This document shows positions 1 to 64,000 of a stretch of 64,000 nucleotides of DNA, piece by piece. Position 1 is the stretch's first letter. Each line of letters starts with the position of its first letter. Origin of the DNA: Halorhabdus salina (lineage in GTDB: Archaea > Halobacteriota > Halobacteria > Halobacteriales > Haloarculaceae). Under the pieces are notes generated by a model. That model searched no databases. It was not told the origin of the DNA and was given only the letters and a program-made list of their open reading frames with translations. Made by a program: the position numbers and the translations under genes. The stretch spans positions 124,001 through 188,000 of the forward strand of contig NZ_JACDNP010000003.1 in assembly GCF_013839425.1 (NCBI RefSeq), written 5' to 3'.

Positions 1-419
1 CCGCCGATTTTCTCGGCTGCGCTGGCCTCGACGACATCCAGGGCGGGTTCGCCCTGTCGTTCGATGACGCGCTCGACGGGATCGTCGCCTTTGACGCGAA
101 AACACTCATAATGGAACTGCGACCGGACGGCGTCGATGACCGTCCGATCGCCGGTGACGTAGACTTCCTCCGGGCGCTTGCGGTGGACCTCGTCGGCGAC
201 CTGGCCGGCGAAGTTGCGCAACTCGACGCCGCTCAACTCGCCGTCTTCCGGCGTCGTCGTGACGACACGCGCCCCCAGGATCTCCTCGCCGCTGAGGGTC
301 GTCACGCGCGCTCGGTCCCGGTCGAGATCGAGGACGACCACGTCGGCGTTGGCTGTTCGACAGACCAGGCAGTAATCGCCCGGCCGATCGAGATCAGCGG
401 CACACTCTCGGCACTGCAT
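1..419 (-). CDS. Zinc-ribbon DUF2103-like protein, C-terminus cut by window edge
   Basis: Reading leftward from the ATG at 419, an open frame of 139 codons runs off the window edge. The N-terminus has two CxxC pairs (Cys3/6 and Cys17/20), a compact zinc ribbon, followed by an acidic alpha/beta segment. The pattern matches my memory of haloarchaeal proteins annotated DUF2103 (predicted metal-binding). The function is unknown, and so is whether the protein is complete beyond the edge. The next gene (MFS) is on the same strand upstream, with its stop 58 bases from this start, so the two may be co-transcribed. The family call is from memory. Confidence 0.7.
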   Translation of the reverse strand, partial: MQCRECAADLDRPGDYCLVCRTANADVVVLDLDRDRARVTTLSGEEILGARVVTTTPEDGELSGVELRNFAGQVADEVHRKRPEEVYVTGDRTVIDAVRSQFHYECFRVKGDDPVERVIERQGEPALDVVEASAAEKIG

Positions 420-476
420 TACTGTACTGTGGGGGCTCGTGCCGAATAAGCGGGGCGATCTATGGGCCCGAACTGC

Positions 477-1808
477 TCAGCGGTAGGCCGCGAACTCTTC
501 CCCAAAGATGAGGAAGTAGCCGGTCCCGACCGTGCCGATGACGGCGGCTAGCGTGAACGCGATCTCGGGGCTGAGGAACTCCCAGAGGTACCCACCGATC
601 GCGGCACTGGGAATGACAACCGCGTTCCGCAGCAGGTAGTACGTCCCAGTCACCCGGCCGCCGGCGTCTTGCTCCGCGGGGCCGACGATCATCGCCTTGT
701 GGGAGGGGAGGCCGACAAAGCGCAAGCCTGAGAACGCAAAGGCGGCGAGCATCGCGGTCGCGGTCGGGGGTGCATAGATCAACACGATCGGGAAGATCGC
801 ATAGACCGCAAAGCCGACGGCGATGACCGGTTTGAGCCCCACGTATTCGGCAACCTTCGCTGCGGGAGCCATCACCAGTAGGGCGACCAACATTTCTACG
901 CCGAGTAATACGCCGAAAAAGGCCGCCGGCGAGAGCGTGAGGTCGTAGGCGAACCCACCGAGCGCCAGGGACAGGTCCAGGCCGACCTCGTGGAAACGGG
1001 TGACGACGAGCACGAAGAACACGTAGACCATGCCGTTGGCGAACCGGACCAGCGTGTCGCCGACGAGTAGCGGCCGGAGCGGACCGGGCATCGTCCGGAG
1101 ATCCGCCAGTATTTGACCGAGTCCGGAGAAGGAGCCGCCGATAGTGTCCTCGCTTGCGTCGTACAGCCAGTGCTGGACGAGCGTGCCGAGTGCGCCGAAG
1201 ACGACAGCGACCGCGAGGACGTACTGGAAACTCACCGTGAACGACGGGTGGAGGCCGATCAGGACAGTCGCGAGCACCGGGCCGACCAGAAATGCCACCC
1301 GTCGGAACGTCTCGGTCGCTGCGAAGCCGGCTGCCAGCCGCGAAGGCTCGGTCGCCTGCTTGACCACGGCGAAGGTCGCTCCGAGGCCGAAGGATTTCCA
1401 GGCCTGGGCCAGGATCAGGCCGACGAAGATCCACACCCACGGTTCGACGGTCAGGCCGGCGGCCGTGAACGCGTCGAGCTGTCCGGCGACCAGCCAGACA
1501 GCAAAGCCGAGCGTCGAGAGCAAGCCAAACAGCGTCAGGGCGTATCGCGAGCCGATTCGGTCCGAGATCGCGCCGCCAGGGTACGGGAACACCGCCGAGA
1601 TGATGTTCCCGAACGTACCAAAGAGGCCGACGATGAATCCCGACGCGCCGAGTGCGCGCATGTACTCGGGGAGGAAGCGACTGGTCATCTGGAATCCGAG
1701 ACTGAAGGTGAACATCGCCAGGGACAACACGAGGACGTCCCGCCGGAGTGCGAAGAACGATCGGAAGGCATCGATGGGTCCGGCTGCTTCAGCCTGCTCG
1801 TCGGGCAT
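477..1808 (-). CDS. Major facilitator superfamily transporter
   Basis: A 443-residue protein with about 12 hydrophobic segments in two halves, the usual MFS length and layout. After a short acidic N-terminus comes TM1 (around residues 20-40) and then an R-x-L-P-E-Y segment. The loop between TM2 and TM3 carries G-G-A-I-S-D-R-I-G-S-R, a good match to the MFS signature G-x-x-x-D-R-x-G-R. It should act as a secondary carrier in the cytoplasmic membrane; the substrate cannot be read. I chose the ATG at 1808 because the 35 codons upstream encode polar, non-conserved-looking sequence. It lies upstream of the zinc-ribbon gene on the same strand. Confidence 0.85.
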   Translation of the reverse strand: MPDEQAEAAGPIDAFRSFFALRRDVLVLSLAMFTFSLGFQMTSRFLPEYMRALGASGFIVGLFGTFGNIISAVFPYPGGAISDRIGSRYALTLFGLLSTLGFAVWLVAGQLDAFTAAGLTVEPWVWIFVGLILAQAWKSFGLGATFAVVKQATEPSRLAAGFAATETFRRVAFLVGPVLATVLIGLHPSFTVSFQYVLAVAVVFGALGTLVQHWLYDASEDTIGGSFSGLGQILADLRTMPGPLRPLLVGDTLVRFANGMVYVFFVLVVTRFHEVGLDLSLALGGFAYDLTLSPAAFFGVLLGVEMLVALLVMAPAAKVAEYVGLKPVIAVGFAVYAIFPIVLIYAPPTATAMLAAFAFSGLRFVGLPSHKAMIVGPAEQDAGGRVTGTYYLLRNAVVIPSAAIGGYLWEFLSPEIAFTLAAVIGTVGTGYFLIFGEEFAAYR

Positions 1809-1938
1809 GTGTCGACCTTCAGCGCTAATCGTCAAAATACTTCTCTTGGGACCAGTCGTGGTCGAGCAATTTTGATTCAGCAATCGAGACGGTCGTCCGA
1901 GCCGAAGATTCATTCGCTCGCCGAAAGATCACTCCTGC

Positions 1939-2145
1939 ATGGTGCATCCCTCGCGAGCGGTCTCGGTTGCGTATCTCAGTGTTGGCTTCCACATGACGGC
2001 GTGGGGGATCGTCACTGTCGGCGAATCGACTCTCCGCGGCGGGATGGTCCTCGTCGGCGGAGTCGTCTTGCTTGTGAGCGGTCTCTACGGGCTGGTGAAC
2101 GACGAGTCCACTCCGATCGTCACCGAATACGGACTACACGCGTAG
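1939..2145 (+). CDS. Small two-helix membrane protein, hypothetical
   Basis: A 68-residue protein with two hydrophobic stretches (about residues 8-28 and 33-52), each rich in Gly and Val, and a short polar tail. Codon use has G/C at third positions like neighbouring genes, which supports a real gene. It starts 130 bases from the divergent MFS start. Small two-helix proteins of this type are common in haloarchaea and no function can be assigned. It could be mis-started, since an internal ATG lies at codon 19. Confidence 0.55.
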   Translation: MVHPSRAVSVAYLSVGFHMTAWGIVTVGESTLRGGMVLVGGVVLLVSGLYGLVNDESTPIVTEYGLHA

Positions 2146-2230
2146 GCACTACTGGCCGGCGTGGCGGTATTTGCTCTGGGTATCGTGCTGCAATTGCTCG
2201 TAGTCTGAACGGAAATGAATCGACGATGGA

Positions 2231-2674
2231 TCACGGCGTAGCCGCACCGACGTTTCCGTTCGATCCTGCAAAGGGGATGTCGATTTCGAGTTCGTCGTAG
2301 GCCAGTGTCGGCGTCTTCGCCTTTCCCGCTCCGCCGCTATCGATCTCGATAATGCCGATATCGTCGAGTTCAGACCGGTTTTGATGGCCCTGTTTGTCGT
2401 CCCGTTGCACCATCTCGGCGGTCGCCCGGATACTCTCGGGTCCGTGCTCGGTGATCGTCTCACGCAGTTTCAGGTTCCTTGGACTGCGTAGCCGGCTGGG
2501 TTCTGCGTAGGACCTGCTGTTCAGGATTGGTTGGCTGTTGTCAAGATTGACATCCTTCTCAGTATCTGCATCAGCCCGGTTGATCTCAACGTCGATGACC
2601 GCAGTCATCACGCCAAACAGGTCGGCCACGGTAGAAAATGGTGCCCTATTCGTTTCGACGGAGCCCTCACTCAC
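2231..2674 (-). CDS. HTH regulator of the HVO_A0114 type, N-terminal half aberrant
   Basis: The C-terminal 75 residues read like the winged-helix domain of haloarchaeal HVO_A0114-type DNA-binding proteins. A helix holds E-H-G-P-E-S-I-R-A-T-A, a recognition region follows, then an I-I-E-I strand and a Y-D-E-L-E-I-D-I-P-F ending. The first 65 residues do not look like the usual N-terminus of this family and are low in structure, so an internal rearrangement or decay is possible. ATG codons at 2674 and 2608 are both usable. It starts 8 bases beyond the stop of the modular lipoprotein gene on the same strand, so it may be co-transcribed with it. Confidence 0.5.
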   Translation of the reverse strand: MSEGSVETNRAPFSTVADLFGVMTAVIDVEINRADADTEKDVNLDNSQPILNSRSYAEPSRLRSPRNLKLRETITEHGPESIRATAEMVQRDDKQGHQNRSELDDIGIIEIDSGGAGKAKTPTLAYDELEIDIPFAGSNGNVGAATP

Positions 2675-2682
2675 GTCACTCG

Positions 2683-5145
2683 TTACTCTATGCCCTTCGA
2701 GAAATATGCGTTCCAGGACTCGTGTTCGACCGCGAGCCCCTCCGGCTCTCCGGACACCGACAGTGTGATCGAATCGCCCGCTTCGACCACGTCGTATTCC
2801 TCGGCCCAGACACTCGGATTGGTCTCAATCTGGCTACCATAGGTCGAGACAGCTACCTCCGCCGGATCGAGTTTCGCATCTGTCTCGGAGGTGAGCGTCA
2901 GCGACTCCTCTTCGGAGTCATATTCGACCGTGAACTCGAACGATGGGTGGACAGTCTCCGAGAAAATGTCGACCTCAGTCGATCCATTTTCCCAGACGAC
3001 TTCGACAGTCGATCCAGTATCGACATCCAGATCGATACTGTCTCCTTTGGTGATGGTATCCGAGAAGCCGTCGATTGACTCGCCATCTACCGTCACCCCG
3101 AACGCCTCAGCTGACCACTCGCCCTCACCCGCAAACCTCAGCGACGTCCCATCCATCTCGAACTCGACCATTTGACGCAGACTGATCCCGTCGATCCGTA
3201 CGGGTTCTTCGGGAACAGTCCATTCCACCCTGAGGAAGCTCATGCGATCGAACGCGATGTCGACGCTGTCGCCGTCCTCCAGCGTCTCGTACTCCTCGGT
3301 GAACTTCGTCTTTGAGTCCGACCCGTATGCCTCTATCTTGAACGCGTCCGGGTCTCCCTCATATCCTTGTTCGCTCCGGTAGACGAGCTCGAATCCGTCG
3401 GGAGCGTGGTTCAACTCGAAGGACACCGGCGGTGTAATATACGCGTTGAAGGCCGTTGCCGGACCGCCAGCTCCAGTCCACTCGACGACGACTTCATCGC
3501 CAACCTCGCCGTCGATCGGGAATTCGTCACCTGACTCGAGTGTGTCGTATTCGTCCTCCAACCCGTCCGAGAGTTCGGTGCCAGCGACGGTCACCCGGTA
3601 GTTCGCGGGATCGCGAGCTCTCCGGCCACCATACACGAGCGTTGGCTCTTCTTGTTGGTCCAGTGTGAAGTGTCCGGGTACCTGTGCACGGAAATGATAC
3701 ACCGAACTCGACAACGACTGCGTGGTGGTGCCACGCTCGACCGAATGCGTTGCCGAGAGCGATACACGGTCGTGGAGTGTGACACCGTCAATTTCGAACT
3801 TGTCGCCCGGAGAAAGCGTGTCATGATACGCCGCGAGGGATCCGGTGTCTGCCTCCTGTTCTCGATAGGTATACTCTTGAGTCGATGACGAACGGTGCTC
3901 GATCTCGATACGGTCAGTGGCTGTAATCGGTTTGGGACCGGTATACGTCAGCGTCAGCGTCCCTGACTCACGAGCGTAGTCCTCCTCGAACCTCACTCTG
4001 TCGGTGACCAGCTCCTGACTGACGACTGTTTGGTATTCGGGGTTCTCAGGGTCGGTCCACTCGAGGACGATCGACGAGAGGAGGTCAGCCTCGACAGTGA
4101 TGGCCTCTTTCGGGCCGAATTCCTCGCCGTTCCAGACGTCGGTTACTTCTTGGCCGTCGATATACAGCGCCAGCCCATCTGTCGAGACTGGCTCGTCCTG
4201 TGAGTGGAGGAGTTTGGCTGTTCCTGTTTCCGCATCATACTGAACCCGTAACCAGAGGTCAGGTGATCGTTCCCGGAGCTCACTCGATGGGGATGCTATT
4301 TCGATCGAACCGATGGCGACGCGACCGTCCTGTTTGACAGTTCCGACGCTGCCGTCACCTGATCCCGGGTCCTTGAGAAGCGTCTCGAAGTCGTCTGCGT
4401 CATATGCTGATTCGTCCGTGTACACCCCGACGATAGCGTATTGGACTGCTGTGGGATCGATCCGATCCACACCGAGAGCCACACTTTCGAGCACTTCTGT
4501 GTCGATGTCAGGGAGTCCTGAGACCGTACTCGGCGGGAAGGAGGGGAACACCTGTACGGTGGACGAGTCGGCTACCTGTGCCAGCGCCAGGCGTGTCTCC
4601 TCGGAGAACTCCAAGTCGTCATCGATTGCGTCTTTCGCCACTGAGACACCGTCAGTCCAGGCTCCGCCTTGTGAGGCCATGCCGAGAATGAAGAGCCCGT
4701 CGTCGCGATGGACCGCACTGTCCGGAATTTCTTCAGGAGCGTTCGGATCATTGGCGTCGAACGAGCCGACGAGTGTCATGATCCGGTTTCGGTCTTCACC
4801 ATAGATCGCGGTCGCGATTCGATCCACGGAGTCTTCATCGAGACCGAACTCGTCTGCGCGCTGGTTCCACATTGTCACGGAGGTACTCTCCTGTTCGGGC
4901 GACGGCGTGGCAATCGATATTCGCGAAGCCTGCGTGCTGTCCACGGATTCCGGAACAGGATCGAGAACCGCCTTGAGGGTGTCTGGGAGCGATGTATCAT
5001 CCGAGTCGGGCGTCGGCGTCGCCGTTTCGGAGGGGGACGATTCGGACGCAGTTGTCGGTTCGCCTGCGACGGCGCTACTGAGACAACTGGGTAGGGCGGC
5101 CATGGTGACACCGGCAAGAAGTTGCCGGCGGGTAGTGCGCACCAT
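2683..5145 (-). CDS. Secreted lipoprotein made of six pilin-tail-like modules
   Basis: An 820-residue exported protein. The N-terminus has a twin-arginine signal (R-R-Q-L-L plus a hydrophobic run) and an L-P-S-C lipobox-like site, then a Ser/Thr/Pro/Glu linker to about residue 60. A globular acidic domain fills residues 60-280. From there to the end I count six repeats of roughly 75-95 residues. Each has beta strands, a Tyr/Phe-rich start, a central G-D-S/E motif preceded by Glu/Asp-Tyr or Thr-Leu, and a V-x-V-E/V-W strand. The modules resemble the C-terminal beta domain of haloarchaeal type IV pilins. A TATA-like element at 5183-5192 places transcription start near 5161, which favours the ATG at 5145 over 5172. 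Function unknown; a surface role is inferred. Confidence 0.7.
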   Translation of the reverse strand: MVRTTRRQLLAGVTMAALPSCLSSAVAGEPTTASESSPSETATPTPDSDDTSLPDTLKAVLDPVPESVDSTQASRISIATPSPEQESTSVTMWNQRADEFGLDEDSVDRIATAIYGEDRNRIMTLVGSFDANDPNAPEEIPDSAVHRDDGLFILGMASQGGAWTDGVSVAKDAIDDDLEFSEETRLALAQVADSSTVQVFPSFPPSTVSGLPDIDTEVLESVALGVDRIDPTAVQYAIVGVYTDESAYDADDFETLLKDPGSGDGSVGTVKQDGRVAIGSIEIASPSSELRERSPDLWLRVQYDAETGTAKLLHSQDEPVSTDGLALYIDGQEVTDVWNGEEFGPKEAITVEADLLSSIVLEWTDPENPEYQTVVSQELVTDRVRFEEDYARESGTLTLTYTGPKPITATDRIEIEHRSSSTQEYTYREQEADTGSLAAYHDTLSPGDKFEIDGVTLHDRVSLSATHSVERGTTTQSLSSSVYHFRAQVPGHFTLDQQEEPTLVYGGRRARDPANYRVTVAGTELSDGLEDEYDTLESGDEFPIDGEVGDEVVVEWTGAGGPATAFNAYITPPVSFELNHAPDGFELVYRSEQGYEGDPDAFKIEAYGSDSKTKFTEEYETLEDGDSVDIAFDRMSFLRVEWTVPEEPVRIDGISLRQMVEFEMDGTSLRFAGEGEWSAEAFGVTVDGESIDGFSDTITKGDSIDLDVDTGSTVEVVWENGSTEVDIFSETVHPSFEFTVEYDSEEESLTLTSETDAKLDPAEVAVSTYGSQIETNPSVWAEEYDVVEAGDSITLSVSGEPEGLAVEHESWNAYFSKGIE

Positions 5146-5182
5146 GTTAGTGACGTTATGTCGTTCAGTCATTAAGATTTTC

Positions 5183-5192
5183 GAATATATTT
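5183..5192 (-). promoter_or_regulatory. TATA element of the modular lipoprotein gene
   Basis: On the minus strand the run AAATATATTC lies 38-47 bases upstream of the ATG at 5145. With the usual archaeal spacing of about 26 bases, transcription would start near 5161, giving a short leader of about 16 bases. This makes the further-upstream ATG at 5172 an unlikely start. Confidence 0.5.
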
Positions 5193-5240
5193 CATGTCGG
5201 GGTAACTGTTAGCAAAGCAATCTCGACAGGTATCACCAGG

Positions 5241-5352
5241 TCACCGCTCGGGTCGCGGCGCGGCCTCGTAGCGTCCGATCTCGTCGGTCTTCCCTACCTG
5301 ATCGTAGATCTCCCGCAACGTGTCTTCGGCCTGAAGCAGTTTGTGCTCCCGT
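5241..5352 (-). pseudogene. C-terminal fragment of an unidentified gene
   Basis: The minus strand reads in frame for about 36 codons to a TGA at 5241-5243. It gives an amphipathic Leu/Glu/Asp-rich tail (H-K-L-L-Q-A-E-D-T-L-R-E-I-Y) ending in A-A-P-R-P-E-R. The composition is that of a normal haloarchaeal coding end, but there is no start and no upstream body. It abuts the end of a transposase remnant at about 5353. I read it as the tail left behind when an insertion element landed in the gene. The parent gene was not recognised. Confidence 0.4.
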
Positions 5353-5490
5353 GAACTCTCCTATTCACTCGCCGCTGACGCGGCTCGTTCCTTGAGGGGA
5401 GGGCTTCCTGCTTCCACGACGCGCTATGCAAGAACGTAGTGGTTCTCGTCGGGAGCGCAGTCTCCACAGGCGTTGACGAGAGCTTCGATC
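5353..5490 (-). pseudogene. Remnant of an IS200/IS605-family TnpB gene (3' end)
   Basis: On the minus strand the frame ending at the TAG at 5361-5363 gives the C-terminal tail typical of haloarchaeal TnpB proteins. A V-N-A-C-G-D-C zinc-finger remnant is followed by R-V-V-E-A-G-S-P-P-L-K-E-R and A-S-A-A-S-E. A TAG interrupts the frame just before R-V-V-E, where a lysine codon is usual in relatives I remember, so one AAG to TAG change would explain it. After the stop comes GAGAGTTCAC, which resembles the right end of these elements. The rest of the gene is missing. The call rests on remembered family sequence. Confidence 0.65.
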
Positions 5491-5643
5491 TCGTTAACGC
5501 TACTCGGGCTTCGCCCTGCGTTGTCGTCCGAAAATCGGGGATTTTCGTGATTACGAGAGAGCTTCGCCCTCTCGAACGACTCCTTGAGGACTGGGGCTTA
5601 GCGCCTGCATTCAGGCAAAAGCCTCCCGGAGTGGCTGGACGAT
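5491..5643. repeat. Hairpin-rich intergenic segment downstream of truD
   Basis: No coding frame is convincing here. There are several short perfect hairpins: 5506-5516 (4-bp stem, loop TTC), 5529-5547 (7-bp stem, 5-base loop), 5554-5574 (6-bp stem) and 5603-5616 (5-bp stem, 4-base loop). The run ends exactly at the truD stop. The same style of segment occurs behind aspS and gatB. It may be transposon end structure, transcription-termination structure or a small repeat element. Confidence 0.5.
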
Positions 5644-6999
5644 CTACAGATCCGCCGGATCGGCCTTCGTGATCTCCCGGAGGACAACCGTCGCGTACGA
5701 GCCCTTCGGCAGCGCAAACGAGAGCGTCAGCGGATCGCGCTCGACGGACAGATCCGTCCGCAGGAGAATCGCCCGGCGTGTTCCTTCCGAACGAAACTCC
5801 CCGGGCAGATCGAAGTCCGCCGGCCCGATTCCCAACTCCTCGAAGACTGCGCGTTCGATCTCACCAGGTTCGCCCTCGGCAAGCTCACTTTCGGTCCCGA
5901 GCAGCGGCGCGGTCACGAACGCCCGCCCGCGCTCGCAGTGCCGACGAACCGTTCCGACGTTGTCTTCGGTGACGCGCTGGGTCCGACCGGTATCCGGCAG
6001 TTCCAGTCCGTCGGGGCCGTCGTTGTCGGCAAAACACACCGCGTCGCCGGGGACCGGTTCGTCGAAGGGGAGCCCGCGCTCGAGTCGGGCCGAGAGGATG
6101 CGGTTGAACGCGTACGATTGGGCGGCGTTGACGAACAACTGTTGGAGATTGGTCGGGACTGCCTCCAGGGCGTCCCGGAAGTCTTCTGGATTGCTGGCCC
6201 CGTTCTCGGCGAGGCGATGGCACATGGATCGCTCGTAGCCCAGGCGATTGGGCAGGCGATCGAGCGCACCCTGCCAGTCCCTGGTTTCCGCAACATACGC
6301 TCGCGCCTCGCGCGTGTCCTCGCGCTCACGGTCGTGTGGGTTGCCGACGTAGGCGAGGACGGCGTCCTTCCAGTCGCTCCGGGCGATCGCGAGTCCGACC
6401 TCGTGGGTGACCGGGCGCTCGCTGCCGAATCGCTGCTGGCCGAAAAAGTTGGGCACGCCGACGGTCGTCGCACTTCCCTCGTCGCGGTCACGGTCACTGC
6501 CGGCGAACGCGGCGAGTTCGTCGAGCACGGCATCGATGTTTTCGGGTCGATCGGGCTCGCTGATCTCGATCTCGAAGGCATTGCCCGCCAGATCGCCGAA
6601 GAGGATCGGCCGGCCACTTCGGCCGAGAACCTCGATTTCGACGTTCGAGAGGTCGATCGCATCGAGGTCGCCAGGGTCGATCTTCGTGACGGAGAACAAC
6701 TGGGTCGTCCGGGCGTGTTTGTCCTTCGTCCCAGCCCAGGAGACGCGCTCGCGGCTGATCCCCAGGGAATCCGAGAGCACGCTCGCGAAGTCGTTGGTGT
6801 CCCAGCCGGCGAGTGTCGCCCGGAAGACGACGTGTGGGTACGCGCCGGGCTCGGCGTCGATCGACTCGACGTCGAAGGCCTCGATCTCGCGGACGCCGAA
6901 GGCCGCAGGTTCCCGGCGGAGGTGCCCACCGACGCCGTCGCTATCGCTGACGTAGTAGTCCATCCCGACTGCGTCTTCGACTGGGTGTGCCTGGCGCAT
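5644..6999 (-). CDS. truD: tRNA pseudouridine(13) synthase TruD
   Basis: A 451-residue protein matching archaeal TruD, which isomerises U13 of tRNA (and U35 of some tRNAs in archaea/eukaryotes). The G-T-K-D-K-H-A motif is at residues 90-96, with catalytic Asp93. An N-F-F-G-Q-Q-R-F-G segment, typical of the family, lies before the TRUD insertion. The C-terminus ends in [14 protein letters not shown], also typical. The start M-R-Q-A-H-P agrees with haloarchaeal homologues I remember. It stands alone: insertion debris lies downstream and a psmB fragment upstream. Confidence 0.93.
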
Positions 7000-7063
7000 T
7001 AGCTACCCGAAGGGTAGGAATGAGTCGGTAAGAACGTGCTGAAACGGTGTGCTCAGCGTGTCT

Positions 7064-7165
7064 TTACAGCGCCTCAGCGAGGTCGTCGAACTCCTCGAAC
7101 TCGACACCCTCGTCGGTATCTCGCCGATCATGAGACCATTGCCCGAGCTGGCATCGTGCTCGCTT
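7064..7165 (-). pseudogene. Displaced copy of the psmB 3' end
   Basis: About 100 bases match the last 103 bases of the functional psmB gene (9574-9676), on the same strand and ending at an equivalent TAA (7064-7066). The first 53 positions have only two mismatches. Beyond that there is one missing base, which breaks the frame, and several substitutions; matching fades after about 7165. The peptide S-x-H/R-D-x-x-S-G-N-G-L-M/V-I is still readable. The copy lies 2510 bases downstream of the real gene, with two lipoprotein genes between. Confidence 0.8.
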
Positions 7166-7278
7166 AGGGCACTCTTTGAGCGAGTGAGACGAGTGGGAGT
7201 ATCTCGATCAGTGGTCACGAACAAGGTGAACGCTGTCGACTTCTCAAGAGAGGGGCTCTCGCGGTATCGTTCGGACGT

Positions 7279-8580
7279 CTACACACGGTCAAGTGTCTCG
7301 ACTGTCTGCCGAGAGACAGCGGGCGCTGCCCGTGCGATAGCAGTCGCGATACGGTAATCGGGGGCGTGAATCTCGAGATACGAAACGTCGATCGGTCCCT
7401 CATGTCGGGCGAGTCGCCGGTCAGTGGCGACAACTCGCCAGACAGCATTCTTGAGGGCCGTTCGCGTCAGTTCCGGTACTGAACTCTCCGCAAGTGCGGC
7501 CTCAATCGCATCGATGGCGGTCGACCGGAGCTTCCGGACCGCCTCGGCACTCTCCAGTCGGGGCGGCTTGCCGTCATCGATGCGCCCCTCTAAGCGGTCT
7601 AGTGCTTGGAACTCTGTGAGTCGTCTGTTCGCGTTGACCACGGCACTGGCTGGTCCGTTTGCGTCTCCGATTTGGGCGATCCCATCGTCGACATCCCCGC
7701 GAAGGTCGTCAATCGCCCGCTCAAGGATGCCCCACTCTTCGGCAGTCAGCCCCGGTGGCAATTCCGCTCTTCGCGACCGGACCGCTGTGAGTAGCGTTTC
7801 GGCCGCTTCAGTGAGTGCCTCCTCGAGAGTACCGGCGTCCGCGGGCAGGGACGCAGTGAACTGCTTGCTGAGGTGGCGTGCGTCAGCAAGATGTACCCGT
7901 GCTGATTCAGCTGTTTCACCCCACTCGGCAACGTGCAGGAGATCTTGTTTCTCTCCGGGGACCTGACTATCGATCACTTGCTCCAGCATGTCTTCGATGC
8001 GTTCGTGAACGAGGGCTGCTCGGACGGGATCGCTGCCGAGGTACTCGTATCCATCGCGAAGCGACCGCGCTTCCGAGACCACTTGCCTGTACTCTCGTTG
8101 GAAGGGTTCGGCGGTGAGATCTCGGTCGGCGACACCCCAGCCAGCAGCGGCGTACCGCGCCGCAACACGGGCCTGTTGAAGTGATGTGAGCGCTGCGAGT
8201 CCTGTTGGGGCGTTGCCTGCGTCGTCGAGGCCAGTAGCGGCATTGCTCGCAGCGTCAGAAAGGTGTTCGCGGAGATAGCCATTGGGAATATCGTCCGGCC
8301 CCAGTGGCCTGGGGAGTTGCCCAAGGAGCGTCCTTACCCTGGATCGGGCACCATTACGGTGGTCGGGAGCGATGTCGACGGGCACCGATTCGGACACAAC
8401 TGGTTTCGGATCCTCGTCGGGATCGGCTAGCAGATCATCGGCGTGTATTGTCTGTTGTCCTCCATCGCCTAGCCCCCCGAGGCGAGTACAGCCGGCAAAG
8501 AGGCTCGTTCCGACGACGGCCAGCAACCCACGGCGAGTTATTCGGCCCCACTCTGTCGTGGACGAACTATTTTCTCGCAT
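7279..8580 (-). CDS. Tat-exported lipoprotein, hypothetical
   Basis: A 433-residue protein. The N-terminus holds the twin-arginine motif R-I-T-R-R-G-L-L, a hydrophobic run and the lipobox F-A-G-C, so it should be lipid-anchored on the outer face of the membrane. The rest is mostly helical with many Ala/Glu/Arg residues (L-Q-Q-A-R-V-A-A-R-Y-A-A-A-G-W-G and similar) and no enzyme motif I recognise. The ATG at 8578-8580 overlaps the TGA (8580-8582) of the upstream gene in a TGATG arrangement, so translation is probably coupled. An in-frame GTG at 8583 is a less likely start. It lies inside the island bounded by psmB and its displaced 3' copy. Confidence 0.75.
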   Translation of the reverse strand: MRENSSSTTEWGRITRRGLLAVVGTSLFAGCTRLGGLGDGGQQTIHADDLLADPDEDPKPVVSESVPVDIAPDHRNGARSRVRTLLGQLPRPLGPDDIPNGYLREHLSDAASNAATGLDDAGNAPTGLAALTSLQQARVAARYAAAGWGVADRDLTAEPFQREYRQVVSEARSLRDGYEYLGSDPVRAALVHERIEDMLEQVIDSQVPGEKQDLLHVAEWGETAESARVHLADARHLSKQFTASLPADAGTLEEALTEAAETLLTAVRSRRAELPPGLTAEEWGILERAIDDLRGDVDDGIAQIGDANGPASAVVNANRRLTEFQALDRLEGRIDDGKPPRLESAEAVRKLRSTAIDAIEAALAESSVPELTRTALKNAVWRVVATDRRLARHEGPIDVSYLEIHAPDYRIATAIARAAPAVSRQTVETLDRV

Positions 8581-9286
8581 CACTGTCCATCCCCGGAGTG
8601 GGTTGGTGTCGTTTCTGTCCGGGTCTTCCGTTCGTTGGCGGACGTAGAATGAGCAGGGGCTTCCCCGTGGTGACGATCACAGACGCCGGTTTCGATCGAA
8701 CGTGAGTATTTGTGCACGTCGTCGGCGTCGATTGCATCGGGGATTCGAATGAGCCGCGCTTCGATGACCTGTTCGTCGACTTCACAGCGCGCTGTATATG
8801 GTCGGCTACGACGGCTGTAATCCGTCGATATGCTGGTTGCTGTCCAACCGACGAGACAAAGCGTGAGGCGGATACATTCCTCGACCGGTATCAGATCGAC
8901 GTAGACCGTCTCAGTTGCAAAGTCTGTCGCTGAGAAAACGATTCGACCTGTCCACTATCGACGCGATCACTAACGGTGACACGGTCAGCGCGGGCCGAAT
9001 CGTCGACGATGAAATCCCGCCAGTTGTCAGGGTCGATTGCTGTCGGACGGCCGTCGGATTCGCCGTCTGACCCGTCGAGCCAAATCGGCGGGCGATCGGT
9101 ATCAACACGGAGTAAGAGCGACTCCGGGACCGTTACCGTTTGGGGCGTCGGGCTGCTGTCGTCATGGTCGGGGAATGGCATCTCCGTCGATTCAGCGGAA
9201 TCATCATCCATTCCGGCACATCCAGCAAGTGCAGCAGTAACTCCTACGGCACCGTGAAGGAAGGTCCGACGTGTCAGAGGAACCAT
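8580..9286 (-). pseudogene. Tat lipoprotein gene with a single-base frameshift
   Basis: The frame from the ATG at 9286 encodes a Tat lipoprotein start (L-T-R-R-T-F-L, then L-A-G-C) and about 115 residues. It then meets the A4 run at 8935-8938 (T4 on the coding strand), after which the original frame soon stops at 8891. In the shifted frame coding continues without a stop for about 118 codons to the TGA at 8580-8582, with haloarchaeal codon use (T-V-Y-V-D-L-I-P-V, then E-V-D-E-Q-V-I-E-A-R-L-I-R-I-P). Adding one T to the run joins the halves into 235 residues. The TGATG overlap with the next gene sits at the end of the shifted frame, so that frame was used. Recent decay, a variable tract or a sequencing error are all possible. 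Confidence 0.75.
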
Positions 9287-9381
9287 TATTCTGTGATGTG
9301 TCGGACGGACTGAGTGAAAAGAGTACTCATCTGTCACACTTACCGCGGTCACTCCGCAGGGCATCGGCTACTTAGCTGAAT

Positions 9382-9441
9382 CGAGGCGCTAAGTCCCTCC
9401 CTCTGTGAGCGCATCAGCGCGAGCAGGGTGGGTAGTTCACA
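9382..9441 (+). pseudogene. Possible second IS200/IS605 TnpB end remnant
   Basis: The plus strand aligns by eye with the TnpB tail at 5353-5420: a GAAGC/GAGGC start, an AAGTCCCTCC block, GCATCAGCG, then a GGGTAGTTCAC ending equivalent to GAGAGTTCAC. The frame is partly kept (E-A-L-S-P-S-L-C-E-R) but no transposase body remains. It lies in the gap between the frameshifted lipoprotein gene and psmB, within the island bounded by the two psmB 3' ends. Confidence 0.45.
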
Positions 9442-9478
9442 TCGACTGGATCCGCATTTTCACATCCTCGTCTGGGCG

Positions 9479-9499
9479 GTGAGAACTTCCGTTCTCACC
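9479..9499. terminator. Perfect hairpin downstream of psmB
   Basis: Nine-base arms GGTGAGAAC and GTTCTCACC are separated by three bases. The hairpin lies 75 bases past the psmB stop. There is no strong T-run beside it, so it may be a transcript 3'-end structure or an end hairpin of the nearby IS200/IS605 remnant. Confidence 0.4.
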
Positions 9500-9573
9500 A
9501 GTCTCGGGAAACTGTCTGCAAAATACGTCTGGAGATGACGACAGTCCCGTCTGAGGGAACGTGATTCGGAGAG

Positions 9574-10278
9574 TTACAGCGCCTCAGCGAGGTCGTCGAA
9601 CTCCTCGATCTCGACGCCCTCGTCGGTGATCTCGGCGATCACGAGCCCGTTGCCAGAGCCGGTGTCACGTTCGCTTGCGGCCTGGACGGCCCGCGTCGCG
9701 AGTTCCCGTGCCTCCTCGGTCGAAAGCTCGGGATTGTATTCGCCTTCGAGGGTCCCGTAGGCAAGTTGCATCCCGCTGCCGGTGACAGCGTAGTCGTCCT
9801 CCATGACGCCGCCGGCCGGATCGATCGTGTAGACGTGGCTCCCCTCCTCGTCGACCCCGCCCAGGATCGGGTGGATCGCGAAGAAGGGGCCGCCACGGGC
9901 GAAGTTGCCCGCAAGCGTCGCCAGGGCGTTGATGCTCATCGGTTCGTCACGGCGCGTCTCGTAGAGACTGGCCTCCGAGCGTAGCGTGCGGATGAACGAC
10001 TGGGCACCACCGACCGAACCGACCAGCGTCATGGCCGCAGTCGGGTGGATCTGATCGACCTTGACGACGTTCTTGTTCGAGACGAACCGGCCACCCAGGC
10101 TGGCTCGCCGATCGGTTGCGATGACGACTCCCTCCTCGGTCGCGAGGCCGACCGTCGTCGTGCCGGTCTTCGTCACGTTTTCCTTGTCACCGTTCTCGGT
10201 CGCGATCGAGCCGAGTTCCGGGCTGTACGGGTCGATCGCGTCGTCGCCAGTCGGGTCGAGATTCATATCGGGATTCAT
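9574..10278 (-). CDS. psmB: Proteasome beta subunit
   Basis: A 234-residue catalytic subunit of the archaeal 20S proteasome. A 39-residue propeptide ends at K-T-G, and the N-terminal nucleophile after self-processing should be Thr40 (T-T-T-V-G-L). The lysine of the catalytic site is in the D-R-R-A-S-L-G segment plus the V-V-K strand, and the S-G-S/S-G-N-G motifs of the fold are present. The start overlaps the stop of psmA by four bases (ATGA), so the two are translated together. A second, decayed copy of the 3' end lies at 7064-7165, which suggests the present 3' end arrived with an insertion or allele exchange. Confidence 0.96.
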   Translation of the reverse strand: MNPDMNLDPTGDDAIDPYSPELGSIATENGDKENVTKTGTTTVGLATEEGVVIATDRRASLGGRFVSNKNVVKVDQIHPTAAMTLVGSVGGAQSFIRTLRSEASLYETRRDEPMSINALATLAGNFARGGPFFAIHPILGGVDEEGSHVYTIDPAGGVMEDDYAVTGSGMQLAYGTLEGEYNPELSTEEARELATRAVQAASERDTGSGNGLVIAEITDEGVEIEEFDDLAEAL

Positions 10279-11012
10279 TCGTCATCACCGCCTAGGAGGT
10301 CGCGTTCGTCGAGATGCTCTTCGATTACGTCCTGGCCGACCGTGAGGACGCCGTCCTCGTCGACCGTCTGGAGGTCGACGCCGTCCGGGTCGAGTCCGTC
10401 GTCATCTGGTTCGGCCAGCCCTTCGAGCGCGAGGCCGACGCCCTGCTCGAGGGTCAGACCCTCCTCGTAGTTGTCTTCGAAGTACTCCTGGATGTCCTCA
10501 CGGCCGCCGCCGACCGCCAGGGCCGACCACTCGTATGGGGTCCCGGAGGGATCGGTCTCGAACAGGCGTGGCTCACCGTTCTCCATCCCACCGACGATCA
10601 GTGACACACCGAACGGTCGCGCGCCACCAGTTTGGGTGTAATCCTGGATCGTATCCGTGATGGCCTTCGTCAGCGGTTCGACGCCCATCGGCTCGTCGTA
10701 CCGGAGCCGGTTGACCTGTGCACGCCGACGGGCGAAGTCGATAAGTTTGCGTGCGTCGGCCACGTGACCGGCCGAGGCAATGGCGATGTGGTCGTCGATC
10801 TTGTGCGTCTTTTCGATGCTATCGCGCTCGATCAGGTCCGATCGAGCCTGGCGGTCGGCCGCGAGGACGACGCCGTCTTCGGTCCGGACGCCGACGCTCG
10901 CGCTGCCGCGTTTGACGGCCTCGCGTGCGTACTCTACCTGGTAGAGCCGGCCGTCCGGCGAGAAAATCGTTATCCCGCGATCGTAGGCCTGTTGTTGCTG
11001 GTTTCCTTGCAT
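10275..11012 (-). CDS. psmA: Proteasome alpha subunit
   Basis: A 245-residue subunit of the outer, gate-forming proteasome rings. The N-terminus Q-A-Y-D-R-G-I-T-I-F-S-P-D-G-R-L-Y-Q-V-E-Y-A is the alpha-subunit signature that forms the gate and contacts AAA ATPases such as PAN. The acidic C-terminal tail (residues 195-245) is typical of haloarchaeal versions. The ATG at 11012 is chosen because M-Q-G-N-Q-Q-Q-Q-A-Y-D matches the family start. A GTG at 11027 is possible and would be leaderless relative to the TATA-like run near 11047-11056. It overlaps psmB by four bases. Confidence 0.95.
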   Translation of the reverse strand: MQGNQQQQAYDRGITIFSPDGRLYQVEYAREAVKRGSASVGVRTEDGVVLAADRQARSDLIERDSIEKTHKIDDHIAIASAGHVADARKLIDFARRRAQVNRLRYDEPMGVEPLTKAITDTIQDYTQTGGARPFGVSLIVGGMENGEPRLFETDPSGTPYEWSALAVGGGREDIQEYFEDNYEEGLTLEQGVGLALEGLAEPDDDGLDPDGVDLQTVDEDGVLTVGQDVIEEHLDERDLLGGDDE

Positions 11013-11087
11013 AGGTCGAGTGTTCACTCCGAGTTAGGGCACGCGATACATAAAGGCTTCAGTAAGAGGTAAATAGGAGGATTGAAA

Positions 11088-11128
11088 GCGGTCGAGTTGT
11101 CGCCGGTCGATATGTCGAACTGTCGCCA
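11088..11128. repeat. Short tandem duplication downstream of pth2
   Basis: An 18-base unit, GTCGAGTTGTCGCCGGTC, is followed after five bases by a 15/18 match, GTCGAACTGTCGCCAGTC. It sits just beyond the pth2 stop and near the psmA promoter. No function is evident. Confidence 0.4.
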
Positions 11129-11129
11129 G

Positions 11130-11468
11130 TCAGTACAACGAGAGGTCGCCGGTGACGCGATCGACAATATCTTCGCGTGCGGGACCCACGGCCAGCGCGG
11201 AGACGGTCCCTGGTTCGAGTTCGGTGTGGCCGGCGTCCCTGACAATCGCGTGAGCGATCCCCTCGCATTCGGCGACATCTGCGAGTTCGAACAGCTGTGA
11301 CTCGCCGTCGGCCTGGAGGACGATCTTCTTCTGGCCCTCGCCTTTCCACTCGCTTTTCGTCCGGCGGTCGGCATCCTCGTACGCCATCAGCGAGGCATGG
11401 GCGACTTGGGCGGCGAGCTTTCCCTCGCCCATGTTCAGGTCAGCGCGGGCGACAATCGCCTGTTTCAT
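11130..11468 (-). CDS. pth2: Peptidyl-tRNA hydrolase, archaeal type
   Basis: A 112-residue Pth2 protein, which recycles peptidyl-tRNA by cleaving the ester bond. The conserved N-terminus [20 protein letters not shown] is present, followed by A-H-A-S and the K-K-I-V-L strand. Near the end are [11 protein letters not shown] and A-V-G-P-A, the family core. The length is normal. It precedes psmA on the same strand, about 115 bases away, separated by its own promoter region. Confidence 0.95.
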
Positions 11469-11533
11469 ATCGACGCTTCGACGCCTGCCCCTAAATCGAC
11501 ATCGTTATTTGGTGATTGTAAGCAATCACTGTC

Positions 11534-12127
11534 ATGTCCCCGCGTACACCGCTCCTCGATCCAGCTGCGTACTTTAGCCGTCGCGACCGGCCGTCACTCC
11601 GTTCGGCAGCCGGTATCGTGACGGTCAGTGCTGTCCTCTCGATCGCGCTTGTCTGGTGGTTCGTCGATCGCGTTATCAGCCGGATCGACGTCGCTGGCGC
11701 CGTGCGCCAGGAAGCCATGTCCGAACTGGGTGGCCAGTTCCTGCTGACGTTTCTCGGCGTGTATTTCGGCTGGCTGTTGCTCGCTGTCGTGATTCACTTT
11801 TTCATGTGGTTTGCCGGCGCAGATCGTTGGTTCGGAGCCACGCTAGCGGTCGTCGGCGAAGCAATGCTGGTCTCCGTTGCGCTGTTGCCACTGTCAGCAA
11901 TTGGGTTTTACGTGGTGCTTGGGCAGGTCCCGGCCGAACCTGACGCTGCGATCGACTTCGTCGAGCAGTTCAATAGGGGGTCGACCGGCCTCCTGGTTGT
12001 CGAATTCCTCAGAGTACTCTGGGAAGCGGCCGTCCAAGCCATCGGGCTCGCTATCGTCCACGATATTTCGCTGTCGAAAACGGCGATCGTGACGTTCGGG
12101 ATCGGGTTCCTCCTCTTCCTCGTGTAG
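11534..12127 (+). CDS. Yip1-type membrane protein
   Basis: A 197-residue protein with about five hydrophobic segments (starting near residues 27, 70, 105, 145 and 178). The segment after the short amphipathic N-terminus (L-L-D-P-A-A-Y-F-S-R-R-D) fits haloarchaeal proteins annotated as Yip1-domain. It should sit in the cytoplasmic membrane; the role in archaea is unknown. It is divergent from pth2 and just upstream of dcd. Confidence 0.7.
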   Translation: MSPRTPLLDPAAYFSRRDRPSLRSAAGIVTVSAVLSIALVWWFVDRVISRIDVAGAVRQEAMSELGGQFLLTFLGVYFGWLLLAVVIHFFMWFAGADRWFGATLAVVGEAMLVSVALLPLSAIGFYVVLGQVPAEPDAAIDFVEQFNRGSTGLLVVEFLRVLWEAAVQAIGLAIVHDISLSKTAIVTFGIGFLLFLV

Positions 12128-12193
12128 GCCCGGTATCCGGCTTGCGAGTCGCTGATCGGGAACCTTTAGACCGACCGGGTCCGGAATACCGAT

Positions 12194-14218
12194 ATGATCC
12201 TCTCCGATCGGGACATCCTGGCGCGTCTGGAGGCGGGCGACCTCCGTATCGAGCCACTGGACGATCTTGATTTACAGGTCCAGCCCGCGAGCGTTGATCT
12301 TCGGCTGGGTCGTGAGTTCCTGGAGTTCCAGCACGCAAACATTCCGTGTATCCATCCCAACAGCGAGCAGGAGGTTGACGAGTACGTCGAAGAGACCGTC
12401 GTCGAGGAGGGTGGCGAGTTTATTCTCCATCCCGGCGATTTCGTTCTCGGGACAACCAAGGAACGCGTCGCGATCCCCGACGACTTGATCGCTCACGTCG
12501 AGGGCCGCTCCTCGCTGGGTCGTCTCGCGGTCGTGGTCCACGCTTCGTTACCGTACGACGAGGAAGTGTTCCTCTGGACGCCCGAGGACGGGTTCGGGTT
12601 TTACGAAATCGGGGAAATCGTCGAAAACGAACGACCCGCGCGTGCGGTAGCGTTCGACCCAACGTCTTTGGGAGTGAGTACACATCGCGTTACGGATTAC
12701 ATCACGAATCCGACCAAGCGGATCTATCGCGTGACGCTCGATTCGGGGCGGCAAGTGCTCGTGACGAAAGATCATAATCTGTTCACCCTCGACGAGCATG
12801 GCGGCGTGGCACGTATCCCGAGCGACGAGGCCGAGGGGGCGGCCGTCATGGTACCTAGCTATCTCCCCAGCTCTCCGAGTGAGCGGCGATCTGTTGACGT
12901 CCTTGATCACGTCGAACCGACCGAGACGACGATCTACGCCAGTGATGGTGTCGGTCATGTCGATACGTCCGCCGTCCCAGGCGGTTCGAGGCGACACTAC
13001 GAAGCGAACGATAGCGCCCCCATGGACGCGATCCCCCGGCTTGCAATGCCTGAGGAAGTCGAAGTCGCGTTCCGACAGAGCACGACGCGACTTCCCCGTT
13101 CGATTCCGCTCACGAGAGAGTTCGGATGGGTCCTCGGATTCTATATCGCCGAAGGATCCGGCCGGAGAAAGCAGATACAGGTAGCCAACACGCAGCGCGA
13201 GTATCTGGACCGCTTCGCGTCGTACTTCGAAGCCTACGACACGAGCATGTCTTGGGACGAGCGAGAACGAATAACAAAACTCACGATCTGTTCCGCACTC
13301 TGGTCGAAGATCGTACGAAGTCTCGCCGGGTCTGGAAGTGAGAAAGAAATTCCGTCCGAGGCGTTCGATTGGCCACGCCCCGTACTCGAGGGGCTCCTTG
13401 AGGGGCTCCTCGACGGAGACGGATGCCGGCGGGACGAGCGCGATACGTTTTACACGGCCAATCAGTCGCTCGCGAACCAAGTGATGTACCTCGCCACGCG
13501 ACTCGGAAACCTCGGGTCCATGTACAGTCGCGAACGCGAACAACATATCCCGATGAGTGATGTCGATTGGGAAGGGGAGATGTGGGCCGTCGACGTGAGC
13601 GGCGAGCGTCACAAGCGGGGCCAGTATATTCCAGTCCCGAACGAACTCCTGAGAGAGCTCCGCGAAGAAGCTGATATGCGAATGATCGACGCCGCAGAGG
13701 CTATGGGGTACGCTTCGAAATCGAGCGTTTCCAACGTCGAAAACAGGGAGTACGACACCGTGAAACGTGATACACTTCGCCGATTTCGGGACACGTACGC
13801 CGACGCCGGTGCCGACACCGGACGCCTCGATCAGATCCTCGACGGCGGCGTACGCTTCGAGAAAGTCGTTTCCATCGAGGAGACAGACCGCGTCGAACCC
13901 ACGTATGATCTCGAGGTTCAGCCGAACGGCCGTACTATCGAGAATTTCCTCGGGGGTCGCGGCGGTGTGTTTCTCTCGAACACAGCGGGACTGTGTGATC
14001 CCGGCTACGAGGGCCAGATCACCCTCGAACTGTCGAATCTCGGGACGGCACCCGTCGCGCTCAATCCGGGGATGCGCATCTCGCAACTGACCTTTACCGA
14101 ACTGTCCAGCCCGGCGGATCGCCCCTACGGCGAGGAGCGCGGCTCGAAATATCAGGGCCAGGAAGGGCCACAGGCCTCGCGGATACAGGGCGATAGGGAA
14201 TTCGGTGGTGACCAATGA
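12194..14218 (+). CDS. dcd: dCTP deaminase precursor interrupted by an intein
   Basis: A 674-residue precursor. Residues 1-117 and 597-674 join to a 195-residue protein, the normal length of archaeal dCTP deaminase, which makes dUTP from dCTP for thymidylate synthesis. The N-part ends in [14 protein letters not shown] and the C-part starts [11 protein letters not shown], which are contiguous in intein-free homologues. The insertion is therefore in the most conserved active-site stretch and the enzyme needs splicing. The stop overlaps the next gene's ATG by four bases. Confidence 0.93.
12545..13981 (+). mobile_element. Dcd intein with LAGLIDADG endonuclease and HTH insert
   Basis: Encodes residues 118-596 of the precursor (479 residues). 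It begins with Ser (S-L-P-Y-D-E-E-V-F), the splicing block A position usually held by Cys, and ends V-F-L-S-N before Thr+1. The penultimate residue is Ser instead of the usual His. Block B is visible as T-K-D-H-N-L-F. LAGLIDADG motifs are at about 310-323 ([11 protein letters not shown]) and 398-411 ([10 protein letters not shown]), both with the acidic residue, so the homing endonuclease may be active. Residues 480-535 look like an XRE-type HTH (I-D-A-A-E-A-M-G-Y, then S-S-V-S-N-V-E-N). Splicing is inferred from the intact exteins. Confidence 0.9.
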
Positions 14219-15108
14219 AATTCGTCGAGGAGATCGTCGTCGAGGAGTTCCTGCCGACCTTCCGATCGTTGCTGGCCGAGCGCCTCCGGGATCGTGGCTT
14301 GACCCAGCGAGAGGTCGCCGATCTGCTGGGGATCAGCCAGAGTGCGGTCTCGAAGTACGCCCACGGCGAGGTCGAACGCAACGAGACCTTGCTGGCCGAC
14401 CAGCGCCTCGACGAACTCGTCGAGCGCCTGGCTGACGGCCTCGCCGACGGTGAGATGAGCACCGTCCAGGCACTGGCTGAAGCGGAGGTGTTCGTCCGCC
14501 ACCTAGAGGAGGGCGATCTGCTGGCCCAGCTCCACGAGGAGGCGTTCCCGCCGCTGGGAGAACACGGAGGGACGATCGCGATCCACGACCCGGAGGGTCG
14601 TGTCCGCCAATCCGAACAGGTCCGTTCGTCGATCCGTCGGGGCCTGGGCATTCTGGAGAACACGAGCGGGTTCGCAGGCTTGATCCCGGCGGTCGGGTCG
14701 AACCTTGTGGAGTGTCTACCTGAGGCGACGGGGATCGACGACGTTGCGGCCGTCCCGGGACGGATCCTCGACGTGAAGGGTCGAGCGTCGGTCCCAGGCG
14801 ACCCGGAGTTCGGGGTCAGTGAACACGTCGCCAGTGTGCTTTTGATGGCTAGAGAACACGGCAACGACGCCAGAGCAACGCTAAATGTCGCCTACGAACC
14901 CGATCGGGTCGACACCCTCGAAGGAGACGGATACAACGCTGTCGAGTTCGACGCCGACGCGGATCTCGACGGTGCATTTGGTGAGGTCGATGGGATAGCC
15001 GAGGCGGATGTCCTCTACCAGACAGGGGGATTCGGCGTCGAACCGATCGTCTATTTGCTGGGGTCGGACGCGCCGACGGTCGCCGAGCTGGCGCGCGATC
15101 TCGTCTGA
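14215..15108 (+). CDS. HTH regulator fused to a ThiN domain (ThiR-like)
   Basis: A 297-residue protein. Residues 18-60 form an XRE-like HTH ([20 protein letters not shown]). After a helical linker, residues 125-297 match the ThiN domain, elsewhere fused to ThiD as thiamine-phosphate synthase: [21 protein letters not shown], and a [18 protein letters not shown] ending. The HTH-ThiN arrangement is known as the archaeal thiamine regulator ThiR, where ThiN is thought to sense thiamine phosphate. It overlaps dcd by four bases. A palindrome at the thi4 start (19953-19969) is a plausible target. Confidence 0.8.
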
Positions 15109-15110
15109 GG

Positions 15111-15779
15111 ATGCCGACCGACCGGCGCGCGATCCGGCAGTTCTACGATCGCATTGTGGGACCGTACGACCGACTGGCGGGCGGACCGGTTGTCCGCCGC
15201 TGGCGGATCGATGTGGTCGATGCGCTCGAATTGCACTCGGGTGACGTCGTCGTCGAGATGGGCTGTGGCACAGGGGCGAACTTCCCGCTCCTCCGGGAGC
15301 GAGTCGGCAGAGAGGGCCGTGTCGTCGGTGTCGACCTTTCGCCTGGCATGCTCGACCGCGCTCGCAGGCGCATCGACCGAGCGGGCTGGCGGAACGTCGA
15401 CCTGTTCGTCGGCGACGCCCGTGACCCGCCGATCGAGGCTGACGTTGATGCGATCCTCGGCACGTTCGTCGTCGGCATGTTCGACGATCCGGCCGCCATC
15501 GTCAACGAGTGGTGTGGGTTGTTCGGAGGCGAGGGTCGGATCGGATTGCTCGATGCGACGCTCAGCGACCGGCCGGCCGGGCGACCGTTGAATCTGGGGT
15601 TCAGGGCGTTCACTCGGTTGTCCGCGCCCTCGAGTCGAGGTGACCTCACGTCACCGGCCGTGACCCTCGCTCGTCGCGTCCGGGAGGCTCACGACCGTGT
15701 CGTCGAACGGTCCAGCGATAGTGAGTCAGGACGACGCGCGCTCGGTCTAGTTCGACAGTCCAGTGGACAGGTCGAGTAA
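15111..15779 (+). CDS. Class I SAM-dependent methyltransferase
   Basis: A 222-residue protein with a Rossmann methyltransferase fold. Motif I is V-V-E-M-G-C-G-T-G-A-N (residues 46-56), the acidic residue binding ribose is in V-V-G-V-D-L-S-P-G-M-L, and a later G-D-A-R-D-P-P segment binds adenine. The N-terminus I-R-Q-F-Y-D-R-I-V-G-P-Y-D resembles UbiE/MenG-type small-molecule enzymes, but the substrate cannot be told. It starts two bases after the ThiN gene stop, so it is probably in the dcd transcript. Confidence 0.85.
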   Translation: MPTDRRAIRQFYDRIVGPYDRLAGGPVVRRWRIDVVDALELHSGDVVVEMGCGTGANFPLLRERVGREGRVVGVDLSPGMLDRARRRIDRAGWRNVDLFVGDARDPPIEADVDAILGTFVVGMFDDPAAIVNEWCGLFGGEGRIGLLDATLSDRPAGRPLNLGFRAFTRLSAPSSRGDLTSPAVTLARRVREAHDRVVERSSDSESGRRALGLVRQSSGQVE

Positions 15780-15878
15780 GCCCACGCGAGCGTCGAGACG
15801 AACGTGAGTCTGCCGTGCTATCGAGTTGGTTCGAGGAATCTGAATGCTTAAGCGCTCGGCCATACAATTACTCCGCGG

Positions 15879-17138
15879 ATGGTATCCTGGACAATTCGTA
15901 CATTCCTTGTCATATTTCTCGTCGCTACCGCTGGCTGTACGGGCTTGTTCGGGAGTGAAACCGACGTCTCGACGGTCACGCCCGCGCCGATTCCCGGTGA
16001 CGAGACACCCGATCAGGTCGTCACGACGACACAGACGGTCACTGAGAGGGAGACAGCCACCGGACCACTGACTGAGGCCCAGACTGGCTCGTTAGATCCA
16101 CGCCACCCGCGTGACGTCACGCTTGCGTTTCAGCGATTGACGGCCCTTTTACAGACCGATGGCTCTCAACCGACGGTCAGTCTCGCTGACTCGCCGGTCC
16201 AGCGGGGTGGTGTTTCAATCGACGTTCCTGATCGGTTCGAAGCGACGATGGGGCTTGGGCCGGCAGTCGCGCCGGAGACGACGATCGGAACAGTCGAGAA
16301 CGGGGGAACATCGATTCGCCTCGTGACTGCAAATTGGAGTCGATCGGAACTCGACCACAATCTCGCGTACCTCTATGCCCGATCACTCCACGAACAACGC
16401 GGTTGGACCGGTCCCTTAGCCGGGTCCTCGAATGGATCGATTGACAGTCGCGCACTTGCCTACGCCACGCATCACGGCGGGGCAACGCTTGGGGCTGATA
16501 CGTACGCCGAGGCGTTCACCCTGAACACGACGCTGTATTACCAGGACTGGGCACGTGCACCCGGAAGCGAGGGATGGCTCTCTCGTGAAGCAATTAGGGT
16601 TGGCTTCGAGAAATACGAACAGCGAGACGAGTTCTCACCGCTGTACTATCACGCGTTTCAGTATCAGCCCCAAACCAGCGAGCAGTTCATCCACGATCTC
16701 TCCCCGGCATACGACCCGCCACGCGACCTCGCTGTCGACTCAACTGTATCAGATACCTGGGAGGTCGAGGCCCGGGAGACCCTCGGAGAACTCACATTGC
16801 GGGCGGCACTGGCGACACACCTCGATCGTGAGAATGCCCTCGAAGCTACCGATAACTGGGGCAACGACCGGCTGGTGACTGTTTCGAGGGGGTCTGATGC
16901 CGACAGTCCTGGGGGGTTCGTGCTGGTGACGGCCTGGGACAAACCCTCCTCTGCAGAGGGCTTCTACACGGGCCTCCGGACCTATATCAGTCAGAGAGCG
17001 CCCGAGACGTCTGAGACGTTCCGCCTCCGAATGCTGGACGAACAGCGGGTTGTCCTCATCGCGGGTGACGAGTCGTTCGTTTCGGCGACGACGATCCGGA
17101 CCGAGAGCAAGACGATCGACGTCGACATCGGTCCGTAG
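15879..17138 (+). CDS. Membrane-anchored lipoprotein, hypothetical
   Basis: A 419-residue protein with a Sec-type signal of about 20 residues and lipobox A-T-A-G-C. A Thr/Pro/Glu-rich linker spans residues 25-70 and a long acidic extracellular domain follows. There are no twin arginines, so unlike most lipoproteins here it should use Sec. The body has motifs such as L-A-Y-A-T-H-H-G-G-A-T-L-G-A-D-T-Y-A-E and a W-D-K-P-S-S-A-E-G-F-Y stretch, which I do not recognise. It is convergent with the DUF6775-like gene, whose stop lies 16 bases away. Confidence 0.75.
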   Translation: MVSWTIRTFLVIFLVATAGCTGLFGSETDVSTVTPAPIPGDETPDQVVTTTQTVTERETATGPLTEAQTGSLDPRHPRDVTLAFQRLTALLQTDGSQPTVSLADSPVQRGGVSIDVPDRFEATMGLGPAVAPETTIGTVENGGTSIRLVTANWSRSELDHNLAYLYARSLHEQRGWTGPLAGSSNGSIDSRALAYATHHGGATLGADTYAEAFTLNTTLYYQDWARAPGSEGWLSREAIRVGFEKYEQRDEFSPLYYHAFQYQPQTSEQFIHDLSPAYDPPRDLAVDSTVSDTWEVEARETLGELTLRAALATHLDRENALEATDNWGNDRLVTVSRGSDADSPGGFVLVTAWDKPSSAEGFYTGLRTYISQRAPETSETFRLRMLDEQRVVLIAGDESFVSATTIRTESKTIDVDIGP

Positions 17139-17154
17139 CACCTTTCGGGCGTTC

Positions 17155-17913
17155 TCACTCGTAGTGGGCGTGATCAGGGCAGAATTTGGGCTCACGAAGC
17201 TGTGCCTCGATGACGCCGGGCTGGCGATGCGGGTTCGATAGCCGACAGCCCTCTGCATCACAGAACTCCTCGCCGGTTTCGAGATAGTCGATGGCTTGGA
17301 GGACGTACCCCTTCACCACGTCGGTCGTCCGGGAATCGTCCGCCACCAGAAAGTCTCCCTCGACCTCGCTTTCGAGGACCTCACGCGGTGGGGCATCCCC
17401 GGAAAGCAGCGCGTGTTTCTGCTTTTCCTTGTAGTACTGTTCGGGTTTTGCGGGGGCCTCGTAGAGTCCAGGAACGGAGATCAGGGCGGGCTGGCCGAGG
17501 ACGGTCACACGCTTGTGCCAGCGTCCGTCGTGATCGCCCCACGTGCCGAGGACGCGATCGAGTAGTGGGACGTGAAGGTGATCGAGGCCGCGCTCGCTCG
17601 CCGGGAGACGCTTGGCAAGTGCCCGCTGGACCGCGAGCCCGTCGTAGAGTACGCCGCCGGCCCGCTCGGGGTCATCGAGCGCTCGCTCCTCGTAGCGGAC
17701 GATTCCGAACATCGTGTTGCCTGTCTCGCGGTCGTACGGATCGAGTACTCTGGAAGCTGCGAACGTCTCTGCGACCGTGTCGTTTTGGTGTCCCGAGAGG
17801 AATCGGTCCCTGACGTTGATGCTTGCCGACACTCGTTTGTCGAGCCATTCGGCAATGGCATCGGCCTCCGCCGCCGTTGTCGGAGCCCGGTATAGGGTCA
17901 CCTGCTCGACCAT
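17155..17913 (-). CDS. DUF6775-like putative metallopeptidase
   Basis: A 252-residue protein. The C-terminal third has G-Y-V-L-Q-A-I-D-Y-L, then C-D-A-E-G-C-R-L-S-N-P-H-R-Q, then an A-Q-L-x-E-P-x-F-C-P-D-H ending. This resembles archaeal proteins annotated DUF6775 (putative metallopeptidase). Three Cys and two His could bind a metal. The middle segment L-I-S-V-P-G-L-Y-E-A-P-A-K-P-E-Q-Y-Y also fits. I chose ATG 17913 (M-V-E-Q-V-T-L-Y-R) because the 27 codons upstream look unlike a protein start. Activity untested and the family call is from memory. Confidence 0.7.
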   Translation of the reverse strand: MVEQVTLYRAPTTAAEADAIAEWLDKRVSASINVRDRFLSGHQNDTVAETFAASRVLDPYDRETGNTMFGIVRYEERALDDPERAGGVLYDGLAVQRALAKRLPASERGLDHLHVPLLDRVLGTWGDHDGRWHKRVTVLGQPALISVPGLYEAPAKPEQYYKEKQKHALLSGDAPPREVLESEVEGDFLVADDSRTTDVVKGYVLQAIDYLETGEEFCDAEGCRLSNPHRQPGVIEAQLREPKFCPDHAHYE

Positions 17914-18060
17914 ATCTGTCGGTAGTACCATGCGGTAAAACACATTGCGGACCAGTACCGCTTGTGGCACGGTATCGGGACGCAGCTTTCTCATCGGTCC
18001 TGCGGTTGGACGTGCTGCGGTGAGTGCGTCGTAGCGCGTTCTGGACTGGGGCTGATCGTT

Positions 18061-18945
18061 TCAGACGAACTTCGGACCGGCGAGCGCTTCGTCGACGGCC
18101 TCGCGCCAGGAGTGGACGGGCTCCCACCCCAGGTCCGTGCGGGCCTTGGCGGTCGAGAAGGCGGACGCCTCGCCCTCCAGCCCACAGCGGTCCGGCAGGT
18201 CGCCAAACACCGTCTCGATGGTTTCCGCGGTCGGCCGGCCGAGGTAGTTCTCCGCCGCGACGGCGAGGTAGGCCTCGTGGCCGTCGATGTCGGCCGCCAG
18301 CGCCGCTTCGACGAGCGAGACCACATCGCGGATGTCGACGTACGACCAGAAGTTGCCCGATCGAGCTGCCGTCTCCGGGTCGAATCCGTCCCGGACCGCC
18401 GTCAGATCGTAGTCGCCGGGGTAGTTCACCCACGACGGCCGCAGCGAGGCGACCGAGATATCGTACTTCCGGACGGCCATACGGGCGAGGTGTTCGCTGA
18501 CGAGCTTCGACGCTCCGTACGGGTCCGCCGGGCGCTTCGGGTGCGCTTCGTCGATGGGGAGATAATCCGGCAGGAACGGCGGATCGGCGTAGGGCATCCC
18601 GTAGAGACTCTCGCTTGAGGTGTAGACCACGTCCGCATCGACAGTGCCGGCGGCCACAAACACGTTGTAGGCGGCCATCGCGTTCACGCGGAACGTTTCC
18701 GCCCCCGGGCGCTCGCCCATCCGGGGGATGCCCGCACAGTGGACTACCGCGTCCGGTCGGGCGGTCTGGATCAGTTCGCGTGCCTGGCCGTGATCGGTCA
18801 GATCGGCCCCGAGAAAGCGCACGTTGGCCCGCTCGCCTGGTGGTCGCCGCAGGTCGACGCCGACGACATCGTGGTTGTCTGCCGCGAGGCTGTCGACGAC
18901 CCAGCTTCCGATACCACCCGTTGCGCCGGTGACGAGTACGTTCAT
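18061..18945 (-). CDS. NAD-dependent epimerase/dehydratase (extended SDR)
   Basis: A 294-residue extended short-chain dehydrogenase/reductase. The NAD(P)-binding G-A-T-G-G-I-G motif is at residues 7-13, D31 after the second strand suggests NAD preference, and catalytic Tyr/Lys are in D-P-Y-G-A-S-K. The family C-terminal substrate lobe is present (W-S-Y-V-D-I-R-D-V). Likely substrates are nucleotide sugars or similar; none can be named. It lies between the DUF6775-like gene and thi4, all on the minus strand, about 80 bases from each. Confidence 0.85.
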   Translation of the reverse strand: MNVLVTGATGGIGSWVVDSLAADNHDVVGVDLRRPPGERANVRFLGADLTDHGQARELIQTARPDAVVHCAGIPRMGERPGAETFRVNAMAAYNVFVAAGTVDADVVYTSSESLYGMPYADPPFLPDYLPIDEAHPKRPADPYGASKLVSEHLARMAVRKYDISVASLRPSWVNYPGDYDLTAVRDGFDPETAARSGNFWSYVDIRDVVSLVEAALAADIDGHEAYLAVAAENYLGRPTAETIETVFGDLPDRCGLEGEASAFSTAKARTDLGWEPVHSWREAVDEALAGPKFV

Positions 18946-19027
18946 GTCTGGTGCTCGGGCGACGGCGTGTTAACGTCGTTGCTCGCCGTGGTCGCCGGCG
19001 GAAGCGTACGGAGGGCGACTTGCTGGG

Positions 19028-20074
<1,047 letters not shown>

Positions 20075-20743
20075 CTATTCGGTCACGTCGCCTCGCGTCA
20101 ACCCGAGCGTCTGAGCCGTCGGTAGTTCCCACCCGTACTTGACGGCAAGGAGGCGCGTGCCGACAACCATTGTGGCACAGCCCGCGGCGGTCAGGCTGGC
20201 CGACGCGCCCAGGACCGTCAGCACCCAGTACGTCGTCCCACCCAGGACGGCACAGCTTGCATAGAAGTCATCGAAGAGGATGAACGGCGAGCGATCCAGC
20301 AGGACGTCGGCGTAGGCCCCGCCGCCGGCGGCGTTGATCGTGGCGACGGCGACGACGCCAAAGGCGTTGACGCCGGCCTCCGTTGCCACGATCGATCCGG
20401 CGGTGGCGAAGGCGGCCAGTCCCACTGCGTCGGCGACGAGCGTGATCGGATGCTCGTCGGGCGATTCGAGGAGCACACTCAGACCCAGCGCCAGGGTAAC
20501 GCCCAGGACGCCCAGCCCCATCTCACCGAGGTTCTGGAGGGCCAGTGGCGTCCGGCCGACAAGGACATCCCGCGTCGCGCCGCCCCCGAAGGCCGTCACC
20601 AGGCCGACAACCCCGATACCGAAGACATCGAACTCCTCGCGGATGCCTTTGGCTGCCCCGACCAGGGCGAACGCAACGAGTCCGATCGTGTTCATCACCG
20701 CGAACGGATCCAGCAACGCGGAATCGAGGAGTGCAGCCAGCAC
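20075..20743 (-). CDS. TRIC-type / UPF0126 cation channel protein
   Basis: A 222-residue protein with about seven hydrophobic segments in two homologous halves. Each half carries a Gly-rich motif (F-G-G-G-A-T-R-D-V-L in the first, N-A-A-G-G-G-A-Y-A-D-V-L-L in the second), which is diagnostic for prokaryotic TRIC/YadS proteins. Such proteins form trimeric K+-permeable channels, though the archaeal role is unclear. The length is typical. The start could also be Met17 (M-N-T-I-G-L). It is divergent from the transducer gene. Confidence 0.88.
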   Translation of the reverse strand: MLAALLDSALLDPFAVMNTIGLVAFALVGAAKGIREEFDVFGIGVVGLVTAFGGGATRDVLVGRTPLALQNLGEMGLGVLGVTLALGLSVLLESPDEHPITLVADAVGLAAFATAGSIVATEAGVNAFGVVAVATINAAGGGAYADVLLDRSPFILFDDFYASCAVLGGTTYWVLTVLGASASLTAAGCATMVVGTRLLAVKYGWELPTAQTLGLTRGDVTE

Positions 20744-20870
20744 TGGTTGTGCGCACGGAACCGGATGTAAAGAGCCCTCCGCTCCTGTCTCAATTGCACT
20801 CGTGATGGTATGATTGACCCACAGCGATCAGAGTCGACCGTTATTAGCCGTGAAAACTAGCGGCGAACTG

Positions 20871-20890
20871 TTAATACGGCCAATTAATAA
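20871..20890 (+). promoter_or_regulatory. Promoter region of the transducer gene
   Basis: TTAATAC at 20871-20877 lies 23-29 bases before the ATG at 20900, the position expected for a TATA box with a leaderless mRNA. A second A/T run, AATTAATAA, follows at 20882-20890. Confidence 0.4.
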
Positions 20891-20899
20891 TGGATCTTC

Positions 20900-22501
20900 A
20901 TGAGTGCCGGTGAACAGATGACAGCGTCGAACGACGCGGGAGCCATCTCGCCGACGCCTACTGGAACCGCTAGACTGTGGGCGGGGATGGCAAACGTTTC
21001 GCAGTCGCTCAAGCGGTTCGTCCCGACGAGATTGCGATCAACGCTAAACGGACAACTGTGGCTCTTTGCCGGGGCTGCCGTGGCCTTTCCGGCGGCCATG
21101 GCGGTGTACGAAGGGGCCTGGCTGACGGTCCTTGCGATTCTCGTGGTTACGTTCGGCGTCGGTGCCGGGATCTACGGCGAAATGTACGTGATCATCGAGA
21201 CATTGAATGCGGCGATAGATTCGATCAGTGAGGGCGAGTACGATATCGAGATCGCCGAAACGCGGGCGGACGGCATCGACGATGTGTATCGCGGGATCGA
21301 AACAACGGCTGGGGACCTGCAGGCCCAAATCACTGAAGCCCAGGAGGCCACTGAGACGGCCGAGCAGGCGCGAGAGCGTGCCGAGAATGCCAGGCAGGAA
21401 GCCGAACAGACGGCTAGCCACCTTCGGGAACGGGCACGTGCCTACAGCACGGTTATGGAAGCCGTCGCCGCGGGCGATCTGACGCGCCGGCTGGACACCG
21501 ACGCCGACAGTGAGGCAATGGCTGAGATCGCTACCTCGTTCAACGAGATGCTTGACGCCCTGGAGTCGACTGTTCTCGACGTGACAGAGTTCTCCGAACG
21601 CGTCAAGACGGTCAGCGACGATGCCGCCGCAAGCGGTGACGAGATCGCGCGGGTCAGCGACGAGATCAGTGACTCGATGGAACGTATTGCGTCGGGCGTA
21701 AACGACCAGCAAGAGCGCCTCAGCGACGCTGCGGGCCAGACGAACGATCTCTCGGCGACGATCGAGGAGATCGCTGCCTCTGCTGCCGACGTGGCGGGGA
21801 CCGCCCAAAACGTGACAGATACTGCCCGCTCGGCCCGCGCAGATTCGGAGACGGCCGTCGGGGAGGTCAATGCCATTCGGTCGGAAGCGACCGCTACTGC
21901 CGAGGACGTGCGGGCGCTTGACGAGCGGATCGAGGAAGTCGACGAGATCGTCGACCTGATCGACGATATCGCCGATCAGACCAACACGCTCGCGTTGAAC
22001 GCCTCGATCGAAGCGGCCCGCGCCGGCGAGGCCGGAGAAGGGTTTGCCGTCGTCGCCGGTGAGGTCAAAACTCTCGCCGAGAACACCCAGAAGGCGACGC
22101 GAGAAATCGAAGGGCACATCGAGGAAATGCGCAACCAGGCCGATGCAGCGGTCGATAGCATGGGGGCCATGGAGTCACGTGTCCAGACCGGTGCCGACAC
22201 GATCGAAGAGGCCATGAGTGCTATCGAAAACGTTGTCGAGCGGATCGAGGACGTCAACGCGGGGATTCAGGAGATTGACGAGGCGACCGAGAGCCAGGCC
22301 CGGACTACCGAGGATGTCGATCAGTCGATCGAACGCATTGCCGAGATCGGTGACGAGACTGCCGAGGAAACGCAGTCGGTTTCGGCCTCCGCCGAGGAAC
22401 AGACCGCCGCAATCACGGAGATGACCGACACGGTGAGTGAACTGGCCGACGAGGCGACCCACTTGCGTTCATTACTCGACGAGCTCTCGGTGTCGAAGTA
22501 A
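20900..22501 (+). CDS. Chemotaxis/phototaxis transducer without periplasmic sensor
   Basis: A 533-residue methyl-accepting transducer. Two membrane helices (about 52-70 and 73-92) are joined by only a few residues, so there is no extracellular sensor. HAMP-like regions follow (S-E-G-E-Y-D-I-E-I and A-A-G-D-L-T-R-R-L). A long coiled coil then leads to the signalling hairpin ([16 protein letters not shown]), which binds CheA/CheW. The layout matches HtrI of Halobacterium, which pairs with a sensory rhodopsin through its membrane helices. No rhodopsin gene is adjacent, so the partner may be elsewhere or the signal may be membrane-derived or cytosolic. Glu/Gln pairs in the coil are candidate methylation sites. 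cheC follows 400 bases downstream on the opposite strand. Confidence 0.88.
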
Positions 22502-22913
22502 CCACGGTCGATTCTGCCAGTCGAAATCACTGGTGGCTCTTGTCACAAGGGCACCGTCGACGCGCTGCTTGCTCTGTGTGTATTGTATCGGCCCGGACGA
22601 TTGCGTTACACGGTCAATACGAGTTCTGTCCCGCGGAAGGAGACCGCCCGCCGCGCATCGATGCGTATTTCGTCGGTTTCGACATCTCGGCGAGTCCCAC
22701 ACTGCTGGCGAAACTTCCGGAAAAGCAGACCACTGTACTCAGATACAGATCGCTCCGCTGGTCGCCACGAACTACGACAATCCGTGATTGTCGGACTTCC
22801 CACACATCGGGCACGCGTTCGCGTCGCTTCGGGAGGGGACCATCGGGTACGCTCGCCCCGGATGGAGAGCCGGTTGTCCGTTTCGAATCAAGAGACTAGT
22901 ATGACCGATCGAC
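22502..22913. other. Intergenic stretch with no convincing gene
   Basis: Between the transducer stop and the cheC stop I see only short frames with poor codon use. A small inverted repeat (CCAGT/ACTGG, about 22517-22533) could end the transducer transcript. The minus strand has one Cys-x-x-Cys pair near 22800 and a plausible 20-codon tail ending near 22606 in a different frame. These hint at a decayed small gene but are not enough to call one. Confidence 0.4.
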
Positions 22914-23564
22914 TCAGACATTGTCGGCGATGTCCGTGGAGGCGATCGTATCTTCGCCGACGACAGTTTCGACATCGATGTCCTGAATCAGATCGACCAG
23001 TTCGATCAGCTTGGGGAAGGTGTAGATCGTCAGGCCAACGTCGCCCTCGCTTGCGGTCAACTGAGAGTCGATCACGAACGCGATGTCCTCGTCGGGCCAG
23101 CCACCCATCTTGTCGACGATGCCACTCGCTGGGCCATAGGCAAACGATGGTGTCGACATCCCGATCGTGGTATCCAGCACGTTCGCCCAGCCGTCGATGT
23201 ACCCTGAGGTCATGATGTTGCCGACCTCCTGAATCGCCGATCGTTCCATATCAGAAAAGCCCTCGCTGTCGTCACTGCTGATGTCGCCGACGAGTAGGCT
23301 CGCCAACTCCTTGGCGTCTTCGGCATCGAGCATGAACAGGACGTAGCCGTGAGGTGGTTCAGTCAATCCGACGTAGATGCCCACGCGCTTTCCTTCGCCC
23401 ATGTGCGTACGGACGTCCTCAATGTCGAGGAAGTTGATCTTCGAGACGGCAATCTCCGTCTGGAGCCCAGCCATCTGATCGAGATGATCCGAGACCTTCT
23501 CGGATCCCTCCCGCGCGATCTTGTTGAAGAGATCGAGTTTCCGGATGTCCACTTCCAAACTCAT
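22914..23564 (-). CDS. cheC: Chemotaxis protein CheC
   Basis: A 216-residue CheC/CheX-type protein, which dephosphorylates CheY-P or adapts the archaeal chemotaxis system. The active-site helix M-E-R-S-A-I-Q-E-V-G-N-I-M is present, with the conserved Glu and Asn three residues apart. A second helix in the other half lacks a clear E-x-x-N, so one site may have been lost. Upstream D-A-E-D-A-K-E-L-A-S-L-L fits the fold. It lies tail-to-tail with the transducer gene. Confidence 0.85.
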   Translation of the reverse strand: MSLEVDIRKLDLFNKIAREGSEKVSDHLDQMAGLQTEIAVSKINFLDIEDVRTHMGEGKRVGIYVGLTEPPHGYVLFMLDAEDAKELASLLVGDISSDDSEGFSDMERSAIQEVGNIMTSGYIDGWANVLDTTIGMSTPSFAYGPASGIVDKMGGWPDEDIAFVIDSQLTASEGDVGLTIYTFPKLIELVDLIQDIDVETVVGEDTIASTDIADNV

Positions 23565-23624
23565 GGCCCATTCTTCCCGGCGCGGCTACGTAAGTACTCC
23601 GCCACTCGAGTGGATCTCTGCACA

Positions 23625-24374
23625 CTACTCGATATCGCCGCCCCTGATCTCGCGTTCGGCAGCGGCGAGGGCGACGTCAGCGTCGAAATCGTCGACGATG
23701 GCGCGCAGTTGTTCGTGGTTGCAATCGCGCAACTGGCGGGCATGGGCTGTCATGTTCGGGACGGCCCGGATCACGTTGTCGACGATCGGGACCGATGCGA
23801 CCTGTGCCGACCGGGAGAGGGGGTTCAGGTCGATGACGATCTCGGTCTTGTTCATCTCGCCCAGCGCCTCGGCCCGGTCGCCGTCCTCCAGTGGCACGAC
23901 CACGACGTCGGCGTCGTAGATCCCGTCGGCATCGACTTTCGCCCGTTCGTGGTCCAGCCCCGGGATGCGTTCGTCGGCGGCGAAGCCTTTGACGGTCTGG
24001 GCACCGTGCTCGCGCAGGTGCTCGGCGATCGCCCGGATCCGTTCCTCGGTCCGGTTGAACAGGTTGACCTCCAGCTCTGCGTCCGTCGCCTCGGCCAACT
24101 CGACGATTTCCCCAGGGACCAGGGCGGCGACGTTGCCGTTGATCGAGAGCACTGGATGGTCAGCCAGCAGGAGGTGTGCGGCTGCGACGCGCTCGGCCGC
24201 GTCGGCACTGTCGATCGTTTGCTCGCCGAGCAAGTAGTCGAACGCTTCGCCACGGCCCTGGGCGATCAGCCCCTGCTGGCTCGTGATCCCTTTTTCGACC
24301 CCCTCTTCGATGCGGTGGCGGGTCAACAGCGACTCGTAGCGCGGGTGACTCTCCGGAACGTCCACGTCGCTCAT
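23625..24374 (-). CDS. 4-phosphopantoate--beta-alanine ligase (phosphopantothenate synthetase)
   Basis: A 249-residue archaeal PPS (COG1701, formerly DUF137). It joins 4-phosphopantoate to beta-alanine with ATP, replacing the bacterial PanC/CoaA route to CoA. The N-terminus S-H-P-R-Y-E-S-L-L-T-R-H-R-I, then E-G-V-E-K-G-I-T-S-Q-Q-G-L-I-A-Q-G-R-G-E-A-F, is highly characteristic. The end holds A-V-P-N-M-T-A-H-A-R-Q-L. Its upstream partner in the pathway, pantoate kinase, is on the same strand 2 kb away with an A+T-rich island between. The other substrate, beta-alanine, would come from MfnA (49982-51031). Confidence 0.92.
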   Translation of the reverse strand: MSDVDVPESHPRYESLLTRHRIEEGVEKGITSQQGLIAQGRGEAFDYLLGEQTIDSADAAERVAAAHLLLADHPVLSINGNVAALVPGEIVELAEATDAELEVNLFNRTEERIRAIAEHLREHGAQTVKGFAADERIPGLDHERAKVDADGIYDADVVVVPLEDGDRAEALGEMNKTEIVIDLNPLSRSAQVASVPIVDNVIRAVPNMTAHARQLRDCNHEQLRAIVDDFDADVALAAAEREIRGGDIE

Positions 24375-24467
24375 ACCCTACGATCGGACGGCGACGATGA
24401 AAAGCGTCGGTATTGTGTCCCCAAACGACCGTAACACGTTTGTCACGTGGGATTGACACTGCGACCA

Positions 24468-25661
24468 ATGGACACGAGCGATTCGACGAAGACCACGAGA
24501 CGGCATTTCCTGCTAGTGGCCGGGGTGACGACGGCGACGTCTATTGCAGGTTGTAGTGGTCAGGGAGCAACCCAGACACCCGACGATACACCTACTGAAA
24601 CACCCACCCCCACGGCGACGGAAACGGAAACACCGACTGAGACAGAGACCGAGACTGCCACGGAAACAGAGACTGAGACCACGACTACGGAGGAAGGACC
24701 ACGGTACGATAATCTGAAACAGGTGTACAACCAGGAACTGTATTCCTCTGAAGTACGTGGAGATATTGACGCCTCATGGGATCAGATTGAACAAGAAATG
24801 GAGGAACAGGGTCACGACCTATCCGACCCGGAAATCACAGAAGAATTCATCGAAGACATCGCCACACACGCAGCAGTCAAAGCAGACTTCGACCTAGACC
24901 GCAACATCGGCGCACAAGCAGTCGCCTACATCGCATACAACAAAATCGGCCTCGACCCAGACCAAGTACTCGTCGCCGCCCGGACAAGAAACGACCAAGG
25001 ACACAACACACCCGTAGCCTCAATCCTCGCACAAACACAAGACGGGTACACTAAAACACTCTACCAACACACAGAAAACGAAGAACCACAAACCGGGCCA
25101 AACGGCGACAACCTCTTCGTCCTCAGCCCCAGCGAAACACCAGAAAACACATTCGAAGAAGCCTTCGCCGACATGTGGAACCCCAACGCACCCCGAACCC
25201 TGTCAGACTTTGATCCAGATGGTATAAAGAGTACTATTAGACATGATGTCGAAGACGAAGATATAGATGCAGGATCGAAAGACCAAGTTCAGGATGCGAT
25301 AGGACGTTTGAACGATAACATCGTTGTTGGTGCAAACTACAAAGACGAATCTGAGATCAGTTATACTCCGGAGGCTTTCCCAGTTGTTGGAGATGTCGTT
25401 GATCCAAATGATATCAACGAGGCACCTGAAGCAGTTGGAGAAGTCGCTCACGGACTGGAAATTGAAGCCTCCATGTTCTACTACAACAACGTAGCCCACG
25501 AAGATGAGGCATACATGGAAGTAGACTATACAGGAGATACAGGAGTTGAACCCGCTGAATACTCAGCTGAAGACTTTGACTTCAGTGTGGTAAATGAAGA
25601 AAGGAAAGAAGAATTAGAACATGGCCTGATGGATGATTTCCTAAGCAGCACACTAGGATAG
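24468..25661 (+). CDS. Tat lipoprotein with Thr-Glu linker, foreign codon use
   Basis: A 397-residue protein. T-T-R-R-H-F-L-L with a hydrophobic run and lipobox I-A-G-C gives a Tat-exported lipoprotein. Residues 38-75 are a Thr/Glu/Pro repeat linker and the rest is an acidic globular domain I do not recognise. From about 24840 to 25200 codons end almost only in A or C; from 25205 the sequence is plainly A+T-richer. Both differ from neighbouring genes, so this is probably acquired DNA, possibly a mosaic of two sources. ATG 24468 is preferred because the seven codons before it add nothing to the signal. The stop overlaps the converging remnant by nine bases. Confidence 0.7.
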   Translation: MDTSDSTKTTRRHFLLVAGVTTATSIAGCSGQGATQTPDDTPTETPTPTATETETPTETETETATETETETTTTEEGPRYDNLKQVYNQELYSSEVRGDIDASWDQIEQEMEEQGHDLSDPEITEEFIEDIATHAAVKADFDLDRNIGAQAVAYIAYNKIGLDPDQVLVAARTRNDQGHNTPVASILAQTQDGYTKTLYQHTENEEPQTGPNGDNLFVLSPSETPENTFEEAFADMWNPNAPRTLSDFDPDGIKSTIRHDVEDEDIDAGSKDQVQDAIGRLNDNIVVGANYKDESEISYTPEAFPVVGDVVDPNDINEAPEAVGEVAHGLEIEASMFYYNNVAHEDEAYMEVDYTGDTGVEPAEYSAEDFDFSVVNEERKEELEHGLMDDFLSSTLG

Positions 25662-26318
25662 TAGTGGATGTCGGGAACTAGCAGGAGTATAAGTTCCTCC
25701 TTCGGGGTAGTGTTGGAATGGGTTTCCGTTGTAGTATTCGCTGGGGATTTCCTTGGTTTTGAGTTCGGTGATCATGTCGTTGTAGTTGCTGGGTCTGTAA
25801 TCATAACTGGTCGGATTCAGTAATGTGCTTCCTTCAAGCGACCGGATGCTGCCGAAGGTGTTGACGCCTTCGAGGATGTGTTCGCCGTATCCTTTGACGT
25901 TTTGGTAGAGGTCCCAGTATCCGTATTGGAAGTTGCCGCGTTGTTTCCAGGTCAGGTACTGGTACCGGGGTAGTTCTCCTTCTTGGTTGGCGTATCCGCC
26001 GACTTTTTGTTGGAATCCGTACCAGCATTTATACCTGTCAGTGTTGGTCCACGCTGGCAACTCCATAACAACCAGGTTGTCTTTTGTGGTGGTTAACGGG
26101 ATGGATGCATTTCTAACTTTGATGTATGGGTTAAAGCGGTCGGGGTTACTGTTAGCATAGTCGTATGGGTTGCCTTGGGCGCATTGGATGTCGAGGTTGA
26201 GGTGGCTGACCTGGTAGTCGATGGGTTTGCTGCTGTCTGGGCCGTCGACTGGTGCGTTTTCGTAGACGTCGTTGTATTTCTGGATTTCAAAACGGTCTGT
26301 ACCTATACTCCCCCTCGA
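25653..26318 (-). pseudogene. 5'-truncated gene of unknown family
   Basis: The minus strand is open for about 220 codons, from just inside the TGA at 26319-26321 to the stop at 25653, but has no ATG or GTG near its upstream end. The first available ATG is at 26066. The peptide is coherent across that ATG: Y-E-N-A-P-V-D-G-P-D-S-S-K, a C-A-Q-G-N-P-Y-D-Y stretch, then Tyr/Trp/Asn-rich sequence with many aromatic residues. Codons end mainly in A or C, as in the converging lipoprotein, so both belong to the same acquired segment. I read it as a gene that lost its 5' end at the island border near 26320. The function is unknown. Confidence 0.55.
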
Positions 26319-26438
26319 TCAACACCGCAGCGACTGTCAGATGGTCGGTCCGATATTGGGACTCTGTGTCTCTCCACGATAGAATCCGGAATCACTCGAT
26401 TTGATACCACTAATTCTCACTGGATAGTTCACATCGAG

Positions 26439-27302
26439 CTAGCCCAGACGACCCTCGGTTGCTGTCTCTAACTTCTCAATCAGACTCGCCCCGGTCGGAT
26501 CGAGCTGACAGACCGCCGGGTCGTAGCCGGCGTCGGACAGTCCCGTCCCGAGCGCGAAGACTGTCTCCCCGAGCATCGCCATCGACGCCTCGCCGCCAGC
26601 CTCGGTCACGTCTTCGATCACGTCTCGGACGTCGGGCGTCAGCAGGTCGGCTTCCCGAGCGAACCGCCGCGAGGCGTACATAAAACGGTCGACCGTCGGT
26701 TCCTCGACGACCCGTGAGAGGGCGTCGCCACCGGCCGCCGAGAGCCGATCGGTCTCGCCGCCGATCACGTCGCTCGTATCGAGTTCGCCCAGCGCGAGGT
26801 ACTCCACGCGAGGCCGGGCCGGAATCGCGTCCAGTTCGTTCGTTCGTGGCGCACCCGCTTCCAGGCGCAAAACCATCCCACCGCGTGCCTGTGCGACGAC
26901 GTCGCCGAGGCCGGTCCCTGCCTGCACTTCGGCCCCGTGGGCGACGGTCGTGAGTTCGGCCATCGAGAGGTCGAGATCGAAAACCGAATTGGCCGCCAGC
27001 GCCGTTCCCAGTGCCATCGCGCCAGAGACGCCAAAGCCCGACCCGATCGGCAGTTCGGTCTCGCCGATCACCGTCGCCTCGACGCCGAGGGCATCCAAGA
27101 CACCCTCGACGGCTGCGATGTCCGCTGTGACGTCGCCGAGCAGGATTTCGGTCTCCTCCGCGGGTCTGACCGTCACCGTCACACCGTCGGACAGTGCCAT
27201 CCCCCCACCACGTGACCCGGTCGTCGTCGGATCGTCGGTCCGTTCGACGGCGAAAAACCCCGTGACGTGTCCCGGGACGAACGCCTTCGCCTCGTCGGTC
27301 AT
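26439..27302 (-). CDS. Pantoate kinase
   Basis: A 287-residue GHMP-family kinase matching archaeal pantoate kinase (COG1829), which phosphorylates pantoate ahead of the PPS step in CoA synthesis. The N-terminus A-F-V-P-G-H-V-T-G-F-F is typical. The ATP-binding GHMP motif is L-P-I-G-S-G-F-G-V-S-G-A-M-A, and a C-terminal G-E-T-V-F-A-L-G-T stretch fits. I took ATG 27302 because the 32 codons upstream are not protein-like and the match begins M-T-D-E-A-K-A-F-V-P-G-H. The acquired segment starts just beyond its stop and separates it from PPS. Confidence 0.9.
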   Translation of the reverse strand: MTDEAKAFVPGHVTGFFAVERTDDPTTTGSRGGGMALSDGVTVTVRPAEETEILLGDVTADIAAVEGVLDALGVEATVIGETELPIGSGFGVSGAMALGTALAANSVFDLDLSMAELTTVAHGAEVQAGTGLGDVVAQARGGMVLRLEAGAPRTNELDAIPARPRVEYLALGELDTSDVIGGETDRLSAAGGDALSRVVEEPTVDRFMYASRRFAREADLLTPDVRDVIEDVTEAGGEASMAMLGETVFALGTGLSDAGYDPAVCQLDPTGASLIEKLETATEGRLG

Positions 27303-27398
27303 CGCCGGCCCTTCGACCCCCGTCCGGTAGAAACCTTCGGGACGCCACTGGATGTCGCCAGATTGATGTGCGTTTACGGTGTCTCCGATCGTATACAC

Positions 27399-27701
27399 AT
27401 GCCGTCAGTCAGCGTTCGGTTGTCCGAAGACGAAAAGACGGAACTCGAATCGGTCGCGGACTTGCTGGAGGAAGACCGCAGTACGACGATCCGAAAGGCG
27501 CTTCGGGAGGGGCTTGCGGACCTCCGCGTTCGGCACGCGGTCGAGCAATACCAGTCCGGGGATGTCGGAATCGCCGAGGCCGCCAGACTGGCGAACGTTT
27601 CTGTCGGCGAGTGGTTGACGATCGCCCGCGATCGGAATCTGACTGTCCAACTGACGCGTGAGGACATCGAGCGCGAGGTCGAGACTGCCCGGGAGCTATG
27701 A
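27399..27701 (+). CDS. UPF0175-type antitoxin with ribbon-helix-helix start
   Basis: A 100-residue protein. Residues 1-45 look like a ribbon-helix-helix DNA-binding domain (V-S-V-R-L-S-E-D-E-K-T-E-L, then R-S-T-T-I-R-K-A-L-R-E-G). The C-terminal half has the UPF0175 pattern (Y-Q-S-G-D-V-G-I-A-E-A-A-R-L-A-N-V-S-V-G-E-W). Such proteins are antitoxins for PIN-domain partners and usually repress their own operon. The stop overlaps the next gene's ATG by four bases. It is divergent from pantoate kinase, with 96 bases between the starts. Confidence 0.82.
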   Translation: MPSVSVRLSEDEKTELESVADLLEEDRSTTIRKALREGLADLRVRHAVEQYQSGDVGIAEAARLANVSVGEWLTIARDRNLTVQLTREDIEREVETAREL

Positions 27702-28213
27702 CCCGGATCTACGTCGGACCGGTGCCGTTAGTCGATCTCGGGACTGTCGGAGAGACCGCCCTGCTCGGTGCCTTCGACGGCGATATCGTCGTCCCCCAGC
27801 TGGTCGCCGACGCTGTTTCGACCGAACCGGCCAAGACGAACCTGGCAAAGTTCGTTGCGGACGGCGATGCCACGATTGAACTCATCGACACCGAGTACGC
27901 CGAGCAGGCCCAGGCAATCCTGGGCGTCTCGGAGCCAGTCGTCGAGAGTCGGCTACTTGAGCCAGTCCTTGGGGCGATGAGTGAGCGCGATGAGGCGACG
28001 CCGATCGGGCTCGTCACCGACGACCGGCCATTCCGGACCATCGCTGACGGGCTCGGGGCGACAGTCACAGGCACGTTTGGCGTTGTCGTCCGGGCCGCAA
28101 GCGAAGACAAGTACCTGAAAACGACGCAAGCCAAACGGATCGTCCGCCGGATCGACAGCCACGGCCTCCACCTGACGGGCGAGCTCCGGGCCGAGGCTAT
28201 CGGCGACGTCTGA
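27698..28213 (+). CDS. PIN-like (DUF3368-type) toxin partner
   Basis: A 171-residue protein, longer than the usual DUF3368 length because of a C-terminal extension. The fold is suggested by V-P-L-V-D-L-G near the start, D-I-V-V-P-Q-L-V-A-D-A-V, a central V-T-D-D-R-P-F-R-T-I-A and the ending L-G-A-T-V-T-G-T-F-G-V-V-V-R-A. These are PIN nuclease landmarks. The first catalytic Asp of typical members (in a D-S/T-x-P-L-I motif) seems replaced by Gly-Pro, so nuclease activity may be weakened or lost. It is coupled to the antitoxin by an ATGA overlap. Confidence 0.7.
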   Translation: MTRIYVGPVPLVDLGTVGETALLGAFDGDIVVPQLVADAVSTEPAKTNLAKFVADGDATIELIDTEYAEQAQAILGVSEPVVESRLLEPVLGAMSERDEATPIGLVTDDRPFRTIADGLGATVTGTFGVVVRAASEDKYLKTTQAKRIVRRIDSHGLHLTGELRAEAIGDV

Positions 28214-28376
28214 GTCACGGCTGCCTGGCGCTCAACTGGACCGATACCGGTGTACGGACTCAATCGCTGCCAGCCTCATGAGACCACTTCGTGCTCTCGT
28301 GCGCTCCCAACGTCCTCGCCGCTCGCGTGTCGCGTCGCTCCCGCTCGTAATCGAGACCTCTCTTCGGTCGGTCTCG

Positions 28377-28412
28377 CTATAGGCTCAGACGTTGGCGATC
28401 TCGCGGGAACAG
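28377..28412 (-). pseudogene. Displaced copy of the aspS 3' end
   Basis: Thirty-six bases encode [11 protein letters not shown] plus a TAG stop, on the same strand as aspS and 133 bases past its stop. The functional gene ends [11 protein letters not shown]. Four codons differ without changing the residue (GAC/GAT, CGA/CGC, CAG/CAA, TCG/AGC), so the copy looks like a diverged allele and not a recent duplication. Confidence 0.7.
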
Positions 28413-28519
28413 GGCGATTCCGAAGGAATCGCTTGCAGCCGGCGCAAAGCGCCGGCGACACCGGTAGAGCAAGCTTTACCGAGCCCCCACTCGACAGTTG
28501 CGCCGTCGCCTACGGCGAC
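28413..28519. repeat. Row of four short hairpins after aspS
   Basis: Four hairpins stand in series: 28414-28432 (8-bp perfect stem, loop GAA), 28438-28456 (8-bp perfect stem, loop AAA), 28462-28481 (9-bp stem with one mismatch, loop AA) and 28505-28519 (6-bp perfect stem, loop TAC), the last overlapping the aspS stop. They fill the gap between the real and displaced aspS ends. Regular stem length and very short loops suggest a structural role in DNA or RNA. Confidence 0.65.
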
Positions 28520-29814
28520 AGACGCTGTCGGTCTCGCGGGAACAGAACCCCCTCGCGAATGTTTTCCAGGCCGAGCATCGTCATGACGAGGCGCTCGCCA
28601 CCCAGGCCCCAGCCGGCGTGGGGCGGCATGCCGTACTTGAACATCTTGGTGTAGTACTCGAAGGCACCCGGATCGAGGCCCTGCTGTTCGAAGCCCTCGA
28701 CGAGGTGGTCGTGACGGTGTTCACGCTGTCCGCCCGAGACGAGTTCCATCGAGGGGTGCATCATGTCGAAGCCTGTCGAAACCTCGGGATCGTCGTCGTG
28801 ATCCTTGATGTAGAAGGGCTTGATCTCGCTGGGCCAGTCGGTGATGAAGTAGTGCTCGCCGACGTCCTGGCCAAGGGCGTGTTCGGCCTCCGTCGAGAGG
28901 TCGTCGCCCCAGACCAGTACGTCATCGAGTTCGCCCGTCGCGTTGATCCGCTCGATAGCCTCCTCGTAGGTGAGTCGCGGGAACTCGCCCTCGGGCACCT
29001 CGAACTCGGCGGCCAGGCCAAGGGTCTCCAGTTCCTCGGCACAGTTCTGTGCGACGCCTTCGTAGGCAGCTTTGACGACCGTCTCGCAGGCGTCCATCGC
29101 TTCGGTGTGATCGTAAAAGGCCGACTCGAAGTCGATCGATGTGGCCTCGTTGAGGTGGCGTGGCGTGTTGTGCTCCTCGGCGCGGAAGATCGGGCCGATC
29201 TCGAAGACCCGCTCTAAGCCGGAGCCGACCATCAGCTGCTTGAACAGCTGGGGGCTCTGGTTCATGAACGCTTCCTGCCCGAAATAGGTGATCGGGAATA
29301 ACTCCGTCCCGCCTTCGGTCCCCGTGGCGACGATCTTCGGCGTGTTAATCTCTGTTGCGTCAAGGTTGCGGAAGGCTTCACGGACGGATCGAAGGATTTC
29401 CGCGCGGATCTCGAAGATGGCTTTGACCTCGGGCTTGCGAAGGTCGAGAGTGCGGTTGTCCAGTCGCGTCGGGAGTTCGGCGTCGACCTTGCCCGAGGGG
29501 TCCAGTGGGAGTTCGGGATCAGCGGGCGCGATCACCTCGAACTCCTCGGGCGTGATCTCGACGCCAGTGGGCGCGCGTTCCTCGTCTTCAACCGACCCGA
29601 CGACGCGGACGACACTCTCCCGATGGACGTCGAGTGCGGTCTCGACGATATCCTCGGGTAGTTCGTCTTTCTCGATTTTGATCTGGAGTTTTCCGGTCTG
29701 GTCACGGAGGATAAGGAACGCGATCCCACCGAGGTCTCGGATCTCGTGCACCCATCCCGCGACGGTCGCGGTCTGGCCCGATTCGGCTGCAGCAGCGTAC
29801 GTCCGATCGTGCAT
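28510..29814 (-). CDS. aspS: Aspartate--tRNA ligase, archaeal, non-discriminating type
   Basis: A 434-residue class II synthetase. The N-terminal OB fold binds the anticodon and a DHU-type linker follows. Motif 2 is F-R-A-E-E-H-N-T-x-R-H-L and motif 3 is G-W-G-L-G-G-E-R-L. His23 (in G-W-V-H-E-I-R-D) and Pro82 (in R-A-P-T-G) are the residues found in archaeal enzymes that charge both tRNA-Asp and tRNA-Asn; discriminating ones have Trp and Lys. gatB in this window fits that pathway. A TATA-like run at 29838-29845 sits 28 bases before the ATG, so the mRNA should be leaderless. A displaced 3' copy lies downstream. Confidence 0.95.
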
Positions 29815-29815
29815 G

Positions 29816-29845
29816 CCCCGGTATTTTGCCGCCGGGGATTAAACT
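29816..29845 (-). promoter_or_regulatory. aspS promoter with inverted repeat
   Basis: On the minus strand a GTTTAAT TATA-like element (about 29838-29845) is followed by CCCCGG, ten bases and CCGGGG (29832-29837 and 29816-29821), ending just before the ATG at 29814. The inverted repeat would lie between TATA and start, a position for a repressor. This is seen in sequence only. Confidence 0.35.
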
Positions 29846-29944
29846 CCACTTATCCTGACTCGCCACACAACGTCTTCGTGACATCGCCCGCCTGCTCGGT
29901 AGCTTCGCGATAGCACCGGCGTGAACGAGACCGACGAACAGCTG

Positions 29945-29952
29945 TATTTAAG
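29945..29952 (+). promoter_or_regulatory. TATA element of the orphan binding-protein gene
   Basis: TATTTAAG lies 27-34 bases before the ATG at 29979, giving a start site within a few bases of the ATG and so a nearly leaderless mRNA. This supports the chosen start and the absence of an upstream signal peptide. Confidence 0.5.
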
Positions 29953-29978
29953 TCACTCTCTCATGAAAGATTAGGCAT

Positions 29979-31157
29979 ATGGCATCCGAGATGGGAGAAA
30001 CCCAGGCCGGGACGATCGAGCTCGTTCACTACCACGTTGGTGGCGACGGTGAGCGTGCACTTGAGGCGTTCCTAGAGGAATATCGGCGAACCCACACGAC
30101 AGTTGTCGACCCCATCAGTTACGACAATACGCGCTTACAGGTGAAAAGTCGCATTCTGAACGGCGATCCACCGGATGTCTGGACCGGTTGGGCTGGGGCG
30201 AATCTCCGGGCCTACGAGCAGGCGAACGTGCTCGCGGATGTGACAGATTTATTCACGGACACTGCGATGGAACGCAACTATCGGGATGTCGCCCGTGACG
30301 CCGCACAGGTCGATGGCGTGTATCGAGCGGTTCCCTACTCGATGCATCGGATCAACGACCTCTACGTGAACGTCGCCGCGGCCCAAGCGGCGGGTATCGA
30401 TCCGGCGACACTCGATTCCCCCCGCGAGTTTGCAACTCTCGTGACTGAGGCTGATATCGACGGCTCGGCGTTTCTGCTGCCGATGAAGGAACCGTGGCTC
30501 GTCTTGCAACTCTGGGAACTCGTCTTGCTGGGGCAGTTCGATCACGAAACGTTCGAGGACGTGACCGGTGGCCGCGCTCGCACCCACCGGGACGCGATTG
30601 TGGACTGTCTCGACATCGTCGCGACGTTCGCCTCCGGGGCACCCGACGACGCCGTTTATACCTCACTGGTCGAAGCTAACGAGCGATTCATCGACGGGAA
30701 GGCCCCGTTCTATCAGCAGGGTGACTGGGCTGGTGGCGTCTTCGTCGATGCGGCGGAGTTTACTTACGAGGAAGACTGGCAACGCATAGCGTTCCCCGGA
30801 ACCGAAGACATGTACGTCGTCAGTATAGACGCGATGACTCCCTCGAAAGCGGCCGACATGGACGTCATTCGTCCGTTCTTGGAGTACGCTGGCTCACCCG
30901 ACGGTCAGGTCCCGTTCACCAGGGCGAAGGGCTCACTCCCGACTCGGACGGACGCACCGACGGACCAACTCTCTGTCTTCGGGCAGGATCAGGCGCGCGC
31001 ACTCGAGCGTGCTCGCGATCAGCCACAGTCGATGGCCCATGGCCTCAGCGTGACCACGCAGACGCGTATCGAACTGCTTGATGCCTTCGCGTCGTTCATC
31101 ACTGACTGGGACAGTGACGCCGCTGCAGACGAGATCGTCGACGTATTCGACCAGTAA
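29979..31157 (+). CDS. Family 1 solute-binding protein lacking a signal peptide
   Basis: A 392-residue protein with the fold pattern of sugar-type ABC binding proteins. It shows I-E-L-V-H-Y-H-V-G-G-D-G-E-R-A-L, P-P-D-V-W-T-G-W-A-G-A-N-L, F-Y-Q-Q-G-D-W-A-G-G-V-F and a late P-F-L-E-Y-A-G-S-P-D-G-Q stretch. Family members normally start with a Tat or Sec signal and lipobox. Here the mature-like sequence begins about ten residues after Met, and an in-frame TGA lies upstream near 29964. No permease or ATPase gene is adjacent. It may therefore be cytoplasmic, perhaps a ligand sensor or buffer. The Lrp gene follows 68 bases later. Confidence 0.78.
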   Translation: MASEMGETQAGTIELVHYHVGGDGERALEAFLEEYRRTHTTVVDPISYDNTRLQVKSRILNGDPPDVWTGWAGANLRAYEQANVLADVTDLFTDTAMERNYRDVARDAAQVDGVYRAVPYSMHRINDLYVNVAAAQAAGIDPATLDSPREFATLVTEADIDGSAFLLPMKEPWLVLQLWELVLLGQFDHETFEDVTGGRARTHRDAIVDCLDIVATFASGAPDDAVYTSLVEANERFIDGKAPFYQQGDWAGGVFVDAAEFTYEEDWQRIAFPGTEDMYVVSIDAMTPSKAADMDVIRPFLEYAGSPDGQVPFTRAKGSLPTRTDAPTDQLSVFGQDQARALERARDQPQSMAHGLSVTTQTRIELLDAFASFITDWDSDAAADEIVDVFDQ

Positions 31158-31193
31158 GCCGTTTACGGCGTCGCGAGGCGAGGACGACCATAA

Positions 31194-31218
31194 CGTTTCT
31201 TTTCGTTCACCCGAAACG
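31194..31218 (+). promoter_or_regulatory. Inverted repeat before the Lrp gene
   Basis: CGTTTC (31194-31199) and GAAACG (31213-31218) are perfect arms 13 bases apart, ending seven bases before the ATG at 31226. Lrp-type proteins often regulate themselves at such sites. The assignment is inference. Confidence 0.35.
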
Positions 31219-31225
31219 GTGAGTA

Positions 31226-31693
31226 ATGGCAATTCACGAGCTTGATGACCTCGATCGGGCAATCCTCCATGCGTTGCAGCACGACGCCAGGAAAATGTCG
31301 ACGAGTACGATCGCCGAACGCATGGATGTTGCTCCGAGTACGGTACGGACGCGAATCAAATCCCTCGAAGACGACGGGGTGCTGACGGGATATCACGCAG
31401 AGATCAATTACGAGCAAACCGGATTACAGTTGCACACGCTTATCCTCTGTACAGCGCCGGTTCCTGAACGGGAACGGCTCGCCGAACAAGCCCAGGAAGT
31501 AAGCGGTGTCGTCGCTGTCCGGGAAGTGATGACGGGGAACGAAAACGTTCACATCGAGGCTGTCGGGCAGGATGGTGACGATTTGAACCGTATTGGTCGG
31601 GAACTCGACGAGATCGGCCTCACGATCGAAGATGAGGACATCATTCGAAACGAGTACGAGACGCCCTACGAACGGTTTGCCGTTCAAGACTAG
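31226..31693 (+). CDS. Lrp/AsnC family transcription regulator
   Basis: A 155-residue protein. An N-terminal winged HTH (L-D-D-L-D-R-A-I-L-H-A-L-Q-H-D-A-R, then S-T-I-A-E-R-M-D-V-A-P-S-T-V-R-T-R-I) is followed by an AsnC/RAM ligand domain (V-S-G-V-V-A-V-R-E-V-M-T-G-x-x-N). Such proteins bind DNA as dimers or octamers and sense amino acids or nucleotides. It sits upstream of the TrkA-N-like gene and amino-acid permease, which it may control. A symmetrical site precedes its own start. Confidence 0.9.
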   Translation: MAIHELDDLDRAILHALQHDARKMSTSTIAERMDVAPSTVRTRIKSLEDDGVLTGYHAEINYEQTGLQLHTLILCTAPVPERERLAEQAQEVSGVVAVREVMTGNENVHIEAVGQDGDDLNRIGRELDEIGLTIEDEDIIRNEYETPYERFAVQD

Positions 31694-32032
31694 TGCGCCA
31701 GGAGACGCTGTTGCGGGTAGGTTCTCACGTTATTTTCCAAACGATCCAGCCAATCTCGTTCTCTACCGATGGGTGTCCGTGGACACATCCTTCCTCGTCG
31801 TCGGAGCGTCTCAGTTACGTTGGGCCCTCAGTTCCTCCTCCTATCGAGTTAACACTCCACCTCCGCAATATTTGCCCACTTATTTGACGAACCGTCAAAG
31901 TAACCGAGTGATTTATGACGTTCCGTGAATGAAGGGCAACTGTATGCAACAACACGGTTCGATGTGTCCCGCAGACTGTATGCACAAGACGGTGATCGAC
32001 CTCCGAAACGACGCCGGAGCGTGCATGCCCGG
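31694..32032 (+). promoter_or_regulatory. Leader region of the permease operon with an inverted repeat
   Basis: There is no convincing gene. At 31883-31899 TTTGACG and CGTCAAA form a perfect inverted repeat with a 3-base spacer. A TATA-like GATTTATG follows near 31909-31916, so the repeat is placed like an upstream activator site. A GTG at 31925 opens a 36-codon extension of the next gene, but its sequence is basic and unlike the family, so I treat it as untranslated. Confidence 0.4.
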
Positions 32033-32443
32033 ATGAGTCAGACTGGTATCGACCGGGTGGACGTCCTCGTCGTCGGTTCGACCAGTGACGTCAGAGGCCT
32101 GGCAGAGCACCTTCAGGACTCCCAGTCCGTCCTCTTTCTCACGGACCGGAACGAACAGGAACAACGGGCTGAGCGCGCAGGCGTCTCAGCGCAACTGACT
32201 ACCTTCGAGACTGGGTTCGATAGCGAGGAGTTGACGGCTGACGTCGCCTTTCTCGGGACCCAGCGAGATTCAATCAATCTCCTTCTCGCCCAGCATCTCC
32301 GCACCAGTCACGGTGTCGACCGGGTGATCGTGCGAGTCAACGACTCGACCCGGGAGAAAGCGTTCGACGACATCGCGACGGACACGGTCACGCCGATCGA
32401 CCTTTACACTCGAACCGTCCAAGAGACGCTGGAAACTGCCTAA
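32033..32443 (+). CDS. TrkA-N-like nucleotide-binding protein
   Basis: A 136-residue single-domain protein. The start R-V-D-V-L-V-V-G-S-T-S-D-V-R-G-L-A-E-H-L looks like a Rossmann first strand and loop. Later A-D-V-A-F-L-G-T-Q-R-D-S-I-N-L-L-L-A-Q-H-L-R and D-R-V-I-V-R-V-N-D resemble TrkA-N/RCK domains. It ends six bases before the permease start, so it is probably a regulatory partner of that carrier. The Gly-rich loop is weak (G-S-T-S-D), so nucleotide binding is uncertain. ATG 32033 (M-S-Q-T-G-I-D-R) is chosen over the GTG at 31925. Confidence 0.7.
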   Translation: MSQTGIDRVDVLVVGSTSDVRGLAEHLQDSQSVLFLTDRNEQEQRAERAGVSAQLTTFETGFDSEELTADVAFLGTQRDSINLLLAQHLRTSHGVDRVIVRVNDSTREKAFDDIATDTVTPIDLYTRTVQETLETA

Positions 32444-32449
32444 GTCACG

Positions 32450-34630
32450 ATGCCAAAAGAACTTGAGCGAGACCTCGGATTAGCATCGGTACTGGCAATT
32501 AGCATCGGCGCGATGGTCGGCAGCGGGATTTTCATTCTCCCGGCGCTGGCCCTGAAAATGGCTGGCCCCGCGGTTGTGCTTGCGTATATCCTGGCCGCGC
32601 TAGTCGTGCTTCCGGCCGCACTCAGCAAGGCAGAGATGGCCACCGCGATGCCCGAAGCCGGCGGCACCTACCTCTACATCGAACGTGGGATGGGGCCCTT
32701 GTTGGGAACGATCGCCGGCATCGGGACGTGGTTCGCCCTCTCATTTAAGGGAGCCCTCGCGCTCGTCGGGGGCGTCCCGTATCTGTTGTTGTACTTCGAG
32801 TTACCGATCAAACCGGTCGCCCTCGCGCTGGCGGCCGTTCTCATCCTCGTGAACCTTTTGGGGGCCAAGCAGACCGGGCGCCTTCAGGTCGCTATCGTGG
32901 CCGTCATGCTCGCGGCGATGACCTGGTTCGTCGGCGGGAGTCTCGGTTCGGTCCAGACTGCCTCCTTCGACGCGTTCCTGGGAGCGGGAGCCGGTGGCAT
33001 TCTCGAAGCGACTGGTTTCGTGTTCGTCTCCTATGCGGGGGTGACGAAGATCGCCAGCGTCGCCGAAGAGATCGAGGATCCCGATCGCGTCATCCCGCGA
33101 GGCATGATCTGGTCGCTGGGCTTTACGACGCTGCTGTACGTACTAGTCGTCGCGGTGATCGTCGGCGTCGATCCGGCGGGGATCGTCGGCTCGAACACGC
33201 CCGTGGCCGACGTGGCCCAGGCGACCATGTCCACGCCCGGCGTCATCGCGGTGGTCATTGCTGCGATCTTCGCGCTGATTAGCACGGCCAATGCGGGCCT
33301 CCTGTCGTCATCGCGCTATCCCTTTGCGATGAGCCGCGACGACCTCGCGCCGCCGACGTTCGCCAAAGTCAGCGAGCGCTTCGGGACGCCCATCACGGCG
33401 ATCACGCTGACCGGTCTGGTCATGCTGGCACTGATCGCATTCGTCCCGATCATGGAGATCGCCAAACTCGCGAGCGCGTTCCAGATCCTCGTCTTCGTGC
33501 TGATCAATGTGGCCCTCATCGCCTTCCGGGAGAGTGACATCGCCTACGATCCCAGTTACGAGTCCCCGCTGTATCCCTGGTTGCAGGGATTCGGCGTCCT
33601 GGGTGGGCTCGTCTTGCTTACCCAGATGGGATTGATCGCGTTCGTCGGTGCGATCGCGATCATCGTCGGTAGCGTCGGGTGGTACTTCGCGTACGCCCAT
33701 CGCAACGTGGCCCGCGAAGGCGCACTCACTGACGCGATCCGACGTGGCATCGACCGGCGGGCCGTCGAGGAGACTCGATCGGTCTGTCACGACGCCGACG
33801 ACTCGGACGTCCTCGTGGCCCTTACCGAGGACACGACGGCGGCCGCCGAGGAACGACTGCTGGATGTGGCGATTCCGCTCGCCCAGGCCCGGAACGGGAC
33901 CGTCACGGTCGTCCAGTTCGACAAGGTACCCGACCAGACGCCGTTGTCGTACGCCGAGTCGACGCTTTCGGAGGCTGATCAGGTGTTCGAGGAACGGACG
34001 GCCGTAATCGCCGAAGACGCGGGCGTACCCGTCGAGTACGGCGAAATTGTCAGCCACGATGTCGATCGGACGGTGGCGAACGTCGCCGATCTCCACGGCT
34101 ACGACCTGGTCGTCGTCGACGAATCCGGCCCGACCTTCACTGAGGGGCTTTTGGACGTACTCTTCGGGCCAAACCGCTCGTTCGACGTACTGGGAGTCGA
34201 CGCTGAGAGCCTTGACGGGATCGATCGCATCGCCCTGGTCGACGACGGGGGGCCGTTCGATCCCGAGAAAGTCCGCATTGCGAACACCCTGGCGATGGCA
34301 CACGAAGCGACGATCGAACTCGTCCACGGGATCGCGCCCGACGCGACCCAGGAACGGCGTGACTCGATCGACGAATATCACGACGAGATGGCCGATCTCT
34401 GTTCAGTCCCGACCGAGTCAGCGATCGTCGAAAGCGACGACGACGCGGCGGCGCTGGTCCGTGCGACGGACGACGCTGATGTCGTCGTCGTTGCGGACAC
34501 CGGCGGTGCGGTCCTCCGTGACGGTCCCGGTGTCACTGTTTCGAAACGCGGGAACGCTCTCGTGTTGCATCCGGGAAGCGACGGACAGCCGGGACTGCTC
34601 GGTCGTCTCGTTCAGCGCGTCGTGTACTGA
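32450..34630 (+). CDS. APC-family amino acid permease with Usp-like tail
   Basis: A 726-residue protein. Residues 1-425 hold about 12 membrane helices of the amino acid-polyamine-cation superfamily: an unwound first helix S-I-G-A-M-V-G-S-G-I-F, the P-E-A-G-G-T-Y segment, and F-V-S-Y-A-G-V-T-K-I-A. Residues 450-726 are cytoplasmic and contain two UspA-like alpha/beta domains (D-V-L-V-A-L-T-E-D-T, then D-L-V-V-V-D-E-S-G; then R-I-A-L-V-D-D-G-G, then D-V-V-V-V-A-D-T-G-G). The fusion is known in haloarchaea and the tail probably regulates transport. The TrkA-N-like gene is six bases upstream. The substrate is unknown. Confidence 0.9.
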   Translation: MPKELERDLGLASVLAISIGAMVGSGIFILPALALKMAGPAVVLAYILAALVVLPAALSKAEMATAMPEAGGTYLYIERGMGPLLGTIAGIGTWFALSFKGALALVGGVPYLLLYFELPIKPVALALAAVLILVNLLGAKQTGRLQVAIVAVMLAAMTWFVGGSLGSVQTASFDAFLGAGAGGILEATGFVFVSYAGVTKIASVAEEIEDPDRVIPRGMIWSLGFTTLLYVLVVAVIVGVDPAGIVGSNTPVADVAQATMSTPGVIAVVIAAIFALISTANAGLLSSSRYPFAMSRDDLAPPTFAKVSERFGTPITAITLTGLVMLALIAFVPIMEIAKLASAFQILVFVLINVALIAFRESDIAYDPSYESPLYPWLQGFGVLGGLVLLTQMGLIAFVGAIAIIVGSVGWYFAYAHRNVAREGALTDAIRRGIDRRAVEETRSVCHDADDSDVLVALTEDTTAAAEERLLDVAIPLAQARNGTVTVVQFDKVPDQTPLSYAESTLSEADQVFEERTAVIAEDAGVPVEYGEIVSHDVDRTVANVADLHGYDLVVVDESGPTFTEGLLDVLFGPNRSFDVLGVDAESLDGIDRIALVDDGGPFDPEKVRIANTLAMAHEATIELVHGIAPDATQERRDSIDEYHDEMADLCSVPTESAIVESDDDAAALVRATDDADVVVVADTGGAVLRDGPGVTVSKRGNALVLHPGSDGQPGLLGRLVQRVVY

Positions 34631-34689
34631 TCGTCAGTGCTCGTGACGTCGTTCGGACGATCGGGCCTTCGATTCAGACAGCGTGGGGG

Positions 34690-37227
34690 TCAGGCCGACA
34701 GTTCTGTCTGCCACTCTCGGATCCGATCGGCACTGACGCCCTGGACGTCGCCGGCGACGGCGTCGGGATCGACGTCCTGGAGATCCTCGGGGGCTTTTAC
34801 GCCGACGTCTTCGAGCTTCTCTGCCGTCGCCGGGCCGATGCCGTCGAGGTCCTCCAGATCCTCGACCGCGTTGCGGGCCTGGAACTCCTCGTAGTTGCAG
34901 ATCGGACAGCCCAGTTCCCAGGGCTCGTCGTCGCCGTCGTCGTGGACCTCGATATGTGGCAGGTCGTGATCATCACAGGTTTCGTCGGTCACGACGATCT
35001 CGCCGCGCCGGGGTAGTGGCAGCGAATAGTCACAGTCAGGATAGCGCGTACAGCCGACCAGCCGCGAGCCCGACCGGAGGTGTTTGATCGCGAGGTCACC
35101 ACCCTCATCCCCGTCGGCGGCTTCGCCGCCTCCGTCTCGCTGTCCCTCCGGCCCAGCGCTGTTTCCGCACTCGGGACACGCGCCGATCACTCGGTCTTCG
35201 CTCTCGTCGGCTTCCTCGGCCTTGCAGCGCGGACAGCCGTGGACGAACGTGTCTCGGCCGGCGAGCATCTTGACGTGCCGGAGGTCGTGTTCCTCACACG
35301 ATTCGTCCATTACCTGTGGTTCGCCGCTACTGGGCAGCGGGAGCGTGAATCGACACTCCGGGAAGCCGTCACAGCCGACGAAGTGCGAGCCGTGGCGACT
35401 CTCCCGGACGAGCAGATCCTCGCCACACTCCGGACAGGGGCCCAGTGTCCGGTCAGCCTTCAGTGATTTCTGGAGGAAGTCGCCGATCTCCTCGCGTGAG
35501 TCCCGAAGCTCCGCAAAAATCTCGCTGAGCATCTCCCGGGACTCCATCGTCACGTCTTCAAAGGACACGTCACCGTTGGCAATCGCGGTCATGTCGGCCT
35601 CAAGCTGGGCGGTCATCTCGTCGCTGACGACGTGGGCGGCGTACTCTTCGGCGGCTGTGACGACTGCCTCGGCGAGCTTCGTCGGCCGGGGCGGGTCGTC
35701 CTCGACGTAGCCCCGATCGTAGAGCTTCTCGATGATGTTGTGCCGGGTTGCCTTCGTCCCCAGGCCGAGATCGGCCATCCGCTCGATCAACCGCGACTGG
35801 CCGTACCGCCGGGGTGGCTGGGTCTGTTTGGCCTCCAGTTCGACGTCGCTGATCGCGAGCTCGTCGCCTTCCTCGACAGCAGGGACGAACGTCTCACCCG
35901 CCGAGGAGTACGGATAGACGGCGTGGTACCCCTCCTCGATCAGTCGCTTGCCGTTCGCTTTCAACGAGCGACCCGCCGCCTGGGCGACGACGCGGAGGTG
36001 CGCCCACGTGGCCGGTTCCGCGACGGTCGCGAAGAACCGCCGGACGACGAGTTCATAAACCTCCCAGGCGTCCGCACCGATCTCGTCGCGATCGGGAATC
36101 TCGCCTGTCGGGTGGATCGGTGGGTGGTCGGTCGACTCGTTGTCGCCGCGAGTCGGCTCGATGTCGTCTTGCCCGAGCAAGTGCTTGGCGTCCTCGCCGA
36201 ACTCGTAACTTCCTTCGAAGGCACCCAGGAGTTCCTCGGGATCGAGGTCGTCCGGATAGACCGTGTTGTCCGTCCGCGGGTAGGTCATATACCCGTCGGT
36301 GTACAGTTCTTCGGCGATCGACATGGCGCGCTGGGCAGAGTAGCCCAGCGACCCGGCCGCCGAGATGAACGCGGTCGTATCGAAGGGTGCTGGCGGGTCG
36401 TCAGTCCGCGTACGTCGTCGGACTTCCGTGACCGTCGCCGCGGTCGCGTCCCCGAGGTCCGCATAGGCTGCCTCTGCAGCCGACTCCTCCCAGATCCGTT
36501 CGGCTTCGCTCCCGTCGTCATCATAGAAATACTGGGCCTCGAAAGCGTCGCCGTTCTTCGCGAGATCGGCGACAATCTCCCAGTAGTCATCCGGATCGAA
36601 GGCCTGGATTTCGCGCTCGCGGTCGACGAGAATCTTCAGCGTCGGGCTCTGGACCCGACCGACCGAGATGAAGTCGTTGCCCAGCTGCTTTGCCGAAAGC
36701 GAGAGGAAGCGCGTCAGTGCCGCCCCCCAGATCAGGTCGACGATCTGGCGGGCTTCGCCTGCTGCGGCGAGATCGAAGTCGATTTCGTCGGGGTTCTCGA
36801 AGGCCTCCTGAACTTCCCGGTCGGTGATCGAGGAGAAGCGTACTCGATCGACGGGCGCGTCGGTCTCCTCACGGATCAACTCGTAGGCTTCTTTCCCGAT
36901 GAGTTCGCCCTCGCGGTCGTAGTCGGTGGCGATCACGACCTCGTCGGCTTTCCGTGCAAGGCTACGCAACGTCGCGACGATGTTCTCGCGGGTCGGCGTC
37001 GTGACGATGTCGGCGTCGATCAACTCGACCGGTTCGACGTCCCGCCAGTCCTCGTATTCGGGCGGGAAGTCGACACCGACGACGTGCCCCGAGAGGCCGA
37101 CGACGCGCTGACCGCCCCATCGGTAGACGTTGACGCCGTTTTGCCGCTCGGCGCTCGCCGATTCGTCGCTCAATATCTCGGCGATCCGTCGGGCGGCGTT
37201 GTCCTTCTCGGTGACGATCAGGCGCAT
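34690..37227 (-). CDS. topA: DNA topoisomerase I (type IA)
   Basis: An 845-residue type IA topoisomerase that relaxes negative supercoils. The Toprim domain starts R-L-I-V-T-E-K-D-N-A-A-R-R-I and includes D-Y-D-R-E-G-E. The catalytic tyrosine is in G-Y-M-T-Y-P-R-T-D-N (about residue 315). After residue 600 there are four Cys-rich clusters (such as C-P-E-C-G-E-D-L with C-D-G-F-P-E-C), the DNA-binding zinc fingers of archaeal TopA. A helix-hairpin-helix domain closes the protein (L-D-G-I-G-P-A-T-A-E-K-L). Length and order are normal. It stands alone. Confidence 0.96.
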   Translation of the reverse strand: MRLIVTEKDNAARRIAEILSDESASAERQNGVNVYRWGGQRVVGLSGHVVGVDFPPEYEDWRDVEPVELIDADIVTTPTRENIVATLRSLARKADEVVIATDYDREGELIGKEAYELIREETDAPVDRVRFSSITDREVQEAFENPDEIDFDLAAAGEARQIVDLIWGAALTRFLSLSAKQLGNDFISVGRVQSPTLKILVDREREIQAFDPDDYWEIVADLAKNGDAFEAQYFYDDDGSEAERIWEESAAEAAYADLGDATAATVTEVRRRTRTDDPPAPFDTTAFISAAGSLGYSAQRAMSIAEELYTDGYMTYPRTDNTVYPDDLDPEELLGAFEGSYEFGEDAKHLLGQDDIEPTRGDNESTDHPPIHPTGEIPDRDEIGADAWEVYELVVRRFFATVAEPATWAHLRVVAQAAGRSLKANGKRLIEEGYHAVYPYSSAGETFVPAVEEGDELAISDVELEAKQTQPPRRYGQSRLIERMADLGLGTKATRHNIIEKLYDRGYVEDDPPRPTKLAEAVVTAAEEYAAHVVSDEMTAQLEADMTAIANGDVSFEDVTMESREMLSEIFAELRDSREEIGDFLQKSLKADRTLGPCPECGEDLLVRESRHGSHFVGCDGFPECRFTLPLPSSGEPQVMDESCEEHDLRHVKMLAGRDTFVHGCPRCKAEEADESEDRVIGACPECGNSAGPEGQRDGGGEAADGDEGGDLAIKHLRSGSRLVGCTRYPDCDYSLPLPRRGEIVVTDETCDDHDLPHIEVHDDGDDEPWELGCPICNYEEFQARNAVEDLEDLDGIGPATAEKLEDVGVKAPEDLQDVDPDAVAGDVQGVSADRIREWQTELSA

Positions 37228-37458
37228 GCCCGATCACCACCGGGTCGCTGGTGAGTCATTACTGCTCGCTACGCGGAGACCGATGGATATGTCTTTCGGC
37301 GTGTAATCGCAAGACTGCGACGGGACAAGGCGCGCACGCGTCGCTCGCCCGCGTCCGCGAGGTACACGTATCAGAAGAGATTTTGGCCTCGGATTCTATT
37401 CACTATGACGACATATACGAGCAATAGGTCTATCGGCCTCGGGATTCAACAATAGAGA

Positions 37459-38058
37459 ATGGCAGACGACAAACGAGGCCGTGACAAACAGGCCCACGAC
37501 GAGGAGCGACGACAGCGCGAGCGCGACCTCGAAACGGAGTTGGAGCGCCGGGACGAACCGGAGCCGCCGATCTCGGCGACCGAACTTGGCGAGCTGGAAG
37601 ATGCCCTCGAAACGCTGTCGTTCCCCACGACCGCGGCCGCGGTGGTCGAGACGGTCGGCGACCGTGAGATCGAGTCGCCGGAGGGCACCTATCGGCTGGC
37701 GGAACTGCTGCCCGAAACCGACGCCGAGACGTTCGATTCCCCGGCGGCGGTCAGCGTGCAGGTTCAGCGGCCGACCGTTGCCGCTGCGATGAAGCGAATC
37801 ATCGAAGCCAGTGACGAACTCCAGGACGCTGATTTCGGTGGCTCCCGGCGGGACGCCTACAAGAAGACCTTGAAAGCACTCGCGGCGATCGAGGCGGATG
37901 ACGACGACGAAGGGATCGACGTGGTCACCGAGTGGATCGTCGAGCACATCGACGAGAAGGGGAAACTCCCCGGCTCGCGAGCCGTTCGCCGGGAAGCCGC
38001 GAAGTTCTGCCGATCGAACGGCTACGAGGTCCGCGTCGACGAGTGGCTGGGGATCTAG
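37459..38058 (+). CDS. Conserved haloarchaeal protein with DUF5789-like segment
   Basis: A 199-residue protein. A charged N-terminal helix (residues 1-35) is followed by a segment like DUF5789 (F-P-T-T-A-A-A-V-V-E-T-V-G-D-R-E-I-E-S-P-E-G-T-Y-with-R-L). The conserved-looking C-terminus includes R-A-V-R-R-E-A-A-K-F-C-R-S-N-G. It is soluble and very acidic, and its function is unknown. Its TAG (38056-38058) overlaps the stop of the displaced gatB tail on the other strand, so the insertion behind gatB reaches exactly to this gene. Confidence 0.78.
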   Translation: MADDKRGRDKQAHDEERRQRERDLETELERRDEPEPPISATELGELEDALETLSFPTTAAAVVETVGDREIESPEGTYRLAELLPETDAETFDSPAAVSVQVQRPTVAAAMKRIIEASDELQDADFGGSRRDAYKKTLKALAAIEADDDDEGIDVVTEWIVEHIDEKGKLPGSRAVRREAAKFCRSNGYEVRVDEWLGI

Positions 38059-38107
38059 CCCTCTAGTTCGGCCCGCAACAATTCATTCACGTCGCCCGGT
38101 ATCCCAC
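38055..38107 (-). pseudogene. Displaced copy of the gatB 3' end
   Basis: The minus strand encodes G-G-I-P-G-D-V-N-E-L-L-R-A-E-L-E-G and a TAG at 38055-38057. The functional gene, 204 bases upstream, ends G-G-S-A-D-P-G-D-V-N-E-L-L-R-A-E-L-E-E. Within the matching 14 codons there are two synonymous changes (GAG/GAA, CGA/CGG) and one substitution at the last residue. As with aspS and psmB, it looks like a related allele left behind. Confidence 0.75.
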
Positions 38108-38258
38108 CTTTTTCTTCGTCGGGTACCGTCGCTCCGCTCCGGGACCGCTCCTCGAAAAAGCTGGACCAAAAAGGCGAGCAGTCGCTTCGCTCACGGCTAC
38201 GCCGTTCGCAGTTCGAGGCTCTCACTTCCTTCGAGCCTCGCTACGCTCGTGCTCGGTG
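38108..38258. repeat. Hairpin-rich segment between the two gatB ends
   Basis: There is no gene. Hairpins include 38194-38204 (CGGC-TAC-GCCG) and 38214-38240 (8-bp perfect stem, 11-base loop), plus several shorter ones built on GAGC/GCTC. The segment exactly fills the gap between the real and displaced gatB ends. Confidence 0.5.
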
Positions 38259-39746
38259 CTATTCCTCTAGTTCGGCTCGCAACAACTCATTCACGTCGCC
38301 GGGATCCGCACTCCCACCGGTCTTTTGCATCACCTGGCCGACCAGGAAGTTGATCGCGCCGCCCTCCCCATCGTGGTAGTCCGAGACGGCGTCTGGGTTC
38401 TCCTCGATGGCTTCCTCAACCGCTCCCTGAAGTTCGTCGCGTTGGGTCTTGCCCAGGCCCTCCCGGTCGACGATCGCATCTGGGTCGTCGCCGTCGTCGA
38501 GCATCCCGCGGAGAACCGTTTCGCGGGCGTTCTTGGCGGTGATCTCCTCAGTTGCGACAAGTTCGACGAGTCGCTCGATCTCGTCGAGACGGCCCTCGAC
38601 GTCGGTGATCGCCATGTCGCGGTAGTTGAGTTCGCCCAGCAGTTCGTCGGCCACCCAGGTCGCCACGAGGTCGGGGTCGAACGTCGCGGCCAGGTCCTCA
38701 TAGAAGTCTGCGACTTGCTTGGTCGTGGTGAGCTTCGAGGCAGCCTCCTCGTTGAGTCCGTACTCCTCACCAAAGCGCTCGCGGCGGGCGTCGGGGAGTT
38801 CGGGAATGGATAGCTCCTCCTTCCAGTGACTGACTTCCAGTGGCGGGAGGTCGGCTTCACGGAAGTAGCGATAGTCCTTCTCTTCTTCCTTCGAGCGCAT
38901 CGAAACAGTGATCCCACGGGACTCGTCCCAGTGGCGGGTCTCCTGCTCGACCTCGCGGCCGCGCTTGACGGCGTTTTTCTGCCGTTGAGCCTCGTAGGCC
39001 AGTGCCTTCTCCGCGCCCTTGTGGCTGGAGATGTTCTTGACTTCAGTACGGTTGGCCTCGGCCAGCACGTCGTCGTCGATTGTGCCGTCCTCGTCGACTT
39101 CCTCGACATCGACCAGCGAGAGGTTGGCGTCGATTCGGAGCGACCCGTCCCGCGTCGCGTCGAAAATACCCAGGTACTCCAGGACTTCTTCCAGTTTCGC
39201 CAGGAACGCCCGGACCTCCGTCGCGTCACGGAAGTCCGGCTCGGTGACGACCTCCATCAGCGGGACGCCGGCGCGGTTGTAGTTCACGAGGGTATAGTCG
39301 GCGGTGTCGATGTTTCCACCCTGGTGGGTGAGGCTGCCGGGATCCTCTTCGAGGTGGGCACGCTCGATCCCGACTGAACGGCGCTCGCCTTCGACGGTAA
39401 ATTCCAACTCGCCGTCCTGGCAAATCGGGGCGTCGTACTGGCTAATCTGGAAATTCTTCGGCAGGTCGGGATAGTAGTAGTTCTTCCGGTGGAACCGAGT
39501 CTGTTCGGGAATCGACGCATCGATGGCCTTGCCAACTCGTACGGCGGCTTCGACGGCCGCCTCGTTGAGCACCGGCAACGCGCCGGGGAGACCGAGACAG
39601 ACCGGACAGGTGTGGGTATTAGACTCTGCGTCTTCGAGATCGGTCGAACAGCCACAGAAGATCTTCGTGTCGGTTTCGAGCTGGACGTGGACCTCCAGCC
39701 CGATCACGACCGCATGTTCGCGTTCCTGGGCGGCTTGAGCAGTCAT
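38259..39746 (-). CDS. gatB: Asp/Glu-tRNA amidotransferase subunit B
   Basis: A 495-residue GatB, the kinase/tRNA-binding subunit of GatCAB. It activates misacylated Asp-tRNA-Asn or Glu-tRNA-Gln for amidation. The cradle domain has G-L-E-V-H-V-Q-L, the zinc Cys set C-G-C-S...C-P-V-C-L-G-L-P-G, R-K-N-Y-Y-Y-P-D-L-P-K, and N-R-A-G-V-P-L-M-E. The helical tail and YqeY-like end are complete. A TATA-like run near 39770-39776 is 28 bases from the ATG, so it is leaderless. gatA and gatC are not in the window. A displaced 3' copy lies downstream. Confidence 0.95.
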   Translation of the reverse strand: MTAQAAQEREHAVVIGLEVHVQLETDTKIFCGCSTDLEDAESNTHTCPVCLGLPGALPVLNEAAVEAAVRVGKAIDASIPEQTRFHRKNYYYPDLPKNFQISQYDAPICQDGELEFTVEGERRSVGIERAHLEEDPGSLTHQGGNIDTADYTLVNYNRAGVPLMEVVTEPDFRDATEVRAFLAKLEEVLEYLGIFDATRDGSLRIDANLSLVDVEEVDEDGTIDDDVLAEANRTEVKNISSHKGAEKALAYEAQRQKNAVKRGREVEQETRHWDESRGITVSMRSKEEEKDYRYFREADLPPLEVSHWKEELSIPELPDARRERFGEEYGLNEEAASKLTTTKQVADFYEDLAATFDPDLVATWVADELLGELNYRDMAITDVEGRLDEIERLVELVATEEITAKNARETVLRGMLDDGDDPDAIVDREGLGKTQRDELQGAVEEAIEENPDAVSDYHDGEGGAINFLVGQVMQKTGGSADPGDVNELLRAELEE

Positions 39747-39886
39747 TACCGTCTCATCCGTCGCGTGGCGATTAAATCCCTCGGTACTGCAACTGGCTTG
39801 AAGACCCGCTGATCGCCTGGCGACGTATCAGAAAGGATGTGCATGTCTGACGTAGGTTTAAGCGGACGGAGGGTGGTGATAGTGAT

Positions 39887-40150
39887 ATGAGCAGCAATCG
39901 CGTCGAGGAACTGGAAGCGAAAGTCAAGGATCTCGAAGCCACCGTCGAGGGGCTCACCGACGAACTCGTCGAGTGCAAGGTGCGCTTGCGGGAGCTCGAA
40001 AACGTCGTCGACGACGACACTGGCTTCAAGCAGCCGGCCAATATCGAACGCGACTCGGCGCCCGACCCGGACGCGGCCGAAGGCGATAAGGCCCAGGGGG
40101 ACGACACCCCTGACGACGCCGAAACAGAATCGGACATCATCATCGCCTGA
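39887..40150 (+). CDS. Small coiled-coil protein upstream of smc
   Basis: An 87-residue protein. Residues 3-40 form a heptad coiled coil (V-E-E-L-E-A-K-V-K-D-L-E-A-T-V). The remainder is a disordered acidic tail ending D-I-I-I-A. I recall similar proteins (DUF7518) upstream of smc in other haloarchaea. TTTAAG at about 39857-39862 gives a leaderless start. The stop is 48 bases before smc, so it is probably in the smc-scpA transcript and may act with condensin. Confidence 0.75.
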   Translation: MSSNRVEELEAKVKDLEATVEGLTDELVECKVRLRELENVVDDDTGFKQPANIERDSAPDPDAAEGDKAQGDDTPDDAETESDIIIA

Positions 40151-40198
40151 GATCCGACAGGGTGCCCGGATCTCAGTCGGAAGGAGTCGTCTCCCCAC

Positions 40199-43100
40199 AT
40201 GCACATCACAGAGGTCGTCCTAGACAACTTCAAGAGCTTCGGGCGCAAGACGCGAATCCCCTTCTACGAGGACTTTACGACGATTAGCGGCCCGAACGGG
40301 TCGGGCAAATCCAACATCGTCGATGCGATCCTCTTCGCACTCGGGTTGGCCCGTACGTCGGGGATCCGCGCCGAGAAACTGACCGATCTCATCTACAACC
40401 CCGGTCATCAAGATGGAGCGCGACCGGACGGTGAGCGCGAAGCCAGCGTGACGGTCGTCCTCGACAATTCCGATCGGACGCTCGCTCGCTCGCAGGTCGA
40501 AAACGCTGCCGGCAGCGAGAACGTCGGCGACATCGAGGAGATCGAGATCAGGCGTCGCGTCAAAGAGACCGAAGACAACTACTACTCCTATTATTACATC
40601 AACGGTCGCTCGGTCAACCTCGGCGACATTCAGGAGTTGCTCGCCCAGGCTGGCGTGACTCCGGAAGGGTACAACGTCGTCATGCAGGGCGACGTGACTG
40701 AGATCATCAACATGACCGCGGGCGCTCGCCGGGAGATTATCGACGAGATCGCCGGCGTCGCGGAGTTCGACAAGAAAAAGGAGCAGGCCTTCGCGGAACT
40801 GGAGACCGTCCAAGAACGCATCGACGAGGCAGACCTCCGCATCGAGGAGAAGGAGACTCGCCTCGAACAGCTCGAGGACGAACGCGAGACAGCCCTGGAG
40901 TACCAGGAGCTCAAAGACGAGAAACAGGAGTACGAGGCCTACAAGAAGGCCGCCGAACTCGAAGACAAGCGCGACGATCTGGCCGAAATCGAAGCTGAGA
41001 TCGACGAGTTGGAAGCCTCGCTCGAACAGCGCCAGCGCGAACTCGACGAACGCCAGGGCAAAGTCCACCGGCTGGAGGAGGAACTCGACGAACTCAACGA
41101 GGAAATCGAGCGGAAAGGCGAGGACGAACAACTCCAGCTCAAACGCGAGATCGAGGAGATCAAAGGCGAGATCGCCCGCCTCGAAGACGCCGTCGAGAGC
41201 GCCACACAGCAGCGTGAGGACGCCGAGAACGACCGCCGGGAGGCGTTCGTCCAGATCGATCGCAAGCAGGAGACCGTCGACGATCTGGAGACGGAGGTTC
41301 GCGAGACGAAAGTACAGAAGTCCTCCGTGAAAGCAGAGATCGACGACCTGCAGGTCGACCTGGCGGAAGTCGAAGAGGAGATCGAGGAAGTCGGTTCCGA
41401 GTACGAGGAAGTCCGCGAGGAACTCGAAGCCAAGAAGACCGAACTGGAGGCGGCAAAGGAGCGGCGAAACGACCACCAGCGCGAGCAGGATCGCCTCCTC
41501 GACGAGGCCCGGCGGCGCTCGAACCAACAGCGTGAGATCGAGTCGACCATCGAGAGTCAACGGGAGTCGATCCCCGAGATCGACGCCGAGATCGACGATC
41601 TGGAAGACGAACGCCGGAAAGCAAGCAAGAATCGTGAGACGATCGACGAGGTCGTCGAGGACCTCCAAGAGGAGAAACGCGATCTGCAAGCAGACATCGA
41701 CGAGATCGAGGATGATCTGGAGGCCGCCCAACAGGAATATGCCGAACTCGAGGCCCGCGCCGAAGCGTCCGGTGACGGCTCGTATGGCCGGGCGGTGACG
41801 ACGATTCAGAAGGCCGATGTGGAGGGCGTTCACGGACCAGTCGGTGACCTCGGCGGCGTCGATCCGGAGTATGCAGACGCCTGCGAGACGGCCGCGGGAG
41901 GTCGGCTGGCGAACGTCGTCGTCGAGGACGACGGCATCGGCCAGCGGTGTATCGAGCATCTCAAGTCCCGCAACGCTGGTCGAGCGACGTTCCTGCCGAT
42001 GACCGAGATGAACGATCGGTCGCTGCCCGCCCCGCCCGATCTCCCGGGCGTCGTCGATTTCGCGTACAACCTCGTCGACTTCGACGAACGGTATTCGGGC
42101 GTGTTTAGCTACGTCCTCGGTGACACGCTGGTCGTCGAGAACATGGAGACGGCTCGGGACCTGATGGGCGAGTTCCGGCTGGTGACGCTGGACGGCGACT
42201 TAGTCGAGAAAAGCGGGGCGATGACCGGTGGCTCTTCGAGTGGGTCGCGATACTCCTTCTCGGGCGGCGAGGGGCGTCTCCAGCGGATTGCCGAGCGAAT
42301 CACGGACCTGGAAGACGAACGCGCGAGCGTCCGCGAGGAGCTCCGTGACATCGAGGAGCGCCTCGAAGATGCCCGGGATCGCCGTTCGGAAGCGGCCGAG
42401 CAACTCCGGGAAATCCAGGCCGAGATCGAGCGCCGCGAGCGCGAACGTGAGGAGGCCGATGAGCGTATCGCGGAACTGGAAGACGAACTGGTTGAGATCG
42501 AGGCCGAGCGCGAGGACGTCTCCGAGCAGATGGACGAGATCGAGGCCGAGATCGAGACCGTCACCGAGGAGATCGACGGGATCGAGGCGACCATCGCCGA
42601 CCTGGAAGGCGAGATCGAGGACTCTGAGCTGCCCGAATTGACTGACGAGGCAGAGTCGATCCGGGCCGAGATAGACGAACGCGAGGACGAACTCGAAGAT
42701 TTAGACGCCCAGTTGAACGAACTCCAGTTGGAGAAACAGTACGCCGAGGAGGCCATCGAGGATCTCCACGACGAGATCGAGGCGGCCCAGAACCGCAAGG
42801 CCGAGCAGGACGAACGCATCGAGGAGCTTTCGGCCGAGATCGACGAGCAGGAGGCACTGCTGGCCGACAAAGAGGACGCGGTCGCGGCACTCGAGGAGGA
42901 ACTCGCCGAGATGAAGGCCGAACGCGAGGAGCTGCGCGCGGACGTTCGAGCGGCCCGAGAGGCACGCGACGAGCAGCGCGAGCGGGTCAACGCGGTCGAG
43001 AGCGACTTAGAGAGCGAGCGAGAGACTCAAGAGCGCTTACAGTGGGAGATCGAGGAGCTGGAGTCGGCGGTCGGCGAATACGATCCCGAGGCGATTCCCG

Positions 43101-43774
43101 ATCACCACACCGTCCAGACGCGGATCGGCCAGCTCGACTCCAAAATGGAGGTTTTAGAGCCGGTGAACATGCTCGCCATCGAGGAGTACGACGAGGTCAA
43201 CGAGGATCTAACGGACCTCCAAGACAAGCGGGAAACACTGGTCGAGGAGGCCGATGGCATCCGTGACCGGATCGAGAGCTACGAAGCCCGCAAGAAGGAG
43301 ACGTTCATGGACGCCTTCGAGGCGATCGACGAGCAGTTCCAGGACATCTTCGAACGGCTCTCGAACGGTACGGGACGCCTCCATCTCGAAAACGAGGACG
43401 ATCCCTTCGAGGGCGGGCTGACGATGAAGGCCCAGCCGGGAGATAAGCCGATCCAGCGACTCGCGGCGATGAGCGGTGGCGAGAAGTCGCTGACGGCCCT
43501 CGCGTTCATCTTTGCGATCCAGCGACACAACCCGGCACCGTTCTACGCCTTAGACGAGGTAGACGCGTTCCTGGACGCTGCAAACGCCGATCTCGTTGGC
43601 GATATGGTCGACGATCTCGCGGGCGAGGCCCAGTTCGTCGTCGTCTCCCATCGCTCGGCCATGCTCGAACGCTCCGAGCGAGCGATCGGCGTGATGATGG
43701 GCGAGGATAACGTCAGCGCCGTCACCGGGATCGACCTGAGCGACGGTGCCGGGGAGGTGCCCGCCGATGACTGA
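40199..43774 (+). CDS. smc: Chromosome segregation protein SMC
   Basis: A 1191-residue SMC ATPase. The head has Walker A G-P-N-G-S-G-K-S-N (around residue 32) and a Q-G-D-V-T-E-I Q-loop. Coiled coil fills about 165-525, the hinge about 530-675 (E-G-V-H-G-P-V-G-D-L), and the returning coil about 680-1010. The C-terminal head has signature M-S-G-G-E-K-S (about 1091) and Walker B Y-A-L-D-E-V-D-A-F (about 1117). It compacts and organises the chromosome. scpA follows 48 bases later. All domains are intact. Confidence 0.97.
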   Translation: MHITEVVLDNFKSFGRKTRIPFYEDFTTISGPNGSGKSNIVDAILFALGLARTSGIRAEKLTDLIYNPGHQDGARPDGEREASVTVVLDNSDRTLARSQVENAAGSENVGDIEEIEIRRRVKETEDNYYSYYYINGRSVNLGDIQELLAQAGVTPEGYNVVMQGDVTEIINMTAGARREIIDEIAGVAEFDKKKEQAFAELETVQERIDEADLRIEEKETRLEQLEDERETALEYQELKDEKQEYEAYKKAAELEDKRDDLAEIEAEIDELEASLEQRQRELDERQGKVHRLEEELDELNEEIERKGEDEQLQLKREIEEIKGEIARLEDAVESATQQREDAENDRREAFVQIDRKQETVDDLETEVRETKVQKSSVKAEIDDLQVDLAEVEEEIEEVGSEYEEVREELEAKKTELEAAKERRNDHQREQDRLLDEARRRSNQQREIESTIESQRESIPEIDAEIDDLEDERRKASKNRETIDEVVEDLQEEKRDLQADIDEIEDDLEAAQQEYAELEARAEASGDGSYGRAVTTIQKADVEGVHGPVGDLGGVDPEYADACETAAGGRLANVVVEDDGIGQRCIEHLKSRNAGRATFLPMTEMNDRSLPAPPDLPGVVDFAYNLVDFDERYSGVFSYVLGDTLVVENMETARDLMGEFRLVTLDGDLVEKSGAMTGGSSSGSRYSFSGGEGRLQRIAERITDLEDERASVREELRDIEERLEDARDRRSEAAEQLREIQAEIERREREREEADERIAELEDELVEIEAEREDVSEQMDEIEAEIETVTEEIDGIEATIADLEGEIEDSELPELTDEAESIRAEIDEREDELEDLDAQLNELQLEKQYAEEAIEDLHDEIEAAQNRKAEQDERIEELSAEIDEQEALLADKEDAVAALEEELAEMKAEREELRADVRAAREARDEQRERVNAVESDLESERETQERLQWEIEELESAVGEYDPEAIPDHHTVQTRIGQLDSKMEVLEPVNMLAIEEYDEVNEDLTDLQDKRETLVEEADGIRDRIESYEARKKETFMDAFEAIDEQFQDIFERLSNGTGRLHLENEDDPFEGGLTMKAQPGDKPIQRLAAMSGGEKSLTALAFIFAIQRHNPAPFYALDEVDAFLDAANADLVGDMVDDLAGEAQFVVVSHRSAMLERSERAIGVMMGEDNVSAVTGIDLSDGAGEVPADD

Positions 43775-43822
43775 CAGCGGGGGCCTCACCTGGCACCAGA
43801 CAAATCTTGGAGGACATCATAG

Positions 43823-44722
43823 ATGACTGACGACGTGCCACTCGACATCGCTGGCCACGACGGACGCGAGCGACCGGACGGCGGGACGGAGGTCCTGACG
43901 GACGCAACTCCGCCGACTGAGGCCCCGTCGATCGATGACGACGACGAAGTCGAGCCGGTGGAAGTATTGGTAACGATGGCCGAAGAGGGCGAGATCGAGC
44001 CCTGGGACATCGACGTCGTGGTTGTGACGGACAAGTTCCTGGACCGCCTCGACGAGGCCGACCTCCGGTCTTCCGGGCGAGCGCTGTTCTATGCGAGCGT
44101 CCTCCTCCGGATGAAAAGCGACGCATTGCTCGAAAGCGACGACGAGCCAGAACCCGAGCCCGAACCCGAGCCGTTCGCCGGCGCGCCGGGCGGGACCGTC
44201 GACGGCGACCCGTTCGACGCTCTGGAAGACGAGATGGATCGCCGTCTGGAGCGCAAGCGTGCCCGCGGGACGCCACAGACGCTGGACGAACTCGTCAGGG
44301 AGTTGCGGGATGCCGAACGCGACTCCTGGTGGAAGGAATCCCGCGAGTACGACACCAGTGACTCACCGCGGGGCTTCCAGCGTGGCACCCAACAACTGGA
44401 TTACCGGGCAGGCGACGACTTCCGGGACGAGGCTGAACCGACAGCGGCCGATGTGACCGGCACGGCCCACGGCGAGAACGTCGAGGAACTGGTCGAGTCG
44501 GTCGCCGAGAAACTGGAAACACAATACGATGCCGGGCGCACAGAAGTCCTGTTTGCCGAAGTCGACGACGTGGGCGGGTCCCGCATCGAGACGTTCCTCG
44601 GTGTGCTATTTTTGGCCGATGCGGGCCGGGTCGACCTCCAGCAAGACACGCTCTTTGGCGACCTCTGGCTCAGAAATCCGGACGCGACTCACCAGACCGA
44701 CGTGGCCGCTGCTGACGATTGA
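43823..44722 (+). CDS. scpA: Segregation and condensation protein ScpA (kleisin)
   Basis: A 299-residue kleisin that bridges SMC heads. After an acidic leader, residues 48-105 hold the ScpA core (V-E-V-L-V-T-M-A-E-E-G-E-I-E-P-W-D-I-D-V, then K-F-L-D-R-L-D, then F-Y-A-S-V-L-L-R-M-K). An E-P-E-P repeat linker lies at about 110-120. The C-terminal winged helix (F-L-G-V-L-F-L-A-D-A-G-R-V-D-L-x-Q) binds the SMC cap. It directly follows smc in the operon. scpB is not in the window. Confidence 0.93.
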   Translation: MTDDVPLDIAGHDGRERPDGGTEVLTDATPPTEAPSIDDDDEVEPVEVLVTMAEEGEIEPWDIDVVVVTDKFLDRLDEADLRSSGRALFYASVLLRMKSDALLESDDEPEPEPEPEPFAGAPGGTVDGDPFDALEDEMDRRLERKRARGTPQTLDELVRELRDAERDSWWKESREYDTSDSPRGFQRGTQQLDYRAGDDFRDEAEPTAADVTGTAHGENVEELVESVAEKLETQYDAGRTEVLFAEVDDVGGSRIETFLGVLFLADAGRVDLQQDTLFGDLWLRNPDATHQTDVAAADD

Positions 44723-44727
44723 GTGTG

Positions 44728-44736
44728 TTATAAATC
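44728..44736 (+). promoter_or_regulatory. TATA element before the 34-residue gene
   Basis: TTATAAATC lies 36-44 bases before the ATG at 44772, directly after the scpA stop. It would start transcription near 44760 and supports an independent transcript for the small gene. Confidence 0.45.
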
Positions 44737-44771
44737 ATTAAGTTTCTGCCCGTGCTACTGTCACATACGGC

Positions 44772-44876
44772 ATGACCCCGGAGCGTGTCAGTGAGCGCCT
44801 GGTCGAACTGGATGACCGCTTCGATCGGGATCGCTACTACGCGGCACTGGAGTACGTCCACGACGACGGCCGGTGA
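44772..44876 (+). CDS. 34-residue acidic protein after scpA
   Basis: An ATG to TGA frame of 34 codons with typical haloarchaeal codon use. The peptide is M-T-P-E-R-V-S-E-R-L-V-E-L-D, then D-R-F-D-R-D-R-Y-Y-A-A-L-E-Y, mostly one amphipathic helix with an Arg/Asp-rich middle. A good TATA element sits 40 bases upstream. It overlaps nothing and stops six bases before the end of the converging AEC gene. The function is unknown. The evidence is composition and promoter only. Confidence 0.55.
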   Translation: MTPERVSERLVELDDRFDRDRYYAALEYVHDDGR

Positions 44877-44882
44877 GGGGAC

Positions 44883-45872
44883 TCAGACGACGATGCCGGC
44901 TTCGAGGAGAGCGATCAGGACCGTCAGTATTGGGATCGACAGCAGTGTCGAGGTGAGAATGGCCGTACTCGCAAATTCTGTGGGCGAGACGGGGCCGTCG
45001 GCAGGACCGCTGAACTCCCCAAGCAGGATGATCGGCGTCACGGCCGATGGGCCGGCACATTCGAGCACGAACACGCGCGCGACAGTCTCGTTCTCGAATC
45101 CCAGAAAGAAGACGCCGGAGGTGAGCACGAGCGCGATGGCAATCCCGACCAGCGGTGCGACGGCGAGTTTGAGTGCGTTCGGGACGATCACGCGCCGGGC
45201 TGCCGCCGCGTAATTCGTCTCCGAAAGCTGGATGCCGAGGATGAGCAGCATGACCGGGATCGAGGCGTCGCCGACGAGCTGTAGCGTATTCATCGCGGTC
45301 GAGCCCGTCGGCGGCGCGAGTCCCAGCCAGCGGGCTGCCAGGGCGACGATGACGGCGTGGACGATCGGAATGCGGGCCGCCCGGCGCACGCCAGCGAAGG
45401 CCCCACCGGTCCCGCGGGCGGCGACGTACGTGCCAAGCGTGTACAACAGGACGCCCTGGATCGCGGCGTACAGGACCGCCGTCGACCGGCCAGTCGCGCC
45501 GAAGGCGAACTTCGAGAGCGGAATGCCGAAGTTCCCGGAGTTGGCGAACATGGCCGCGAGAATGAACGCGCCGAGCATCGGTTCGCTCTGTCCCAGGGCC
45601 CGACCGGCCCCCTTGGCGATGACGAGCATGATCGTCGAGAACGCCAGGACACCGACGGCGACGGTCAGGACCGTCGTCCCGCTCATCGGTGTCTTCACGA
45701 GCGTATGAAAGACCAGAGCCGGAACCAGCACGTAGACGGTAATCGTGTTCAGCGGCCCAACCTCGACGTCCTTGACGCGTCCCAGCGCGAACCCGGCCGC
45801 GGCGATGGCGACGATCGGCAGGATGGCTGTTCCGAAAATGCCGACGAGTGATTCTAGTTCGAGGCCGGACAC
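44883..45872 (-). CDS. AEC-family transporter (auxin efflux carrier type)
   Basis: A 329-residue membrane protein with about ten helices in two five-helix halves. The first half has V-Y-V-L-V-P-A-L-V-F-H-T-L and A-N-S-G-N-F-G-I-P-L; the second has A-S-I-P-V-M-L-L-I-L-G-I-Q-L and E-C-A-G-P-S-A-V-T-P. These are the Pro-broken helices of the AEC (BASS-like) fold. Archaeal members export or import organic acids, but the substrate here is unknown. It converges on the scpA side. Confidence 0.9.
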   Translation of the reverse strand: MSGLELESLVGIFGTAILPIVAIAAAGFALGRVKDVEVGPLNTITVYVLVPALVFHTLVKTPMSGTTVLTVAVGVLAFSTIMLVIAKGAGRALGQSEPMLGAFILAAMFANSGNFGIPLSKFAFGATGRSTAVLYAAIQGVLLYTLGTYVAARGTGGAFAGVRRAARIPIVHAVIVALAARWLGLAPPTGSTAMNTLQLVGDASIPVMLLILGIQLSETNYAAAARRVIVPNALKLAVAPLVGIAIALVLTSGVFFLGFENETVARVFVLECAGPSAVTPIILLGEFSGPADGPVSPTEFASTAILTSTLLSIPILTVLIALLEAGIVV

Positions 45873-45949
45873 GATTCGGGGCTTCGACGGGGTGGCTCAC
45901 AATCCCTTCGGATCTCGACCGTCGCGAAGAATTCAGACGAGAACACTCA

Positions 45950-46414
45950 CTACCGAGTTTCAGTTGGTGTCCGTATCAGTGCTCCACATCGTTCGATCGT
46001 TTCTGTATAGGAGAGGAGGCCCGCGACCGTCTGGCCATCGTGATGCTCGTGGGCTTTGAATTCGAGAATTCGACACGGTGCTTCCTCACCGTCATAGGTT
46101 GTACTCCGCCACTCGTTGCCAGCAAGCCGGTACCGGACCCGATAGACGTCCCGAACGCGAAGGTCTTCGTACGTATCGAGCCGATATCCCGACGAGGACG
46201 CCCGCTCGTCCGGTTGGAGCGTAACGGTTTCCTCGACCACTGTCCGATCGTCCCGATCGATCTGGAATTCTATCGTTTGGCCATCGGGGGTATCGTTTGC
46301 CGCCTTGACTTCCACTATCGCGACGCCCGGGGGTGGGGAGTTCAAAACCGAACAGCCAGCGAGGAGGGGTGCACTCGTGGCGAGCGTAGCGAGTAATTCG
46401 CGGCGGGAAACCAT
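45950..46414 (-). CDS. Tat lipoprotein, hypothetical
   Basis: A 154-residue protein with S-R-R-E-L-L-A-T-L-A, a hydrophobic stretch and lipobox L-A-G-C. The remaining 130 residues form a small beta-rich domain (V-A-I-V-E-V-K-A-A-N-D-T, then V-E-E-T-V-T-L-Q-P-D-E, then Y-R-V-R-Y-R-L-A-G) with two Cys that might pair. No enzyme motif is seen. It is an orphan gene on the minus strand. Confidence 0.72.
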   Translation of the reverse strand: MVSRRELLATLATSAPLLAGCSVLNSPPPGVAIVEVKAANDTPDGQTIEFQIDRDDRTVVEETVTLQPDERASSSGYRLDTYEDLRVRDVYRVRYRLAGNEWRSTTYDGEEAPCRILEFKAHEHHDGQTVAGLLSYTETIERCGALIRTPTETR

Positions 46415-46492
46415 ATTGTCCCGAATGTTGTGTAACTGAAAAATAAAATCATTGGTCCGCTGTGATGACTTCCGTCTCGCGGCTATCGGTTG

Positions 46493-46969
46493 TCACTTGA
46501 ACAGTCCGACAGTCAGGTCGTCATCGATCGACCGGCTGTGCCACTCGCCCACTCTCGCGGCCGTATACCCGCCGACGAGAGCCAAGAAGGGGACGGCCGC
46601 CGCGAATATAGGGCTATTCACCGCCACGACGATGAAGACGACATCCAGTCGATGAGCGATCGGGACGCCTTCGAGGATGGCCGCTCTGACCACGGCCCAC
46701 CCGAGGACACCCGCTGCCGTCCCACAGACAGCAGCGAAGCCGCCTTCGATCAGATGGTGATTGTACTTGTCGCTCCACAGCCCCACGACGACACCAGCGG
46801 GAACGGCTGCGATGACGACTGCCATCACCAGCGTGTGGGTCGCCGCTGTGGTGATCCCATCGGTACTGGTGGCAACGTGCACGAATGCGATCGCTCCAGC
46901 TACCGTCGTCGCGATCCCGACTGCCCGACGATCGCCATCTCCGTTGACCACGTTTTCGATAGACGACAC
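46493..46969 (-). CDS. Four-helix membrane protein, hypothetical
   Basis: A 158-residue protein with hydrophobic segments at about 18-35, 43-65, 77-97 and 107-130, an A-A-x-x-G-G-Y-T-A-A-R-V ending motif and a short polar tail. Codon use is normal. It resembles haloarchaeal DUF-type integral membrane proteins, but I cannot place it. The stop of the phosphoribosyltransferase gene is 20 bases upstream of its start on the same strand, so they may share an mRNA. Confidence 0.68.
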   Translation of the reverse strand: MSSIENVVNGDGDRRAVGIATTVAGAIAFVHVATSTDGITTAATHTLVMAVVIAAVPAGVVVGLWSDKYNHHLIEGGFAAVCGTAAGVLGWAVVRAAILEGVPIAHRLDVVFIVVAVNSPIFAAAVPFLALVGGYTAARVGEWHSRSIDDDLTVGLFK

Positions 46970-46989
46970 GACGAGCTATTAAATGTTGC

Positions 46990-47682
46990 TCAGGGTACCG
47001 TCCAGCAATCCTCACCGGCGTACTCGATCACGTCGCGACGCTCCATCTCCGTCAGGACTTCCTCGAGACGATCCGGCTGTGCGATCTCCATCTCGATGGG
47101 ATCGATTTCGTGGTAGGCGCGCAGTAGTGACCGAACGTCGCCCTCGCTGAACTGCTCGGCCTCGGCTTTCTCCATGACGCTTTCGGTCAGGTCGATCATG
47201 TCCTCGATGAAGTTCCACGGGTAGACGACCCAGGCCCACTCTTCGAGCCGCTCGCCGACGAAGTCAGGTTCGACCTCACTGGTCTGTAATAGCTGTAGTG
47301 TGGCGGTCCGAACCGCGTTTGGATTGCGATCGTTGACGTACTCGGAAGCATGTGCGATCGACTGCCCGGTGTCGGCGATGTCGTCGACGATCAGCACGTC
47401 CTTGCCCTCGACCGATCCCTCGGGCATCGGATAGCGCACTTCGGGCTCATCGCCCTTGGCGGCGGTCCCAACGTAGTGTTCGATCTTGAGACTCGTCAGG
47501 TCGTCCAGGCCGAGGAAGTCACATAGCGTCCGGCCGGCAAACCAGCCCCCACGGGCCAGCGCGACAACGACGTCCGGCTCGAAGTCGTCGGCCTTGACGT
47601 CGTCGCTGACCGTCCGACAGAGGCCGTAAATGTACTCCCAGTTCGTTATCGTACAGGGGAACTCCTCCGGCAGATCGCCCAT
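46990..47682 (-). CDS. Phosphoribosyltransferase (COG2236 type)
   Basis: A 230-residue protein. The PRPP-binding motif V-L-I-V-D-D-I-A-D-T-G-Q-S is at residues 96-108, and the P-loop-like A-L-A-R-G-G-W-F-A-G segment is near 41-50. The C-terminus (about 165-230) is a helical extension with L-L-R-A-Y-H-E-I-D. It probably works in purine or xanthine salvage; the base cannot be told. Homologues in haloarchaea are annotated hypoxanthine/xanthine-type. Confidence 0.85.
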   Translation of the reverse strand: MGDLPEEFPCTITNWEYIYGLCRTVSDDVKADDFEPDVVVALARGGWFAGRTLCDFLGLDDLTSLKIEHYVGTAAKGDEPEVRYPMPEGSVEGKDVLIVDDIADTGQSIAHASEYVNDRNPNAVRTATLQLLQTSEVEPDFVGERLEEWAWVVYPWNFIEDMIDLTESVMEKAEAEQFSEGDVRSLLRAYHEIDPIEMEIAQPDRLEEVLTEMERRDVIEYAGEDCWTVP

Positions 47683-47792
47683 CAGGTAGTCACCGATCGA
47701 AGCCTGGTGACGACGACAATTAGGGTTTTACATGCGCATCGACGCCCCGTCGTGTCACCCGGGGGTATTTTTGTCGGCCCGCCCGAACGCTC

Positions 47793-48917
47793 GTGTTGAT
47801 GCGACGTCGCCGCTTCCTCCAGGTCTGCGGGGCGCTTTCGACGGCCACACTCACCGGCTGTACAGGGTTCGGAGAGACGACCGACGCGGACGGCTCGATC
47901 ACGTCCGAACGGTCCTCCAGCGTTCCCGATCCATCAGTCACGACCCCAGGGAGTACGCGGACGACGACAGTAGCGGCCGAGTACGAACGGCCGTCCTACG
48001 CCGACCCCGACGCCTACACCGCGGAAACGATTTCGATCGAGGCGACCGAGAACTGTACGTTGGGGGCGACACTAACGGTTCCCGACGGCGAGACCCCCGT
48101 TCCCGGCGTCGTCATCGTCCATGGGTCAGGCCCGAGCGACCGGAACGGCACCGTCGGCTCGATGCAGGTGTACCGCGACCTCGCCGTCGGACTGGCGAGT
48201 CAAGGGATCGCCGTCCTTCGGTACGACAAGCGGACGCACGCCTGTCCGCTGGCCGTTGAGGCCACCGAGATCACCATCGACGACGAGGTGACGACAGACG
48301 CACTGGCGGCGGTCGATCGCCTTCGCGAGCACGAGCGCGTCGCCGCCGAGGACGTGGTCGTCGCGGGCCACAGCCTCGGCGGGATGGTGGCACCGAGAAT
48401 CGCACATCGCGATCCGGCGTTGGCTGGTATCGTGATGCTCGCCCCGCCGGCCCGCTCGTTGCCGTCCCTCATTGCTTCTCAGCGACGCTATGCCTTCGAG
48501 CGAGACGGCACCCTCTCGGACGCCGAACGCGAACGCCTCGAACGCATCGAGTCGATTGCCGACCGTGTCGCGGCCGGGAACGTCAGCGCGAACGAAACCG
48601 TCTGGGGCGGCGGGCGGCCCTACTGGCGGAGTCTGGCCGACTACGACCAGGTCGCCGCTGCCGAACACCTCGACGTACCGATTCTCATCCAGCAGGGGAG
48701 CAACGACGTGCAGGTGCCCCCCGAGACGGAACTCTCCCGCTGGCGGGACGCGCTGGGCGATCGTTCGTCGGTGACAATCCAGACCTACGAGGGCGTGAAC
48801 CATCTCTTGACCACGGGCCGGGGACCGCTGGCGACCGGAACGCTCCCGGAGTCGGGACACGTCACTGACGCGGTCGTAGCTGATCTGGCCACGTGGACCA
48901 AGACGATCACTCGATGA
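47793..48917 (+). CDS. Secreted alpha/beta hydrolase lipoprotein
   Basis: A 374-residue protein. Four arginines before F-L-Q-V-C-G, a hydrophobic run and lipobox L-T-G-C indicate Tat export with lipid anchoring. The hydrolase fold shows V-V-I-V-H-G-S-G-P-S (oxyanion region, about 107-116) and the nucleophile elbow G-H-S-L-G-G with Ser194. The acid is in N-D-V-Q-V-P and the His in G-V-N-H-L. It resembles acyl-peptidase/esterase-like hydrolases (DUF4349/BD-FAE type unclear). Met3 is an equally good start. The next gene follows closely. Confidence 0.82.
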   Translation: MLMRRRRFLQVCGALSTATLTGCTGFGETTDADGSITSERSSSVPDPSVTTPGSTRTTTVAAEYERPSYADPDAYTAETISIEATENCTLGATLTVPDGETPVPGVVIVHGSGPSDRNGTVGSMQVYRDLAVGLASQGIAVLRYDKRTHACPLAVEATEITIDDEVTTDALAAVDRLREHERVAAEDVVVAGHSLGGMVAPRIAHRDPALAGIVMLAPPARSLPSLIASQRRYAFERDGTLSDAERERLERIESIADRVAAGNVSANETVWGGGRPYWRSLADYDQVAAAEHLDVPILIQQGSNDVQVPPETELSRWRDALGDRSSVTIQTYEGVNHLLTTGRGPLATGTLPESGHVTDAVVADLATWTKTITR

Positions 48918-49007
48918 TTGATCGCCGGTTGGGTCGTGGTCGATCGTCAGTCCCACAGCCTCGCCGACGGTCGGCAGGCATATTCGTCCCCTGGCCCGAG
49001 AGTGTGT

Positions 49008-49910
49008 ATGACCGGCCAGGATCGACGAGAGGTACACCTCGTCGACGCGTTCACGACCGAACCGTTTTCGGGCAACCCAGCGGGTGTCGTCCCCGACGGC
49101 GACGACCTCGAAGCCGACCAGATGCGGGCGATCGCTGCTGAACTCGGTGCCAGTGAGACGGTCTTCGTCCGGGAGGACGGGCAGGCCGATCGTCGGCTGC
49201 GCTACTTCACGCCCGAACAGGAGGTCGACCTCTGTGGCCACGCGACGATTGCCGCCTACGCTCGCCTGTTCGACCGGGCCGCGGTCGACGCTGGCACTGA
49301 GACGGTCGCGACCGGTGCCGGCCAGGTAACGGTCGAGGTCGAGTCCGACGGCACGGTCTGGCTTGACGGCGCCGATCCGTCGGTCAGCACTGTCGAGATC
49401 AACTACGACGAACTCGCGGCCGCGCTTGGACTCACTGAGACTGCCTTTGCCGGCGTCGGTGAGGATCTGCCGGTCGCCCGCGCTTCGACCGGTATGGCGT
49501 TTCTGATCGTTCCGGTCAACTACTTCGAGCAACTCGGGGACGTCTCGCCCGATCTGGCTACGATCGAAGCGCTCGCCGAGGCCCACGACGCGGCCGGGAT
49601 CTACGCGTTCACGTTCGACACGCTCGATCGTGAATCGACGGTCCACGGTCGGTTGTTCGCTCCGTCGGTCGGCGTCGACGAGGATCCGGTGACAGGCACT
49701 GCAAGTGGTGCCGTCGGGGCCTACCTCCGGCGCTTTAGCGGCGTCGAGGGGACGGAGTTCCGGTGTGAACAGGGCGACTTTCTCGATCGCCCGGGGCGCG
49801 TGTCAGTTCGGACTGCCGACGGCGTCAAAGTCGGTGGCCGTGCGGTGACAACGCTGTCGGGCCAGATTGCTGTCCCGGATACAGAAGACAGCGAGATCAT
49901 CGAAGCCTGA
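49008..49910 (+). CDS. PhzF-family isomerase-like protein
   Basis: A 300-residue protein of the PhzF/diaminopimelate-epimerase fold. The start [20 protein letters not shown] is characteristic. The catalytic Glu is in G-A-S-E-T-V-F, and [16 protein letters not shown] and [10 protein letters not shown] follow. The substrate is unknown, and phenazine synthesis is not implied. I chose ATG 49008; an upstream start at 48918 would add 30 residues that do not match the family. Confidence 0.92.
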
Positions 49911-49981
49911 CGGTTATCGCTTGCACCAATCGGATCCAGCGAGCGGAACGGATAAACGGGACTAGCCCGTATCCTACGAGT

Positions 49982-51031
49982 ATGCAGCGGGCCGCGCCGC
50001 AGGACTTCGACCGCGTGCTCTCCTCGATGTGTACCGAGCCCCATCCAGCGGCTCGCGAGGCAGCCGAACGGTTCCTCGCGACCAACCCCGGCGATCCGGG
50101 GACCTACCAGACAGTCGCGAGGCTCGAGGAGCGAGCAGTCGAACTCCTGGGCGAGATAACGGCACTGGACGATCCTGCCGGGTACATCACTAGCGGCGGC
50201 ACGGAGGCGAACATCCAGGCTGTCCGGATCGCCCGCAACTACGTCGACGCCGACGAGCCAAACGTCGTTGTCCCCGAGAGTGCCCACTTCAGCTTCACGA
50301 AAGCCGCCGAGATGCTCGACGTCGAACTCCGGGAAGTGCCGACGACTGACTACCGGGCGGACGTCGCGGCGATGGCCGATGTCGTCGACGCGAACACGGT
50401 TGGAATCGTCGCCGTCGCGGGCACGACCGAGTACGGCCACGTCGATCCCATCCCCGCACTGGCTGATCTGGCCGAGGACGCCGGCGCGCTCTTGCACGTC
50501 GACGCGGCCTTCGGTGGGTTCTTCCTCCCCTTTACCGATATCGAGTGGAACTTCGCCCACGCCGGCGTCGACACGATGACGATCGACCCGCACAAGGCCG
50601 GCCAGGCGGCCGTCCCGGCTGGTGGCTTCTTGGCGCGCTCGACGGACTACTTAGACGAACTGACGATCGATACGCCCTATCTCGAATCGGAGTCCCAATT
50701 CACGCTGACGGGCACTCGGAGCGGGGCAGGGGTTGCCAGCGCTGTCGCGGCAATGGAGACGCTGTGGCCTGACGGGTATCGTGACCAGTATCAGGCCTCG
50801 ATGGACAATGCCCACTGGCTGGCCGATCGCTTCGAAGAGCGCGGCTACGATGTTGTTGGCCCGGAACTACCGCTCCTTGCTGCGGATGTCTCCCTTGAAC
50901 TCGTCGAACAGCTTCGAGATCGTGGCTGGCGAGTCACCAAAACGGGCTCCGGTGAGATGCGCGTCGTCTGTATGCCCCATGTCACGCGCTCGATGTTGCG
51001 GACGTTCGTCGCGGACCTGGACTGGTTCTGA
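49982..51031 (+). CDS. mfnA: L-aspartate/tyrosine decarboxylase MfnA
   Basis: A 349-residue PLP-dependent group II decarboxylase. T-S-G-G-T-E-A-N binds cofactor, H-V-D-A-A-F-G-G holds the ring-stacking Asp, and the Schiff-base lysine is in T-I-D-P-H-K-A-G-Q (about residue 204). In haloarchaea MfnA most likely makes beta-alanine from aspartate for CoA, feeding the PPS ligase at 23625-24374. In methanogens it makes tyramine for methanofuran, which haloarchaea lack. Normal length. A short gap of 71 bases follows the PhzF gene. Confidence 0.92.
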
Positions 51032-51091
51032 CCGGCCACAGCACCGACAGAAACAGGAAGGTTTACGCCTTACGAGCTAAACCGGAGATCC

Positions 51092-51712
51092 GTGACTGTC
51101 GTCCTCCCTGTCGCACTCGTCGGTGACCTTGCAATCGGCCTGTTGGGCCCGCTCCAGGACTTCCTGGCAGCCGGTGGTGACTTTCTGGGGTGGTTTTACG
51201 GCGCGCTCGAGGAATCGGTGCAATCAGCGACGGGGCCACTCGGCCTGGCCCTTATCGGCATCTATTCGTTTCTCATCGCGTTCGTGCTGCCGCTTCCCAG
51301 TGAAATCGTCCTCGCTCCGGCCGGCCACATGCTTGACGGACTTCCGTACTCGCTGACGCTCGCTGTCATCGTTTTCGTCAGTGGGGTCGGAAAGGCAGCT
51401 GGGAGCGTTTTTGCCTTCCACATCGGCCAGGAAGCCAAAGAGTACGGACCACTGGTCAGGCGGATCAAACGATCCCGGTTTGACGTCATCGAGTGGTCAG
51501 AACGGAAAACAGTACAGATCGCCAGGCGCTTCGGGTACGTCGGGCTCGCGCTTGCCCTATCCGTTCCCGGATTTCCGGACACGATTTCGATTTACGCCTT
51601 CACGATCCTCGAAGAGGACTACCTCAAGTTCGCGCTGGCGACGTTTGCAGGCAGCGTCGGCCGCCTGCTCGTGACGATCGGTCTTGCCGGCAGTGCGATC
51701 GCCATCCTGTGA
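51092..51712 (+). CDS. DedA/VTT-type membrane protein
   Basis: A 206-residue protein starting with GTG. A re-entrant region (F-V-L-P-L-P-S-E-I-V-L-A-P-A-G) and a second one (A-L-S-V-P-G-F-P-D-T-I-S-I) are the VTT/DedA hallmarks, with about five hydrophobic stretches in all. Bacterial DedA proteins help flip lipids and support membrane potential; the archaeal role is unclear. A GTG start is common in haloarchaea, and the ribosome context is not decisive. Confidence 0.82.
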   Translation: MTVVLPVALVGDLAIGLLGPLQDFLAAGGDFLGWFYGALEESVQSATGPLGLALIGIYSFLIAFVLPLPSEIVLAPAGHMLDGLPYSLTLAVIVFVSGVGKAAGSVFAFHIGQEAKEYGPLVRRIKRSRFDVIEWSERKTVQIARRFGYVGLALALSVPGFPDTISIYAFTILEEDYLKFALATFAGSVGRLLVTIGLAGSAIAIL

Positions 51713-51777
51713 GTGAGTCGACGTCGACGGCGGCTGAAGGGGAACGTCCATGGTGAGTGGCTGTCAATTACTGGGGT

Positions 51778-52335
51778 ATGCCGTCCGAGAAGGAGAAGAT
51801 GCTCGCTGGCGAACTGTACGATGCGACCGATCCCGAACTGGTTGCCGATCGGGAACGCGCTCGCGAACTGACCATGGAATTCAACCAGCTGCCGCCCGGT
51901 GCCTACGAGGAGAAACAGGCACTGCTCGGAGAATTGTTCGGTGAGGGTGGCGAGGACGCATTCGTCGAGCCCACGCTCCGGGTCGATTACGGGTACAACA
52001 TCAGCGTCGGCGAGGGTTTCGAGGCCAATTTCGGGTGTGTCTTCCTGGACGTCACCGAGATTTCGTTCGGCGAGCAGTGCCTGCTCGGGCCGAACGTCCA
52101 CGCCTACACGGCGACCCACCCGATCGATCCCGAAGCCCGCGCCGAAGGTCTCGAGAGCGGCGAACCGATCACCGTCGGCGACAACGTCTGGATCGGCGGC
52201 CAGACTGTCCTCTCGCCCGGCGTGACCGTCGGCGACGACGCCGTGATCGCCGCCGGGGCGGTGGTCGTCGAGGACGTCCCCGACCGGACCGTCGTCGCCG
52301 GCAATCCAGCGAACGTCGTTCGCGAACTCGACTGA
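51778..52335 (+). CDS. Maltose/galactoside O-acetyltransferase-like protein
   Basis: A 185-residue left-handed beta-helix acetyltransferase. The N-terminal cap P-S-E-K-E-K-M-L-A-G-E-L-Y-D-A-T-D-P-E-L is the family signature. Hexapeptide repeats run from about 60 to 170, and catalytic His is in Y-T-A-T-H-P. The C-terminus V-A-G-N-P-A-N-V-V-R is typical. It acetylates sugars with acetyl-CoA; the physiological target is unknown. ATG 51778 fits the family start. Confidence 0.92.
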   Translation: MPSEKEKMLAGELYDATDPELVADRERARELTMEFNQLPPGAYEEKQALLGELFGEGGEDAFVEPTLRVDYGYNISVGEGFEANFGCVFLDVTEISFGEQCLLGPNVHAYTATHPIDPEARAEGLESGEPITVGDNVWIGGQTVLSPGVTVGDDAVIAAGAVVVEDVPDRTVVAGNPANVVRELD

Positions 52336-52377
52336 TCGGGATATATCTTTATGCCGTCTCCGGGTGAGTCGGGTGGT

Positions 52378-53055
52378 ATGAGCCGTCGACCCCTCACCAG
52401 TCAGGTCGTCTTCGGGGCGATTCTGGTCGTCGTCGGGATCGCACTGCTAGCCGAGACGACCGACGCCTACGACGCGTCGATCCTGCTGCAGTACGTCCCG
52501 TCGCTGTTCGTCCTGCTTGGCCTGTACGCCCTTCTCGTCAGCGACTTCCGCAACGTCTTCGGTCCGGTCGTCGTGATCATTGTCGCCGCCGCCTGGCAGT
52601 TGATCGCCCTCGAGTACGTCACGGCCGAAGAAATCACGCAGTTCTGGCCACTGGTCGTCGTCGCCTTCGGGCTCTCGCTCATCCTCCGGCAGGTCCGCTC
52701 GCGGCCCCAGGCCGTCCAGGATACGTTCCTCAGCTCGATCGGTGTCTTTGGCGGGGGTCAACAACGATCGACGACGCCGGACTTCGAAGGGGCTGACTTG
52801 ACGGCGCTGTTCGGTGGTGTCGATCTCGACCTCCGAGAGGCCGGGATCGAAGACCGACCAGCGACGGTCAACGCGACAGCGATCTTTGGCGGCTGTGAGA
52901 TATCTGTTCCGCCCGAATGGAACGTCCAACTCGACGTCCTGCCGATATTTGGTGGGGCCGAGGACGAACGCAAGCGCCGGGAGCGCGACCATGACGAGGT
53001 CGATCTGGTCGTGACCGGCTTTGCCGCCTTTGGTGGCGTCAGCGTCACTGATTGA
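52378..53055 (+). CDS. LiaF-like membrane protein
   Basis: A 225-residue protein. About four short hydrophobic helices lie in residues 8-110, and then a cytoplasmic beta domain has repeated F-G-G motifs (L-F-G-G-V-D-L, I-F-G-G-C-E-I, I-F-G-G-A-E-D, A-F-G-G-V-S-V), as in LiaF/DUF2154 proteins linked to envelope stress sensing in bacteria. No two-component partner is adjacent. I start at ATG 52378 (M-S-R-R-P-L) since the nine preceding codons are not hydrophobic. Confidence 0.8.
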   Translation: MSRRPLTSQVVFGAILVVVGIALLAETTDAYDASILLQYVPSLFVLLGLYALLVSDFRNVFGPVVVIIVAAAWQLIALEYVTAEEITQFWPLVVVAFGLSLILRQVRSRPQAVQDTFLSSIGVFGGGQQRSTTPDFEGADLTALFGGVDLDLREAGIEDRPATVNATAIFGGCEISVPPEWNVQLDVLPIFGGAEDERKRRERDHDEVDLVVTGFAAFGGVSVTD

Positions 53056-53129
53056 CGGATAGACTGTCCGACTGCCGTTGCCGTCCGGAAACCGGCGGGT
53101 TTTAGGCCGGAATGGCGATACTTTCGGGT

Positions 53130-55214
53130 ATGAGCCACGACGAGTTTCCGACCGACGATCCCGCCGTGGTGACCTGCGGGTTGCCGTATGCCAACGGCGA
53201 CCTGCACATCGGTCACCTCCGGACGTACGTCGGCGGCGACGTGTTGACCCGTGCCCTGGAGAAACTCGGCCAGGAGACGGCCTTCGTCTCCGGGTCGGAT
53301 ATGCACGGGACGCCGATCGCCGTCCAGGCGATCGAAGACGACATCGATCCCGAAGCGTTCGCCCTCGAATACCACGAACAGTACGAGGAGACGTTCCCTC
53401 GTTTCGATGTTGCCTTCGACAACTACGGCCACACCCACCAGGAGACCAACCGCGAGTTGACCCACGAGATCGTCGAAGCCCTGGAGCGAGAGGGTTACGT
53501 CGAGGAGCAGGAGATCAAAGTCGCCTGGGACCCCGCCGACGACCAGCCACTCCCCGATCGGTACGTCGTCGGGACGTGTCCGTACTGTGGCGAGACGGCT
53601 CGGGGCGACGAGTGTGACGAAGGCTGTGGCCGCCACCTCGAACCCGGTGAGATCGAGGATCCCGTCTCGAAGATCTCGGGCAACCCCGCCGAGTATCGCG
53701 AACGCACCCACAAGTTCTTCACCGTCTCGAAACTTGCCGAGTATCTCTCCGAATTCCTCGACCGCCTGGAGGGGACGCCAAACGCCCAGAACCAACCCCG
53801 ACAGTGGATCAAGGAGGGGCTGCAAGACTGGTGTATCACGCGGGATCTGGACTGGGGCTTCGAATACCCCGAGGTTGCGGACGCGGCCGAGGACGACACT
53901 GCCGAGGATCTCGTCCTGTACGTCTGGGTCGACGCGCCGATCGAGTACATCGCCTCGACGAAGCAATACACCGAGCGGGTCGGTCCCGACACCTACGACT
54001 GGGAGGAAACCTGGAAAGAGAGCGGCGAGATCGTCCACGTCATCGGGCGGGACATCATCCAGCACCACACGATTTTCTGGCCCGCCATGCTCCACGTCGC
54101 CGACTACAACGAACCCCGGGCCGTCGTCGCCAGTGGGTTCATGAGTCTGGACGGGGACGCCTTCTCGACGAGTCGCAACCGCGCGATCTGGGCCCAGGAG
54201 TACCTCGATGAGGGGTTCCATCCGGACCTCCTCCGGTACTACCTGACGACCGTCGGGGGCTTTCAGGACGACATCGACTTCTCGTGGGATCGGTTCCGCG
54301 AGCGCGTCAACGGCGAACTCGTCGGCACGGTCGGGAACTTCGCCTACCGATCGTTGCTCTTTGCCTACCGCAACTACGAGGGAACGCCCGACGTGGACCT
54401 CTCCTCGGAGGTCGAAGATCGCATCGTCGAGGCGATCGACGAGTTCGAGGCTGGCGTCAACGACTATTCGATCCGGAAAGCCACGCAGGCTGCAGTCGAC
54501 CTGGCGAGCTTTGGCAACGAGTACATCCAGCGTCACGAGCCCTGGAATCTCGACGACGAGGCAGCCGCGCCGGTCATCCGCGATTGCGTCCAGATCGCCA
54601 AGGCCGTCGCCGTCCTCATGCAACCGGTCACGCCAGAGACGGCACGCCGGCTCTGGGACCAGCTCGAAGCGGACGGGTCGGTCGCTGACGCCACACTCGA
54701 GGCGGCCCTCGAAGCGCCCCCTGAGTCGTTCGGCGAGCCGACCGAACTCTTCGAGAAGATCCCCGCCGAACGCGTCGCGGAACTCAACGAGAAACTCGAC
54801 GAGCGGGTCGCGGACGCGACCGACAGCGAGGAAACCGAAAGCGACGACACTACCGAGAGTGAGGGGGGCGATATGGACCTCGAACCACTCGCTGACGAGC
54901 GTATCGACTTCGACGACTTCCAGGGACTCGACATCCGTGTCGGCGAGATCGTGGCGGCCGAACCCATCGAGGACAGCGACGACCTCGTTCGACTGGAAGT
55001 CGACATCGGACTGGAGACGCGGCAGGTCGTCGCCGGGATCAAGCAACTCCACGACGTTGAGACCCTTCCGGACACCCGCGTCGTGCTGTTGGCGAACATG
55101 GAGAAAGCCGAACTGTTCGGCTACGAGTCAAACGGCATGGTGCTGGCCGCCGGCGAGGAAGCCGACCTGCTGACGACCCACGAGGACGCACCGCTCGGGT
55201 CGAAGATCCGCTGA
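53130..55214 (+). CDS. metG: Methionine--tRNA ligase
   Basis: A 694-residue class I synthetase. H-I-G-H is in Y-A-N-G-D-L-H-I-G-H-L, the zinc knuckle is C-P-Y-C-G-E...C-D-E-G-C-G, and the KMSKS equivalent is A-F-S-T-S-R-N (archaeal variant). The anticodon helical domain follows, then an acidic linker (about 565-585) and a C-terminal EMAP-type tRNA-binding domain (D-I-R-V-G-E-I-V-A-A-E). ATG 53130 gives the family start M-S-H-D-E-F. Normal archaeal length with the fused tRNA-binding domain. Confidence 0.96.
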   Translation: MSHDEFPTDDPAVVTCGLPYANGDLHIGHLRTYVGGDVLTRALEKLGQETAFVSGSDMHGTPIAVQAIEDDIDPEAFALEYHEQYEETFPRFDVAFDNYGHTHQETNRELTHEIVEALEREGYVEEQEIKVAWDPADDQPLPDRYVVGTCPYCGETARGDECDEGCGRHLEPGEIEDPVSKISGNPAEYRERTHKFFTVSKLAEYLSEFLDRLEGTPNAQNQPRQWIKEGLQDWCITRDLDWGFEYPEVADAAEDDTAEDLVLYVWVDAPIEYIASTKQYTERVGPDTYDWEETWKESGEIVHVIGRDIIQHHTIFWPAMLHVADYNEPRAVVASGFMSLDGDAFSTSRNRAIWAQEYLDEGFHPDLLRYYLTTVGGFQDDIDFSWDRFRERVNGELVGTVGNFAYRSLLFAYRNYEGTPDVDLSSEVEDRIVEAIDEFEAGVNDYSIRKATQAAVDLASFGNEYIQRHEPWNLDDEAAAPVIRDCVQIAKAVAVLMQPVTPETARRLWDQLEADGSVADATLEAALEAPPESFGEPTELFEKIPAERVAELNEKLDERVADATDSEETESDDTTESEGGDMDLEPLADERIDFDDFQGLDIRVGEIVAAEPIEDSDDLVRLEVDIGLETRQVVAGIKQLHDVETLPDTRVVLLANMEKAELFGYESNGMVLAAGEEADLLTTHEDAPLGSKIR

Positions 55215-55256
55215 GTTGGGCACAGCATTTTAGCCGACCGATCGACTAACTCGGAT

Positions 55257-55547
55257 ATGACTGACGACGAGTGGGAGTACGACACGGGGGACTTCGAGCC
55301 GTCAGCTGACGATCCGCCTTCGGGTGAGAAATCGTCGGACGACGGCAGCGAGGAGTCAGCCACCGGAGGCTGGCGGTTCTCCGTGGACGAGGTCGAAGAC
55401 GGGGGCACGGTGGATGAGGAGGACGACGACGACTGGTTGAACTTACACGAGGAGATCGAGGCCGGGTCCCCGACCCTGGAGAACGCACTGTTCGTCGTCA
55501 TCGGCGTGACGCTTGGTTTGGTACTCACGTGGCAACTGTTCCTGTGA
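55257..55547 (+). CDS. Acidic tail-anchored membrane protein
   Basis: A 96-residue protein. The first 70 residues are highly acidic and disordered-looking (W-R-F-S-V-D-E-V-E-D-G-G, then a D-D-D-D run). The last 22 (L-F-V-V-I-G-V-T-L-G-L-V-L-T-W) form a single C-terminal membrane helix. Similar small proteins (DUF7312-like) occur next to metG in haloarchaea as far as I recall. The function is unknown. Confidence 0.7.
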   Translation: MTDDEWEYDTGDFEPSADDPPSGEKSSDDGSEESATGGWRFSVDEVEDGGTVDEEDDDDWLNLHEEIEAGSPTLENALFVVIGVTLGLVLTWQLFL

Positions 55548-55588
55548 CGCGCCCGAACTGTTAACCCATCCCGGGCCGAAACGCGGGT

Positions 55589-56176
55589 ATGGCGATGGTC
55601 TTCGGGACGGACCTCTCACTGTTACTGTTGCTGGCAGGAGCGTTGTTGATCATCGGCGAGGCCTTTGCTCCGGGGGCGCACTTCATCGTCCTGGGGATCG
55701 CGCTGCTGGTCGCCGGGTTGGTCGGGCTTGCCCTCCCCGCGTCCCTTGGTGTCCTCTCGCTGGTGATTATGGCCGGCGTGGTGGTTGCCGTCGGGGGCAT
55801 CTCGCTGTACATCTACCGGCAGTTCGACTTTTACGGCGGGAAGGGTGCCGGCCGGACGAGTGATTCCGACTCGCTGAAGGGAAAGACTGGTCGGGTGACC
55901 GAACGCGTCACCGACACGGACGGAGAAGTGAAACTCGACAGTGGTGGCTTCAATCCGCTCTACCGGGCCCGCGCGTTCGACGAGGAGATCCCCGTCGGCG
56001 AGGAGGTGATTGTCGTCGACCCCGGCGGTGGTAACGTCATCACTGTCGAATCGATGGCGGCGCTGGGGACGGACGACATCGACGACGAACTCGAAGCCGA
56101 CCGCCAGGCAACAGAAGCGGACGGCGACGCTACTACGGCTACGGCTGACCGGGACACAGAATCAGAGACGGCTTGA
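55589..56176 (+). CDS. NfeD-like membrane protein
   Basis: A 195-residue protein with three membrane helices (about 8-28, 30-52, 55-75). A soluble OB-fold domain follows (S-L-K-G-K-T-G-R-V-T-E-R, then A-R-A-F-D-E-E-I-P-V-G-E-E-V), as in NfeD proteins that pair with stomatin/SPFH proteins. The Thr/Asp-rich tail is disordered. No SPFH gene is adjacent in this window. Either Met1 or Met3 may start. Confidence 0.85.
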   Translation: MAMVFGTDLSLLLLLAGALLIIGEAFAPGAHFIVLGIALLVAGLVGLALPASLGVLSLVIMAGVVVAVGGISLYIYRQFDFYGGKGAGRTSDSDSLKGKTGRVTERVTDTDGEVKLDSGGFNPLYRARAFDEEIPVGEEVIVVDPGGGNVITVESMAALGTDDIDDELEADRQATEADGDATTATADRDTESETA

Positions 56177-56274
56177 GGAGGTCTACCGCCGGCAGGTTAG
56201 TCCGCGAAGAGGGAGGGGTTGAAACGATACCTAGGAACAGCAGCTATTTCAGTCGTCGTGAAATCCGTACAGAC

Positions 56275-56961
56275 ATGGACGAATCCACACGCAAGGCGGC
56301 GAAGCGACGTGCCAGCAAACGTGCTGTCGAGACCGTCACGGACGGCGATATGGTTGGTCTTGGCAGCGGTAGTACGGCCGAACATGCGATTCGCCTGCTC
56401 GGTCAGAAGGTTGCGGACGGCTTGGATATTATCGGTGTGCCAACTTCTTTCCAGGCCCGCGAAGTCGCCACCGAAGTTGGGATCGAATTGACAACGCTCG
56501 AAGAGACAGAGGGCCGTCTCGACGTGGCAATCGACGGTGCTGATCAGTTCGCCGGCAGTGATTTGATAAAAGGGGGTGGTGCGGCCCATGCTCGCGAGAA
56601 GATTGTGGACGGTGCGGCCGAGGAGTTGGTGATTGTCGTCGACCCGACGAAACGAGCGGATGTCCTCGACGCCGCAATCCCGGTCGAAATTCTCCCTGAT
56701 GCCCGTCGGACCGCTGCCGACGCAATCCACGATCTTGATGGCGAACCAATACTTCGCCGGGCCGAACGCAAGAGTGGCCCCGTCGTCACTGATAATGGGA
56801 ACCTAATTTTTGACTGTGACTTTGGCGAGATCACAGATCCAGCGGCGCTTGCTTCAGCCCTCTCGGTGCTCCCCGGCGTCGTCGAAAACGGACTGTGCCT
56901 CGACTTCGCTGACGTCGTCTACCTCGGGACCGAAACGGGTGTCGAGCGGATCGAGCCGTAG
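56275..56961 (+). CDS. rpiA: Ribose-5-phosphate isomerase A
   Basis: A 228-residue RpiA interconverting ribose-5-P and ribulose-5-P. V-G-L-G-S-G-S-T-A-E-H-A-I (27-39), I-D-G-A-D-Q and L-I-K-G-G-G-A-A-H-A-R-E-K carry the binding and catalytic residues. ATG 56275 is chosen because M-D-E-S-T-R-K-A-A-K-R matches the family start. An in-frame start at 56173 would overlap nfeD. This gene uses more A/T at third positions than its neighbours. Confidence 0.95.
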   Translation: MDESTRKAAKRRASKRAVETVTDGDMVGLGSGSTAEHAIRLLGQKVADGLDIIGVPTSFQAREVATEVGIELTTLEETEGRLDVAIDGADQFAGSDLIKGGGAAHAREKIVDGAAEELVIVVDPTKRADVLDAAIPVEILPDARRTAADAIHDLDGEPILRRAERKSGPVVTDNGNLIFDCDFGEITDPAALASALSVLPGVVENGLCLDFADVVYLGTETGVERIEP

Positions 56962-57083
56962 CGAGTCTGGTACTTCACTCCCTGTCGTTAACGATTGGTT
57001 ACTTATCTCTTCAGAACTGGGATAGAGTGATACAGACCGGCCTTCTCGGTTGTTTGGAACCCTTCCCCGATCCGGAGCCAAAA

Positions 57084-57119
57084 TACTTAATACTGTCCGG
57101 CAGGCGAGTTCCACGTGGA
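57084..57119 (+). promoter_or_regulatory. Promoter and palindrome of the dipeptide ABC operon
   Basis: TACTTAATA at 57084-57092 is a TATA-like element. The perfect palindrome TCCACGTGGA (57110-57119) sits at the expected transcription start, three bases before the ATG at 57122. A protein bound there would block initiation. This is seen in sequence; the regulator is unknown. Confidence 0.5.
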
Positions 57120-57121
57120 CT

Positions 57122-58996
57122 ATGGTGGAGAACCAACAGTCAGACGACTATAGTACGATCAGTCGCCGTCGGTTCGCTCAGATCGCTGGAGCGACCGGGG
57201 CGGCAGCCCTCGCGGGTTGTGGTGGTGGCGACACGACCACTGAAGGGAGTGGTGACGAAGACACGCCGATGGATGGCGGCGAGACGGACGACAGTACGCC
57301 TGACTCCTCGACACAGGTCTTCGACGCTGAATACAACAATCTCAACCAGACGGCGGCGACCGCCGATCTGCAGTACAACCACCTCAACAGCTCTTCGTAC
57401 GCGGGCTGGATCGCGTGGACTCTGACCGATCGACTCATCGCGTACAACTTCAGCGAGCGGGAGTATTACCCGTACGCGCTTGAAGACTACACTATCGAGC
57501 CCCAGCGGGCTGAACTCAATATTCGGAGCGATTACGCGTGGGCCGACGGGACAGACTACACGTCCATACATCTCAAACAGGAGATCGCTGCCAGCTACAT
57601 CGTCGGTGGCGGGGTCTGGGACTATATCGATACGCTCGATAACATCAAGACGCCCGACGACAAGACGCTGGTTCTCGAACTTCCTGAGCCCGCAAACCCA
57701 ACAGCCCTAGAACACGAGATCGGTGCCATCCAGACGAACATTCGTGCAAAGGAGGGGACGCCGTTTGCCACTCTCTGGAAGGAGATGCAAGAGAATGGGG
57801 TTGACGGGGTGAGTGACTCCACCAACCAAGAAGTGTCGAACTTTTCACCATCGAGCCCGCCGATGACGGCTGCGCCGTGGACATTTGATAGCGGTGACGC
57901 CAATGGGGTTCGGCTGTCGCGCAACGACGAGCATCCGGACGTTGACAACATTAACTTCTCGAACTACTACTGGGGTGCTTCGCCGAGCAACCAGCACAAG
58001 CAGTCCCAGCTGGTCTCGGGCAAAGTCAACAGCGTGATGAGCCTGTATGCCCCGCCACGGATCGCGGCAAACGTGCCGGACAAGTTCGAAGAGGCACGTC
58101 CACCGGCGTACTGGGGCTATGGGCTCATGCCGAACCACGAGCGTCCGCACGTCGAACACCGCGAGGTCCGCCAGGCTATCCAGCACGCGATCGATCGCAG
58201 CGTTGTCAAGCAAAACGCTGGCCCGCGGACCAAGGAGATGGCGGCGACGCCTGGTGCCCTCTGTCCGGGCCAACCGGAGGAAGAGTGGCTCGGTGACACC
58301 ATGGACAGCTACCTCCGCTTCGAAGATGTTGAACGCGGCAAGGAACTACTCGAAGAAGCGGGCTATACGCAAGACGGCGGCACCTGGAAAGACTCCAACG
58401 GCAAGGCTGCATCACTCGAAGTCAGTGTCTTTGCCGGCTGGTCTGACTGGGTGACGGCGTCCCAGACGATTGTCAGCCAGCTTAACGACTTTGGTTTCGA
58501 TGCCTCGCTGAACACCGTCCCCGGCGGCTCTGCCTGGGGCGACATCTTGCCCAACAGCAAGTTCCAGATCCACACGTACTCCTGGATGTCTGGTGGGCCG
58601 CGTGGTGCCTTCCCCTACTACTCGGCTCGACGCCAGGTCGGATACGTCTGGAGTGCTGGAAATATCCACAATTACCCCGGCTGGAACGATGGCGACGGGC
58701 AGGAGATCACCGTGCCAGACGGTAACGGTGGCGAACTGTCTGCCAACCCGGTCGAACTGGTCGACAGTATTCCCCGACTCACCGATGAGGAGGAACTCAC
58801 ACAGACGGTGCGTGACCTTCACCGTGTGCTCAACGCCGATCAGGCGTTCATGCCACTCTCGACGAAGCTCGAGCAGTCGTGGTACGAGCAGAGTGACGCG
58901 TGGGCCGCCCCCGACGAAGACTCGACGGCAGCAGGCGTCAAGTGGCCCTCGTGCTGGCTGCCCAAGCAGGGCGACATCTCCTACAAAGGAGACTAG
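57122..58996 (+). CDS. Dipeptide/oligopeptide ABC transporter, substrate-binding lipoprotein
   Basis: A 624-residue family 5 binding protein. S-R-R-R-F-A-Q-I-A-G and L-A-G-C give a Tat lipoprotein, then a Gly/Thr/Asp linker. The SBP5 body shows motifs such as R-S-D-Y-A-W-A-D-G-T-D-Y-T and V-R-Q-A-I-Q-H-A-I-D-R. It captures peptides or similar solutes outside the membrane and delivers them to the two permeases encoded next. It is the first gene of the operon, with its own promoter and palindrome. ATG 57122 fits the signal; upstream codons lie before the start site. Confidence 0.92.
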   Translation: MVENQQSDDYSTISRRRFAQIAGATGAAALAGCGGGDTTTEGSGDEDTPMDGGETDDSTPDSSTQVFDAEYNNLNQTAATADLQYNHLNSSSYAGWIAWTLTDRLIAYNFSEREYYPYALEDYTIEPQRAELNIRSDYAWADGTDYTSIHLKQEIAASYIVGGGVWDYIDTLDNIKTPDDKTLVLELPEPANPTALEHEIGAIQTNIRAKEGTPFATLWKEMQENGVDGVSDSTNQEVSNFSPSSPPMTAAPWTFDSGDANGVRLSRNDEHPDVDNINFSNYYWGASPSNQHKQSQLVSGKVNSVMSLYAPPRIAANVPDKFEEARPPAYWGYGLMPNHERPHVEHREVRQAIQHAIDRSVVKQNAGPRTKEMAATPGALCPGQPEEEWLGDTMDSYLRFEDVERGKELLEEAGYTQDGGTWKDSNGKAASLEVSVFAGWSDWVTASQTIVSQLNDFGFDASLNTVPGGSAWGDILPNSKFQIHTYSWMSGGPRGAFPYYSARRQVGYVWSAGNIHNYPGWNDGDGQEITVPDGNGGELSANPVELVDSIPRLTDEEELTQTVRDLHRVLNADQAFMPLSTKLEQSWYEQSDAWAAPDEDSTAAGVKWPSCWLPKQGDISYKGD

Positions 58997-59070
58997 AACT
59001 GAACAGAGCGCACTGATCGCGTTCTGAGCCAATTCATAATCGCCAAATACCACAAACTGACTAGCTACAC

Positions 59071-60084
59071 ATGGTAAATTACTACATAAAACGGACTGGA
59101 CAAATGGTAGTGACGCTCTATGCCGTCGTTACCATTGCATTCGGGCTGGTGCGTTTCCTGCCAGGGGGCCCTGCAACGGCGTTACGGGCTCAATTGATGC
59201 AAGATGATGTTCCCTCGGAAGTCATCGCCCAGCGTATCGAACTGTATCTCAGTGTCAACCCCGACGCCCCGTTGTTGGATCAGTACATAAGCTATATGAG
59301 TAACATCTTCCTGAACGGGAGTCTGGGGAAATCTGTCTTCATCCAGCGCCAGACGCCAGTCACCGAGATTCTGGCAGAGGCACTCCCGTGGACTCTGTTT
59401 ATCGTCATCTCGTCGATTATTCTCTTCCACATCATGGCTGTCGTAATCGGTGCGTTGATGGCCTACTGGGAAGGCAGTCTGTTCGATACAGTAAATTCAG
59501 CCATCGCGATCGTGTTCACGTCGATCCCGTTCTACGTGCTCGCGATCGTGCTCGTCTGGATCCTCGGGTACGAAATGAGCTTGTTCCCGGTCGGGAACCG
59601 GTACGGAGACGCCATCGATCCAGGGCTCTCAGTGACGTACATCCTCGACGTAATCTATCACGGGGCATTGCCGATCGCGTCGATGGTAATAACCCAGTAC
59701 GGCGTTCGGGCGCTGTCGTTCCGTGGGAACAGCATCCAGATCCTCGGCGAGGACTTCGTTCGGGTCGCCCGACTGCGTGGGTTATCCGATTCCCGGATCG
59801 CGCTCTGGTACGTCGGACGGAACGCAATCCTGCCGCTGTATACGGGCTTTCTACTCTCGCTCGGTTGGTTGCTCGGCGGTACCGTAATTCTCGAAGAGAT
59901 CTTCAACTATCCCGGTATCGGACTCAAGTTTATCGAAGCGCTCGAAGTCCGCGACTATCCGGTGATCATGGGCGTGTTCATCATGATCACCGTCGCACTA
60001 GTCGTCGGTATCTATATTGCCGACCTGACCTACGGGAAGATCGATCCGCGTATCGAAACGGGTGATCAAAGTGAAGCATTCTGA
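59071..60084 (+). CDS. Dipeptide/oligopeptide ABC permease, DppB type
   Basis: A 337-residue permease. The N-terminal R-T-G-Q-M-V-V-T-L-Y-A-V and F-L-P-G-G-P motifs are DppB hallmarks, with about six membrane helices. The EAA loop reads V-R-V-A-R-L-R-G-L-S-D-S-R-I-A-L-W-Y-V-G-R-N-A. It pairs with the next permease. The next gene overlaps its 3' end by 23 bases, so translation is coupled. Confidence 0.93.
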   Translation: MVNYYIKRTGQMVVTLYAVVTIAFGLVRFLPGGPATALRAQLMQDDVPSEVIAQRIELYLSVNPDAPLLDQYISYMSNIFLNGSLGKSVFIQRQTPVTEILAEALPWTLFIVISSIILFHIMAVVIGALMAYWEGSLFDTVNSAIAIVFTSIPFYVLAIVLVWILGYEMSLFPVGNRYGDAIDPGLSVTYILDVIYHGALPIASMVITQYGVRALSFRGNSIQILGEDFVRVARLRGLSDSRIALWYVGRNAILPLYTGFLLSLGWLLGGTVILEEIFNYPGIGLKFIEALEVRDYPVIMGVFIMITVALVVGIYIADLTYGKIDPRIETGDQSEAF

Positions 60085-61099
60085 AACTGATTCCCAAGAC
60101 GGGCTCGAATGGACCTACGACGCCTCCCAGGAAGTCGGGATGACGCGTCGTGAGAAGCTACGCGAGTATTACGAGGAGTATCTCTACAAGCCGGGCCTCG
60201 TCGCGTGGTCGGACTGGCGAACGCGGATCGGCTACGCAATCGTCGGATTGTATCTCCTCTTCGCTGTGATCGCACAGTTCAATCTCTACCGGCCCCCAGA
60301 GGCGAGCCAGGAGATGCCGATGCTACAGGCCTTCCAAGAAGGGTCCGCGATCCTCGGTTCGAACACCATCGGCCAGGATATCCTCTCGTTGATGATTCAC
60401 GCAACGCCGGAGATGCTCATCATGATCGTCTCCGGGGCAGTCTTCGCGATCGTCATCGCCGTGCTCGTCGGCACCTTCGCTGGGTTCAAAGGCGGGCGAG
60501 TCGACAGCGCGTTGATGTTCGCCGCTGACGTCGGGATGTCGATCCCGGGACTCCCGCTCGTCCTGGTGTTGACCTCAACATTGCGGCCGACGAATCCCGC
60601 TATTATCGGTATCATCATTACGATCAACTACTGGGCAGGCCTCTCGCGAGCGATTCGGGCACAGACCCTCTCGATCCGTGAGAACAGCTACGTGGAGGCG
60701 TCCCGAGTAATGGGCGTCAGCACGCCGCGCATCATGTTCAAGGATATCATCCCGAACCTGATGCCGTACATCACGGTCAACTTCGTCAACGCATGCCGGG
60801 CCGTGATCTTCTTCTCGGTCGGGTTGTACTACCTTGGATTCCTTCCCTATACGAACGCGAACTGGGGTGTTGTCCTCAACAACGCCTACACTCAGGGTGC
60901 AATTCTCGGCGGTTCGTACGTCTGGCTTATGGCGCCGATCGTGATGATCATGCTCCTGTCGCTTGGGCTGATTCTCATCGCTCAGGGGATGGACCGCGTG
61001 TTCAACCCGCGTGTCCGGACCCGGCTGGCCGGCGAATCAGAATCTGTCGAAGGTGACGCTGAGGAAGGCGAAGTCGACACCTTCGGAGGTGCTATGTAA
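60062..61099 (+). CDS. Dipeptide/oligopeptide ABC permease, DppC type
   Basis: A 345-residue permease. The cytoplasmic N-terminus (about 50 residues) precedes a first helix (I-G-Y-A-I-V-G-L-Y-L-L-F), then five more. The G-T-F-A-G-F-K-G-G and V-E-A-S-R-V-M-G-V-S-T-P EAA loop are typical. The start is GTG 60062; a later ATG at 60140 (M-T-R-R-E-K) would avoid overlap and is possible. An acidic tail (residues 325-345) is added. Confidence 0.92.
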   Translation: MIKVKHSETDSQDGLEWTYDASQEVGMTRREKLREYYEEYLYKPGLVAWSDWRTRIGYAIVGLYLLFAVIAQFNLYRPPEASQEMPMLQAFQEGSAILGSNTIGQDILSLMIHATPEMLIMIVSGAVFAIVIAVLVGTFAGFKGGRVDSALMFAADVGMSIPGLPLVLVLTSTLRPTNPAIIGIIITINYWAGLSRAIRAQTLSIRENSYVEASRVMGVSTPRIMFKDIIPNLMPYITVNFVNACRAVIFFSVGLYYLGFLPYTNANWGVVLNNAYTQGAILGGSYVWLMAPIVMIMLLSLGLILIAQGMDRVFNPRVRTRLAGESESVEGDAEEGEVDTFGGAM

Positions 61100-61101
61100 C
61101 G

Positions 61102-62235
61102 ATGAGTACAGATTACGACGATACGTCGACGGATGACGATGTGGAAATGACTGTAACGAGTCTGGACGCCCACGATCCAATCATGCAGATCCACGATGCG
61201 CGGGTCACCTACGACATGGATCGTGGTGAATCGCGTGTCTTGGACGACGTCCATCTCGAACTCGAACGGGAGGAGATTATCGGTGTCGTCGGGGAATCGG
61301 GTTCAGGCAAGTCGATGCTGGCCTCGGCGATGCTTGACTCCGTGCCGGACCCCGGACAATTGGCCGGCCAGATCCGCTACAATCCCGAGGATCGCGATCA
61401 GATAGATCTGCTGTCCCTTTCGAAAGAAGAGCTCCGGCAGGTCCGCTGGGAAGACATCTCGATGGTCTTTCAGGGGGCGATGAGTTCGTTCAACCCGGTA
61501 TTATCGGTCAAAGCTCATTTCAAAGAGACTCTGGAGACGCACGATCACAACGTCAAAGAGGGGATGGAGCGAGCGCGTGAACTCCTTTCTGACCTGTATC
61601 TCCAGCCCGATCGGGTCCTCAATTCCTATCCGCACGAACTGTCCGGTGGTATGCGCCAGCGGGCGTTGCTGGCGCTGTCGGTCGTACTGGAACCGGACGT
61701 GCTGGTGATGGACGAGCCGACGGCGGCCCTGGACCTCCTGATGCAGCGATCGATCCTCATGCTTATGGAGGAGCTTCAGGAGTCCTACGACCTGACGATG
61801 CTGTTCATCACCCACGACTTGCCACTGGTGGCCTCGCTGGCCGATCGGATGGCAATCATGTACGCCTTCCAGCTCGTCGAGATCGGTCCGACCCGGGCTT
61901 TGCTCGATAAGGCCGCACATCCGTACACACGTGCGCTTCTCAATTCAACACCGAACCTAGACGCACCGCTTGACGAGATGCAGTCTATCGAAGGGGCGAG
62001 CCCAGATCCGGTGAACGTCCCCGATGGGTGCTCGTACCATCCCCGGTGTCCGTTCGCCGAAGAGAAGTGTATCGAATCCGAACCCGAGTACTTCCTGCCG
62101 GAGACCGACCACGGCGTCGCGTGTTTCAACTGGCGGGAAGCCAAAGAGCGGATGTCACTTAATCATCTACAGGCGCGCGATGACAGCGGTGAGCAGGTGC
62201 GTGACACCGACGACGAACGTGGAGGTGAGAACTGA
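61102..62235 (+). CDS. Dipeptide/oligopeptide ABC ATPase, DppD type
   Basis: A 377-residue ATPase. Walker A is G-E-S-G-S-G-K-S-M, signature L-S-G-G-M-R-Q-R, Walker B L-V-M-D-E-P-T-A-A, and the switch His is in I-T-H-D-L. The oligopeptide C-terminal motif with Cys residues is present (Y-H-P-R-C-P-F-A-E-E-K-C). It starts three bases after the permease stop and overlaps the next gene by one base. Confidence 0.94.
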   Translation: MSTDYDDTSTDDDVEMTVTSLDAHDPIMQIHDARVTYDMDRGESRVLDDVHLELEREEIIGVVGESGSGKSMLASAMLDSVPDPGQLAGQIRYNPEDRDQIDLLSLSKEELRQVRWEDISMVFQGAMSSFNPVLSVKAHFKETLETHDHNVKEGMERARELLSDLYLQPDRVLNSYPHELSGGMRQRALLALSVVLEPDVLVMDEPTAALDLLMQRSILMLMEELQESYDLTMLFITHDLPLVASLADRMAIMYAFQLVEIGPTRALLDKAAHPYTRALLNSTPNLDAPLDEMQSIEGASPDPVNVPDGCSYHPRCPFAEEKCIESEPEYFLPETDHGVACFNWREAKERMSLNHLQARDDSGEQVRDTDDERGGEN

Positions 62236-63299
62236 TGCGTTCCGAAGAACCGCTACTCTCCTTAGAGAACGTCGAAGTCCACTTCGAGAACCAGGGCGGC
62301 TTCCTGGATCTCTTTGACGACGCGGAGATCGTCCGGGCGGTCGACGGCGTCAGCCTCGATATTTACGAGGAAGATGTTGTGGCGCTGGTCGGCGAATCCG
62401 GCTGTGGGAAAACCACGCTGGGCAAGACCGCAATCGGCCTACAGGAACCGACTGGTGGCAGTGTGAAGTTCCGCGGTACAGATGTCTGGGAAGCACGGCG
62501 TGGCAATGCCGATATCCCCTTCTCGGAAATCCGCAATTCGCTGCAGATCATTCATCAGGATCCCGGGTCGTCGCTGAACCCCAACCGACGGGTGAAGTCG
62601 ATCCTGCAAGTCCCGCTGGAACAGACCCACCCGGAGATGAGCACCAACCAAATGTTGGAGCGCATTTATTCCCTGCTGGAGCACGTCGGGATGACGCCGG
62701 CCACGGACTACGCCGAGCGCTATCCCCACCAGCTTTCCGGTGGCGAGAAACAGCGCGTTGCGCTTAGCCGGGCGCTGTTGATGAACCCTGACATGATCCT
62801 GGCTGACGAGGCCATTTCGGCGCTTGACGTCTCCCTGCGCGTTGAGATGATGGACCTCATGCTGGACCTCCAAGAACAGTTCAGCACGTCGTTCCTCTTC
62901 ATCAGCCACGACCTCTCGAACGCGCGGTACTTCACCGAACACGGCGACGGCCGCATCGGTGGGATGTACCTGGGCGAACTCGTTGAGGTCGGACCGCCCG
63001 AACAGGTCACCCAGAACCCGCGTCATCCGTACACGGAAGTGCTGCGGTGGGCGACGCCGAACCTGAACCTCGACGAGCAATCGAAGGATATGCCGATGCG
63101 CAAGATCGACATTCCGGACCCGGTCGATCCGCCCTCGGGTTGTCGGTTCCACACGCGGTGTCCGGAAGCTCGTGAAGCGTGCAAGCAGGAGACACCCCAG
63201 CCCCAGACGATTGAGAACGTCGACATCGATCACTGGGCGTCGTGTTTCCGTGAGTACGACAACCACGAGTACTGGCAGAGCCAGCCCCTGCAGGACTAA
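62235..63299 (+). CDS. Dipeptide/oligopeptide ABC ATPase, DppF type
   Basis: A 354-residue ATPase. Walker A is G-E-S-G-C-G-K-T-T-L, signature L-S-G-G-E-K-Q-R, Walker B I-L-A-D-E-A-I-S-A-L-D (Ala/Ile where Pro-Thr is usual), and switch I-S-H-D-L. The C-terminal F-H-T-R-C-P-E-A-R-E-A-C motif matches DppF. It ends the operon; a 130-base gap follows with no obvious gene. Confidence 0.94.
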   Translation: MRSEEPLLSLENVEVHFENQGGFLDLFDDAEIVRAVDGVSLDIYEEDVVALVGESGCGKTTLGKTAIGLQEPTGGSVKFRGTDVWEARRGNADIPFSEIRNSLQIIHQDPGSSLNPNRRVKSILQVPLEQTHPEMSTNQMLERIYSLLEHVGMTPATDYAERYPHQLSGGEKQRVALSRALLMNPDMILADEAISALDVSLRVEMMDLMLDLQEQFSTSFLFISHDLSNARYFTEHGDGRIGGMYLGELVEVGPPEQVTQNPRHPYTEVLRWATPNLNLDEQSKDMPMRKIDIPDPVDPPSGCRFHTRCPEAREACKQETPQPQTIENVDIDHWASCFREYDNHEYWQSQPLQD

Positions 63300-63430
63300 G
63301 TAACCGGCTGGGCTCTCCGTCTACGCAGCAACGTTGTCGGCCCTGTCCCCCGACGAATCGGATACCCCTCGCTGTTGTATTTCACGCCAGTACCGGCAGA
63401 ATCAGCTCCGATAATTCGCCGTGACTTGCA

Positions 63431-63664
63431 TCACCCAACGGTTACGTCTTCTCGCTGTAGACATTTCCGGTAGATGAGGGTGGTAATCCCGAAGGCAACC
63501 ACGACAAGTACGAGGTCGAAAATTGCGATCGTGTACGACATTGTGCCTGGTTCACCAAAGAAAAGTGCAAAGAACGTGAGCAACAGCGCCATGAACAACG
63601 CGATGATGAGTGTGTAGAGATACTGCGTCTGGCTGCAGACGTACGACCACTTGTCTTCGGCCAT
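63431..63664 (-). CDS. Small two-helix membrane protein
   Basis: A 77-residue protein. Two hydrophobic helices (about 16-36 and 45-64) are joined by a short loop with G-E-P-G, and both ends are charged. Codon use is normal and the frame stands clear of neighbours, which supports a gene. A Cys lies near each end (C10 in V-C-S-Q-T-Q and C68). The function is unknown. It is divergent from the UspA gene. Confidence 0.6.
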   Translation of the reverse strand: MAEDKWSYVCSQTQYLYTLIIALFMALLLTFFALFFGEPGTMSYTIAIFDLVLVVVAFGITTLIYRKCLQREDVTVG

Positions 63665-63784
63665 GGTGGCGCTTGGCAGTACCGTCTCATAAACGTCAGG
63701 AATCTCGATTCGAATCGACGTGTGTATCCGTGAAAGCGGGGCTAGACGGGGCCCTTTTGATTTGCAGCCATCGGAGAAACCACT

Positions 63785-63811
63785 ACATTCAAATGAGTTT
63801 CATTGGAATGT
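63785..63811 (+). promoter_or_regulatory. Near-perfect inverted repeat before the UspA gene
   Basis: Arms ACATTCAAATGA (63785-63796) and TCATTGGAATGT (63800-63811) match at 11 of 12 positions with a 3-base spacer. They end six bases before the ATG at 63818, covering the core-promoter region. This suggests a dedicated regulator. Confidence 0.5.
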
Positions 63812-63817
63812 GGTCAC

Positions 63818-64000
63818 ATGGAACGTGGATTAGCCGTTTTGTTGTCCGAAAGCAACGCGGAGAAAGAACTATTACAGAAAGCCGCCAACTTCAGCGACTG
63901 CTCGAACGCCCCACTTGCCGTCCTGGCGGTCGTTTCGCCGTCGGAATACGACTCTGTCGCAGAGACGATGGACCTCATCGGCGAGATCGAGCACACGAGC
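63818..64000 (+). CDS. UspA-family stress protein, cut by window edge
   Basis: The first 61 codons are visible: E-R-G-L-A-V-L-L-S-E-S, a helix with K-E-L-L-Q-K-A-A, then P-L-A-V-L-A-V-V-S-P-S. This is the first strand, helix and second strand of a universal stress protein fold. The full length and any ATP-binding motif lie outside the window. An inverted repeat directly precedes it. Confidence 0.7.
   Translation, partial: MERGLAVLLSESNAEKELLQKAANFSDCSNAPLAVLAVVSPSEYDSVAETMDLIGEIEHTS

Follow-up and report, generated by a model that had tools for sequence, protein, structure and literature searches.

A lipoprotein gene pair inserted behind the proteasome gene psmB of Halorhabdus salina, between two copies of the psmB 3' end

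The window analysed here, a stretch of 64,000 nucleotides, comprises positions 124001-188000 of a 340-kb contig of the haloarchaeon Halorhabdus salina, whose genome amounts to 2.86 Mb. The closest named relative in public contigs is Halorhabdus amylolytica (psmB 87%), which is G001 in a comparison set of six other genomes of the genus (G001-G006). The minus strand carries pth2, psmA, psmB, an island, truD, a gene of an 829-aa lipoprotein (p829) and an MFS gene (mfs), in this order, with dcd lying upstream of the pth2 end on the opposite strand. The features on which the analysis is based are as follows.

5644-6999, minus strand: truD, the next native gene (PF01142, E 3.5e-144; synteny)
7064-7165, minus strand: left repeat copy, a decayed psmB 3' end, out of frame and with one base lost (86%, E 8.6e-28)
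7166-9573, no strand: the island, absent at the same place in G002-G006 (synteny)
7279-8583, minus strand: lip1, an intact gene of a putative Tat-type lipoprotein of 434 aa (59 of 146 family genomes have homologues; dN/dS about 0.28 against G001)
8580-9286, minus strand: lip2, a putative Tat-type lipoprotein gene with one frameshift near 8936 (homologues are 253-aa proteins; tblastn)
9287-9335, minus strand: conserved leader of the lip operon (33-38 nt 84-88% identical in G001 and G002)
9376-9453, plus strand: IS-end-like remnant, similar to a short intergenic sequence (13-mer core at 9385-9397; pattern count and alignment)
9481-9502, no strand: hairpin GGTGAGAAC-TTCC-GTTCTCACC (DNA fold, z -2.0)
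9574-9675, minus strand: right repeat copy, the last 102 bases of psmB (repeat search)
9574-10278, minus strand: psmB, proteasome beta subunit, intact (Pfam PF00227, E 5e-47; 95% amino-acid identity to the psmB of G003)

Some features of the surroundings may be added. The 829-aa lipoprotein gene beside truD (2683-5172, minus strand) is also of the Tat type, has a low GC3 (0.67), is present at the same place in G003 with 68% identity and gave no match in a Pfam search. The dcd gene (dCTP deaminase; 12194-14218, plus strand) is split by an intein with LAGLIDADG and helix-turn-helix stretches (Pfam), apparently missing from the dcd of G001, G002 and G003 and apparently common to archaeon SHR40 (L005). 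An Rfam scan of window positions 2000-12000 returned nothing at E up to 1.

The island is bordered by two copies of the psmB 3' end, which in the whole-genome search are 86% identical over about 103 aligned positions (E = 8.6e-28), and 96% identical over the 54 bases that end with the stop codon. The copy on the truD side has lost one base (ATCACC to ATACC) and retains no open frame, exactly as the sequence-only reading had described this 102-base decayed end. On one side the repeat stops exactly past the stop codon, on the other it fades about 102-110 bases upstream. Elsewhere in the genome a similar sequence occurs only in the paralogue psmB2 (contig 5), to which the last part of the left copy is much less similar (31/54) than to psmB (52/54). 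The two copies differ at 14 positions and the site lies 131 kb inside the 340-kb contig, so an assembly duplication is not the source of the two psmB ends. Inverted repeats were not found at the island borders. The left copy adjoins the truD leader, which is where the displaced tail of the original psmB, as it had been proposed to be, should lie.

The comparison of gene order in relatives, which had been named in advance as a check, was carried out and revealed an empty site in five of the six other Halorhabdus genomes (G002-G006), where psmA, psmB and truD follow one another with a psmB-truD gap of about 95-120 bp, without an island and with only one psmB end. The whole flanking order mfs-p829-truD-psmB-psmA-pth2-dcd is also that of G003, the nearest relative. 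The island is thus an insertion that occurred in the lineage of the host genome, in agreement with the original proposal. In G001 the same gap is occupied by a different, 7.5-kb insert with genes of an APC (amino-acid) transporter and of the UspA type, at which no second psmB end was found; the psmB-truD gap therefore takes up insertions by more than one route. This insert occupies positions 5933-13434 of locus L111 (G001:C1:372000-387000) and some of its reading frames look broken. At another locus of G003 (L119, G003:C1:757000-772000; positions 5548-7478) a TnpA-TnpB element of the IS200/IS605 type stands against a truncated psmB2 3' end, and the 5' part of psmB2 was not found there.

The island contains two genes, both on the psmB strand, whose overlap TGATG joins the lip2 stop to the lip1 start, and the coupling of the two lipoprotein genes had been correctly recognised. 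In tblastn searches with three lip2 homologues, lip2 was matched in two frames, with 55-65% identity on each side of a switch at a T run near 8936; because of this frameshift the list of open reading frames gives lip2 only a 157-aa frame, of which about 131 aa follow its own start. Mutation and sequencing error are both possible sources of the frameshift, and lip2 may no longer be functional in this strain. The dN/dS of lip1 is 0.22 between G001 and G002, and lip1 is a gene evolving under constraint. Profile searches with lip1 in Pfam, NCBIfam, PDB and PADLOC returned no match, and the lip2-lip1 pair is without a family name in any of these collections. Both genes encode a putative twin-arginine signal followed by a candidate lipobox cysteine, plain in the sequence (TRRGLLAVVGTSLFAGC, TRRTFLHGAVGVTAALAGC); the RR and the C are invariant among eight lip1 homologues, and TAT models run on the lip2 homologues scored just below the cut-off. 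A single-sequence fold prediction for lip1 is mostly helical with a pLDDT of 43, too poor for a fold search. Most likely Tat exports both proteins, which would then be anchored on the outer face of the cell membrane and work as a pair.

The pair is widespread but not tied to any one place. In the 59 family genomes with lip1 homologues the neighbourhoods are unrelated and often belong to megaplasmids; G003 and G005 have no lip1 homologue. In G001, G002 and G114 the operon sits at differing chromosomal places, and it also occurs on large plasmids of Haloarcula, Halomicrobium and Halolamina: behind hut genes on the Halolamina plasmid, near a PTS operon on pHH400 and between protein kinases on pHmuk01. 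The same two overlapping genes in the same order are HAH_RS18190 and HAH_RS18195 of Haloarcula hispanica pHH400; closer copies of the pair have a lip1 of 49-67% identity. In the lip1 tree the window copy stands on a long branch, grouped with G114, G001 and G002. The GC3 of lip1 is 0.61, in comparison to 0.77-0.83 for psmB, psmA, truD and mfs. In comparison with G001, lip1 and truD have similar synonymous distances (0.72 and 0.58); the dating of lip1 therefore neither proves nor excludes horizontal transfer, and the operon could have come by transfer from a plasmid or by relocation inside the genome. A search for gene-end repeats flanking the operon at 21 other loci gave short chance-level matches only. 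Since the other copies examined stand in other contexts without such repeats, the operon does not itself bring a repeat of the psmB type; a further peculiarity of the present copy is its frameshifted lip2.

The leader of lip2 (about 35-45 bases) is conserved with G001 and G002 in spite of the other location of the operon in these genomes, and it is therefore part of the mobile unit. Between this leader and psmB lie 240 bases with the hairpin and the short IS-end-like remnant. The hairpin reported in the sequence-only reading is real, although it is only modestly better than shuffled sequences (z = -2.0); no T run follows it and no terminator-like site was found. The 13-mer of the remnant, GGCGCTAAGTCCC, occurs twice in the genome, the other copy lying at 5593-5605 in the opposite direction. 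Elsewhere in the genus this 13-mer (GGCGCTAAGYCCC) belongs to short intergenic IS-end-like sequences, one of them near a broken TnpB. The earlier designation of this part as an IS200/IS605-like end thus holds as far as the resemblance to IS-end-like sequences of relatives is concerned, but what is present is a short remnant at most. A structured IS-end-like sequence is also found at window positions 5540-5605 (minus strand), just past the truD 3' end, and all but one of the six comparison genomes have similar ones.

The differences between the two psmB ends are distributed unevenly. All 14 fall within aligned positions 1-68, followed by 35 positions at which the copies agree throughout (scanned-break permutation test, p = 0.006). 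The last part of the left copy has changes private to the psmB of the host genome (GCT, GAG); the first part is about 25% diverged and is without such private changes, matching its own psmB at 37/48 positions and other Halorhabdus psmB ends at up to 40/48 (H. amylolytica, 40/48). This mosaic structure suggests either recombination inside the psmB end, through att-like or homologous integration, or later gene conversion. It would be the expected trace of a crossover within the psmB end if the incoming DNA bore an older psmB end, and later conversion of an older duplication would be expected to have the same appearance.

On balance it is probable that the lip operon with its leader was inserted between psmB and truD by recombination at the psmB 3' end. 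The incoming DNA was probably a circle or an integrative element which carried psmB-end sequence. After a crossover inside the psmB end, the 3' end of psmB itself would have been complete, and a second psmB end would have come to lie across the insert, beside truD, and would now be decaying there as non-coding DNA; the recombinase would have acted in trans or since been lost. The outcome looks like that of elements integrating at gene 3' ends (attL/attR) or of single-crossover integration of a plasmid. No integrase was found in or beside the island, and tBLASTn of the integrases of the host genome against the window gave no match, nor did its integrase ORFs (some of them partial) have a tBLASTn match beside psmB in relatives. 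On plasmids, phages and viral contigs only a whole psmB gene and weak chance matches to the psmB end were seen. As neither an integrase, nor inverted ends, nor a plasmid or virus carrying psmB was found, the mechanism is one that we infer. Two psmB ends close together were seen in none of the other family genomes listed, and thus nothing points to an element that targets psmB repeatedly; at 45 named haloarchaeal loci, the search for second psmB ends near psmB gave nothing beyond the weak background similarity that GC-rich coding DNA typically shows. The length of the repeat also counts against recombination at the psmB end, as 102 bp is longer than most archaeal att sites. The stronger claim that the psmB 3' end is a true att site of a small haloarchaeal element without a recombinase, the lip pair being moved by a recombinase in trans, is quite unlikely.

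A less likely alternative is that a break at the psmB end was mended with captured foreign DNA as filler, about 100 bp being copied on both sides, so that the target was duplicated with no recombinase involved. Such repair would suit the missing recombinase gene and border inverted repeats as well as an event unique among the family genomes listed, and the unrelated G001 insert in the same gap, which has no psmB end, indicates that inserts arrive there by other routes too. Decay after repair should however be uniform, whereas the differences are uneven, and a repeat ending exactly at the stop codon would need chance or selection. It is unlikely, in turn, that an old insertion of any kind was followed by conversion from psmB which renewed the final 35-54 bases of the left copy. 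Such a history would explain the mosaic, with its diverged first part and near-identical last part, without requiring an element-borne psmB end, but so short a tract stopping exactly at the repeat border would be a special case; from one genome such conversion is not separable from a crossover at insertion. Recombination at insertion is preferred to break repair with filler, and the latter to an old insertion with conversion, and we infer that the repeat arose at the insertion itself, by recombination and not by break repair.

It is very improbable that the IS200/IS605-like remnant moved the operon as cargo of a single-stranded transposon. The rare IS-end-like motif, present at 9385 and in reverse orientation at 5593, speaks for such a mover; nevertheless the window has no TnpB match, the motif lies off the island border with its partner beyond truD, and the psmB-end repeat disfavours it. 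Insertion of IS200/IS605 elements makes no target duplication. The remnant, too short and too far from the island borders, is therefore not what moved the operon, and the island is rejected as an IS200/IS605 element. That a tandem duplication of psmB and a later deletion acted on a site already holding the operon is scarcely credible: a second full psmB paralogue does exist on contig 5, but the left copy is far nearer to psmB than to this paralogue and the relatives lack the operon at this place.

Archaeal elements that have integrated into the 3'-distal part of a protein-coding gene and are flanked by direct repeats are on record: 14 of 68 thaumarchaeal elements are of this sort, and NitEve-E2 of Nitrososphaera evergladensis is an example of an element at the 3' end of a protein-coding gene. 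In one archaeal case of 3'-end integration the stop codon was rebuilt, crenarchaeal att sites measure 29-69 bp, and the elongation factor 2 gene can have a casposon in its 3' end (PMC6563490). The island resembles elements such as NitEve-E2 in lying behind a gene that retains or regains its 3' end, in its border direct repeats and in its empty site, and differs from them in its size of only 2.4 kb, in having no integrase or mobile-element gene and in a much longer, mosaic repeat. The psmB gene is absent from the target genes given in PMC6563490. With casposons the island has in common direct repeats and the 3' end of an essential gene as target; it is unlike them in having no Cas1-like casposase, family-B polymerase or terminal inverted repeats and in a repeat that far exceeds a casposon target duplication, and a casposon was rejected as there are no such genes in the 2.4 kb and no border inverted repeats. 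As regards an att element, direct repeats of the psmB end at both borders and an empty site in G002-G006 were found; a site-specific recombinase of its own, in an island consisting of lip2 and lip1 only, was not, nor was reuse of the site or a free form. Because it encodes no recombinase, the island is not an integrative element in its own right, but it looks like the product of the documented 3'-end integration.

The case is clear but, as genome evolution goes, ordinary: a mobile pair of genes has landed where an essential gene ends. The mosaic scar is modestly interesting. A widespread haloarchaeal lipoprotein pair without a name is found on plasmids and chromosomes in ever-changing places, and the empty site together with the scar shows how an essential proteasome gene can receive accessory genes immediately after its end and stay unbroken. 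If it were true that psmB is a repeated integration site, it would be a new target gene on the short archaeal list.
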